Assembly (NCBI GenBank): GCA_036346225.1
Contig: JARFIW010000588.1
Coordinates: forward strand, 4,283,501 to 4,347,500
Length of the DNA: 64,000 nucleotides
Reading direction: 5' to 3'
From: Platerodrilus igneus
Taxonomy: Eukaryota; Arthropoda; Insecta; Coleoptera; Lycidae
This document shows positions 1-64,000 of this stretch, piece by piece. How positions within the stretch are numbered: position 1 is the stretch's first letter; every line of letters begins with the position of its first letter. Made by a program: the position numbers and the translations under genes. The notes under the pieces were generated by a model. The model worked only from the letters and a program-made list of their open reading frames with translations, was not told the origin of the DNA and searched no databases.

Positions 1-1745
1 TAATTATACTACCTAAATAGCAAAATTCATCTACCTCCTCTAACTCGGTATTACCTATTTTTAATTTTGGTTTAGAACTAGGCTGTAACTCACTTGTCAT
101 TATCTTTGTCTTTACCGAGTTAATTCTCATACTATAGTTACTCCGTAGTATCTCATCTAAAATATTTAAAAACTCTCCTAACTCTTTTCTAGACTCTGCT
201 ATAATGGCTATATCATCTGCAAACGTAACATGTCTATTTTCTGTCCCTGTACACTAATACCTATCTCTTTTCTCTCTCTGGCTAAGTTTAAAGCTTCCTC
301 AATATAAACATTAAAATCAAGGGAGACAGTATACAACCCTGTCTAACACCATTTCTAATCTTAGCTTCCTTTTCTATTTCATCAAATCTAATTACTACGC
401 TTTGGTTTTTATATAGACTGTAAATAATTTTTCTATCTTTATGAGAGATTCCTATTTTTTGCAAAACCCTGAACATAACAATCCAATTAACCCTATCAAA
501 TGCTTTTTCTAAATCTACAAACGCGAAATGGGTCTTTTATTTTTTGTAACCTTTTTCGATAATTACCCTAATCATTAGTATCGGTTCTCTAGTCCCTCTG
601 TCTTTACGAAAACCATATTGGTCTTCGCCTAAATAATTCTCAGTCAAAGCTTCTACTCTATTTTTAATTATTATTGTTAGTATTTTGGAAGCATGAGAAG
701 TTAAACTAACCGTTCTAAAACTCTCACACCTATCAGCTCCTGACTTTTTGGGATTGGGATAATAATATTTTTTCGAAATCTATTGGAACCTCACCTGTGT
801 CATATATTACATTTATTAGTTCATATAATCTGTCCAAAGTTTTCTGACTTGCATATTTTATTAATTCTGGAATATCGTCTATCCCTGGCGCTTTATTTAA
901 TTTAAGATTCGAATAGCTCTATCAAATTCCTCTCTTAATATTGAGAACCCTATTTCTACATCCTCTTCTTGGTCGTTCTCTAACTCATCCATATCGTCTC
1001 CTTATATAAATCTTCTAAATATCTTTTCCATCTATCAGCTACCTCAACTTTATTTATTAGAAGCTCATTATTCTCGTCTCTAATACCATTATATTTTTCC
1101 TATCTTCCCAAAAACTTTTTAACTGCCCTGTAAGCCCTGTCTGTCTTACCTACTCTCAAATCATCTTGTATTCCTTACAATTCTCCTCCATCCATTTATT
1201 TCTAGCTTTTCTACACTCATGTACTATCTTATTTCTAACTGTATTATATTTTTGCTTCCTTTCACTATCCACTTCTCTGAAAGGTTTAAGCTTTCTTCTA
1301 TTCTCTATTAAATCTAATATCTCCTTTGTTACCCACGGTTTTCTAGCTTCTATTTTTTCTTACCTATAGTCTGTGTTGCTGTATCATGTACCGTCAGTTT
1401 TATTTCTTTCCATCTATTTTCTCGTTCCTCCTACAGCTATCTCTTTGCTCTTATTATCTAATACTTGTTTATATTCCTCTTTTACCCTACTATCATTAAG
1501 CTTACCTAGATCCCATCCCTCTCTTTTCACCTTTCTCAATTTTTTGAATTTTAGTTTACACTTCATTTTAACTAAGTTATGATCGCTATCTATGTCAGCC
1601 CCTGGATAACTACGACAGTTTTTAACTTGGTTTCTAAATCTTTGTTTAACTAAAATATAATCTATTTGGTATCTAGCTCTATCACCTGGGGCTTTCCAGG
1701 TATATCTTCTCCTAACATGTTGTTCGAAAACTTTTCTTATTTTTC
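1..1745 (-). mobile_element. LINE family A, copy A1 (RTE/BovB-like), 5'-truncated and cut by the window edge
   Basis: Broken endonuclease plus reverse transcriptase read on the minus strand. About 1240-1720 encodes the end of an APE-type endonuclease (QIDYILVKQRF, then DIDSDHNLV with the catalytic SDH). About 480-960 encodes the RT fingers and palm start (QYGFRKDRGTREP). About 290-476 carries the GVRQGCILSPL motif. A missing A near 226 (compare 43676) and other indels shift the frame. Bases 1-1180 match copy A2 (43456-44680) with roughly 2% difference by eye, so the family is young. The 3' end lies left of the window. The clade call rests on the endonuclease resembling the CFDP2/BovB type. 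No intact protein can be made. Confidence 0.85.
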
Positions 1746-2059
1746 ATAAAAGTATCATTATCTCTTCATATTTTTAATGAACCACTCCTATTTATTTATC
1801 TATACTTTTACTTATTTACCTCTATTTTTTCTTATTTACATCAACCCCTATTAAATATTGTTTTCTTCGAATATTTCTACTAAACTAGTTTCTATTTACA
1901 TATTTCTTCCCCTTTCCATCAACCTATACTACTCCTACTTTTCCTAAACCTATCCTAATTTCTTATTAACCTATCCTATTTTATAATTATATCCGTTTCC
2001 ACTAGTTGATCTTACAGTATGTACACCTTTCTCCATTATCAAAAGTTTTTTCTCTGCAA
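1746..2059. other. Spacer between LINE A1 and the Gypsy-like remnant
   Basis: Pyrimidine-rich on the plus strand, with stops in all frames and no recognisable motif. It may be decayed tail of the Gypsy-like element, but nothing in the sequence proves it. Confidence 0.3.
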
Positions 2060-3007
2060 TTATTTATCCCTCTTATTTCCCATATTCACTATCTTTTTGA
2101 AATTATTTTCTAAAGTTAAGTTATTATCTGCATTATTTTTCCCCCTAATGTATCCTATTTCGTATCCCAAAATTTTAGTTTCTCCCTGAAAGAATTCACA
2201 CTTCTTGTTTACTTTTCTCCCAACAAAATTTAATTTCAACAAAATTCTTTCAGTCTTTTCTAAATTTTAACATAACACTCCCAAATTCTTCATACGGTTC
2301 CCATATCATACCTTTATTTTTTAACAAATCAAAAGGAACCACTTCACACTTACAAATTTGCCCTTTCGTATACAAACCGATATATTTTTTGATTTGCGTT
2401 CTGGCGGAATTGCTTTAAACAGCTCCGTGTCTACAACTTCTGATTTATTCACACCCTCTGCTGCTATTCTGGATTCTGATTTCTTTATTAATAATGCCTT
2501 CACCCTATCCTTCATTTCTTCTGGACATTTTATTTCATCATCAATATCCCCCTTTACATCAACTTCACCCTCAAATTGATTAATATCTAAGCAGTCTCCT
2601 TCGACTTCAATACTTTCCTCATTATCCCATTTTATACATTCCCCTTTTACATCTATTACCTTTCCTTCGGCATTTATTTTTAATCCCAACTTATCAATTA
2701 TGTCCATAACAAATATTACATCTACTCTTAACCCTGGCACTATTATAAATTCATTCTCAAACTTCATCTTACCCACTTCACATTCCAGAATTATTATCTT
2801 ATTCACACTTGCAAATCTCTTGCTATTAGGTGCTATTAAATTAAACTTCCTAATAGGCATCATTCTCCTCATTAACTTTTCCCGTTTAACAAAATCTTCA
2901 GACACTAATGACGCTTCTGCTCCCGTATTAATGAGTGTTCCACCTCTACTATTTCCAATTTTCAGTTTAATTATCAATAATAAGCTTTTATTCAAATCCT
3001 TTTCCAC
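2060..3007 (-). pseudogene. Gypsy-like protease joined to a gutted reverse transcriptase
   Basis: The 2321-3007 frame encodes a retropepsin-like domain: LINTGAEASLVS stands where the family has a DTGA-type active site, so the catalytic Asp is changed to Asn, and VIFVMDIIDKLGL matches the second conserved strand (usually I-L-G-x-D). Past the stop, another frame continues with the usual RT start (VPFDLLKNKGMI, then SVMLKFRKD near 2240-2330). About 40 residues later, at 2150-2240, it reads KKCEFFQGETKILGYEI, which in this superfamily follows the RT catalytic core. The palm with the YxDD motif is therefore missing. This is an internal deletion, not simple decay. Confidence 0.7.
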
Positions 3008-3329
3008 TTCACATTTTATATATTCGTGCTGGTGTTCATATCAATTAATTCTTAAGGGCTTACATGGTTTGTCCTCATTCAAAAATCGTGATTCGACGTA
3101 GATGGTCTTGCCTGACTCGCAATTTCTGCGGGTCCGTTCTTATTGTTCCCGGTGTCGTGCTTGTACTGTACACTGATTTATGTTTCTGTTGTGTTTCATT
3201 TGCTCTGCTTCTCTTCTTGGTGTGTCTCTTGTGTTCCAATTCCTTCTAAAATTATTATTGTTGCAGTTATTGTAATTATTTCTATAAAAGTTTCCCCTAT
3301 TATTTTATCTATCATTTTCTGTGCCTCTT

Positions 3330-4467
3330 TGCATTCTAACTATGTTTTCTCATTGTCTTTTATCATCCTACCTTCCGCCACACGACTCTCTCCTAACTCA
3401 TCACAACGTTGTAGATATTCCAGGAAGATCTCCCTATTTACAATATTTTGAATCATCACATAATGTCTTATCTCTTCTCCAAAATGTCCCGCTAAGTACT
3501 TTATGGTTTGTGTTTCTTCCATAGGAGGATCTAATTGCTTCGCTATACTGAATTTTTGTATGACGTATAACTCCCGTGTAATCCCTAAGTTCTGATTATA
3601 TTTTCCTGTAATTAAATTATCTTGCGCCTTGTATTGTTGATTTCCCCCCCCCCAAATTTTTTTAAAAATCTACTCTCAAATTCCTGAAATGTTCCTATCT
3701 CATTTTCTATTAAGTCAAACCATATTTCCCCGCGCTTCCTTTCAACATTGACCTAACGAAATTTAAATTGTATCTTTCATCCGTTGATCCACGTATTAAT
3801 TTTCTTATATTATTCAAAAATATTTTCGGATTCACCCTGTAGTCTCCGTAAAATTTGGAATATTGCTCAACTGATATTTGCGGTCTATTTATCTTAGTGT
3901 ATTGCCCCTGATTCCTACCAGCACTTTCGAATTCTGATTTTAAATTACCCAATTCTCTATTTACATCATTAAATCATATTTCACAATTTCCTTGAATTTC
4001 CCGCAATTTTTTTAACTAAATCTGTAGTCCGATCATTAGTTTCCTTTTCACACGTTTCCTGATCTAATTTAACTTTCCAAACCTCGTCCCTAACTTTATC
4101 CACATCGTCCATCATTCTAATAAATTTATTTTCAAATTGTACCTGCATTTACGCGATTGTTTGATTCGTTTCTTTTAATCCAACGCTTATAATTTTTATT
4201 TCGGCACCGAGCTTTTCTCCATTTTCCTTAATCTGCATCTTAATATTTTTCATGGTCTCTTCGCTTTTGTCCATTTTTTTATTTAAGGCTAATAAAATTG
4301 ACATCATTTCCTGTTGTTGCGATATGTTGTTCTTCACTTTGACTTCGCATCAATTGTTGCCCTTGTATTTCCATAGATACATCCTGTAAAATTACGCTTT
4401 CTTGGGACCCTATTTCTACCCCTTGGTTTCTTAATGCTTCTCTGGTTTCATTTATTCGTTTATCCAT
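3330..4467 (-). pseudogene. Gypsy-like gag remnant
   Basis: Three minus-strand frames line up. 4149-4467 is the N-terminal charged, helix-prone part starting MDKRINETREALRN. 3710-3952 contains a capsid-like stretch with NPKIFLNNIRKLI and VRSMLKGSAGKYG. 3340-3522 continues with TIKYLAGHFGEEI and FLEYLQRCDELGESR. This arrangement, upstream of the protease on the same strand, is typical of Ty3/Gypsy gag. A C run at about 3646 and other indels break the frame. No zinc-knuckle motif was noticed. Confidence 0.55.
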
Positions 4468-4561
4468 TTTTAAATTATTAATATTTCAAATTCCTAACCC
4501 TTATTAAATTTTATTCGTGTATACAATTTTTAATTACTAAATTTCTTGTTTGTGATGTACG

Positions 4562-4730
4562 TGCCCCTACGATTTGGGTCGCCATAAAATGCCGTGATAT
4601 TTTACCTGAACAATCAAGCCCCAGCATAGGGCCGTCATAAAATTTGCTGTGTTATTCCCTATTATTTTGAGATTAACGAGCCCCTACGATGGGCGTCATA
4701 AATTTTGCTGTGATTATTTCCTGTCTGATT
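4562..4730 (-). repeat. Three PBS-like modules in the retroelement leader
   Basis: Reading the minus strand toward gag, a module of the form TTTATG-R-CG-N-CC followed 6-10 bases later by a TMGTAGGGGC-like string occurs three times, near 4700, 4640 and 4580. The last copy carries TGGCGACCC, the kind of sequence that pairs with a tRNA 3' end; the other two read TGACGCCC and TGACGGCCC. The spacing is about 60 bases. Confidence 0.5.
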
Positions 4731-4752
4731 CCTTTATTATTTTAAGCCCCAA

Positions 4753-6170
4753 TGTTAAATTAGGATTTTTATCCAGACTAGCTTACTGAATGGATCTTAT
4801 TGAATCAAATAAAGCAATTCTATAATACACAATATAATAATTGATAATATTTACAACACTCAAAATTTTGCTTTGTGTACAGAATATCTACATATACCAG
4901 ATTATGTTTTTCTGAAAGCCAGCAAAATATCTTTTACTTATTCAGGGACCTTCAAACGTTCCAAGATACCTATTCGATCGTCATAAACTTTTAGGTGACC
5001 CTTTTTGACGACTCTTACAAATATACAATGTGACAAATATTAAATCAAAACAGTTTTCAATAAAAAAGTGTATTAAGATTGCTAACCTGGAATGGGTTCT
5101 GTAGTTCCATCCTAGTCTTTGATCGGCATCCCCTTTCTGTGTTCGGTTTGCTTATTGATATGCCGGCCCCATATAAGAATCGCCTCCCATAAATCGATTC
5201 CAATTAAAATCATACCAAGTCGAAATATGTCCAAATTAGAATACTTTCATTTTTAAAATTATCTCCAAAATTAGAGTATGTTCGAAGTTAGAAGTCCCAA
5301 ATTAAAGTCTTCTTAAATATCCCATATTCAAGCCATCTCAATCAAATATGCTCAAATTAAAGTCGGAATTAAAATTCAAGATTAAGAGTTGAAATTAAAA
5401 TCCAAATTATATGTCGGAATTAAAAGCCATGTTTTATTAATATTAGAAATGAATTTAATTAAGTCGTTTTACTTACGTCTATTTATAGATCGGCTTATTT
5501 TTATTGCACAAATTCTCGCACTTTTAATTCTGATTTATTTTGGTTTATACTTCACTGGTTACGTAAGCTTTTGACACCTTTGAACATAGTAGTTGCTCAG
5601 TTTGAATATAAACTAACCTGTCGCTTCGTCACTATCGTATATATAAGCCCTACCTACAATTGATTTCATTGGCTTGTTGACATTCTAGGACGACACTTCT
5701 GCTTATCTTGCATACCTTGAAATTTTTACCAATTACTTAGTTTAAATCTTTCAATGTATGCCTTGTCTGTCACGTACGCATCCCGCATATCGTGGTATTT
5801 TCGAGAATTTCCAACTTTTGACTTTTATTAACTCACGTATTCGGATGTTTGTTAAATTTCATCGTCTAAATTGAATCGTCTGGTGCTTGTTTATTTCTAC
5901 AGAATATTGAATTTTTGATCAAATGTGTTTTCTTGCAGTCACGTAACGATTTTCTAATAATGAATTATTTAGAACGTGTACGATGATATTTTCGACGCAA
6001 TTGTTAAATATTTGCAATGCCAATTTATCTATGCTGCCCAGTGATTTAATTTTGATGCAATTTGTTGCATTTTAAAATCTTATCTTTACTTGTAAACTAC
6101 ACTTAGACATCTTTATGTTCTCATGCATTTAATCCCGTGTATTTTATATACAGTGTCCTCTCAATTAACA
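4753..6170 (-). repeat. Probable LTR of the Gypsy-like element
   Basis: The segment starts TGTTAA and ends TTAACA, an inverted hexamer typical of LTR ends. It lies exactly between the PBS-like leader and unrelated sequence. In the minus (element) orientation a TATATA run sits near 5640 and an AATAAA near 5535. Between 5200 and 5440 there are degenerate short repeats around AAATTAAAGTC. No second LTR is present to confirm the ends. Confidence 0.4.
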
Positions 6171-7043
6171 GTATGTAGAGTGACCGTTTTACTCTTATGA
6201 TTTCTGAAATTATGTGCTTTTCTTAAAGTGGAAGTTGTTTACATTTATTCTACGACCCCCCATGACTTAACTTACCCGTAAACTACCCTATTATCATAGC
6301 AATATATATATATATATAAAAGAAGAAACATTGTGTTGAATTCCTTTTTCCTTTTCTTCCTCTCTGCCAGGAGAAGTAGAAATTATTTAAAAATCTAAAG
6401 TACTTGAACTATGATATTGCATATAATTTTTATTCTTATACAACTTAGTAATACTTCATTTTGATTGCACAATGTCGGCTCATAGTTCACCATTCAATGC
6501 ACAATACTCTAATACTACATTGGACAATTTGTTAAATAATTGATTTGAATATTTGCTTAATTGAGGTGTTGTAATTAGTCGTAAGAGAATGGGGTGGCAG
6601 TCTTTTCTTGTACTACTATTGATATTATTTAAATAAAGAAAATTGTTAAGAAGAAATGGGATAATATTAATTACCTCAACACCACAACATTACACTCCCA
6701 TAAGCCCTTCCACCATTCAAATATGGAAAGTTTATTAAAACCCCAAAAGTTTGGCTATGTTAATGCGTATCGAAAAACATAGCGAAGTCGACATAATACA
6801 TATTAAATTGTTTACAATTTTAATTATCAGTTATCAACCTATTTATGTAAATATAAATTTTCAAGTTTGGACATTTATCTTTTTAAAAATACCAACATAG
6901 TGCTTTTATCAAATACTAAATACTATAATACTTTATACAAACTTGTAAGATTCAAACTTTGTTTCTAATAATATCGAACAATATTCGATTATTAAATTAA
7001 ACAAAAACACTTATTTCATACAGCAATACTTTATAGTTATAAA
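6171..7043. other. AT-rich intergenic stretch
   Basis: Holds a short (TA)n run at about 6301-6318 and part of the probable 3' UTR of the LRR gene. No other feature seen. Confidence 0.4.
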
Positions 7044-8630
7044 TTAAACCGGGGATACACTATCTTGATTTTGAGCATATTTTAAACAAATTTTTTTATC
7101 ACTTAAAACACTTCGAGAACTCAAGTAATTACACACAAACTGAGCAGTAAATAACACCAATAATATCACAAACATAAACACGACAATGAGCATTACATAC
7201 AAAATTTTATTAACAGTTTTAGCAATTTGTAGAACATCTTCTGGGCTCAAATCAGTATCATTCGTAAATTTTGTATCATAAAAATTATCCAACACTTGAT
7301 CTTGTGAAATTACACTTAAGAAATGGTCAAAACTTTTATAATCATAAATTTCTGTATCTATACGCGAACATGCAATTCCATGCAAATTTGGAACATCAAA
7401 ATGATGACTTGGAAAATGAAACCCACCAATTCGTTGATTTAATAATTTGTACATTTGCAACAAGTCTTTACAAGACCAGTAATTGTCATTCAACACCAAA
7501 AGTTTCAATCTATAAAGGTGTTGCATTATTGAATGTAGACTAAATTTCTTAAGTGCATTGTTGCTTATATCAAGTGTCACTAACTTTCCTAATGGTCCCA
7601 AGTGTCCCTCGCCAAAAACGTTCAAATTATTATGTGATATATTAAGACTTACTAAGGTTGCAAGACCCGAAAATATATAACTATCAAGTGTATGAATGGC
7701 ATTCCCAGATAAATCAAGATCTTCGAGTAGGAATAAGCTTGAGAAGATTTTCTGTGGTATTTCTTTGATAACATTGTTTTTAAGTATGAGAGTAGTAAGA
7801 TTGTAAAGTCCACCGAATGAATTTAAAGTTAGTTCTGAAATACGATTGGCTTCTAACGAAAGGTAAGTGAGGTGACGAAGTTGAGAAAATGCATTGCTTT
7901 CGATTTTTTCAATTTTATTACTTGTTAGGTTTAACATTTTTAATTTGCTATTGACTAACTCTTGCTTAAACTTAAATATTTCTATAAAATTCTTTGACAA
8001 ATCAAGCACTTCAATTCCACTCACCAACGCTGTTGACGAAAATACAGTTTTATCAAAAGCATATTCTCCAATTTCAATAATATTGTTTGATGACAAGTTT
8101 AATTTTGTAACATGTAAATCTGAAAAAAGTCCACTGACATTTTGAATATGGTTTCCAGATAAATCCACGATTTTAATGCTTGCATTTTCAAATACTTCAT
8201 GATGCAATTCAGTTAAGTTGTTGTTCCTTAAGGATATCTGCCCAAGCGCTTTAAAATTAAGAAACAACTTTGGTGCAATGGATGAAATTTCATTATCGTT
8301 AAACAACAGTGTTTGGGTATAAGCCTTGTTTGTAAATATATTAACAGCAGTTGAGCTTATTGTATTTAAATGACTATAACTTAAGTCCAATGTGTTTCCT
8401 TTAAAATTACTTAGAGTATTTTCGTCTAATGTAGAGATGCTACAATTTATACACTTAAGAATATGCACAGTTCTTGTAAACTTAGGAAATGAATCTACTA
8501 TGTCTGTGCAAATAATTTGAGCTCCATACGTAGAAAAATAATTATATTGTTTGACCTCTTGGCATTTTTCACAATACACAATCGGTAATAAACAACATAA
8601 TATAAAAAGAACAAACATTTTGTTACTCAT
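7044..8630 (-). CDS. Leucine-rich repeat transmembrane protein
   Basis: Uninterrupted frame. The start chosen is the ATG at 8630, because it is followed at once by a hydrophobic signal peptide (MFVLFILCCLLPIVYC); the frame also opens 30 codons earlier at 8720, but that extension would bury the signal. After a Cys-bearing N-terminal cap come about 13 LRRs (for example VDLSGNHIQNV, KLNLSSNNIIEI, DLDLSGNAIHTL), a C-terminal cap with cysteines, one membrane segment (ILYVMLIVVFMFVILLVLF) and a short tail of about 25 residues ending in PV. The topology is extracellular LRRs with a minimal cytoplasmic tail and no TIR domain, so it is not a Toll receptor. Its ligand and role cannot be told from the sequence. 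It looks like a real, expressed-type host gene, with AT-rich codons like its surroundings. Confidence 0.85.
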   Translation of the reverse strand: MSNKMFVLFILCCLLPIVYCEKCQEVKQYNYFSTYGAQIICTDIVDSFPKFTRTVHILKCINCSISTLDENTLSNFKGNTLDLSYSHLNTISSTAVNIFTNKAYTQTLLFNDNEISSIAPKLFLNFKALGQISLRNNNLTELHHEVFENASIKIVDLSGNHIQNVSGLFSDLHVTKLNLSSNNIIEIGEYAFDKTVFSSTALVSGIEVLDLSKNFIEIFKFKQELVNSKLKMLNLTSNKIEKIESNAFSQLRHLTYLSLEANRISELTLNSFGGLYNLTTLILKNNVIKEIPQKIFSSLFLLEDLDLSGNAIHTLDSYIFSGLATLVSLNISHNNLNVFGEGHLGPLGKLVTLDISNNALKKFSLHSIMQHLYRLKLLVLNDNYWSCKDLLQMYKLLNQRIGGFHFPSHHFDVPNLHGIACSRIDTEIYDYKSFDHFLSVISQDQVLDNFYDTKFTNDTDLSPEDVLQIAKTVNKILYVMLIVVFMFVILLVLFTAQFVCNYLSSRSVLSDKKICLKYAQNQDSVSPV

Positions 8631-8730
8631 ATTAATTGAATACTGAATACTAACCGGCGTTTTTGGTGCAGGAAGTTCTTGATTAAAGATAACCACTAAT
8701 AAATAAATTCCATTACTCACTCACAAACTA

Positions 8731-9563
8731 TTCACATATTTGTATAGGTACTTACAACATTTCAAATAAATTCAAAAATAATAAAAATTATGAAATTGTA
8801 AATAAATGAACAATAAGTATATAAAAAATTTCTGTGAAATTAAAGAAACGTGAGCAATGTTAATTATTTTATTCAGTAGGATTTAATAATAAAAATAAAA
8901 TTTGAATACGCACTTAATGCTACTCTGCAATGTATGGAATATAAGATTAAGTATTTCCTTTTAGTGTTGCAAAATTTAGAAAAAATGTATAATTAGTCCC
9001 ATGTATATTGTTGTTCACAGATAATGCACAAAAAAGTATAACCCTAAATAAAAATTTTATGTAATTTCAAAAGTGATGTAAAGTTATCCCATTTAACTTA
9101 CGAGTTATTTAAATTATCATCTGTATTTCAAAATATCTTTGTTATATATTTTTCTTGCGGACAAAATTGTATCAGCTTTTTATTTGTTTACCAATTAATT
9201 ATATCTTTGTTATCCTTTGTGGCATAAACAGTTTAGTACCCGACAGTAAAACTTTGCTTATTGAATCACAAAATCTTATATCCTTTTTATCTTTTCCTCT
9301 TTGAGTCATTTTGCATATGTGTTACTTCCACTTCATATGTAAACAAGAGTACTGATTCAATTATTCTTTGATTAGGGAGAAAATGATCTACCAAATATCA
9401 GTAAAATAAATACAAAAACAGATATTAAGTATATGAAAATGCTCTACATCTTGAAACAAAACCTCTTGTGTTTATTATGCGTTATCTACTTTAAAGATTA
9501 CTGAGGATATTTTATTTAGAAATTTAAACATTTTGTATATTGTATATTTAACACAATTTCAAA
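8731..9563. other. AT-rich intergenic stretch
   Basis: 5' flank of the LRR gene. No coding signal or named repeat recognised. Confidence 0.4.
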
Positions 9564-9564
9564 T

Positions 9565-10743
9565 GGACCTGCACCTTGAAGAAGTTCTAGATTACTAGAA
9601 GGATGGAATGGCTTGTAGGTTCCAGTGAGCTAAAGAGCCAACTACAAGTTCAACCAAATTAATAGGGTCTTTAGTGAGGAAGCAAATTATGACAGGTCCC
9701 CGAAAGCGGGCAGCAGCTTTTTCGGTACTTAGAGTGGCATAGACCATAGGGGTCAATATGGCATTCTAAGATGTTCTACTGCGATGTGGAAGGCAATGGG
9801 AAACCACTACAGCAAACTTTGTAAGTAACATGATGGAATCCTCTGGGGTAAAAGATTCCAGAGTTAAAATAGTACCCCATTTGGATCTCCGGGAGAGAAC
9901 TACTTCGAGAGAATGTAATCAGAAAGTTTAAAGGAAGAGTCAGAGAACATTTTGCGTCGCGTGGAACGTCAGAATTATGAAGCAAGTAGGTAAGTTAGAG
10001 AACATGAAAATTAAAATGGATAGGTTAGCACTAGACATAGTAGGGATCAGCGAAGTTTGCTGGCCAGAGGCAGGAGATTTTGGAGTGGAGACTTTAGGGT
10101 AATTCATACACGATCAGATGAAGGAAAATACTGATGTGGGGATAGTTGTAAAAAAAAAATAGGGCAACGTTTAGAAAACTACTTACAAAAGAACGAAAGA
10201 GTACTATCTAAACCGGTAAATACACTAATAATACAAGCATACATGCCCCAAACCTTAGTGACAAAGAGGTGGAGGCGATCTACAAAGATATCGAAGACAT
10301 ACTAAGATACGTAAAAGGACATGAAAATTTAATAATTATGGGGACTTTTAATGTGGGTTTATTTGGTTTAGGTATGAGAAATGACAGGGGAATAGGCTGG
10401 TAGAATTTTGCGACGAGAACAATTGAACCATCACAAACACATAATTTCAACATAATGCTAGAAGACGATACATGTGGAAGATGCCAGGAGATATAGGAAG
10501 CTATCGAATAGATTACATTCTTGTTAGACAACGGTTTAGAAATCAAGTAAAAGACTGTAGAAGCTATCCAGCAGATATAGACACTGACCACAACATCGTA
10601 ATTATGAAGACTGCTCTTAAATTTAAAAATTTGAAAAAAAGGAACTGAAAAAAGTCAAAAGAATTGCTGAGAGATATCGAGAAAATTTCTTATATTAAGG
10701 AAGTAGAAACAGAATGGAATAACATTAAATGCAGCTTAGACAA
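9565..10743 (+). mobile_element. LINE family B, copy B1 (5' part only)
   Basis: Begins with the family 5' end (GGACCTGCACCTTGAAG) shared with copies at 14.15, 36.6 and 55.5 kb. About 9940-10350 encodes a broken APE-type endonuclease (GLAWxxR-type start, DIVGISEVCWPE), and 10490-10610 its end (DYILVRQRFRNQVK, then DTDHNIVIMK). It is cut off at 10743, where Penelope-like sequence begins on the other strand. Indels in almost every segment make it non-functional. Confidence 0.8.
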
Positions 10744-12003
10744 GTTCTGTTTCTCCTATCTATACTAAACCACAGCTGCAAGATATACTATATACGCCTG
10801 GGGCCAGATTACAAGTGTCATCTACATAACGGAGCCAAGTTTTTGGTTTAAAGTCTATGGATTCTAGAGCCATGGATTCCAAAGACCCCCATGAATATAT
10901 TGACCACAATAGAGGATAGAGGTGAGCCCATTGATGTGTCCGAGGTTTGTTTGTAAAATTGTCCTTCGAAGACAAAATAGGTAGAAGTTAAGTATTTTTC
11001 AATGACTGTGGTTAAGTACTCAAATTCGTTTTCTTGAGGTAGGAGTTGTTTAATTGTTCGCGCCAATTGTAATTTAATTTGTTATTAAATAAATGATGGT
11101 AAATCCAGTCTATATTGTACAACATAGAACTGGTTCTTATCTACAAAATTCATTCATTTTCAAAATTATAAGACAGTTGAACCTAACTAATTGTACCGAC
11201 GTCATTAAATTTTTGGTATGTGTTGAAATGTGTCAATCACATGTTTGATTATATAGCAAAGACTCACCAGTGGTTATAACTAGTGACCGTACGTAATAGT
11301 ATAATACTCCAATTTCCAAATATCACTCCTGTTTTCCTTTATTCCATATTATTGCGTGTTGAATGAAGTGATAATCTACAGCGATTGGTAAGTCGCTGTT
11401 ACGCATTATATCATATTAATTGTTGTTGTTACGCATATGGTCCTGCTATCGAATGTATTTATAGTTTGAATATTGCATTCACGCATTTAATGTAGCACAT
11501 TTGCTAAAATTCAGACATTAATAATAGAGACAGTCTCTATGACAGATACATTTGTAAATAAGGATGTTACGTCAAAACTGACTAGTATATCATTAGGGCC
11601 TAGGTCAATATTTGCAATTAGTTCTATGAAATGAGTGGAGATTAAAACATTAGCAGGGGTGTTGCCGGAATTAGGTTTTAAGAAATTTGCTAGGTATTTT
11701 GCCAGATGGTGGGTTGGCGAGTCAATTGTGCTAACTATCGGGCGGAGAGGAACATCAAGTTTATGGACTTTAGGAAGGCCGTACAAGCGAGGTGGTTTAG
11801 ATTCGCGAGGTATTATGCGTTTTTGGATAGTTTTGGGAATATTAGAGGATTTGATAAGTGCTGGAATTTCCCGTTCAAGCTTTGAAGTGGGGTCTTTTGT
11901 TATAGGAGTGTAGGAACTGTCTTGTAATAATTGCTAAATCTTTTCTTTGTATTCTGTACGGTTTACAATTTCAGTCTGCATTACCTTTGTCTGCAGGGAG
12001 TAT
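10744..12003 (-). pseudogene. Penelope-like element copy, minus strand, internally deleted and split by a solo LTR
   Basis: From 12003 downward the minus strand encodes the Penelope-type RT start (LYGLPKVHKLDVPLRPIVS, DILVSFDVTSLFTNV). The frame is interrupted at 11518 by a solo LTR and resumes at 11054 (IKQLLPQENEFEYL, SMGSPLSSIVVNIFM). At 10800-10840 the catalytic RYVDDT is followed directly by PGVYSISCSCGLV and, after a TAG, IGET, which is the start of a GIY-YIG endonuclease. About 200 residues between RT palm and GIY-YIG are therefore missing. Confidence 0.8.
11055..11517 (-). mobile_element. Solo LTR inserted in the Penelope-like copy
   Basis: 463 bases with TG/CA ends (plus strand TGTTCGCGCC to TTCAGACA) flanked by a perfect 5-base duplication TTAAT (11050-11054 and 11518-11522). 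Removing it restores the RT reading as in the plus-strand copy (compare 12608-12630). On the minus strand it has TATAAATA near 11455 and AATAAA about 120 bases downstream, so it probably reads minus. The LTR family is not identified. Confidence 0.75.
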
Positions 12004-12009
12004 AGAATC

Positions 12010-13790
12010 AGCGATTCGATCTCTACCCTAAGACAATGCCAACTTAATTCGCTTTGAAACAACTAAATGTCTCCGACATGCCAAAACTCCTAACAAAAAT
12101 GTGACAAAGCAAGAAATGACGACCTTAAAACACCTACGAACAAACAAGAAAATTGTTATACTACCTGCAAACAAAGGTAATGCTACTGTAATTCTAAACC
12201 GTACAGAATACAAAGAAAAGATTTATCAATTATTACAAGACGGTTCCTACACTCCTATAACAAAAGACCCCACTTCAAAGCTTGAACTGGAAATTTCAGC
12301 ACTTATCAAATTTTCTAATACCTCGTGAATCTAAACCACTCGCCTGTACGGCCTGCCTTCCTAAAGTCCATAAACCTGATGTTCCTCTCCGCCAAATAGT
12401 TAGCACAATTGACTCGCCAACCCACCATCTGGCAAAATACCTAGCAAACTTCTTAAAACCTAATTACGGTAACACCCCTACTAATGTTTTAAACTCCACT
12501 TATTTCATAGAACTAATTGCAAATATTGAGCTAGGCCCAAATGATATACTAGTCAGTTTTGACGGAACGTCCCTATTTACAAATGTACCTGTCATAGACA
12601 CTGTCTCCATTATTAAACAACTCCTACCTCAAGAAAACGAATTTGAGTACTTGGCCACGCTCATTGAAAAATGCTTAACTTCTACCTATTTTGTCTTCGA
12701 AGGACAATTTTACAAACAAACCTTGGGCACACCAAGGGGCTCACCTCTATCCCCTATTGTGGCCAATAGATTCATGGAGTCTATGGAATCCATGGGCTCT
12801 AGAATCCAAGACCTTAAACCAAACACTTGGCTCCGTTATGTAGATGACACTCTTGTAATTTGGCCCAATGAACACCAAACGCTCAATAATTTTCTAGATC
12901 ACATAAGCAATCAACATAAACATATTAAGTTAACTATAGAAATTGAAAAGAACGAAACTCTGTCATTCCTTGACGTTCTGGTGGAGCGCCAACCTAACGG
13001 ACGACTAGGTCATTCCGTATATCGAAAACCCACACACACACACACACACAGACAGATACCTACATATGTCGTCATGTCATCATCATCCCTCACAAAAATC
13101 ATCGGTAATCAACCCTCTAGTCAACCGCGCTATTAAGATTTCACAACCATAACACTTATCTAATGAAATGACCCATCTTAAAACTAGTCTTATAAAAAAG
13201 GGCTATCGTAACTCAGATATCGGCAGAGTAATAAACCAGCATCTGCATCCTACATGAATCCCCAAACCACACTGTAATCCCAATATACGATCTTTAGCAA
13301 TCCTTCCATATATACACATGAGCCTGCACCATAACACAGCTTGGACCCACTCCAGCTCTGAAGCTGTCAGGATCCTCTCCTAGAGCACTTGATGCTAACA
13401 CATACGCCAGAATTGATAACATTCTACCATCTGCTTGCTATAATTTCTATCAACCAAGGACGTTGCTGGCATGCCAGCATCTCCACCTCCAGCCACAGGG
13501 TATCGAAGCAAGGAAATCCTATCCAAGTCACGCTAGGTGTCGAATTGCATTCAGCATAATGATAGACATCATTCTCTACACAAACCAGATCCAGGTCTTC
13601 GTTGTGATGCCACAACATTAAGATCTACAATGTAGAAACGATTCTCACACCTTTACGAACGAAAGTGCTTTCGGTGATTGAAGACATTTGTAATTATCGA
13701 CACAAAGACTTTGTAAATATTTTCTTTGTGCGTCATGCATTTAATGTATAATTAGTTCGTATTTTTAACTTGTAAATAAATGTTGTCTCT
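12010..13790 (+). pseudogene. Penelope-like element copy, plus strand, GIY-YIG mostly lost
   Basis: Frames 12101-12328 and 12282-13136 encode the Penelope RT: NKGNATVILNRTEY, LPKVHKPDVPLRQIVS, DILVSFDGTSLFTNVP, GTPRGSPLSPIVANRF and the catalytic RYVDDTLVIW, then LSFLDVLVERQ and VYRKPTHT. The latter runs into an (AC)n tract at 13030-13050. After that the connector decays (KGYRNSDIGRVINQ near 13200), and the text jumps to a tail motif (SSSEAVRILS near 13360) that normally follows the endonuclease. The start of GIY-YIG is not found. It lies head to head with the minus-strand copy. Confidence 0.8.
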
Positions 13791-14144
13791 GTTGCCATGA
13801 AGCACTAACAAGGTGACCCTAAACAAACCAGAACAACACAATTATTACTTTCTTCAGATTTTGGCTTTGCTATGCATAATAATTTTCCTACAGTAATCTT
13901 CTTGAGAAGTTCACTGCTTCACTGACACCATCAAAAATGGTTATTGTGCTGTGGTTTATTTTTGTTTTGGCATTTCACCTTCTGCTGATGCAAAGTGATA
14001 GGTTGCTTGTGACAAATCACATGTAATTTCTTCTTTCCTATACTTGGGTTAACATTCATTGTGAATGGGAATTCTGTCTCAGTCACTGTGACCAACTACT
14101 GTTAAGTAAATTGATGCTGTAATTAATCACGATATATAAGTTAA
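13791..14144. other. Spacer between Penelope-like and LINE B2
   Basis: No coding signal seen; may include decayed Penelope 3' sequence. Confidence 0.3.
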
Positions 14145-14442
14145 TCATTCTGAGCGAACCTGCACCTTGACGATGTTCTAAAATAGTAGAACAGGTAGAA
14201 TGGCTTGCGCGTTTCAATGAGCTAGAGAGCCGAGCTATAGATTTAATTAAATTAGTGGGATCTTTAGTGAGGAACCAGACTAAGACAGGTCCCCGAAAAA
14301 GGGTGGCAGCTTTTTTGGTACTTAGAGTGGCAGAGATCATAGGGGTCGGTAGGGCTTTCTAAAACACACTACTGCGATGTGGAAGGCAACGGGAAACCAC
14401 CACATTATCTCCCAACTACACAGCGTACTCAAATTGATATGA

Positions 14443-15009
14443 ATGATGATGGCATCTTCTTGGGTAAAAAATTCCGGAGGTAAAATAGTCCCCCATTCAG
14501 ATCTCCAGGAGGGGACTACTTCGAGGGTGATCCGAAAGTATACAAAAAGATCCGTGAACATTTTGCGAGTCGGAGCATGGAATGTCAGAAGTATGAAACA
14601 AGTAGGTAAGCTAGAGAATCTGAAACTCGAAATGGATAGGTTAGCACTAGACATAGCAGGAATCAACGAAGTCTGCTGGCCAGAGGCGGGGGATTTTTGG
14701 AGTGGAGACTTTAGGGTAATTCATACAGGATCAGAGGAAGGAAGTTTGGGTGTGGGGATAGTTATGCGAAAAAAGATAGGACGACATGTAGAAAACTACT
14801 TACAAAAGAACGACAGAGTACTTATGGTTAGATTTGAAGCTAAACCAGTAAATACAGTAATAATACAAGTATACATACCCACCTCTAGCTACAGTGACGA
14901 TGAGGTAGAAGCGATCTACAAAGATATCAAAGACATACTAAGATACGTAAAAGGACATGAAAATTTGATAATTACGGGGGACTCTAATGCAGTGGTAGGT
15001 GAGGGTTAG
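14443..15009 (+). pseudogene. LINE B2 APE-type endonuclease
   Basis: 188 codons. After about 40 leader residues comes LRVGAWNVRSMKQVGKLE with the catalytic Asn, then INEVCWPEAGDFWSGDFRV with the catalytic Glu, QVYIPTSSYSD, and TGDSNAVVGEG where the family has GDxN. A stop follows at 15007. The rest of the domain lies in other frames up to about 15290 (DYIIVRQRF, then DIDIDNNIV, where the usual SDH has lost its His). The enzyme nicks target DNA in LINE insertion. This copy is dead. Confidence 0.8.
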
Positions 15010-15289
15010 GGAAGGGCGATAGTAGGTTTATTTGGTTTAGGCACGAGAAATGAGAGGGGAAATAAGCTGGTAGAATTTTGCGACAAGAACAACTTAACGA
15101 TAACAAATACATTATTTCAACATCATGCTAGAAAACGATACACATGGAAGCTGGCAGAAGATATAGGAAGATATCAAATAGATTACATTATTGTTAGACA
15201 ACGGTTTAGAAATCAAATAAAAAACTGTAGAAACTACCCGAAAGCAGATATAGACATAGACAACAACATCGTAATTATGAAGGCTGCAC

Positions 15290-16759
15290 TTAAATTTAAA
15301 AATCTGAAAAAAAGGAACGGAAAAAGGCACATTGACATTAAGAAGCTAAAAGATAAAGATACCCATGAAAGATTTGAAAAAAGTCAAATGAATTGATGAA
15401 AGATATCAGGAAAATTTCTGATACTAAAGAAATAGAAGCAGAATGGAATAACATTAAATCCAGCCTATACATGGCGGCCAAAGATATTCTGGTGTATACA
15501 CAAAAAGAAAATAAGAAACTATGGATAACAAAAGATATCCTAAATTTAATAGAAGAAAGACGAAAATACAATAAATAATAGATCAGATGAAACAGGAAAA
15601 CAGAGATACAAAGCCATAAAATGGGAAATTATTCGCAAATGCAGGAAAGCTAAAGAACAATGGATTGATGAAAAGTGCAAAGAGGTACAAACTAAGATGG
15701 AAATAGGAAAGACAGATGAAGCATACAAATTAATTAGATTGAATTTTTAGGATAAAAAACATATAACAAAAACACATCTTTATAGAAAATGTAGAAAAAG
15801 TAGCTAGATGGCAGGAATATATAGGGAATTTATATTCAGGAGAGAAATTAACATCATTAGAACAGGAATCAGACATTGAAAATGATGACCTGGGATATCC
15901 TATACTTAGAGATGAGTTTGAATTAGCATTAAAGAGTCTGAAAAATGGTAAGGTGCTGGGTACAGATAAGGTGCAAGCAGAAACTCTAAAAGCCACTGGA
16001 CAAGCAGTAACAGAACGTCTTTTCCGACTTGTAAGCTATATGTATGAGACAGGCGAGATACCCAAAGATTTCAAACGTAATGTCATAGTAACTATACCAA
16101 AAGAAAGAGGCACGGATAGATGTGAAAATTTTCGAACAATAAGTTTGACAGCACACGTTTCAAAAATATTAACTAGAATTGTACAAAGACGAATGAAAAA
16201 ACGAGCTGAAGAAATACTGGGAGAAAACCAATTTGGGTTTAGGCGTAACAGGGAAACACGGGAGGCTATTTTAGTTTTGAGGGTGATAATGGAGAAAACA
16301 ATCGAGAAGGGGGAAAGCATATATATATAGGATTTGTAGATCCGGAAAAAGCATTCGATAATGTAAAATGGAAAAAATGTTCGAAATACTCAAAAAGATT
16401 GGAATGAGTTATAGAGATAGACGAATAGTACATAGCTTATACAAAGAGCAAATAGCAGTAATAGAATTAGAGCAGGAACGTAGAGAGGTAAATATTAGGA
16501 AAGGGGTGAGACAGGGATGTGCCTTATCCCCATTAATTTTTAACTTGTACATAGAAGAGGCAATGAATACTCAAATGCAGGACGACATTTGGAATTAAGA
16601 TGCAGGGACAAAAGATTGATATGCTTAGATTTGCAGACGATTTAGCGGTATTAGCATCTAGCAAAGAAGAGTTGGAAGCTGCTCTTAATGAAATGAAACA
16701 GTTCTAACGGAGAGATGTGGTATGAAAATTAACAAAAATAAAACTAAAGTTTTAGTATG
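15290..16759 (+). pseudogene. LINE B2 reverse transcriptase
   Basis: The linker (RKISDTKEIEAEWNNIKS near 15400-15470) leads into RT. 15953-16330 holds TIPKERGTDRCENFRTISL and GENQFGFRRNRETREAIL. After a stop, GFVDPEKAFDNVKWKK keeps the first catalytic Asp, then GVRQGCALSPLIFNLYIEEAM. At 16620-16650 MLRFADDLAVL keeps the FADD pair. Frameshifts at about 15396, 16330, 16595 and 16700 prevent translation. The sequence stops at the PIF insertion. Confidence 0.85.
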
Positions 16760-17068
16760 TAAGTGCCATTTTACACAATACTAAGTTTCTATCTAAATTT
16801 AGTACTAAATTTGTTTCTAAATTTAGAAATATTTTTAGAAAGATGTAATACATAGAAATTTAGTTCATAATTTAGGATATAAATTATGTGCATAATTTAT
16901 AGAACCCGTCCTATTTTTCTCGATAAATCGACTCCCAAATCTGCGCACTTGTTCCATTTTAAATTCATAATGAATTGTTATTGTAGGCTATGTATGATTT
17001 TCATATGTTATAGCCTCTTGTTTATTGTCGTTCAAATAAACAGATTTTTCTAACTTATATTTATAATT

Positions 17069-18122
17069 ATGTCGTGGTCTAATGATCAAGTGCGCGCCTT
17101 AATTGATGCCTACTATAACAATCCTTGTTTATATAATGTAAAATCAGGGTTGTATCATAATAAACATGCACGAAATGCAGCCCTGGAAAATATTAAAGAT
17201 TCACTGTATCAATTACGTCCTGATGTAACAATTTCAGAAATAAAAAATTAATGGAATGGACTCAAAACGAATTTTACCACAGAATATAAGAAGGTACAAC
17301 AATTCAAAAGTAGTGGTTCAGGTGTTGACGATGTAAAAATAATATAACTAACTTCCAAGCGCTTTCATAACAAATCTTAATTTCAGGTCTTCATTCCAAC
17401 AATTTGGTATTACAATAAACTTCAATTTTTATTAGATCATATTAACCCAAGAAAATCTGTGGACTCCATTATCTTACAAGATTATGATTATGAATCTACC
17501 CAAATTGATTTAAATACTGTAAGTACTTAAACAGCAAACAATTTCTCAGAAATAAGCTGCTTTTGGTTATTGTGCTTTAAAACCCAAGGTTAAAATAGAA
17601 TTTTCTACCCTTGTAATGGAAAATTTGAATTAATAAAAGAACCTAACCTCAATATATAATTTTTTTAATAAGCATCATCAATAATTCACATTATTTCAGC
17701 AAAATGATACATCAACAGTGGAACCACTCCAGTTGGGGAATATTTTAATTAAATACAGATCCCAGGACATTGTGGGGGATGATGATGTGCCTCAATATTA
17801 TACAGAAGAGGTTATAACAAATGAAAATGTTTCGCTGATCTCTTCGATTCCTACCACTAGTTTTAATCCACCATCGACACATCAAACAAAACTAAACAAA
17901 GCAAAGAAGCGTGTCTTAGATCCTGCTGAAGATGCAATTAAAGATATTGCAAGTATTTTAAAAAGTCGCAATGTAATAGAAAAAAAGACTGACAATCAAA
18001 TATATGCAGATTATGTTGCTTCAAAACTTAATTTGATAACAGATCCAAATATTTTGCTGGATACTGAAGAAGAAATTAATAATATGTTATATAATGCAAT
18101 TAAAAAATGTAGATTTGAATAA
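17069..18122 (+). pseudogene. PIF-associated MADF/Myb-like DNA-binding protein, one in-frame stop
   Basis: Three exons are readable. 17069-17332 encodes a MADF/SANT-like module (MSWSNDQVRALIDAYYNNP, then EIKN-stop-WNGLKTNFTTEYKKV). 17387-17518 is flanked by TTTCAG and GTAAGT and encodes FIPTIWYYNKLQFLLDHI. 17700-18122 starts after TTATTTCAG and ends TAA with a helical C-terminus. The introns are 54 and 181 bases. The single TAA at 17249-17251 replaces what should be a Lys or similar codon. Such proteins help the Harbinger transposase enter the nucleus and bind the ends. Apart from the stop it looks intact. Confidence 0.75.
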
Positions 18123-18196
18123 AATACTGAGAATAATGTTTACTTTTTTATTATAAAAAAAAGATTTTACAATCTATGTCTGTTAATAGTGTCCTC

Positions 18197-19822
18197 TTAC
18201 CATGGCACTTGCCCAATTTCAGAATTAAAATAAGCTTTATATTCTTCTCTCGCTAGCCTTGCCACACATGAAGATTTGTTTCCAAATTTATTTTGCGTCT
18301 TTTGTAAATTGCATGATATTTTGTCTAACTTTTCAAGGTAATATTTTTTTAACAGAACATAAGTAATTATGTAATATAACACAAGTCAATGTGATTTTTT
18401 CAACTTTGTTTGGCGCTAAATGCATGGGGTTCATTAACATTCTAAATCGGTTTGCTAATATGCCAAAGCTGCTCTCAACTACTCTACGAGCTCTTGATAA
18501 TCTGTAGTTGAATATTTTTTGGTTAAGACCTCGTTGAGGAAAAGGTTTTAGTAAATTAGGCAACAAAGGAAAAGCATCATCTGCAATTACTGCATATGGT
18601 ACATTTTGTTGGTGGCCTGGTAAGCATTTTTCTTTGGGAAAATTTAAACCATTTGTTTTTAAAGCTTTTGAAAAATTGCTGGCACTAAAAACACCCCGTC
18701 ACTAATTCTTCCATTAACACCAAAATCAACGTATATAAATTTATAATTAGCATCTGCTAACCCTAACAAAACAATACTGTGTGTGCCTTTAAAGTTGTAA
18801 AAATATGAACCATCAGATATCGGTGGTCTAAATGTTATATGTCGACCATCTAAAACACCCAAACATTGTGGAAATTGCCAAATGTCCTTATAATCATCTG
18901 CTACTTTTTCCCATTCCGCAACTGTAGTAGGTACCTATAACATTTTTGTAATAAACCTTCAATAGCCAGGCACATTATACCACGCATTAAAATGAAAACT
19001 ACCAACTCCAAATAACTTTTGATACACTGAATTTTATATAATCTTGAGTCTTGGTGAGATGATCTTGGATTCAATATCAGTGTACAAAAAGAACGACATT
19101 TGAGAAATTTCATTCGTAAACATGAAATAGCCCCACTTCCATAGATTTACCCTCTTCTTCAATATAAGTGAGCGGAATTTGCACAAATGAAATAGTAGGA
19201 AAGGTTGTGCTCTAGGGGCAAAACGGGAACTAATATTTTCATAAAATTTTAATTTTGAGATGACAAAAAGAACAGAATTTCTATATATCTACTGAGATCT
19301 CGGGTAAAAGGAACACCTATAAAGATTATACATTTGAATTCCATCATGGGCGTAACCAGGGTAATAATATTAGTCGGGTAAGATGCGGGGATAAAAAAAA
19401 ATTGAGGTTGCGGTTTTATGAATACGGGGTTTGAAATTATACCAAACTTGTGTTTGGTAAAATATGCTTCTATAATATTTATTTTAACGCGTTTTGCATA
19501 TTTTATAAAAATCAATATATCAAAAGCTATTTATATATATAGAGTGAGTAATTTTCGTTGAAACGCACTGCATAATTAGTAGTCATTATTACTTTAAGGT
19601 AATTTGGTCCCAAAGCTTTTATTAAAGCATCACAAACCAACGGTACAAATAACGAAATTGTACTTTCGTGAATTCTACAACTATACATCAAGGATCGATA
19701 GGACTCTCCTGTAGCCAAAAAGCGAAGTGTAACTTCTAATCTGCAATAAATTATCAATCTTATATTATATTTGCACATGCATTTTGAAACAGGTTACTTA
19801 CTGCGTACAGAAATCGCATCTC
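18197..19822 (-). pseudogene. PIF/Harbinger DDE transposase
   Basis: Minus strand. 19594-19760 encodes LEVTLRFLATGESYRSL and HESTISLFVPLVCDALIKAL. An intron of about 650 bases follows (donor after NYLK, acceptor TTATAG before VPTTVAEWEKV). Then comes QFPQCLGVLDGRHITF with the first Asp, DFGVNGRISDGVF with the second, and IADDAFPLLPNLLKPFPQ where the third acidic residue lies (Asp here, often Glu in relatives). RLSRARRVVESSFGILANRF and ILHNYL follow, and the tail ends GQVPW. Frames shift near 18660 and 18350. A small 5' exon at 19780-19822 ends near a GTAAGT. Cut-and-paste transposase, now inactive. Confidence 0.8.
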
Positions 19823-19828
19823 TCATAA

Positions 19829-20567
19829 ATATAAAACAAAGATTATCACAAGGTCGTGTTACAAGAAAAAGCAACTACTGTGCTCAAAGACCACAAACAT
19901 AGAAACAAGGAAAAGATTGCAAAACATATGTGTGGAACACAGCACTGTATGGCTGTGAAACCTGGACAGAAAAGAAAAGCAGATAAGAAAAAGGTAGAAG
20001 CCTTTGAAATGTGGCGCTACAGACGTATGATGAAGATATCATGGACAAACAAAGTTAAGAACAAAGAGGTACTAGAAATGGTAGGGGAAGGAAGAAGTAT
20101 GTGGAAAACAGTAAAAAATAGGAGAGATGTGATCATAGGCTATATACTAAGACATGAGGGAATAGTGCGGAATATATTAGAAGCAGAAATAGGAAAAAAG
20201 AGAAGTAGAGGTAGACCTAGGTTAGACTACTGCACACAGATAGTGAAAGATGTAGGCTGTAGGAATTTCAGGGAATGTGTAGGCTAGCTCAGAATAGAAA
20301 TCAATGGAGGTACGCTTCCAACCAGCCGCAAGATGGAAAACTAATGACAAAACTAATAACTGTTCTCAAACATGGTGATTACTATAGACAAATATAGATA
20401 TTGGGTTTGCTATACTCTCAAATAATGTTAATGTGCGAAAGGATTTACTGGAAAACTATTAATACGGTAAATGTTTAAGTGTTGGGAGATCCTTGGCAGC
20501 CACAGGCTGCTTCCCCCCCCCCGTCACATACCACCGAATCTCGGTAAAATAGGGCATATAATTAGAA
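19829..20567 (+). mobile_element. LINE B2 3' part, module i: RT C-terminus and first 3' module
   Basis: Resumes the LINE with a run homologous to B3 at about 33810 and encodes the C-terminal cap of the RT protein. 19856-20287 contains KVEAFEMWRYRRMMKISWTN, then WKTVKNRRDVIIGYILRHEG and GRPRLDYCTQIVKDVG. The end of the module (20480-20567) has the signature TTGGCAGCCACAGGCTGC, a C run and an ATACCACCGAAT box. Confidence 0.8.
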
Positions 20568-20910
20568 AACAATAGAAGGGAATCAAGCTGTATATAGGCT
20601 GTTGTGAGAATTGCAGGGAACTGGGTAGGCTAGCTCAGAACATAAATAAGCTGAGGTATAAGTCCAACCAGTTTCAAGACGTAAAACCCAATGACGAAAA
20701 AATAAGTGCTCTTAAATCTAATGATTATTATAACAACTACAGGTGTTGGTTGTGAAATATTTTCAACTAATGTTAATTGTGCGAAAGGATAAATTAGAAT
20801 AACTATTAATTCGACAAAGGTTCAATTGCTGGAAGTACTTGGCAGTCAAAGGCTGCTTACCCCTCTTCACACACACACTGAATATCAGGGAAATAGGGTA
20901 TAAACTGTAA
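20568..20910 (+). repeat. LINE B2 3' part, module ii
   Basis: Starts with AACAATAGAAGG and repeats, in diverged form, the last 40-odd codons of the LINE protein plus 3' UTR (compare LAQNINKLRYKSN in the matching copy at 32867-33076). It ends with the same TTGGCAGTCAAAGGCTGC box as module i. Confidence 0.7.
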
Positions 20911-21443
20911 AACAATAGAAGGTGACCGGACTGCATCACACAAGAAAGAACAGCAGCTGTGTTCAAAGACAATGAACATAGATACAAGAAGAAAACTGTT
21001 CAAAGCATAGTGTTGAGCACAGCACAGTACATATATGAAATAAAGGCAGTAGGAAAAGCAGACAGAAAGAGATAAAAGCCTTCTGGAATGTTGTGCTTCA
21101 GATGTATGAGGATGGTAGTATGGACAGACAAAGTTAATAACAAATTGGTTGTAGAAATAGTAGAGGAATAAAGATATTTGTCGAAAACGAAAAAATAAGA
21201 GAAATAGAAGGAAAGCATACGTTTTAAGGCATTTCTGGGGAATAGTACGGAATATATTACAAGCAGAGATAGGAAAAGATAGGTAGGGGTAGACCGAGAT
21301 CAGACTTTCACACACAGATAGGGATAGATGAAGACTGAACAAATTTCAGTGAAATATGTAGGTTGGTTCAGACTAGGAAGCAATGAGGGTACGCGTCCAA
21401 CCAGTTCTAGGACTGAAGACCTAATGATGAGGAAGATGATGTA
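20911..21443 (+). repeat. LINE B2 3' part, module iii and 3' end
   Basis: Begins with a second AACAATAGAAGG, then a third, strongly decayed copy of the C-terminal coding region. It ends at a short ATGATG-type simple tail (about 21425-21443), as in copy B3 and as expected for RTE-like LINEs that lack a poly(A) tail. Confidence 0.7.
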
Positions 21444-21516
21444 AGGTTAAGCTCATCACTAGTACTGTGTCTGGGATTTGAACACGAGTCCGAAAGTAAA
21501 TAAATCAGGCATTATA

Positions 21517-22768
21517 CGAGGCTTGTTCATTTGAAACCCATCTTTGGTTCAGGAAAAATTTATTGACAACTAAATTTACAAATAATTACCACTACGATTA
21601 AGGCACATATCCCATTATTTCGTCAACCTGTGTATACCCTGCCTAAAGAAATATTGTGGCTGCTGCTCGAAGAATTCTTTCACGGCGTTTTGTACTTCTT
21701 CGTCTGACTGAAAACGGTTACCTTTTAATCCTTTTTTTCAGTGGCCCAAAGATGTGAAAATCTCAAGGTGATTGATTGGATGCTCTAATATCCTCCATTT
21801 CCTTCGTAGAAGATTTTCTTTTACTATGTTAGCAACATGAGGTCGAGCATTGCCGGGAAGCAGAATGACACCATGTGAAAGCTTCCTTGGACGTTTTCGT
21901 CTTATTCCTTGATGGAGCTTGTTCAAAATTTCATTATACAGGTTTGCGTTGATATGCACTCGAGGTTCTGTAGGGTTCTTCATGGTCGGAAAAAAAATGT
22001 CAACATGACATTACCGACAGAAAGTTGAACTTTAAACTTCTTGGGTGGTGGAGAATTTGCGTGTTTCCATTGCATCAATGACAGCTTACTGGATGGTTCA
22101 AAATAATGACACCAAGATTCGTCGCCAGCAATTATTGATGAGAGAAAATTGTTATCATTTTGTCTGTATTCCGCGAGGTGTTGCAAAGATAAGCCCATTC
22201 ACAAGCTTTTTTGGTTCTCTGACAAAAGGCAAGGAACCCATTGCGCACAAACTTTGCTGTAGCCTAGTTTGTGTACAATGCTATGAACAGATCCGATACT
22301 CACACAAACACTTTCTGAAATTATTCTGATTGAAGCTCGACGAAATTTCTCTAATCAGGCCTTTCACACATGCCATATTTCTGTCTGTTTACGCAGCACA
22401 CATTGCACCTGGTCAGGGTTTATCATTCGTCCCTTCGCGTCTATTTTTAAATTTTCGACACTATTCCTTGACAGTTGGATACACACAACATGCATTTTCA
22501 TACACTGCTTGCATTCGTGTATGAATTTCCAATGGTTGCAAACCTTCAGCACACAAATTGAATGACCGCACACTGATAACATTTGGTCGGATTATTAACA
22601 AGTCATTTCAAAGTCACAATACTTAAAATCCTTGTCAAATATATACGAGAGAAACTGACCAGTGGGAAGTTTACAAACACCACTAACATAGCAAAACGTC
22701 AGTTGAGCGATTACAATTGTTTCCAAGGCTAACCTGACCAAAGATGGGTTTCAATTAAACAAGCCTCG
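21517..22768 (-). mobile_element. Mariner-family DNA transposon
   Basis: 1,252 bases bounded by inverted repeats that start CGAGGCTTGTT and differ at only a few of about 36 positions. A TA dinucleotide duplication flanks it (21515-21516 and 22769-22770). Size, TA target and encoded transposase all fit Tc1/mariner. Confidence 0.95.
21738..22600 (-). pseudogene. Mariner transposase, inactive
   Basis: The N-terminal DNA-binding part lies around 22364-22600 in two frames (EIHTRMQAVYE near 22500). 21980-22198 encodes IIAGDESWCHYFEPSSK with the first catalytic Asp, then WKHANSPPPKKFKVQ. 21738-21983 has PGNARPHVAN where the family has DNARPH, so the second Asp has become Gly, and the HPPYSPDLxPxD region is scrambled (EHPINHLEIF). 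Several frameshifts. Confidence 0.9.
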
Positions 22769-22958
22769 TAATAAAATAAAATCCTTATTCTAATGAGTAA
22801 GATGTTCAGCCAGCAAAAAAATCAGATTTATTTGTAAGTTAAGAAATTTTTCTGCACAGAGCATAAAACTTATTTGCAACTTATAAAAGCATAACTTGGT
22901 AATATGTATCTGAGACCATTAAAATAACTGTTATAACACATTACAAAAATTTGCTTAC

Positions 22959-23868
22959 CTATTAATTCCAGACCATCTTCTTCCACTTGTGGCAACTGAC
23001 TTCCTGCATCGGTTGAATATGTTTCCGCTGCAGCAGTATCACCCTGATAATATTCCTAAAAAAAACTATTTAAACTAGAATCATAAAAATTTACAAATAT
23101 ACAGAGTGCCAAGAAGCATAATTTTGCCAGTAGGATGATGGATCATAATATTGGCTATAATCATTACTAGCTGCTGCTGCTACTATAGATGTGGCTGAGG
23201 GAGTTGTGCCCAAAGCATCTGCAATAGATCCTTTGGGCTTAGGTACGGCATTACAGATTTTTAATGGTTTCAGGCCCAAGCCCAAGTAACCATTCATGTT
23301 CATAAGAGCATCCCTCATTTCCTCTTCACTTCCAAATCTCACAAAACCATAACCTTTACTAAATCCACTGTTATCCAAAATTACTAAAATTTACTCTTGG
23401 TTATGGATACTATTTTCAGTTACTTTACCTTTGGCAGTTTTTATGGTGTTATACTTCGATGAAAATACTCTGTAAAGATTGTAATCATCAACGTCAGAAG
23501 TAAGGTCCCCAACCCACACTGAGAATTCACGATCTATTAAAGTTCTGCCAGTATTGCTGGCATTATTCAAGCGAAACCTGACGATTGGATTGGTACCAGT
23601 TATTGGCTTACCATTTAATTTATGCATTGCATCAATAGCCTCTTCATCCGTTGCAAAATGTACAAAGCAATAACCAGCAGGTTCGCCAGTAAATTTATTA
23701 CGCATGACTTTAACATTCAAAGGATTCTCTCCCATTTTACGAAATGATGATAATATGAAGCTTTCGGTCATGTATGGCTCCAGCTAAAAGCTTTTATATT
23801 ACAGTTTTACAAACTAAAAGGAAACTTACACTTCCCATCCACAACTGACAATGAACCATGCCCGTCAT
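22959..23868 (-). CDS. TRNAU1AP: SECp43/TRNAU1AP-like RNA-binding protein, 5' four exons
   Basis: Exons 23830-23868, 23429-23783, 23103-23383 and 22959-23055 join without stops; all introns have GT/AG ends and lengths of 46, 45 and 47 bases. The product begins MTGMVHCQLWMGS and has two RRMs: the first with LWMGS and GYCFVHF, the second with VWVGDL and GYGFVRF, followed by KPLKICNAVPKPK and a Ser/Ala/Tyr-rich stretch. This order matches the tRNA-selenocysteine-associated protein SECp43, which acts with the selenocysteine tRNA machinery. Exon 4 ends at a good donor (ATAG/GTAAGC), but the conserved C-terminal exon is not seen before the mariner at 22768. It lies beyond the inserted elements or is lost. 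The coding part shows no damage. Confidence 0.8.
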
Positions 23869-25134
23869 TTTAATAGTTGTAATTTAATACCACAGATCAA
23901 TAAGGACTCTTAATAACAGTCAATTGATGTAATTGTACTTAAAACGCAGTCTTTTATTTAAATGAGTATTTTACAAAAAAAAAACAATCACGTTAATACT
24001 AAAACCGTTCCGGCTACTTTCAGTATCGATCAAAACTAAAACAGAATTATAACCTAACTTTTTTTTAAATACGAAAAGTAACTAGGCGAATAGCGTACCT
24101 GATTGGTTAAATTGCTGCACCGCCAATCACACTAATGTTTAGATAGCTATGATCTAAAATATGAACTATTTGAGTAGTGTACATATCTATGGTAGTGTAA
24201 TTAAACAATATACAATTCTATGCATTCAATTAATCAATCATAACATAAGAGGGTTGGTGCTACATATGGCTCTATTTTGACTTCAATGTTATATTCAATT
24301 AGCAAAAATTTTCTTAGGTTTTTAACTGTTTATACAATTTATCTACACCAACCATTACTAGCTGAATTGAAAATATATTGGCAAAAGTGGATGATATGCC
24401 ATAGAGTAGTGAGTTTATCAGTTTCAATAGAAGAAATTTATAGAGAGAATCATCAATAAACTATATTTGAACGCCCATCCGCTCGAGGTCATTACAAAGT
24501 GAAAGTATAGTTTGGTGAAGCCGGTAATGTAGTTAGTATTCGATCCTTCAAACAAAGGTATAAGAAGCATAGAAAAGTATGGCTGCCGTATATTTTTGTT
24601 TTGTTTAAAAGCAACAGACGTTGTTCACTGATTAAAAGTTGTACAAATTCGGTAGTTTCGTGTAATTGATTATTGAGAATCTTGTAGGATGATGCACGTA
24701 AGATGTTGTTTTATTAAAAACTGCCACGACACTAAGAGTGTGCGTCACTGTTTCCCCATAAATGATCAAAAAATTTTTAAAAGACGAATGGAGATATTAA
24801 AGGATGAAAGGCTTTCAAAGCGAACGGAAAATTATCTATTTATTAAAGGTGCGAATAAATATAGTTATATTCTTTCACCAGAGGCAATGATAAAAGCAAC
24901 TAAAAAGATTTTAAAACAAATTAGTATGCAGATATTGCAAGTAAAACATTCTAGACCATGTATTTACTTCATATATATCACAAATATGTATATATTGAGA
25001 AAATTGAATTTGTATTAAAACTACCAATTTAATTTTAATATTCATATTGTACAAATTAGTATTCAAAATTGAAAAAAAATATTTATAATTATTCTCGCTT
25101 GAATTTTAGTTGGGTGCTCAACCGTAGGAGGGTG
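23869..25134. other. Intergenic stretch with a possible THAP-like fragment
   Basis: 5' flank of the SECp43-like gene. At 24689-25018 (plus) a short frame starts MMHVRCCFIKNCHDTKSVRHCFP, which recalls the first half of a THAP zinc finger (Cys pair, then HxFP). The second Cys/His pair is absent and the tail is AT-rich, so the match is weak. Nothing else is recognised. Confidence 0.25.
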
Positions 25135-25431
25135 CTAATTTATAGCCACTTTATTTGGACAGCTGATTGTTGTGTAATTTGCCAAAGCGTTTAACATTGT
25201 TGCCAAACTAGCGAAATTATAAAAACTGACTCCATTCAAGTATAAATCTTCATGTAGTTTGTTAATATAAAGTTTTAAAGTTCCAATTGCAAAAGGTTGA
25301 TTAGTTCTAATTTTTTCATGTTCCACAGACCGGGTTTGTAGTAAAAAATTCAAGTTTTCAAAACTCAAACCCCCACCCTTCTACCCCCTCCATGTACGTG
25401 CGCTGTGGCGCGCAAAAAAACCTAAAAAAGC

Positions 25432-25545
25432 ACTGCAATCTAGCTTTTCAGTCAAATTTTCTTACCAATGCATTGTCAACATAAAAGATCTGTATAAAAG
25501 TTTTAAAGGATAAAAGTTGCTATAAATTGTGTATAAAAAAAGTTG
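25432..25545 (+). repeat. Element 2 left terminal inverted repeat
   Basis: Matches the reverse complement of 36985-37098, best over the run AGTCAAATTTTCTTACC through TGTGTATAAAAA, with about 17 differences in 92 positions by eye. It contains AAAGTTGCTATAAATTGTG, which resembles the inner TIR string of element 1. Confidence 0.75.
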
Positions 25546-27117
25546 TTATAATATTCCGTGCAGACAAGAAAGAAAGCAGTAAAGTAAGGAAATAAAATCG
25601 CTTACACCGAATACCGCAACAAAAACAAGAACAGAATGATAAAATCGAACTCCAAAAACATTAGACTTCGGGCTAGCTCAAAAACGTCGTAAAATAGGGT
25701 AGGTGATACAGAAAGAAAAAATAAAAACCTCAGTAACAAATTATATTACCCTGTAAGTAAAGCATACCATCCCAAAAATATACCTACAAAAGTCAAAAAC
25801 ACTCATTTACATAATCGTTCTTTACAACGTGATGTACACAAAACGTCAATTTACATATATAGTACGGTATAACTTTTTAAAATATGGAGAATAAAATTTT
25901 ATTATCTAAATAATAAGTACATATATACATGCAAGAATACTTACAAGATGTTCCAGCCCTAAATATGTACAAGAAATAATCTAGCATCCATACAAAAAAT
26001 AATTCAGTAACATCTGCTTTGGGAAATGCACCTCGTAAGATTGAAGAATGTAACATTAAATTTTAAATAACGTAATTAAGTAACTAGCAAGTTGTTGACA
26101 TTAACATTTATGTACATAGAAAAGGAAACAACAAAAAGTGCTCTAACGCAAGTTTTAAGATTAATTGTACGATCGTTCGTGTTATGAGCGTGTGTTTGGT
26201 AACGTACAGTCTGCAATTTATTGTAGAATCGACCAAAAAGAAGTGTCTATCTTCCAACTCATCAACACAAGTCAAGCAAACAGAGAAACTGTACCTTAAG
26301 CTATCGGCTTCGCTCTGGTACCGTCTTAGGATGAGGAAATGCAGGCTGGATTTGTCTACGGCTTGGTGCTGGAACTAACAACTTAAGTATACTAGCACAC
26401 TATGTACAAAAACGCATTTGGAAATCGCGACTTTAGAACGCTCAAAGAACGTTGTATATCATTAGAATCGGATACAGAAAAGTCGAATAAGTAAGAGAGC
26501 CTTTCAAAAGTTGAACTTGTATATATACAACTGGAACACGACAGAAGTAACATAACACCATTCCTAGCAATGGAATGTTAAATATTATACGAAAACAAGT
26601 AAAAATATATATTCCAGACAACAACGGCGAAACATTTCTAAAATGTAAACAATAAAGAAGGCAAAATACGATAATTCATTCCATTGAATTTCGTTGTTAG
26701 AATGGGAAAGCAAAATATATTTTACAACAGCCCAGCGAGGATGCAACCAGGTATACTGTCAAGCAAAGCAGTTACATACTTTTAGAAATGATTAGAAGTT
26801 TGTATTATTATCGATCCACGCTACGGAGATACCAGGAACGAATAATTAGGCGAAACAATTTTATTATCCATAAAACTTGAGCGAGCTCGAACGCCTGCAA
26901 ATATAATGAAGTAGGTTTTCTTAGTAAAAGCTTATATACAAATCAGTTATTTCGAACATATTTCGTAGAATACGCTATTGGAAATAACAAGCGCGGTTTT
27001 CAAGGAAAGAGAAACTCAAGGTGGTTTAAGTGGGAACAAATGCTTGCTCGTTTCAACGAACTTGCAAAGTTGTTTCAATGAAACTCAAACAGTTCAGAAA
27101 GTATATTAACTGTTATA

Positions 27118-27151
<34 letters not shown>

Positions 27152-28046
27152 ACAGAACGGTTATTTGCAGTCCGCAATAAGAAATTGTGTAAAACAATAT
27201 ATAAAATAAGATGTATCTGTAAACAAACTCTATGAAAATAATAGAGCCTATTGACGAATACAAATCGGGCTGGTAGTTATATAGCCATTTATATACTTCT
27301 ATTGTATAAAACACTAGGGTTATTTTATAAAACATTTTAATACGTATTTATTGAACTTCTTGAGTGTAACAAGGGCTTAGATTAGCGCTTTTAATTAAGG
27401 TCGTTGCAAATTAATGCAAAATTGCTATTTCTAAAAATTAAGGTAACAACATGGCGCTATCTAGAAGCGTATTGTATTTCCTATTTAAAATTGGACAACT
27501 TGATGCTTGTAATTGTTTATCTATGATACCCTAGTTTTATATGAACTCGTAGCATAATGTAAACAAATATGTTGCAATATCAAACACTTTACCCGATAAC
27601 AAAACAGGAGAATAATATGAATGGTTTGTTTAAATGGATTCCTATCATTAACTCAATCTATAACATTTTGTCTAATATTAGACTATATAATTAGCTCAAT
27701 TACCGACTGCGCCGTATTAAAGCAGATTTATTTAAAATTAATTGTAGAAATATTGTACAGAAGCAGGACTAATAATTAATCTGAAGAATGATAATAATAA
27801 TTAACGATAAAAATGTGTCAACAGCAAAATATATTTTACTTACAATCATCAAACAATTTATGATTAAAGTGAAATTCTATTTCAGGTCCGCGCCTTTTAC
27901 CCTATTTTGGTCCGCCAAACTAGCACTAATGTTAAAGGAATTACTTAATCAATGTTAGCACATATCGGTGTACCAGCACCACCTTCTCTTTAGTTCTTAT
28001 TCAACCTCGGTCGCTTGATGTTATTTATGTTGTGTGGTAAATAGTT
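25546..28046. other. Unexplained interior of element 2 before its frame
   Basis: AT-rich, with no coding signal. Includes a (TA)n microsatellite at 27121-27149. Too long to be only the 5' UTR (element 1 has about 350 bases), so an older insertion is probably hidden here. Confidence 0.35.
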
Positions 28047-29930
28047 ATGGCTTTTTCCTCGGTTTCTGATTGTTTCATCTGTAAAAATAGGTTGAGTGAT
28101 ATTGAAGCGGTTTTAGTGAAAGAGAAAGAAGTTAACACTCTTCTGCTATCAAGTATTAAACGTGGGAACCAGAATAATCAACGTTTATAACAGGACTGGG
28201 AAAGATGTTAGTGTGCATAGTGCATGTCAAAAGTGATACAATAATGAGAACTTGATTTAAGCTTTTATTCGTTGCGGTGATGATAATGCTCCTGTCTACT
28301 CTACGAACCCTTAGATCATCTGGTGAAGAATTGACTTTCAAAAATCACTGTGTTTTTTTCGTGGTGAGAAAATTACTGATGAATTTGTGAACAAACAGAA
28401 AAAGCTACCACTTTCAAGAAGTAGTATTGTTCGTGTTGCAACGATGGATAAAGTTAGGATTTCTGTAATGAAAGCAGCGGAAAAGCAGGTTGATAAATTA
28501 AACAAAAGTTATCGATAGATTTGCAAATGTGACAAAATTAGTGGCATATAATGTTATGTCTCACGATTCTTGTCAAAAGCTATGGAATACATATATTTCT
28601 ATCTTGCTAAAAGTTCCTACAAATATTTCCCTTTAAGAGTTAATGAAGCAAATAGAAGGCGATTTTTGTCCTGCTGCAAGAACAGTAAAAGCCTGTCCAT
28701 TTCAAAAATACTAGAAACACAGAGTATAAAATATTCTCTGAGAATGTATCAAAATGAAAAGAGGAATCCCCAGAAAAACGAATAAGAATGGTTGAAACAG
28801 CTTCAGAAATTATTGTGGAAGACATTCATTTGTAGGTTTACTCCACAATAGGATATCCTCCATCTTATCAGTTTTTGAATGAGGTAGAATGTGTCATTCC
28901 AGAAACATTGTTTACATTTTTTAAAGCTGATGTACCGTGAGATAAAAAGGGAAGTATGGATAAATGGATGAAACAGAACATTTCTTTGTCACATGGTGTT
29001 ATTGTTGCGGTTAGATCTCGTTCGTTCTTGTCTTATCTTGATGGTTTGGGAAGGTTTCATGCTAGGGGTGGGATAATGATAATAACTCCTGCAGAAACCC
29101 TAAACCCTGAAGAGGCCACGGAGCACTTGAAAAAACTACCATCGCTTGTTCAGCAAGATAGTTTGATTCAAATTAAAGTTTTTGAAACAAATTAAGATGC
29201 TAGACTGTTGAAATTAAGGATCTTGAATGCCTTTACTAGCTAGAAATGAGATAGTACCATCAACTACTGACATAATATGGCTTTAAGGAAAATTCGAATA
29301 CATGACTCGATCTAGATGGAATGACTTTGTGGAAGAATAAACTTTTACGAGAGATTTCAAATGCTCAAAACTTGTATGCTTTCTTTTTGTCAATGCACCT
29401 CATAATCAATATCATACAGTGGAAACTGCTATATCCTGATTGCCACTGAAAAGTGCAAGAAATTTAAGAGAAAAGCCTGCTTCGTAACATTTGACTAATC
29501 TCTTTATAGTAACACGCAGGAAATAATCCTCAGCTTTCAAAAATCCTGATTTCAGTAATTTCATTGCAAGAGTCGCAGATTTCATTCCTTAATGTCGTCT
29601 ATGGGATCAATAGGAGCAATAATGATAGAGTGGGTTAAAAAACGTTTCGTCTGTGTTTTTGTTAAAACAGCATTGATAAGATTATTTTTAGTCATGCTTA
29701 TTCATGTGCTGTTAGAGCATATTTATTGACTCGCCAAGTTGATTTTAGAAAGTATTGAATTTTTTATAAATAATCGTGCTATTTTGGAAAATTTACTCTC
29801 CAACCTAAACCGATCTGACTGACATTGAAAATGAGAGATTCCAAGCAGTTATAGCTGCTTTACGCACAACAACTTATTGATCAATCTCTAGAACTTAAAA
29901 ATAAGTAGAAAATTGCCAAGAATCTTAATG
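28047..29930 (+). pseudogene. Element 2 protein remnant, N-terminal and central regions
   Basis: Starts ATG at 28047 (MAFSSVSDCFICKNRL), paralleling element 1 SEVCFICNECL, then ESExVxV-like text. A second Cys module follows near 28350 (CFFRGEKI) and a His-Cys pair near 28560 (SHDSCQ, against YHSDCY). 28980-29035 reads ISLSHGVIVAVRSRSF against VSHCIMAAVRPRSF. 29070 reads IMIITP against IQIITP. 29390-29430 reads NAPHNQYHTVETA against the QPASNYNTIYTTL region. 29580-29640 reads RRFHSLMSSMGSIGAIM against GGFHLLMSFFGAIGHIM. More than ten stops and many frameshifts; dead for a long time. Confidence 0.7.
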
Positions 29931-30475
29931 ATCTTGAATAGTTTTACAGGTATCAATTTATTTCCTTTTTTCTGGTTATTTCAGTAGCAAAAACCGTTTT
30001 CAAGGTTTACTTTCTATTTACATACCTTCTACAGATTGCTGACGTAATTTATAGTAATTTAAGTTAGCAAAGTTACACTACCTTAAGTGATTCACAAAAA
30101 TACTAAATAATAAATACCTGACCTCTTAATTATTATAGAAATAAACAAGTTAGTGAACATCTTATAGATTGGTAATTTATATCAAATTATAAAGTTACAA
30201 AAAAATAACCAGAAAATAGATAAAGAATTAGAACATGTTGTGTCAGCTTAAATTGATGAACACTAGTTCTTGAAATTGATCTATAAATTGTATATAATAC
30301 ACACTTTTGAGCCAACCCAAGGTCAACAAATTCTAAAAATTGATCAATAAATTGTTGTGTGTAAAACAGCTTTAGGATTAAAGATTTGCGAATCTGTAAC
30401 TAAATTACAAAATAGAGAACCAAATGCTCAGCTATGGATGGGTAATTGGCCTTTTTACCTGCTTACATCATTGTC

Positions 30476-30990
30476 TTCAGTCCTGGAACTGGTTAGACGC
30501 ATACCTGCATTGTTTCCTATTCTGAGCTAACCTACACATTTTCCTGAAATTCCCACAGTCTACATTTTTCACCAACTGTGTGCAATAGTCTGATCTAGAT
30601 CTACCTCTACCTTTCCTTTTTCCTATTTCTGCTTGTAATATATCCTGTACTAATCCCCAAATGCCTTAAAACGTGTCTTGTCCTTCTATTTCTCCTATTT
30701 CTTTTTTGTTATCTACAGATACCCTTCTTCCTTTACTATTTCTAGAACCTCTTTATTATTAACTTTGTCTGTCCATGGTATCATCCTCATACATCTAGAC
30801 GTCTCATTGCAAAAGGCTTCCACTTTTTTCCCGTGTGTTACTCCTACTGTCTTTATTTCATAGCCCTACAGTACTGTGCTCCACACATATGTTTTAAGCA
30901 ATCTTTTCCTTATTTCTATGTTTGTTGTCTTTGAACATAGTAACTGCTCTTTCTTGTTACTTCAGCTTGGCTCCCCTTCTATTGTTTTCT
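30476..30990 (-). mobile_element. LINE family B fragment B5 (module iii tail)
   Basis: 5'-truncated insertion. Its 3' end is the GAAGACAATGATG-type tail at 30476, and its 5' end lies just past the CCTTCTATTGTT box (30974-30985) that joins modules ii and iii in B2 and B3. It therefore shows that the ii-iii junction exists in a third, independent insertion. Confidence 0.8.
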
Positions 30991-31029
30991 GCATACATTA
31001 AAAATATTATTCCCTTCTTCACGCTGGAA

Positions 31030-31152
31030 GTCATTGCTTTATGCTAAATGTGCCCACCTCTGCCTTCAAGATATATACAATTTGAAAGAAAGGATGGGCC
31101 TTAATGCGTACACCCAAGTTACAACCACGGGGGAATACTTCACAATCACTGC
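31030..31152 (+). pseudogene. Element 2 protein remnant, middle piece
   Basis: Reads LYAKCAHLCLQDIYNLKERM and then GEYFTIT, colinear with element 1 PYAKSAHLYLQDMLQLENLI and GFFTIRRS (about 48195-48300). SINE S1 is inserted at its end. Confidence 0.75.
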
Positions 31153-31446
31153 ATTTGATATTTCTAATTCTCCACTCGAAGGAACTACAATGACCAGAAA
31201 ATGAGTTTTTTTTTGCCTGGAAATTTTGAATTTTGCTGAATTCTTTCTGTTCCAAGCAAGGAATAGATCTTAAGTGTGCGTAACAACGCACAAACATAGT
31301 ACCTACATTTTACCTCATCCAAACAAGGAGGTATTTTTGTGAAAAATGCTTGCTTAACTTTTGTTCAAGCTAACGATGTTGGGATTCGAACTAGGTATCT
31401 TGAGCTCAATAGTCACACACATACCAACTGAGCTACGGAGCCGCCT
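31153..31446 (-). mobile_element. tRNA-derived SINE, copy S1
   Basis: On minus it begins GGCGGCTCCGTAGCTCAGTTGG (A-box region), has AGTTCGAATCCC as B box, then the family body with the TTTTTGTGAAAAATGCTTGC-like segment, ending near TTTGAT-type sequence. The oldest-looking of four copies; target duplication unclear. Confidence 0.8.
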
Positions 31447-31449
31447 GAC

Positions 31450-32117
31450 TACTTTCCAATCGGAAGAACTATAAGTTTTGATCAAGCATATGGTCTGATA
31501 TAACGATTGGGCAAAGTTTGATGAGAAATATGAAAAGTATCTGTTGACTGACTAATGGACAAGGAATAACAGTTAGCATACTAATGAGATGGACCCTAGA
31601 AATGGTAAATCTCCAGAATGTATGTGAAGAAATGAAGGCATACACTAACATAAGTTCAGCTACATTTGTACAACATGTAGACATGAGGACATCTCAGATA
31701 ATAAGAGAGAAGTTGCCAGCTACAAAAAGATACTGTGATGCACCATGTGTTTCGCACTTACCACCAAATCCAGTATGGTTGGGTGTTCAGAAGAATCTGT
31801 TGGAATGGGGATGGATGAAAAGCACTCAAGAACTTGTCCTTTAAGTACCACCAAGGTCTGGCTCTTCAATCTCTTCTCAAATTAATTTCCTGCAGCTGTA
31901 GAAAAGGATGCAACAAGGCTTGTGGCTACAGAAAAGTAGGTAAAGTGCTCCATCATCCAGTAAGCAATGTTGCGAATTTTCAAGATCTTACAGAACGAAG
32001 ATGTGACTGATGATCCAATCCTTTATCTTTTCAAGCCGACTGATAAAAGTGAACCACTTGAACCATCGAGATCAACAACACAGGCGTTCAAAATAAGGAA
32101 ATTGTCATCTTTTCTAT
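31450..32117 (+). pseudogene. Element 2 protein remnant, C-terminal part lacking the nuclease-like region
   Basis: Reads SIWSDITIGQSLMRNMKS, GQGITVSILMRWTLEM and QHVDMRTSQ (element 1: VIEQSMMKSM, ESIISKWIYGM, QHVNARDS). It then jumps directly to LPATK, HHVFRTYHQIQ, a WLG triplet and EWGW (element 1: LHPTSASAYQHLFRVFYQVQ, WLGN, EDWGW). The whole FEN-like segment is thus deleted. It ends with ISCSCRKGCNKACGYRKVG, the cysteine tail. A partial second copy lies at 36608-36838. Confidence 0.7.
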
Positions 32118-35100
32118 TCATCATCATCATTAGGTCTTCAGTCCTAGAACTGGTTGAACGCGTACCCTCATTGTTTCCTAGTCTGAACCAACCTACACAT
32201 TTCCCTAAAATGTGCACAGTCTGAATCTATCCCTATCTGTGTGCTAAAGTCTGATCTCGGTCTACCTCTCTTTTCCTATCCGTGCTTGTAGTATATCCCG
32301 TAGTATTCCCCAGAAATGTCGTAGAACGTATCCTGTCCTTCTATTTCTCCTGATCTGATCTGATCTCGGTCTACCCCTACCTATCTTTTCCTATCTCTGC
32401 TTGTAATATATTCCGTACTATTCCCCAGAAATCCCTTAAAATGTATGCTTTCCTTCTATTTCTCTTATTTTTTCGTTTTCCACAAATATCTTTATTCCTC
32501 TACTATTTCTACAACCTACTTGTTATTAACTTTGTCTGTCCACGCTACCATCCTCATACATCTGAAGCACAACATTCCAAAGGGCTTCTATCTCTTTCTG
32601 TCTGCTTTTCCTACTGCCCCTATTTAATAGATGTACTGTGCTGTGATCCACACTATGTTTTGAATGGTTTTCGTCTTGTATCTATGTTCGTTGTCCTTGA
32701 ACATAGCTGCTGTTCTTTCTTGTTTGATGCAGTTCGGTCACCTTCTATTGTTTTACAGTTATATGCCCTATTTTCCTGATATTCAGTGGTATGTGAAGGA
32801 GGGTAAGCAGCCTTTGGCTGCCAAGTTCCCCCAGCACCTGAACCTTTGTCAAATTAATAGTTTTTCCTATTTATCCTTTTGCACAATCAACATTAGTTGA
32901 AAATATTTCACAACCAACACCTGTGATTGTTTATAATAATCATCAGATTTATGAGCACTCATTTTTTCGTCATTGGGTTTTACGTCATGAAACTGGTTGG
33001 ACTTGTACCTCAGCTTATTTATGTTCTGAGCTAGCTTACACCGTTCCTTGCAATTCTTACAACAGCCGATATACATCTCAATTCCCTTCTATTGTTTTCT
33101 AATTATATGCCTTATTTCACCGAGATTCAGTGGTATGTGAAGGGGGTAAAGCAGCCTGTGGCTGCCAAGGATCCCCCAACACTTAGACATTTGCCGTACT
33201 AATATTTTCAAGTAAATTCTTTCGCACAATTAACATTAGTTGAGACCAATATCTGTAGTTGTTTATAAGAATCACCATGTTTAAGCACAGTTATTATTTT
33301 TGTCATTAGTTTTTCCATCTTGAGACTGGTTGTAAGCGTACCTCCATTGATTTCTATTCTGAGCTAGCCTACACATTTCCCCGAAATTCTCACAGCCTAC
33401 ATCTTTCACTATCTGTGTGCAGTAGTCTAACCCAGGTCTACATTTACTTCTCTTTTTTCCTATCTCTGCTTCTAATATATTTCGCACTATTCCCTCATGT
33501 CTTAGTATGTGGCCTATCATACTATCTCTCCTATTTTTTACTGTTTTCCACATACTTCTTTCTTCCTCTACCATTTCTAGTACCTCTTTGTTCTTAACTT
33601 TGTCTGTCCATGGTATCTTCATCATACGTCTGTAGCACCACATTTCAAAGGCTTCTAGCTTTTTCTTGTGTGCTTCTCCTACTGTCCGGGCTTCACAGCC
33701 ATACAGTGCTGTGCTCCACACATATGTTTTAAGCAATCTTTTCCTTGTTTCTATGTTTGCTGTCTTTGAACACAGTAGTTGGTCTTTCTTGTTAAATGTA
33801 GCACGACCTTGTGCTAATCTTCGTTTTATATCTTTTGTGTTTTTCCCATCTGGCGTTATTTGACTTCCTAGGTTGCAGTAATCCTTAACCTCTTGTAAGT
33901 TCTCGTTACCTGTTTGTATTCTTGTTTTTCATTTATTATCCCCTCTTTTGCATACTAGAACTTTAGTTTTATTTTTGTAAAATTTTCATACCGTTAGAAC
34001 TGTTTCCATTTCATTAAGAGCAGCTTCTAACTCTTCCTTGCTAGATGTTAATACCGTTATATCATTTCCAAATCTAAGCATATCAATTTTTTGTCCCTGC
34101 ATAGTAATTCCAAATGTCTTCCTGCATTTGACAGTATTCATTGCCTCTTCTATGTAGAAGTTAAAAATTAATGGGGATAAAGCACATCCTTGTCTCACCC
34201 CTTTCCTAATATTTACTTCTCTACTTTCTTGCTCTAATTCTATTACTGCTGTTTGCTCTTTGTATAAGCAATGTACTATCCGTCTATCCCTAAAACTCAT
34301 TTCAATCTTTTTGAGTATTTCGAATATTTTTTTCCATTTTACATTGTCGAATGCTTTTTCCAGATCTACAAACCCTATATATACGCTTTTCCCTTTCTCT
34401 ATTGTTTTCTCCATTATCACCCTCAGAGCTAAAATAGCCCCCCCCTGTGTTCACCTATTTCGCCTAAATTCAAATTGATCTTCTCCCAGTATTTCTTCAG
34501 CTAGTTTTTCCATTCGTTTTTGTATAATTGTAGTTAATATTTATGAAACGTTTGCTGTCAAGCTTATTGTTCGAAAATTTTCACATCTATCGGCGCCTCT
34601 TTTTTTGTTTGTATAGTTAATATGATGTTACGTTTGAAATCTTTGGGTATCTCGCCTGTCTCATACATATAGCTTACAAGTTGGAAGAGACGTTCTGTTA
34701 CTGCTTGTCCCCAGTGGCTTTTAGAGTTTTTGCTTGCACCTTATCTGTACCCGGCGCCTTACCATTTTTCAGACCCTTTAATGCTAATTCAAACTCATCT
34801 CTAAGTATAGGATATCCCAGGTCATCCTCTTCAATGTCTGATTCCTGTTCTAATGCTGTTAATTTCTCTCCTGAATATAAATTCCTTATATATTCCTGCC
34901 ATCTAGCTACTTTCTCTACATTTTCTATAACAACATTTCCTCCCGCATCCCTTATATTTTTGCTATATCGTTTTATATCCCTAAAATTCATTCTAATTAA
35001 TTTGTATGCTTCGTCTGTCTTTCCTATTTCCATCTTAGTTTGTACCTTGTTGCACTTTTCACCAATTCATTGTTCTTTAGCTTTCCAGCATTTGCGAATA

Positions 35101-36607
35101 ATTTCCCACTTTATGGTTTTGCATCTCTGTTTTCTTGTTTTGTCCGATCTATTTTTGTATTTTCGTCTTTCTTCTATTAAATTCAGGATATCCTTTGTTA
35201 TCCATGTTTTCCTATTTTCTATTTGTGTATACCCCAGAATATCTTCTTCTTCTTCCTTAGTATCAGATATTTTCTTGATATCATTTAGCAATTCATTTGA
35301 CTTTTTTCGAATCTTTCTTGAATATCTTTATCTTGTCTATTGTGTATACCACAGAATATCTTTGGGTGCCATATCTAAGCTGGATTAAATGTTATTCCAT
35401 TCTGTTTCTACTTCCTTAGTATCAGAAATTTTCTTGATATCTTTTAGCAATGCATTTGACTTTTTTTGAAATCTTTCGTGGATATCTTTTTCTTTTAGCT
35501 TCTCAAAGTCAAAGTGCCTTTTTCCGTTCCTCTTTTTCAGATTTTTAAATTTAAGTGCGGCCTTCATAATTACGATGTTGTGATCAGTGTCTATATCTGA
35601 TTGCGGGTAGATTCTACAGTCTTTTACTTGATTTCTAAACCGTTGTCTGACAATAATGTAATCTATTTGATATCTTCCTATACCTCCTGGCATCTTCCAA
35701 GTGTATCGTCTTCCAGCATGATGTTGAAATAATGTATTTGTGATTATTAAATGGTTCTTGTCGCAAAATTCTACCAGCCTATTTCTCCTGTCATTTCTCG
35801 TGCCTTAACCAAATAAACTTACTATCGCTCCTTCCCTACCCTCACCTACCACTGCATTAAAATCCCCCATAATGATTAAGTTTTCATGTCCTTTTACGTA
35901 TCTTAGTATGTCTTCGATATCTTTGTAGATCGCCTCTACCATTTCCTTACTGTAGCTAGAGGTGGGCATGTATACTTTTATTATTATTGTATTTACTGGT
36001 TTAGATTCAAATCTATCCATGAGAACTCTATCATTCTTTTGTAGGTAGTTTTCTGCACGTCTTCCTATCTTTTTTGGCATAACTATCCCCACACCGAAAT
36101 TTCCTTTCTCTGATCCTGTATGAATTACCCTGAAGTCTCCACTCAAAAAATCCCCCATCTCTGGCCAGTGGACTTTGCTAATTCCTACTATTGTTCACGG
36201 ATCTTTTTCTATTCTTTCAGATCACATCCTCTGAAGTAGTCCCCGACCGGAGATCCGAATGGGAGACTATTATACCTCCGGAATTTTTTACCCCAGAGGA
36301 TGCCATCATGTTGAACAATTTCTGTACACAGTGAACTTGGGAGATAATGTGGTGATTTTCCGTTGCTTTCCACATTGCAGTAGTATGTCTTAGAATGTCA
36401 TTCCGACCCCTCTGGTCTCTGCCACTCAAAGTACCGAAAAAGCTGCTGCTCTCTTTCGGGGACCTGTCTTTGTCTAGTTCCTCACTAAAGGCCCCACTAA
36501 TTTGGTTAAACCTATAGTTCGGCTCTTTAGCTCATTGAAACGCACAAGCCATTCTACCTGTTATAGTATTTTAGAAGGTCGTCACGGTGCAGGTCCGTTC
36601 AGAATGG
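32118..36607 (-). mobile_element. LINE family B, copy B3, near full length
   Basis: The most complete family B copy (about 4.5 kb). From the 5' end at 36607: 5' UTR, endonuclease (35440-36160, GDFNAVVGEG and TDHNIVIMK intact), RT (33986-35030, FVDLEKAFDNVKWKK intact but LRFGNDITVL instead of FADD), C-terminal cap (33281-33736, EAFEMWCYRRMMKIPWTD), then 3' modules i, ii and iii split at 33085-33096 and 32741-32752, and a (TCA)n tail at 32118. Within module iii a stretch of about 107 bases is tandemly duplicated (32240-32350 and 32350-32450). Several frameshifts. Confidence 0.9.
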
Positions 36608-36838
36608 GAGGAGCAACCGATAACATATTAATGAAATGGACCCTAGGAATGGTAAATCTCCGGAAAGTGCTTCATCATCTGTAAGCAATGTTGCGGATTT
36701 GTAAGATCTTACCGAATGAAGATGTGACTGATGATCCAATCCCTTCTCTCATTGAGCTGACCGATAAAAGTGAACAACTTGAACCATCGAGATCAACAGC
36801 ACATGCAATCAAAAGAAAGAAATTGTCATCGTTTCTAT
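36608..36838 (+). pseudogene. Second copy of the element 2 C-terminal segment beyond LINE B3
   Basis: Begins right at the LINE 5' end with GGATDNILMKWTLGMVNL (left copy ITVSILMRWTLEMVNL). It skips about 330 bases relative to 31612-31940, continues through the text that follows the cysteine tail, and ends at the same ATTGTCATC-TTTCTAT sequence that touches the LINE 3' end on the other side. Then unique 3' UTR and the right TIR follow. Confidence 0.7.
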
Positions 36839-36984
36839 ATTACACTACATAATGTACTGAACTCTATTTTCATTTATCTTTATTTTATATAAATAAACAA
36901 AGATTCACATTTTGTGTAAACATTGATATTTTTCTAAATTTCGCTCAACTATGAAGGAACATAGCACCCTTGCTAATGATCCTA

Positions 36985-37098
36985 GAAAAATCCTTTTTAT
37001 ACATAATTTGTAGCAACTTTTATTCTCTGCAACTTTTATATAGAACTTTTATCTTTACGATGTAGTGGTAAGAAAATATGACTTAAAAATTGGGCAGT
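36985..37098 (-). repeat. Element 2 right terminal inverted repeat
   Basis: Reverse complement of the left arm at 25432-25545. See the left arm for the match. Confidence 0.75.
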
Positions 37099-37140
37099 TT
37101 GATATATTTGCTTAAACTAGTTAATAAAAAAAATAACAAG

Positions 37141-38119
37141 ATGACCAAAAGTGAAGGTTACAGTGAAGGTGCCCTGTCTGATTTATGTGTTTACTGCAAT
37201 AAGAAAGCAGTTAAAAAAATTTACAAGTGTAGTACGTGAAGGTGCACCCATCATCCAGCGAGAGAAAAAGTGTTATTCTGACTAATGAGGCAACCAAAAA
37301 TCTTATATGTGCCTAATTTTGATGGAGAAGTATGGAAATAAAAGCATGAATTTGTTAAACAGTCAGCAGTGTGGTGTCTCAACATTGAGTATAGAAGAAA
37401 AAAACACCCTAGCTGAATTGATAAAGGTACTAGTTGGCAATGAAACTTGTCTTACTTCAAGTGTTAAATTTAACTGAGAGAAACAAAGAACTAATTAGTT
37501 TACTTACTAAGTGTAAAAAGTTTGTCGATGCAGAACTGTTCCGTGTTAGTGTTGGTATTGAAGAGAAAAGGCTACTAATACTAAAGGTCGGAGATAAAAA
37601 AAAGCTATGCATCATTTGTGAAAAATACTAATAAATTTATTATTTCAAAAATGCATGATAATTTTGATAACTCTGCATATATTGAAAACAATACTACGGC
37701 CTTATCTGAAATAGAGTCAAATGTTATCAAGTACATGCACATGCATTGAACTCTACAAATGATGATATTCTAAATAGTGTTTATATTCATACAACTGACA
37801 ATAAATCTAGTCACTCAAAGCTACATATTTCTAAAAATAAGCATAACATGATTATTGGTATTGGTGACAGAAATACAGTGGAATGTGTTTCAGGCTCACA
37901 AGCGGATTTGTAGCAGTGGCTGGTAGAGTTAGAAATATTTTTCTCCATTTAATTAGGGTAAATCCTGAAGTAGACATCAACAAAATAACAAGCTATGTGG
38001 AATCAAACTTGTAGTCATATTCTATCGATTTAAACCTGGTTCGTTGTAGTATTCAAAAACTTTACTCTCGTTTTCCAGTGTTTTATAGTTCCTTAAAGAT
38101 CACTATAACTATAGTTGTA
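37141..38119 (+). pseudogene. LINE ORF1-like protein remnant with zinc-finger start
   Basis: Starts MTKSEGYSEGALSDLCVYCN with a Cys-pair module (CVYCNKKAVKKIYKCS, then HHP), as in ORF1 proteins that carry a PHD or zinc-ribbon head. Later pieces recall the C-terminal part of such proteins (INKITSYVESNL, LYSRFPVFYSSLKITI near 37980-38100). Many stops. It ends where unrelated minus-strand LINE text begins. The family is not certain. Confidence 0.4.
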
Positions 38120-39400
38120 AATGGCCAGCTTTGCATTTATACTCAATCCCCCATTCCTGTTCATTGCCCACATACTTCCAGACACTTTCCTTCCAGCTGT
38201 TGACTTCATTTTTATTTCACCATCCAGCTTCTCATTACTCAAAAACCTTCTATCAAGGTACATAAAGTCATTCTCTTTTTCTATCGTGTCATTGTTTTTT
38301 CTAAATACAATGTTATCAATTCTGCTTCTGTTGTATTTATATTTACTTTCAATTGCATATTTTCACACGCTTCCGACAGCCTGTCAAGCATTTATTGCAA
38401 GTGTTGTGACGATTCAGCCAATAATACTGCGTCATTGGCATACAACAGCACGCTGATATTTGTTTCACTAATTTTCACTCCTTGCATTCCTTCGCTAGCC
38501 TGCCTGACACATTTATCCATAAATACAATAAGCAGACATGGAGACGTCATACAGCCCTATCTTAAACCTTCCACAATGTCAAAGTATTGCCCCATGTTGT
38601 CATTCACATGTACACATGCTGTTTTCGCACATCGCTCTGATAGATTTTATCAAGCACTTGCTTACACCGTATTTATGCAGCGCCTTCCATAATTCACTTC
38701 TGTTCACAGAGTCATATTCTTTTTTCAGATTTACAAATACTGTATACATTTTCTTTCTGATATGCATGCACTTTTCGACAATTTGTTGCATTGCAAACAT
38801 CTGATCCACAAATCCTTTTCCAGGCATAAAACCACACTGAGTTCCATATCTTACTCATCGAACTCTATCGATCACAATTTTTCCATACACTTTACTGGGT
38901 TCACTCAACATACTACATACCTATCACACGATAATTTTTGCATGCATACTTGTTGCCTTTACTTTTGTGCAATGGGATAATGATCGCCCTCTTGCAATCT
39001 TTAAACACTTTCACTTCTTCTATACAGAACTCTATCAGTTTGTCCAATCATTCAATCACCACCCTAGACTCACACCTAAGCATTTCACTTGTTATTCCAT
39101 CTACAGCAGCCGCTTTGCCATGCTTTAGAGGTTTCATCAACTGTCATACCTCATCTACATTACATTCTCACTTTATATTATTATCTACATTTTTAATCAG
39201 TAGTACATTACTGTTCTCTTAATCGTCCACCTAGTCATCTGTATCATTCTTGCCACCACCATACAGCATCTTAAATACTCTTTCCAACAGTTTCTCACAC
39301 TCGCTTCGTCCCAAACAATTTCATTTCTACTGTTAACAACGCGATTCACACCCTTGTTTCCACTCTTTCTTACTTACCTATTTGCAAAACAAGTTTATGT
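38120..39400 (-). pseudogene. LINE reverse transcriptase remnant of a different family
   Basis: Minus strand. 38600-38827 encodes GKGFVDQMFAMQQIVEKC and TVFVNLKKEYDSVNRSELW, the first catalytic motif with Asp changed to Asn. Near 38540 comes GCMTSPCLLIVFMD; near 38440 LLYANDAVLLAES stands for the YADD motif, again with Asn. The text ends with FMYLDRRFLSNEKLDGEIK near 38200. Both catalytic positions are damaged. It is unlike families A and B. Clade not assigned. Confidence 0.7.
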
Positions 39401-39489
39401 TTACATATTGTCACCTGTTGAACACACTGAGTTTATTTATAAGTAGTTTTGATTTTGTCTACCATCCTTTTAAACGTTCTTAATCTATA

Positions 39490-39794
39490 TAATGAATAAT
39501 TTTTTCTGGCATTAGAAAGTAATTCGAGCATAGTGGACAAAAATTAATATAAATTGTTGGTTATTTTGAAAAGAAAGAGTTACATTTTGTACATATTCAT
39601 ATACCGTGATTTGTGCATAATTTCAAAATCTTTGTTAGATATTTTGTTGAGAGTATTAGTCCAATCTGAGGAGCTCTAATAACAGCAAACCGGTCATTGG
39701 AATTTGCTCCTTTCAAAATAACCAACAATTTTTATTAGTTTTTGTTCACTATGCTCGAATTACTTTCCTAATGCCGGACAAAATTATTCATTAT
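39490..39794. repeat. Short fold-back (MITE-like) inverted repeat
   Basis: Arms 39490-39575 and 39709-39794 are inverted copies (ATAATGAATAAT at one end, CTTTTCAAAATAACCAACAA-like text at the inner side) with a 133-base spacer. No frame inside. Probably a non-autonomous element. Confidence 0.7.
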
Positions 39795-42480
39795 CAAGTA
39801 ACCAGAAACATGTTAGTTTCAGCTGGGTGTAGTACCTTCTTAGAAGGTCCGCCAATGTTAAGTAGGTAATCGGCCATTTGGTTATTAATTTGTACTTAAT
39901 CCATCGTCTGTCTTTGGTTCTGAAATGTTTTGCATAGTTTCTTAAAATTTCTGGAAATACTTTCTGAATGCATTATTAAATAAGTGACGCATATGGAATC
40001 TATGGCAAGTTCAATGAAGCAAAAATGTCTTACATGGCTATATAATGTAGAATTTGATGTGAATTGATATTGTTAAGTACACTTTTGTTGATTGTTAATT
40101 ATACTTTTGATTCTGTTAAACGTGCTTGGGCGTGATGGCATAGCTAGGTGATGTGATGGTAGAGGCTGTAGTAGCGATAAGTTGCGCGAGGTGGTACTTA
40201 ACGCAGGTCTTGGACCTTGAGATTGAGAGGGGTTTTTAGGAACCGCGATGGGGTTTTGGGGCAAGATATTTTTGTAAAACGATTATAGTAATAAAGTGTA
40301 ATGATAAGATGGAAGTAAACAAGAATATTTAATGACAACAAATGAACACGTATATAGATTCAGTATAACAGCAAAGCGTAATAACAGTTCAAGCAATAAT
40401 AATAATAAAAGTTGACTTACGTTATAGAATTTCAGTGACCATTGTAATTATTAGTAATGTCTCAACAACCATAAAAGATCAAGTCACTAATCTGATGGTT
40501 GGCTCTGAGCCGACTTTCTATTACACAAATTTTCATTTTTACAGCATTTGATTTAATACCATTCCAATTTCATTTACACGAATAATAACATTGTGACCTT
40601 CCAACAATTTTATATTACCTTAAAATTCCTTTGATTCGCACGTCCATTATAAATACTTGTAACAGCTGATATTACCCGTAGCGGTCGACAGGGGAACCGT
40701 CACGCCTGATCCTTAAATACAGTCGGGCGGTACAGTGCCTTGCCAATCGCTGGGAAATGCCTGAAATTAACAGCTCAATCACCAATGCACTACTACACAG
40801 TTATGATAATTTCTTATAACTGCAACAAATTTTACTGCATTATCTTATCTTATCTCAACATGTAGATATCCGCAAACTTACCAGCCTTCTTATTTACTTT
40901 AGCTACACACAATTTCCTTGCACCAAAGATAAAATGCACATACAAAAATTTACCATGATTAACGATACAATTATCTTGCAAATGAATCACAATCAACGAC
41001 TAAAATGAGAATAATTTTCTCTATGCGATTTCTTCCATTCTTACTTTATAGCTACTAGAACTTTTTTTACCTGAATATCAAACTCCTAGATTAACCATGT
41101 GAGTACAATTATACCAGCATAAACAGAATAAAATAAAATGTTGTATCCTTCCTGTTTAATTTTACAAGCTATCAAATTTCGAAAACATAACTTTTACAAA
41201 CTTTGCATTTTTTCCAATAATTTCAATAATTAGCTCAAACATATAGTTTCAATAATATAAAAGCCTAAATTAACAGATTTATTTGGAAAACTACTTTCTG
41301 ACAGTCATTAGATACTGCTTGAACAGAAACCACTTCTTAAAAAGTTAAAAGTTAACATTTTCATTTTTTTAACGGAGATACGTTTGTTTAATTTTTTAAT
41401 GTAAGAATTAGCCATTGATAAGCACAGCCAATTTATCATTTATTGGAATCAGTTATTACGCAAATAGGGCATTTACGGACATATTAAGAAAATTCCCTTT
41501 TTGTAACTAATTTCGTAGAGTTATCCATACTCAAGGGTTAAAGCATTTTAAATACAATTTTTACGTATTATCACCAACTATGACTTTTATCTTTTTTGAC
41601 AAAACGTTTCGACATTATTTTTTTATATTTCTTGTTTTGCTGGTATTAGCCAAAGCCACACTCATACAGACAGTTAACATGATTTTGAAAAGTCTAAATT
41701 AATTTTTTATTATGAAGATATTATGTATTTTATAGAGTCATGAATACCATGGCTGGAGAGACCTAGCTAACCTTTCGAAACTCTAATTTTGAGCAACCTT
41801 AACTGCTGGAGAAACATAGCCAACTTCTTCAGATTTAAACAGTTTTGGAACCATTGGTTAATACATGTTAAGCCGAAACTATAGTAATATCGAGTCTTCT
41901 TTTTCTTTTGTCAAAGCCCTACCTAATTAAATAAACAATTCACGGACAATTATTTTTTTTATATTGAGGACATCTAATTCTTTTGTTTAAAGTCATTACT
42001 TTTAAATTTTCTTTTGATGATTTTATAAGTGAACCTTTTGCTTTACCTTTTGAATTTTATTTTAATTTACATATGTACAGAACGCGTGCTATTCTTTTTA
42101 AATATTTGTAAGACTCATGGGACAACGAAACGTTGACGTACTCTGCTCTTTCTCCGACTGAGTCATAATTATTTTTCTCTGTATAAGACATTACCAAGGA
42201 AATACAATTTTTTAATGATAACCATAATTCGTCGATACTGAATATAGAACAAAAAATAATCTTATCTTAACTACAAATTAGAACAACGACAATTCTTTTT
42301 CTTTCTAATCCTTTTTACGTGGGTTACAATTAACTAATTTTTATTCCACATAAATATGGCACAAACTTAAGTGATTTTAGATTTTATTTATATATTATTG
42401 TATATTATTTTTTCCTGGAAAGTATTAACTCCAGACGAATAGGTATTATGAATAATTACCTCAGATGATTTTGGTTATTA
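39795..42480. other. AT-rich stretch with one fragment of the fold-back family
   Basis: No gene seen. At about 40470-40517 the text CCATAAAAGATCAAGTCAC and GGTTGGCTCTGAGCCGAC matches the centre of the large fold-back element at 53404-53450. The rest is unremarkable. Confidence 0.4.
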
Positions 42481-42494
42481 TCATTTTGTTTTCG

Positions 42495-42650
42495 ACTTTA
42501 CTTAAGGTCGGTTTGACGCAGCTCTAACTTCTTTTCTATTCTGTGCTAATCTAAAAAGCCCTACATACACTTCACAACCTAAATTTCTAATAATTTGACT
42601 AATATAGCATGGTTTAGGTCTTCCTATATCCTTCTATCTTTTTCCTATCC
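42495..42650 (-). mobile_element. LINE family A 3' tail fragment
   Basis: A 5'-truncated 3' end: GACTTTACTTAAGGTCGGTT and following text repeat the first part of copy A2 (from about 42908) in the same orientation, with more differences. It lies about 260 bases from A2. Confidence 0.75.
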
Positions 42651-42901
42651 ACCTGGCTCTACATAGATATTAGCAACCTGATGGTTGTTAAAGAACTCTA
42701 ACATGTTTACATGATTACCATTTATAAAGAAATGAACTATAACCTGGTTATCCGCTTCAAAAAAGGAAAAGTGTTAAATTATATGTTTATGGTAAGGCTT
42801 AAGCAACGAATCGCTACCAACATGCTAGACCGCTAACTAATTGTGAGTTATGTCATGGTGACATTTAGTTAACTGATTTTTATTTACTTATTCTTTTTGT
42901 T

Positions 42902-44680
42902 TTGTTTTCGAACTTACTTAAAGTCGGTTTGACGCAGCTCTAAATTCTTTTCTATTCTGAGCTAGTCTAAAAAGGTCTACATACCCTTCACAACATAAAT
43001 CTCTAATAATTTGACTAATATAGCTTTGTCTAGGCCTTCCTACTCTATTTTTATTTGGTAGTTTATAATCTAAGACCTTACTAAATAGTCCCTCATGTCT
43101 TAACTGGTGCTCTATCATTCTATCTCTCCTGACCTTTAATTGTTTCCACATACAGGGTTCCTCACCTATACTTCTATAAACTTCCTCGTTTGTTACTCTA
43201 TCTGTCCAACTAATCTTTAACATTCTCCTATAACACCAAGTTTCAAAAGCTTCTATCTTTTTCTTATCTACTTCTTTAATTGTCCAAGTCTCACTACCGT
43301 ATAGTAGAACGCTCCATACGTACGACTTTAAGAAACTTTTTCTATTATCTAAACTAATACTATTAGCTATTAGTAAGTTTTTCTTTTTTAAAAACATTTT
43401 TCTAGCTTGAGCTATTCTAGCTACTATATCCCTTCTGCTACGTCCATCCTTTGTAATTATACTACCTAAATAGCAAAATTCATCTACCTCCTCTAACTCG
43501 GTATTACCTATTTTTAATTTTGGTTTAGAACTAGGCTGTAACTCATTTGTCATTATCTTTGTCTTTACTGAGTTAGTTCTCATACTATAGTTACTCTGTA
43601 GTATCTCATCTAAAATATTTAAAAACTCTCCTAACTCTTTTCTAGACTCTGCTATAATGGCTATATCATCTGCAAAACGTAACATGTCTATTTTCTGTCC
43701 CTGTACACTAATAGCTATTTCTTTTCTCTCTCTCTAGCTAAGTTTAAAGCTTCCTCAATATAAACATTAAAAATCAAGGGAGACAGTATACAACCCTGTC
43801 TAACACCATTTCTAATCTTAGCTTCCTTTTCTATTTCATCAAATCTAATTACTACGCTTTGGTTTTTATATAGACTGTAAATAATTTTTCTATCCCTATG
43901 AGAGTTCCTATTTTTTGCAAAACCCTGAACATAACAATCCAATTAACCCTATCAAATGCTTTTTCTAAATCTACAAACGCGTAATGAGTCTTTTTATTTT
44001 TTGTAACCTTTTTTCGATAATTATCCTAATAATTAGTATCGGTTCTCTAGTCCCTCTGTCTTTACGAAAACCATATTGGTCTTCGCCTAAATAATTCTCA
44101 GTCAAAGCTTCTACTCTATTTTTAATTATCATTGTTAGTATTTTGGAAGCATGAGAAGTTAAACTAACCGTTCTAAAATTCTCACACCTATCAGCTCCTG
44201 ACTTTTTTGGGATTGGAATAATAATATTTTTTTCGAAATCTATTGGAACCTCACCTGTGTCAGATATTACTTTTACTAGTTCATATAATCTGTCTAAAGT
44301 TTTCTGACTTGCATATTTTATTAGTTCTGCGAGAATATCGTCTATCCCTGGCGTTTTATTTAGTTTAAGATCCCTAATAACCCTATCAAATTCCTCTCTT
44401 AATATTGAGAACCCTATTTCTACATCCTCTTCTTGGTCGTTCTCTAACTCATCCATATCGTCTCCCTTATATAAATCTTCTAAATATCTTTTCCATCTAT
44501 CTGCTACCTCAACTTTATTTATTAGAAGCTCATTATTCTCGTCTCTAATACCATTATATTTTTTCCTATCTTTCCCAAAAAACTTTTTAACTACCCTGTA
44601 AGGCTGTCTGTCTAACCTGCTCTCAAATCATCTTGTATTCCCTTACAATTCTCCTCCATCTATTTATTTCTAGCTTTTGG
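42902..44680 (-). mobile_element. LINE family A, copy A2 (RTE/BovB-like), young, 5'-truncated
   Basis: 3' part of the LINE. 42918-43685 is an unbroken frame of 255 codons from MLRFADDIAIIAES (catalytic pair intact) through ETWTIKEVDKKKIEAFETWC and GRPRQSYISQIIRDL to the stop. 43715-43942 carries RNGVRQGCILSPLIFNVYIE. 43971-44456 carries NIIIPIPKKSGADRCENF and GEDQYGFRKDRGTREP. Only a few single-base indels separate the frames. The 5' truncation is at about 44680. It differs from A1 by about 2%. Confidence 0.9.
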
Positions 44681-45275
44681 TTGTTCCAACTAAATTTATT
44701 TAAACGACTAATACGTCATCATGTATTTAAGAAGTTTGACTGGAATTTTTTATTCGTACATTCCTTTATGTTGAATACTCTTGTCCAACTGACAGCGAAC
44801 CAATTTTTTTTCGCTGACAGCAGGATTTGAACCCGCGATTAGTTATTAAAAAACTTTATGAAATTTTATGTATAATTTATTGGTTACATTAGCAGTTAAG
44901 AATTTTCTACACGAATTACTATTTCTTATTTTTGTTTTATTTACAACACTAACTTATATTTTTTATTAAATTCCTTCAATTTTTTTTGCAAGATCTCACA
45001 CTCTTCGTCAACCAAATCAGAGAATGCGACAACACAGTCTAAATGGCAGCAATTCACAATAAATAGCAAATAGCTAAAGGATGGCAAAGACTACTAATAT
45101 TATTGGCTTAGCCATGAAACCCTAACCTAACATCACCACCCAAAATGATGCAGTTTTGATTTTGAATGATTACTGATTTTAATTGGATATTATACTACTG
45201 AATATAATCCAATACATAGACTTGCTTCATTTTATGTTTACTTTGGGCTATACACTGTTTCACCAGAACCTATAA
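44681..45275. other. Spacer left of element 1
   Basis: Contains a lone tRNA B-box-like string on minus (GGGTTCAAATCCTG at about 44822-44836) without an A box, perhaps an old SINE. Otherwise nothing seen. Confidence 0.3.
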
Positions 45276-45585
45276 TCCAGTCAAAATAGACTAAATTATG
45301 ATTCAAGTTTGCATTCATTCCCAACAAGCTGGATTTTTGTGCAGGCTTTGGATGCGTCATTACAAATGACATGTCAAAAGTCCCCATCGATCCCGCTTGT
45401 GCGTTGTTTTTTATTCGAAGTCAAAGGTCACAAATTTGCGTTTTTTGCGTATATCTCTGAAACAATGAGAGCTATCGGAAAAATGGTTTAAACAAAGTTT
45501 GTAGATCGTAAAATTGTCTACAAAAAAGATTTCAACACTTTCTTCTACGGGGCACTGTTCTCGAATTATGGCTATTTTAAACATA
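45276..45585 (+). repeat. Element 1 left terminal inverted repeat
   Basis: Pairs with 50480-50794. The best-matching block is 45320-45545. It carries an inner string AAAGTTTGTAGATCG followed by AAATTGTCTACAAAAAAG. The outermost 40 bases have one 7-base length difference between arms. Confidence 0.85.
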
Positions 45586-45940
45586 GAAAATACGATTATG
45601 CACTCATACGTGGCCAGTATGCATCATCGGGTTAACCATTTGAACAAAAAATATTAGAACATAGTTTTATTTGCCCCATGCACACAAGTACGTGAAAAAT
45701 ATACAATTATGAGTGAGTCATCGTCCGTCCCTAATTCTATTGGGCGGTTGACCTTGAGAAACATCTGCCTGCGACACTACATTCTTCAGGTCGAAACCAG
45801 CGTATACCTGCTTTTGCCGAAGGACATAGCTCTCATATACTAGTAAATACAGTTAGTTTTAAACGATTTTTCGTAGTGAATAGACGTGTTTGTGAATTAT
45901 ATTCTCTTTTTAAACAGTGCCGTTACAAAATTTTGTAAAA

Positions 45941-48900
45941 ATGTCAGAAGTTTGCTTTATTTGCAACGAATGTTTGACTGAAAGTGAAATTGTGGTTGTT
46001 GATCGTGGGCTAAAAACTTTAATGGATTCAAGTACTGAAAGGGGTGATGGATTCGATGAATATTTGAGGGACAAAACATCTGTAACGATACATAAGCAGT
46101 GTCGTAAAGCATACACCCGGAAGAGCAGCATCGTTGCAGCTAAAAGACAGCGTGAGATGGAGATAGCTACCACATCTGGGATTAGTCCTCCTTGTACTAG
46201 AGCACGAGGTAATGAATCATATTTTTGTTTCAAGAAATACTGTTTGTTCTGTGGCAATGAAGCAGATAAAACGGGTGAAATGAAAAAAGCGCAGCATCTT
46301 CGACGAAGAATGTCTCAAGTTTCAACCCTTGACTTCAAGAAAACCATCTTGAAGGAAGCTCAGACTCGTTCTGATGAGCTAGCAAGAAGTGTCATTGCCT
46401 GCATTCAGTATGAATATGACTTAGTTGCTGCCGAGGCTAAGTACCACAGTGATTGTTACACTTCGTTTCTGAAACCCATTAGTGGAGGTAAAATCGGCCG
46501 TCCTGAAAGTGATTCTATTACTTCAGCGATGGAAGAAAGAAATATTTGCATTTATTGAAAATCATGATGATTGTCAATTTTCAATACAAGAATTGAAAGA
46601 TATTTGCAAAGAATCATCGATCGATAATAGAAGCTTGGTATGAGAATAAAAAGCAAAATGAAAAGAAAGAGAGGTTGAGAATACTTGAAGCAGCTGCAGC
46701 AATCGTTCGAGAAGATATTCAGTCGATAGTGTTTGACACTGATAATTATCCTTTATCTACTCAGATGTTCAAAGATATCAATAGCGATATTCCAGAACCT
46801 TTGACTTATTTGTTAGAGCAAATAATTTTGAAAAATAAACGATCCAAATTGGAACACTTGAAATTAATATGTACAAATGTCAGTCACTGTATTATGGCTG
46901 CTGTTCGACCTAGGTCTTTCAAATCACGGTTACAATTGGGTCTCTCAGTGTTTTTTCATCGACGGTTTGGATCAAAACGTCTTATTTAAATTTTTTCATC
47001 TTTTGGTTTGTGTGCATCGTATAATGAAACTATGATGTATGAGGCAGCAGCAGTTCTTCATCGTCCACCTCATATTCTACCACCAGAAACTGAAACAATT
47101 ATTCAATATGCTGCAGACAATGCTGACATCAATGTACATACTCTAGACGGTCATAACACGCTCCACATAATGGGTATCATGCAAATTATAACTCCAAAAA
47201 CAGCAGTTATAGCCGAAAAACCCATATCACGAGTAAACAAAGTCCTTTCAGCGAAAGATTTTGCAGCAAAAGCTCATGTACCGATAAAAGTCTATCAAAA
47301 TGATGGTGCAGTTGGGTATAGTAAAATAGTTGCACAAAATTTTGATTATGAAAGTAGCACAGCAGTATCTTTACTGAAAAAAGTTGATATTTTGTGGTTG
47401 TATGGGAAATGGAAAGATTTACTATTACCTGGTTGGAACGGTTACATCGAACGTTTAACGAGTAATATAATGGATTTTTCAAAGTCTCAAATTCTCTTTT
47501 TACCATTCATTCAGCAACCAGCAAGTAACTACAATACTATCTACACAACTTTACTCTGCGCTTTGGAAAATACAAAACGTTATAATCACAATGTATGCAT
47601 TATTACTTTTGATCAGCCTTTGCATGCAAAAGCTCGAGAAATCGTATCAGCAGCACCTGAAGGATCTGAGGTATCGAAGATCGTAGTAAGACTTGGAGGT
47701 TTCCATTTACTCATGTCTTTTTTTGGAGCAATTGGTCATATTATGCAGGGAAGTGGCATAAAAGAGGTGCTCTCTTTGATTTATGCCACTAATTCATTAG
47801 ACAAAATGTTGAATGGCCATGCTTATGCAAGAGCAGTTAGAGCACACACATTACTCCATCTCACTTTAGCAACAATAATATCAGAAGAACTTGACATCGA
47901 TGAAGAGATGCATGCTAATCTACAAGGTACTGTAGACCTTCTAATGAATAACACAATTTCGTACGTTGATATTGAGAATGGCGATGAGATGGCTGAGGCA
48001 TTACTCGAGCAGTTCAATCAAAAATTAAAGGAATATGAACAACGTGGACCAACTGCAAAATTGTGGACGCAATATTTTCACATGGTATCAATTGCTAAGG
48101 AGTTTATAAGAGCTGAACGTATGGGAGATTGGAAAACTCGTTTGAATAGCATTCGAGAAATGCTTCCTTACTTCCACGCATTAGGACATTTTCCTTATGC
48201 CAAATCTGCACATTTATATCTACAAGATATGCTACAATTGGAAAACTTGATTGATGATTTTGAGGTTTTCGAGAGATTTACACGGGGATTTTTCACAATT
48301 AGACGTTCTAATAAATTGAGTTGTGGAACTTCAACAAATATGGTCATTGAGCAATCGATGATGAAGTCAATGAGAACAGATGGAGGTGTTGCTCGAGGAA
48401 GAAGTACGCAAGAGAGCATCATAAGTAAATGGATTTATGGCATGCATGCAATGAATACTGTGTGAAAGATTGGAGGATTTAGCAGATGTAAGAATGGACA
48501 CAACAGATCAGCATGTCAATGCAAGGGATTCCTGCGGAAAGAGAGATATTGGAGACATCAAGAAACTTCGTGAATAGTTTTCATCACATGATCCTTTTCC
48601 TGAATTGAACAAAATCATGTCCATTGCTAATGGAGTCGTCGGGGATGATAAAATCAATTGCCATAATGCTCGTGAAGTGGGTATTGCATCTATGAGTAAA
48701 ATGATGGGCCAAACATTTAATAATATTAAATTGAAACGTGCTGATAAAGTACTATCTCTATTATCTATGAACAGTACCATGAAGATTCGTGATGAGAAGG
48801 TCCCAATAGATCCTGTATTATTATTTCAACGCATGAGTATTACGAAGACATTTGAAGATGAGCTTGAAAAATTCTTCGAGTACGAATTAACCCCTTACCC

Positions 48901-50286
48901 TTTATCGCTCTTTGATGCAATTGGAATGCGTAAGACACAGAAGTCAGCCATTTATGATTGCTTTGAATGCTTTGATATCAAAAGTGCAAATGCTACCTAC
49001 ATCATCGATGGAGGATACCTGTTACATCGTGTTGTGTGGGATCGAGAGAACACATTTTAGGATATTTTGGACAAATATCTTCAGTATATTCGTAGACACT
49101 TTGGTCATAACATTACTATAATATTTGACGGTTATACTGATTATACGAAAAATATCAAAGCTGGAGAACAACGTCGTCGAGCTAAACAAACATCTTCATC
49201 GTCTAATATCGTTTTTGATCGATCAATGACTGTTCCGACAAACCAACAGCAGTTTCTTGCTAATACTCACAATAAATCTCGTTTGATTTCAATGTTATGT
49301 GAAGAATTTGCAGCTGCCAATATTGTTGTGGAACAAGCTCAAAATGACGCTGATGTCCTCATTATTGAAACCGCAATTGAGCAATTCAGTAGCACCAATC
49401 CAACTATCGTTGTTGGAGAAGATGTAGATTTGTTAATAATCTTAACTGCACGAACACCTAGTGATAAGATCATTTACTTTTTAAAACCTGGGAGAGCTCA
49501 AGTTCAAACGAAAATATATTCTTCACAAAGTTTAACTGCATATCCAAAATGTCAGCCTCATATATTATTTCTTCATGCGATAAATGGCTGCGATACGACA
49601 TCAGCAATTTTCAAAAGAAGCAAAAATACAGTATTCAAATTGTTTGAAAAACGTGAAGACTTAATTGATAACGCAAAAGTATTTACAAATATTAACTCGT
49701 CAGCAGATGTTGTCCTCACCAATGGAATTCGTGTTCTCCTTGCTATGTATGGAGCTCCAAAAAAAAAAATGGAATTGATAGACAAGTATAGATATTTGAG
49801 TTTTGTGAAAAATACAAGAAACGATAAGAGAGTGCAGTTATCTTCTCTCCATCCAACATCTGCTTCTGCTTATCAACACTTGTTTCGTGTGTTCTACCAA
49901 GTGCAAGTGTGGCTAGGCAATGATCTAAATCCTGAAGATTGGGGCTGGAAATTAATGAATAATAGTTTGGAACCAATCTAGACTTTACTGCCACCTGCTC
50001 CAGAAAAATTACTCAATACAATTTTTTGTAATTGCAAAAAGGCTGCACAAACAATTGTGGATGTAGAAAAGTTGGATTGTATTGTTCATCGGTATGTACC
50101 AATTGTCAAGGCCAATCTTGCACCAACATTGAATCAAATGCAACAGATGAAGATTGTTTCGAAATTGATGAGGATATAACTGATATATCTCTCTTCTTGC
50201 AGCAGTCTACACAAATCGAGCAAGAAGAGGAAAAAGACAGTGAAGAAGAAGAAACGAGTGACTATGAAGAATTTGATGATGAATGA
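45941..50286 (+). pseudogene. Element 1 protein: Cys modules, conserved core, FEN/XPG-like region, CXC-like tail
   Basis: ATG at 45941 (MSEVCFICNECL). N-terminal module with CxxC and HxxxC to about 46120, a second Cys/His module at 46234-46470 (CLFCGNEADKT, YHSDCY), and a core at 46675-48465 (NTIYTTLLCALENTKRY, TFDQPLHAKA, LGGFHLLMSFFGAIGHIM, YAKSAHLYLQDM). The nuclease-like region at about 48990-49700 has IIDGGYLLH, IIFDGYTDYTKN, NDADVLIIETAI, VVGEDVDLLIIL and HAINGCDTTSAI. WLGNDLNPEDWGW follows, then the tail FCNCKK, GCTNNCGCRKVGLYCS, CTNCQGQSC and an acidic end. Breaks: frame changes near 46533, 46625, 48470 and 50037, stops at 46987, 48575, 49058 and 49979. Role inferred only: nuclease or transposase of the element. 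Confidence 0.75.
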
Positions 50287-50479
50287 TGATGTAATTTTCT
50301 TGCTGTTAAAATTTTCATTAAATTTAAATAAAAAAAAATTTCATCAATAAAATAGTGTCCCATTACATTCCCTCGATCAAAATATAGTGTGGAGTATTCC
50401 TGCTGGGAAAACCACGTTAAAAAAAAGCGCCGTGTACACTACCTCAGAGGTGGTGTGGAAATGTGTACATATAGTCGAA

Positions 50480-50794
50480 AATACGACTTTCCTGCGGTCT
50501 AAAGTTAGGATATCTCGAAAGCGATGCTTTGTAGAAAAAAAGTGTTGAAATCTTTTTTGTAGACAATTTATCGATCTACAAACTTTGTTTGAACCATTTT
50601 CCGATAGCTCTCGTTGTTTCAGAGATATACGCAAAAAACGCAAATTTGTGACCTTTGACCTCGAATAAAAAACAACGCACAAGCGGGATCGATGGGGACT
50701 TTTGACATATCATTTGTAATGACGTATTAAAGGCCTGCACAAAAATCCAGCTTGTTGGGAATTAATGCAAACTGGAATGTCTATTTTGACTGGA
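50480..50794 (-). repeat. Element 1 right terminal inverted repeat
   Basis: Reverse complement of 45276-45585; see the left arm. Confidence 0.85.
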
Positions 50795-51909
50795 CTACTA
50801 TGAATGCAGAACAACGCAAAACATCGGACACTGAATATGATATTAAGTGGTTGCAAACACTTGACTTCATTTTTCTACGTCTACAACCACATGGTCCAAT
50901 GACTACTTCATCATTCTTAGCTGTATAGAGCCACTACTGAGATAGTGCACACCTTTTATAAGCGCAAGAAGCACAAAAGCACATATTTCCTCTTCAAAAA
51001 ACTTATTTTCCTTTTCCATAAACTCGCATTCCTTATGTATATGGATACATCTTCCTCACAACTACACACTATAGTCGAACAATCTTTCTGTGCTTTTAAA
51101 CTATTGTTTTGGAACTAATTGGAACTATTATCTTGGAACAAAATCACGTACTAGTGCTTTCACTTAAACAATAATATGGAACCAATTATATACTACACCA
51201 ACCATCAATCAATTTTTTCTCAACTTATGTGAACACAAACATTGTTTCATCAATACCAAACAATACGTACTGCTTGCATTCAACAGCTGCAATCATCCTG
51301 AGACTTCGTTAGTCACCTTGATCAAGCACCACCAACTTTTGGTATGAACTTTTACCTATTAACCTTTAAGCCATCATGCATTGACATTTTAAATTATATT
51401 TTGTGTGACGCCTTCATATGCTCGCTCTGATTTACCACTTGTTTACTTTATTTTTTATATTATATTGTATATTGTATTGAATTGTATTTTATCTTAAGTA
51501 TTTTGTGTTTGTACTCATTTATATATTCTTACTTCATGTATATTTCGATAGGGTTTACTTTTTACTTTTACATTTATATTTTAGTTATTTTAAGTGATTA
51601 AACGACATTTAATTCTTTTACGTTTAATCAATTTAAAATTACTTCCGATTAATACTTTAACTTGTATTAACATTGACAGCACCTTTAAGTCATATAATTC
51701 TTTTATGTTTAAAATTTTTAAACTTAACTTTTACAATTTTATTTCTTTTTTCATTTTTTGCAGTGACCAATTGATTTGATTTATTTTGATGTAAATGCCT
51801 TCTTATATACAATTGCCTCCTTGCCAAACTCCTTATATTTTCTTTTCAACTTTTGCTTTACTTTTTAATTTTTAGATTTGGGGTCCAAATTTTTCATGGG
51901 CGGGGCATA
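50795..51909. other. AT-rich intergenic stretch
   Basis: No coding signal, named repeat or inverted repeat recognised. Confidence 0.4.
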
Positions 51910-53854
51910 TGTTGTATATAGCAAAGCCATTATTTTAGATTACTTTTAAAATATTACATTGCAACACAATCAGTAAGTCGTACTGTTATCGCCCAAAAGG
52001 GGCGGCGTCTGTAAGCAAGTAGGCTTGGCTTAGTTCATTGTTTAATTAACATAAAAGAAATCAGTATAAGTTCCAAATTTACAAAATAATAAATGTGAAA
52101 TTAAATGTATCAAGAGTTAGGATGGCTTCAGATGGCCTCATGGGGGCTGTGGAGCCAGGAGTAAACTGTATGCACCATTTAATGGGGTGTATAGGTCTTC
52201 GAAAGGCTTCAGCTTTCTTCGGAAAGCTTCGGAAGTTGCTTCAGAGGCCCCGTGTGAACTTAACAGTGAAGATTAAGACATATATACAGGTCGGCGAGGT
52301 CCAGACATTTTCGGTGGTGTTCGGCTCTCGTCAGTAATCTTCGTGTTTTTAGGGGTGGTCAAAGTTACGTTAAAAGAAATTATGAAATGAAAATTATATG
52401 CACTTAAAAAACTACTATTTACAATATATACAAAAGCAAAGGGTTCAGAAGGTATTCGGTGTCTTGTGAAGTCTTTGGCGGCGTCGTGGGGTTGATGCCT
52501 CTACGGGGATGTCGTCCCTGTGGAAGAGCTTGACGAATGTAATCACAATAGCGACGTCGGTGCAGTATGGAACGGAGCTGAGCGTTCGTACGTGCTTGTT
52601 AATTGTGTGTTGATGAATTACGACAGCTGCCTCCAGGTACGGCGGCGGATAGGGTAACGTTTAAGGCAGGACGCAGGCTATGAGGAGCACTGCCTAGGAT
52701 TTCAGCGGGCTATGATGAGCACCACTTTGGAAAGGGCTGCAGACTATGATGAGTACTGCAGGTGGAGAGGACAATCTCAGACTATGATGAGCACTAGGAC
52801 TGATTTATGCAGAAATCGAATTTGTATTTATAGTTTTCAGGTCGCTATCTATCGTATGTTGAAAAACGCTTATCAGAAGATTAACCAATGAATTGCTTTG
52901 TCGATTTTGGATTGTAAAACTTGATTATTCAAAATTTGTTGGTTTCACAAGTTGTTGGAATTGTTCTGTGCTCAGCACGTGTACTCTGATATAGTCAGAC
53001 TTGTGTGTCGAAGTTCGTTTAGTGCATTGCATGTATTCATGCAGGTAACACCACATCCTTTGTTCTCGGAAAACTTGCAACATGCTCATCAAATGTCACG
53101 TTCTTGAAATTACCTCACCACATTTATCTTTTTGTATATTTAATCTTTTGGTCAAGACTTTACTTTGTAGTAACCACACTTAGGTTTCCTGAACATGTCC
53201 TAGAACTCAGGGAAGTTTTGGCTTACCACTATTAAACATACATTCTTATCGCCTGTCGCGGCCTTCACCAGAAAACCCATATCTTGTTATCAGCAGTTAT
53301 AAAAGACTAAGCACCAAAATATTTGTCGATTATTGAGTGAGTTAGTTAGTTGGGATGAAGGCCTAGTTCATCCACTGCTCTGGAGCAAATCGGCTCAGAG
53401 CCAACCATAGAAGATCAAGTCACCATACTGATAGTTGGCTCTGAGCCGACTTGCTCCACAGCAGTGGATGAACTAGTGCTTCATGTTAACTAACTAACTC
53501 AATAATCGACAAATATTTTGGCGCTTAGTCTTTTATAACTGCTGATAACAAGATATGGGTTTTCTGTTGAAGGCCGCGGCAGGCGATAAGAATGTATGTT
53601 TAATAGTGGTAAGCCAAAACTTCCCTGAGTTCTAGCACATGTTCAGGAAACCTAAGTGTGGTTACTACAAAGAAAAGTCTTGACCAAAAGATTAAATATA
53701 CAAAAAGATAAGTGAGGTGAGGTAATTTCGAGAACGTGACATTTGATAAGCATGTTGCAAGTTTTCCAAGAACAAAGGATGTGCGGCTTACTGATTCTGT
53801 TACAATGTAATATTTTAAAAGTAATCTAAAATAATGGCTTCGCTATATACAACA
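51910..53854. mobile_element. Large fold-back element, left arm split by a solo LTR
   Basis: Without the LTR this is a near-palindrome of about 880 bases. The left arm is 51910-51983 plus 53051-53408, the right arm 53432-53854, and the loop is about 23 bases (AGAAGATCAAGTCACC in it). Ends read TGTTGTATATAGC and its complement, flanked by ATA on both sides (51907-51909 and 53855-53857). No frame is present, so it is non-autonomous. Its centre sequence recurs at 40470-40517. Confidence 0.8.
51984..53050 (-). mobile_element. Solo LTR inserted in the fold-back element
   Basis: 1,067 bases with TGTTA and TAACA ends. Comparison with the undisturbed right arm fixes the insertion point: CAGTAAG-CCGCAC-ATCC is split, with GTAC left and CCAC right, an imperfect 4-base duplication. 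A TATAAATA lies near 52836 on minus, suggesting minus orientation. Contains four CTATGATGAGCACT-like repeats at 52680-52800. More GC-rich than its surroundings in part. Confidence 0.7.
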
Positions 53855-54156
53855 ATATATTAGCGTGTGGCGAGCTGGCTGTATTAAATGGTTGCAAGAA
53901 ACTTTACGTTAGATTATGGTTAGATTCAGGTTGAAAAGCAATCACAACACTTAATTAACTTAATTAGTACAATTAAGCTAATTCAAACTAATACACAACA
54001 TTAATGAATGAGTCATTGGTATTACTTTCAGCACACACAGTAAGAGACTACCTACTTCTTTCTTCCTTTCACATTTAACTGTCTAAGGAACTAGGGGCGG
54101 GGGATCCTTAACATTTATGAAGTAAAAGTTCTCAAAATAATGTACTCATAATCTTT
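53855..54156. other. Spacer right of the fold-back element
   Basis: Nothing seen apart from the downstream flank of the next exon. Confidence 0.3.
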
Positions 54157-54162
54157 TTTATT
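54157..54162 (-). terminator. Candidate polyadenylation signal
   Basis: AATAAA on minus, about 120 bases after the stop of the exon at 54281-54726. Confidence 0.4.
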
Positions 54163-54280
54163 AGTTTTAAAAACATTCTTATTTTAACAACCAATTTTAA
54201 TTAAGAATACAGTTTGTCACATGCATATTTAAGTTAAATTAAATAAATTACTTATATTAAACACTTATCTCAATAAAACC

Positions 54281-54726
54281 CTAACTACTATACATAGCAT
54301 GCGTGTTTTCTATACGCTGTCTTTCATCTGTTACATTCTCAACATAAACACCAACAGGTTGATGAACATCAACACAAGCAACCAAGTCAAACCTTCTTTC
54401 TCTTTTATTTGGTTTCTTCAGCAGTTCTTCTATTGAATACGGGTTTCTCTTTTTAGTTTCTTGTTTCTGTTCTTCATTTTGTACTGTAGCACTATTGAGG
54501 GGTTTCTCTGCAATCGTATTCAAGTGGTTACAAGGAATAACTAAATTTGACCAGGTACTGACTGAATGCTCAAGAGCAGAAGCGTTTGTTGATATGTGTA
54601 GCTGTTGTTGAAGTTCTACTAGTCGGTGGTGTGCATATGGAGTTTCTTGCAAAGTTGGAAAATATGGTAACCGATTGTTTAAGGAGCTTATCTGTTTTGC
54701 GTAAAGATCTCCAGCAATATAGGAAT
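54281..54726 (-). CDS. Last exon of an unidentified host gene
   Basis: Minus strand. A TTATTTTAG acceptor at 54727 opens an exon of 446 bases with no stop until 54281. It reads SYIAGDLYAKQISSLNNRL, then a Gln/His-rich part, KKRNPYSIEELLKKPNKRERR and VHQPVGVYVENV. The PYSIEELL motif followed by basic residues resembles the short repressor or C-terminal motifs of homeobox proteins, but no homeodomain is in the window and that reading is only a guess. Upstream exons should lie to the right; none was recognised before LINE B4. It has an open frame with ordinary composition, so it is likely a real gene end. Confidence 0.55.
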
Positions 54727-55049
54727 CTAAAATAAATTGAAGTATTTTATTAATTCATTATTAAATTAATTAGTAACAAATTTTTTGAAAATTAAGCAGC
54801 AAGAAGTAGATACCTTAGAAATCTTCGAAATCTTTTATTTTACATTTGAAACAAATATAAAGTTATTCTTTAAAACATAAAACATTTGCTTAATTATTAG
54901 AGATGTCTTCAGTATAATAAATAATGTGAATGTTAACATTCAATTGTTAGCGATTTCGGAATCTATAAAAAATTAAAGAATTAATTTACTTAAATGGCTA
55001 TAAAAATTTCAAACATTTACAGGCGTGTTATCAACATTTTCTAAAGAAT
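54727..55049. other. AT-rich intron or flank
   Basis: Directly upstream of the exon on minus, so probably intronic. Nothing else seen. Confidence 0.3.
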
Positions 55050-55415
55050 ATCGTATACGCTCCTCACGCCCTTTGGTAGAAAAAGAAATTCCTTAGATGA
55101 CTTAGGAATCGATCACCGTCACTCTACAAGATACAGGACTAATGTCCTCTATGATTTCGTGATATCTTTTGGCAAAAAAGAAATCTTTTAGATAGTTTTG
55201 CAACCGAACACAGTTCTACAAGAACGAGTACTCTTATCACTTATGATCTCCTGATACCTTTTGGCAAGAGAATAAGTCAATTAGAAGGTTTTACAATCAA
55301 ACATCGTCCTACAAGAACGAGTACTATAATTGTTTATTATCTCATGATACCTTTCGGCAGGAAAAAAAGACATTTAGAAGATTTAACAATCGCGTATTGT
55401 CAAATTAATAATTGC
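55050..55415. repeat. Degenerate tandem repeat, about 92-base unit, four copies
   Basis: Units each end in a TGATACCTTTTGGCA-like string (55060, 55160, 55255 and 55350 areas) and share TCTACAAGAACGAGTACT. Identity between neighbours is moderate. No frame runs through it. Confidence 0.7.
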
Positions 55416-55750
55416 AGCTTTCTCCCATAACGGGTACAGTTCGTGTAGTTCTTGTCCATACACCGAATGACGCTACAAGTTTTTATATATTCTCTGTTCT
55501 GTTATGAATGGACCTGCACCTTGAAGAAGTTCTACAATACTAGAACGGGTAGAATGGCTTGCGTGTTTCAGTGAGCTAAAGAGCCAAACTACAGGTTTAA
55601 CCAAATTAGTGGGATCTTTAGTGAGGAACCGGAATAAGACCGATCCTTAAAAGAAGGCAGCAGTTGTTTTAGTACTTAGAGTGGCAGAGACCAATGGGGT
55701 ATGCGATGTGGTAGGCAACGAGAAACCTCCACATTACCTCCAAGTACACA

Positions 55751-56017
55751 CTACATTTGATTTTCCACCCGAAGGTACTACATTGGCCAGGAAGCGAGTT
55801 TTTTTTATCTGGAAAATTTTGAATTTTGCCAAACCCTTGCAGTTCCAAGCAAGGTAGGGATTTTTAACGTGCGTGACCACACTCACATATGGGACAAGGG
55901 TGTATTTTTGTGAAACATGCTCGCCTAACGTTTTTCAAGCGGACCGTGTCAAGTTTTGAATCCGTGACTTTGGACATAGTAGTCATGCAAATACAATCTA
56001 TTACACGAAGCCACTTT
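55751..56017 (-). mobile_element. tRNA-derived SINE, copy S2
   Basis: Inserted in the LINE B4 5' UTR and flanked by CCAAGTACACA (55740-55750 and 56018-56028). tRNA-like head decayed; the body matches S3. Confidence 0.8.
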
Positions 56018-57640
56018 CCAAGTACACAGCGTATCAAAAACGTTTTTTAAAAATGATTGCATCCGCTGGAGTATAAGATTCCGGAGCTAACATAGTCCTC
56101 CATTTGGATCTCCGAAAGGGGACTACTTCGGAAAATGGGATCGGCAAGTTTAAAAGAAGAACCGGAAATATTTTGTGAGTCGGAAAGTGGAATGCTAGAA
56201 GCATGAAACAAGTAGGTAAACCGGAGAATTTGAAAATTGAAACGGATATGTTACCATTACGCATAGTAAGGATCAGGGAATTTCGATGGCCAGAGGCGGG
56301 AGATTCTTGGAACGGGGACATTAAGGTAATTGATACAGGATCTGAGGAAGAAAATAAGTGCGGAGATAGTTATGCGGAAAAAAGTAGAAAACAACTTACG
56401 AAAAATCGAAAGAGTCATGATTGGATTAGAATATAAACCAGTAATACGGTAGTAATACAAGTATACATGCCTACTTCTAAAAGGATAACGAAGACATACT
56501 AAGCTCCGTAAAAGGGTACTGGAAATTTAACAATTACAGAAGACTTTAATGCAGTGGCAGATGAGGGTAGTGAAGAAGTAGTAGTAATAGGTTTATTTGG
56601 TTTAGGAACGAGACACAGCAAGGGAAATAGACTGGTAGAATTTTGCGACAAAAACAATTTAACCATCACAAATACATTATTTCAACATCTTGCTAGAAGA
56701 TGGTGCATGCGCTAGATGGCAGGAGACATAGGGAGATATCAAATAGATTACATCCTTGTTAGGAATCACTGTAGAAGCTACTTGGAAGCAGATATAGATA
56801 CTGATCACGATATAATAATCATGAAAACCGCGCTTAAATTTAAAAGTTTGAAAAAAAAAGAATGAAAAAAGGCACTCTAACCTTGAGAAACTAAAAGAGA
56901 TATAAATATCTACAAAAGATTTTAGGAAAAGTAAAACGATTTGTTGAAAGACATTAGGAAAATTCCGATGTTAAGGAAGTAGAAGCAGAATATAGTAACA
57001 TTAAATCCAGTTTAGACATTCTAGGCTATAAACAAAAATAAAATATGAAGCCATAGGTGAGAAAAGATATTCTAAATTTAATAGAAGGAAGGCAAAAAAA
57101 CTAAAAACAGACCAAACGAAGCAGAGAAATAAACATGCAAAGTCATACAATGAAAAATTATTCACAAATGCAAAAAAGCTAATGAACAATGGATTGATGA
57201 AAGGTGCTAAGAGATACCAACTAAGATGGAAATCGAAAAGACATACGAAGCATTTAAACTAATTAGAATGAATTTAGGGAATATTAAACCGTATAGCAAA
57301 ATATCAGTCGCACTAGAAGACATTATTATAAAAAATGAAGAGAAAGTAGATAAATGGAAGAATATATAGGGAATTTATATGCAGGCCTGGAATTAGAAGC
57401 ATTTGAACAGGAAACTGATTGAAAAGTATGACTTGGGGTATTCAATACTTAGAGACGGGTTTGAACTAGCATTAAAGAGCCTGATAAATAATAAGGTGTC
57501 GGATACAGATAAAGAGCTGGCTGAAACTCAAAATGTCGTCGGACAAGCAGTAACAGAACGTCTCTTCAAAGCTTATATATAAGACAGACAAGATACCCAA
57601 AAATGATGCAAAAATTTTCAAACAATAAGTTTTACATCAC

Positions 57641-57933
57641 ATTTGATTTTCCAATGCTCCACCCAAAGGTACTACATTGGCCAGGAAGCGAGTTTTTTTT
57701 ACCTGGAAAATTTGGAATTTTGCCAAACCCTTGCTGTTCCAAGCAAGGTAGGAATCTTTAACGTGCGTGACAACACTCACACATGAGACCTCCATTTTAC
57801 CTCTCATCCGAACGAGGGTGTATTTTTGTGAAAAATGCTCGCCTAACATTTTTCAAGCGGACCGTGTCGAGATGCGAACCCGGGACCTTGGGCGTAGTAG
57901 TCACACACATACCACTACGCCACGGAGCCGCCT
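57641..57933 (-). mobile_element. tRNA-derived SINE, copy S3 (best preserved)
   Basis: 293 bases with 17-base target duplications (AATAAGTTTTACATCAC at 57624-57640, one mismatch at 57934-57950) inside LINE B4. On minus: GGCGGCTCCGTGGCGTAGTGG with A box, then GGGTTCGCATCTCG as B box. The body follows and ends in TTTGAAA-poor text without a poly(A). Confidence 0.9.
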
Positions 57934-60129
57934 AATAAGTTTTACAGCACGCGTATCAAGTATATTATCTAGAATTGTACAAAGACGGATAGAAAAATGG
58001 ACTGAAGAAATACTAGATGAAGATTAATTTGGAGTTAGGGGAAACAGAGGAATGCGGAATATCATTTTAGTTTTAAGGGATATAATAGAGAAAATAGTCG
58101 AAAAAAGGAGAAAGCGTGTATGTAGGATTTATAGATCTGGAAAAAACATTCAACAATGTGAAATGGAAAAGAATGTTCGAAATACTCAAAAGGATTGAAA
58201 TGAGTTTTAGTCCGCACAAAATACCGTAACATATTTTGGCATACTCAACATGGGGACCTCATTTTTTGTACACACCCTTCTCTGTCCCGATGATAATTTT
58301 CGTGTCCATTTTATTATGTTGTTTCACGCCGAATAATCGGAATTGTGTTTTCGTCGATAATTTTAGTGCTTCCCATATAAAAACTTTGGAACCCAAATTC
58401 TCGTTTACTCCTCTCTATTTTCATCCATAATTTCTCGTGCATTTCGTTAACTGTAATTTGTGTACTTATTTCCTTTGTAACACCTTGGTGTTTTTCCTTG
58501 AGTGGGTCTATATTAGAATGACCTTACGGTACGGACTGCCTGTTGAAAGAGACGATTAAAGCGGTTTAACACACTCTCTCAACACACTCTTCGTACACAT
58601 GTAACTTGTTTAATTTCAGTAATAATTATTTGCATTGAATTACGAGGATAATGCGCTAAGCGTGCATTATTCCTTATTAATCTTCTTATATTAAAATATC
58701 TGTGTCACATAAAGTTATTTCCACGCGCATCTCTAGTTGTTTCTTTCGTATTCCACGCCTCTAACGTCGCGACGATTCGGTTCTTGTTTCGTTAAGTTAG
58801 TCGCCCGCTAGCAACAGCTTTATCAACATGTATTCTCGGCTAGAGGCAGGCGACCTTCGCATCAATTACTAAAGTAAGCAGGTCAGGTCGTGCTCGACCT
58901 GAAACTATTAAGATACCTTCTACTAACTGTTGGTAAAGTATATATTTTACTAACTAATTTAATTTGGTTTAATTTATTTAGCGCGTCATGTAGGATTCAT
59001 CATTTAAAATTCGTCACTTAGGATTTGTCGATTTGAAATTTGTCTACTAAGAAATTTGTTAACTAGGAATTATGGATGTTAGTTTGGATTGCAGTCGTCT
59101 CTAGTTAGAAATGGCTGGTAACTTTGTTTGAAGAATATAAATTTTCATCTCGATTTATCGTGGAGCAACAAAAGCAGTTTGGTTCGTTATTAGATATAAG
59201 ATATTTCATGCATGTGTTTTGAATGTCATAAAAATTTGATAAACAGACTATCATATAAAGCACGTAAAGTTGCTATTATGTTTTCAACATGTAATCTGTG
59301 TAATTCTCAATTATAGTTAAACTGGTTTTATAAGCCGTAGAACGAAATTTTGTCAGATTAGGTTTTTATAATTACAAGCTTTGTTCCATCTGAACCTTAG
59401 ATAATTTCAACGTATGTTTTCGACGTCATATTTTTTTGTGTTGCACAATTGTCAGATGTTGTCATGAAAACAAATGCTTCGTGCAGCTGTCATTGAGTTT
59501 AAACCAAACATTCCTATTTTTGTAATTAGCATTTATTTACATGCAAATCATAAAATTTAAATCTGAAAATTTAAAGACACTCAGAATAAGATTCTAGAAA
59601 TTGTAATCTACCTGGAAAGATCTGCCCAGGTTAGAACGTAATTCAGTGTATTATGCTTACAAATTATTTTCACTCAAATGTTTAAAGCAGGTTCATATTT
59701 AAAGTGTAGTTGGTTGTTTTAAAAAGTCAAAACCTTGACTTTGATATAGATGTTGAAGATAAATTTTTGTTACTTGTTAAAAACTTCCGAAATTTTAAAA
59801 GAGAGTTTTTTTTAGTAAACAATTAGTTCAACTTTGAGGCTTTTATTTTGGTCAAATGCGATCAAATCTAATTACACAAAGGTAAAATTTTTTGAGTAAT
59901 AATTTGGTGCCAATATCATATTGGATATACATTTTTTAATTTTTTTTATACTTTTATAGGACACAAATGGTGTTCTACTTTTTTATTTATTTAATCTTTG
60001 CAATTTCTTACAGGAGCTGCGTCTTATTTTGATAAGACAGGTTTTTGTTAACGAAGGCGACCGTTTTATCTTTGGGTTTCCACGACCGCCCTTAGAACTG
60101 TGCTCTGCTATTATCGTAATTATCTCAGG

Positions 60130-60320
60130 ACATGGTGGCGCCTATTTAATTTAGCTTAGCTTTGGTTTGCAAACAGAATTCGACTTACTCCCCCACTTCT
60201 TATTACTCTACCCAGGAATAGACCCCTAGCTATGTCGAAAGATTTTTGTTCACTGGCGCCCATTAAGAAAAATAAGTTACACTAGCGCCTCAACGTAGAA
60301 GAAATAACGTTTCAGTGGTG
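60130..60320 (+). repeat. Cluster of PBS-like GGCGCC strings
   Basis: GGTGGCGCCTAT, ACTGGCGCCCAT, ACTAGCGCCTCA and AGTGGTGCCTTC occur within 190 bases. They resemble retroelement primer-binding sites, but no LTR end was proven. Confidence 0.35.
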
Positions 60321-60343
60321 CCTTCTGTAAAGCAAAAGTCGTT

Positions 60344-60460
60344 TCACACACACACACACACACACACGCACACATTCCACACACAATACATACATGCACG
60401 CATGTACGCACTATCTCTCTCTTTCACACACACACAGACCCACGCGCGCGCGCGTAAACC
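60344..60460. repeat. CA/CG-rich microsatellite tracts
   Basis: (CA)n at 60344-60373, a shorter CA run near 60425-60438 and (CG)n at 60444-60455. Confidence 0.9.
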
Positions 60461-60663
60461 CAAACACGCACATACGCATGCTTAACCATATCTACACTCG
60501 GTTTCGTTTTTTGTCTTTTTCCTTCGGATCGTGTGCGGTTCCTTTGTGTTTTTGAATTTTAGTTTTTCTTCTTCGTTCCTTTTGTTCCACTTTCCTTTCC
60601 TTGTTCTTTGGCTGGTTTTTCTTATTGTCAGTCTTCGCAATGACTTCGTGGCATGTGCTTTCT

Positions 60664-60962
60664 GGGCGGCTGCGTGGCGTAGTTCGTATGTGTGTGTCTA
60701 CTATGCCCAAGTTCTCGGGTTCAAATCCTGACACGGTCCGCTTGAAAAATGTTAGGCGAGCATTTGTCACAAAAATACGCCCTCGTTCGGATGAAAGGTA
60801 AAATGGAGGTCCCGTGTCTGTCAGTGTTGTCATGCACGTAAAAGATCCCTACCTTGCTCGGAACAGCAAGGGTTTGGCAAACTTCCAAAATTTCCAGGTA
60901 AAAAAACTCGCTTCCTGGCCAATGTAGTACCTTCTGGTGGAGCATTGAAAAATCAAATGTAA
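60664..60962 (+). mobile_element. tRNA-derived SINE, copy S4
   Basis: Head GGCGGCTGCGTGGCGTAG and B box GGGTTCAAATCCTG; body as S3. Flanked by GGCATGTGCTTTCT (60650-60663) and GGTATGTGCTTTCT (60963-60976). Confidence 0.9.
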
Positions 60963-62549
60963 GGTATGTGCTTTCTATACCTTTCTTCTTTGCTTTGGAA
61001 ATTGCGGCTAGTTGATCTTTCGTCAATTTTCCTTTTTATACGATGCTTTGTTACCACAGCTTGTAGTACATTAATTTTTTTATTCGGCGTTCTTGACGTT
61101 CCTCAGTATATTTTGAGGCTCGGCAGTTATTGTCGCGTTTTGGCCCTTGGTATTGAATTTTTCCTTCGTTTCTTTTCTTATTTTTTGGTTTTTTTTTTGG
61201 GAAAAATAAATTCTTTTTCTGAGGTTTGGAAAGTTTATTGTTTCTTTATTAGAGATATTCGTCTTTCGACGATAGTTGCAATGTTAATTCCATTCCATCT
61301 TTGTCCTCGTTAATTGCAACCATATTTCCTTTTCCTATAGTTCTTTACATTTTTTGGCTTTGTCTGGCATATTAGTTTTTCGAGCCGGATGGAAATTTTT
61401 CTTTTTTTTGGTTTTTCCTTTTGTTTTGTGAAATTAATTTTCTTGCGGTTTGTTTGGTATTGCTTTCCCATCTCAACTTTTTAATTTTGCTGGGGGATTT
61501 GTTAAGTTCCATTTCATACTAAAACAACTTAATGCCTCATTACTTTAAAAACACCGTTTATTCCCAATAATTTGAATTTATTTTGCTATATTACTATAAT
61601 TTCAATCTGCGTAGATAGGCAATCAACTATACGCGTCCCTCATTAAGCCCACGATTTCGGTTGTTTATATTCTTATCTCTTACACAAGTCCACCTGTCTA
61701 TCTTACACAGGTCCATTTGTTTATACTCTGCTTCCTAATCTCACATGAAAACTTGATTACACGTGCTTTGAGTGTAAAATGATTTTTCCTGGCATTCATA
61801 GTGTTGAATTTTAAAAACAGTTTGTGCATAAAATGTATTTCTGTTTTTGATAGGATTTAAAAATGTACTAGTTTGGTGTCGTTAGAAGTTTTGTTGGGTG
61901 ATATAGGATTCGTGTATTTTAGTAAAGATTGTCGTTCACTTTGAAAAACAAAAGCAGTATTCTTCTCCATAGTTTTTTTTAACTTATGCAACACCGACAA
62001 TTTTAGTGATCTTTTTATAAACAAGTGTTTGTTTGCTGTTTTAAACATAAAAACAACTTTAAGTGAGATATGACCTGATGATCAGTGTCACCAAGCAGTT
62101 TTAATCCTACACTAATAAATGGAATATTATTGAAGAACAACGTTTAAAATGGTGGATTACTATGGTGAGAAAGTTATTGTTTTGTCTACGCTTTTATACA
62201 TGACATTTATTTTATAACAACGAATGAAGGCGTTGTGATTTTTTTATAATTTTTTGAACGGGAAACTGCATTGAAGTGTGGATCAATAGAAAAATACTAT
62301 AATTAAAAAGAATGAGCATTAAAGTGAATATTCGAAGATGAAAGATATAACAAATTTCAACTGGAACTAATGTGTAAAATCGAATAGGTCTTGGTTTTTT
62401 CCTTTTTTTTTTCTTTCTACGACTCTCCACTCGTCAACTTTTTAGTTGGCACGGCATTCTTGCGTTCCTTTTTTGTGGTGGTAATCGGTGCGGACTATTT
62501 ATGGTGCTTTCGTTGTTGTTTTCCTAGGGAATACGGAATACCGTAACAT

Positions 62550-62891
62550 TTGGTTTGAAAATTAACAGAAGTAAAACTAAAGTAATAGTATAAACAAGAG
62601 GGAAGAATAAATCAAAACCAGAATACAAATAAGAAATTAGAATTTACAAGAGATTAAGGATTTTTGAAACTTAGGAAGGTAAATAACACAAGATGGAAAA
62701 GGTGCAAAAAATATAAAACAAAAGTTAGCACAAGGCCCAGGTGTGTTTAACAAGAAAAGGTAATAAATATGTTCAAAGACAATAAGCATGGAAACAAGAA
62801 AAACTGCTGAAAGCATGTGTGTGGAGCACAGCACTCTTCAGCTATGAAACGTGGACAGTAGAAGAAGCGAACAGGAAAAAGATAGAAACTG
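62550..62891 (+). mobile_element. LINE family B piece completing copy B4
   Basis: Resumes with TTTGAAAATTAACAGAAGT and runs through the C-terminal region (homologous to 33620-33990 of B3 on minus), ending at about 62891. Broken by several indels; the 3' modules are absent. Confidence 0.75.
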
Positions 62892-64000
62892 AAGTGATCT
62901 GTAGTGTTTTTAAGTCGATTTCTCATTGGTTGATAGTTATTGCAAATAGTATAGTGTATATTTCGATATTTAAAGGTATTTGTTAGAATAGCTCGGTAAC
63001 CACTTGCAAGTTTCTGAACACATTCCGTGACGTCAGAATTTACATTATATGGGGCACATGTGTAGAGGGAGTCGAGCGAGTTGACAGGGTTAAAAGCACT
63101 TTGTTTTTAGGTTTCAAAATGGCAGGTCGAAAAACTTTCCTTGACGGTAAATTAAACATAGTGCTTTATAAGTTTATATTGTAGCTGCTATTTAAGGTAA
63201 TCTAATTACATCTTGAAATGTCAACTTTGTTTTGAGGGTGATTTTGGTATTTGTAAACCGTTACTTATTTAATCATTGAAGGATATATTTATGGGTTACC
63301 TGTTGCTTTTGACTTAAAATTTGATGTAGATTGTTTAATATATGTAATTTCAGGTATATTTACAATTTTATTGAATATGTTTTATGTCAAAAGGTGTGTT
63401 ATTTGGTTTAATAACCGAAAACTAATATTTATTTATTTAAATTGTTTATTTAATATCTAAATCAGAGTAAAACTAATATTTATTTATCTGTTTATTTAGT
63501 ATTTAATACCGAGTTCGAACTTCCATTGCATTGCCCTTATTGTAGAATCAATAGTAAATGTACCCTTACTGTAATTTTACGAGCAATTTGTACCAACATC
63601 ATTTCCTTAGATATATTGAATTAAATTGTTAGGCAGGTTTGAATATGAACAGCATTATATTTTATATTTATATTTGTTTTGGTTTTAAGATCGTAATTGA
63701 ATTAACCACAACGTTGTGTATATTTTTTGTTTATAATTTGTAATGCCACAATGTGTTTAATTGTCTAAAAGGTACGTTTTAACCGATGCAATCATAATGA
63801 ATAAATTTTTGCTTACTAGATTTAATATATTTAACTAACATGCACTTATATAAAGATTTAGCGCCTGAATCTGGGCTTGTTTTTATGCTGTAGAATTTAG
63901 GATGTGTTTTGCTGCCAACATATATTATATTTGTTTGATATTTGTGATTAATTTGACATTTTTATTATGTGTAATTGTTTTATTTTCAGCATGTTAATCA
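62892..64000. other. AT-rich right end
   Basis: No gene, repeat family or RNA gene recognised. Confidence 0.4.

Follow-up and report, generated by a model that had tools for sequence, protein, structure and literature searches.

The window, a stretch of 64,000 nucleotides from contig JARFIW010000588.1 of Platerodrilus igneus, contains at 45273-50797 on the forward strand an element of 5525 bp that begins with TAATCC and ends with GGACTA. Its limits are set by the ends common to its genomic copies, beyond which the flanks differ. Two terminal inverted repeats (TIRs) of about 270 bp, at 45273-45548 (forward) and 50531-50797 (reverse), enclose one gene. They are 91% identical (252 identities, 14 mismatches, gaps at 11 positions), with a score of 436 against 31 for the highest of 200 mononucleotide shuffles. 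The 16-nt tip, without mismatch, has only two sites in the window, namely the two ends of the element. The highly alike inverted ends around a single gene, given as about 300 bp in a preliminary description made from the letters of the DNA, are thus real.

That description had placed the element at 45276-50794; an element does lie there, and each of its ends was drawn 3 nt too short. The terminal bases, TAA on the left and CTA on the right, are common to the copies and the adjoining outer 3 bp vary, so that the element occupies 45273-50797 with CTA on both sides. These triplets, at 45270-45272 and 50798-50800, are the target duplication, as identified by copy comparison and empty sites. The sequence TCCAGTC is ruled out as the terminus, as the copies have three further nucleotides in common at each side. 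Directly to the left of the element, frames resembling a LINE reverse transcriptase were recognised by eye at 42918-44627 on the reverse strand.

The gene lies on the forward strand in several frame pieces. The N-terminal one (45941-46537) contains two Cys-rich modules of CxxC...HxxC types, recognised by eye, and ends in a frame change at about 46537. The long core follows in one frame (46612-48459), with a TAA at 46987 and, near 46631, a 113-nt deletion relative to the other long copies. A FEN/XPG-like piece (48461-50042) has TAG stops at 48575, 49058 and 49979; a CXC-like Cys cluster (50035-50136) comes after a frame change near 50040. The order of modules reported earlier, from Cys modules through long core and FEN-like acids to CXC-like tail, was found in the frame.

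We searched the window's own genome (2,713,902,556 bases, 2.71 Gb) with the left 365 bp of the element. Out of 176 candidate left ends, 40 were scored, the window's included, and all 40 are 96-100% identical. Close reading covered 21 copies, the window and the 20 best-matching of the 39 other scored ones; old copies are under-represented in this set because the best-matching ones were taken. The left end is common to all 20 other copies and the right end to 19 of them, the exception being L035, and the same interior occurs in pieces in 20/20. The preliminary description had reckoned with copies devoid of shared ends, or with the TIR pair around unrelated sequence, as evidence against it; what we found instead were common ends and a common interior.

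Both ends are present in 20 of the 21 copies. The left terminus is TAATCC in 20/21 (TTATCC in L044), and the right terminus is GGACTA in all except L035. A perfect 3-bp target duplication flanks 19/21 copies, and the sequence of the triplet differs by copy; a constant-length duplication had been proposed as a check, and the single 4-bp case among the 21 is L048, with AGAG. L035, whose right end has been lost, has no duplication. L048 (298-6575) also has about 650 bp of extra sequence inserted near element position 590. Counting the window, the 21 copies comprise 13 long ones of 5.5-6.3 kb and 8 of 1.7-3.9 kb with internal deletions. Pairwise identity among the 13 long copies is 97.3-99.4% (mean 97.6%), as would be expected after a recent burst of amplification.

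The majority frame of the 13 long copies is a single open reading frame of 1495 codons. Compared with it, the frame of the window copy is interrupted by four in-frame stops and shifted by four indels, the 113-nt deletion among them, which bears out the single long broken frame noticed earlier. The family had been called autonomous. With its frame broken the window copy is non-autonomous, and it is a dead copy; the long copies are broken in all 13 cases, by 1-4 stops and 2-12 frame-shifting indels each. Changes found in single long copies are spread nearly evenly over the codon positions (195/168/167), and those found in several copies (41/23/24) have no third-position excess either. The 13 long copies thus bear no mark of selection on the protein.

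Empty sites were sought in the same genome with the joined flanks of the window element (45160-45272 and 50801-50919). The window element is inserted within another repeat: of 96 candidates, 40 were scored, all matching at 83-92% across the junction. In the four junctions that were read (L104-L107), a single TTA takes the place of the CTA-flanked element of the window. Another copy, L047, has an empty counterpart inside L045 at 3541-3811, with one CCA versus a pair of CCG. The preliminary description had called for comparison with empty sites, and a single trinucleotide was thus found for the window insertion (4/4 read) and for L047, in both cases within the same genome. The counterpart of L035 lies in the window itself, near 62889-63411; its junction is not clean, in agreement with the loss of the right end of L035.

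Copies with both ends, short duplications and single-trinucleotide empty sites establish the element as part of a TIR (cut-and-paste-type) DNA transposon family with one long multidomain gene, as had been suggested. Chance inverted repeats round a host gene are ruled out, as is a segmental duplication, by the presence of copies on many contigs, by the differing duplications and by the empty sites.

No Pfam model passes the cut-off for any part of the protein, in the window frame pieces or in those of L039, L040 and L048. Likewise, no NCBIfam family passes the cut-off for the protein, sequence searches of the PDB gave no convincing chain match, and the viral contigs, prokaryote genomes and plasmids searched gave nothing useful. 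Two structure models, that of the core among them, came out with low confidence (pLDDT 34.6 and 42.2). In the core we take D 47146, D 47611 and E 48349 as candidate DDE acids, on the pattern of other DDE transposases. They are kept in 13/13 long copies, a constancy that says little because these copies are 97-99% alike. By the placement of these acids, the long core is a candidate DDE-type transposase. The non-canonical mobilising enzyme proposed in the preliminary description is possible, yet a DDE-type core helped by the FEN-like part is more likely, the candidate acids being placed in DDE-like fashion.

The FEN/XPG-like acids, at 49007, 49127, 49346, 49352, 49421, 49427 and 49592 on the forward strand, were identified by motif comparison with archaeal FEN1. 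They share with FEN1/XPG nucleases the order and spacing of seven acids, in the motifs D, FDG, [DE]x[DE], DxD and GxD: the intervals are 40/73/2/23/2/55 here and 53/72/2/19/2/61 in the archaeal FEN1 L051. Among the 13 long copies, 11 to 13 retain these acids. The ordered motif, composed after the sequence had been seen, matches 45 of a set of 49 archaeal FEN1 proteins and none of 20,000 shuffles; when loosened, it matches 2 of 20,000. These 49 proteins, what remains of 53 loci once four partial or cut ones were left out, also served as a profile. Against it, the FEN-like regions of the window and of L048 score no better than shuffles, two of which score higher, and hhalign finds no match between the profile and the FEN-like region, so that the likeness is to be read as a motif-level statement. 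Unlike these nucleases, with which it has no profile-level similarity as judged by archaeal FEN1, the region is part of a transposon protein. A literature search for at least four of transposon, FEN1, XPG, DDE transposase, CXC and TIRs together found no paper, which does not imply that the family is absent from Repbase.

A broken older relative of the same protein lies in the window at about 28758-31941 on the forward strand, perhaps from 28071, where the match to the N-terminal Cys region is weak (E 0.23). Its core pieces are 26-34% identical to those of the element, and its C-terminal piece with the CXC-like cluster 36%; the best E-values are 2.9e-11, 2.2e-10, 6.9e-6 and 1.1e-4. The motifs LDG and TFD are retained, and a G stands at the place of the candidate DDE glutamate. 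In this degraded copy the FEN-like part was not found, the match jumping over it between 31694 and 31732. Several diverged direct-repeat families, with copies 60-86% alike, occupy 30460-33823, and a reverse-transcriptase-like frame, recognised by eye, adjoins them at 33281-33928 on the minus strand.

Two lineages of the Academ superfamily, the nuclease-coding AcademX and the helicase-coding AcademH, are distinguished in the relevant passages of PMC10045372, which cites Kojima 2020 for AcademX. According to these passages, target duplications are 3 or 4 bp in AcademX and 9 or 10 bp in AcademH; the authors relate this length to the encoded nuclease or helicase and suggest that the two go together. 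Academ is listed among the superfamilies with a DDD/E transposase in PMC9587614, and in the curated bivalve library of PMC10294476 Academ elements average 5565 bp.

The present element resembles AcademX, as far as those passages describe it, in its TIRs (both ends in 20/21 copies), its length of about 5.5 kb, its duplications (3 bp in 19/21 copies, 4 bp in 1/21), its one long protein with a putative nuclease, here of FEN/XPG type by motif, and the lack of a recognised helicase. No Pfam helicase family was found in the window frame pieces (E up to 1) or in the pieces of L039, L040 and L048 (E up to 5). Duplications of 3-4 bp, a putative nuclease and the lack of any recognised helicase together fit AcademX as PMC10045372 describes it. 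On these descriptions we regard the element as a dead copy of a TIR transposon family that most likely belongs to AcademX. It would probably represent a new family of this already described lineage. The nuclease of AcademX is of the XPG type.

AcademH, named in the same superfamily, is also like the present family in being a TIR element with a long protein. The 9 or 10 bp duplications and the helicase that it has, according to PMC10045372, are not seen here, where duplications are of 3 bp and no Pfam helicase matches; AcademH is ruled out on these two grounds, and membership of any other known superfamily is equally next to inconceivable. A TIR transposon class so far unnamed, resembling AcademX in nothing but duplication length and nuclease, is rather improbable. 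It would agree with the lack of a match to any known profile, and the assignment to AcademX follows published descriptions; duplication length, nuclease motif, size and the lack of a recognised helicase nevertheless all fit AcademX, or Academ at large, as these are described.

Mobilisation by the FEN-like domain itself, in a protein that has no DDE core, is highly unlikely. The seven acids are placed as in FEN1, the DDE acids are candidates only and the core matches no family model, all of which would suit such an arrangement. The core, however, is the longest part of the protein, and it is retained in the older relative, itself a degraded copy, where no FEN part was detected. The joining of DNA strands is moreover not a known activity of FEN nucleases, which speaks against this domain as the mobiliser.

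With AcademX as the preferred class, the long core would act as an RNase H-fold DDE transposase and would bind the element ends, aided by the Cys modules and by the CXC-like tail. It would free the ends and insert them into target DNA by joining at a 3-nt stagger. The FEN/XPG-like domain beside it may trim either 5' flaps or the strand that is not transferred, at the element ends or at the gapped insertion. Full-length copies, now decayed, would have mobilised the internally deleted ones in trans. A further reading seems doubtful to us: the transposase would depend on this nuclease for catalysis, namely for cutting the non-transferred strand, so that a DDE core and a flap nuclease would divide the work of transposition within one polypeptide. 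The family is well bounded and recently amplified, with clean 3-bp duplications and empty sites, which makes it useful for testing the role of the AcademX-type nuclease.

Elsewhere in the window, a frame at 12261-13136 on the forward strand resembles by eye a reverse transcriptase, perhaps of the Penelope type. A frame of 558 codons at 7044-8720 on the reverse strand resembles by eye a leucine-rich-repeat membrane protein and is possibly a host gene.
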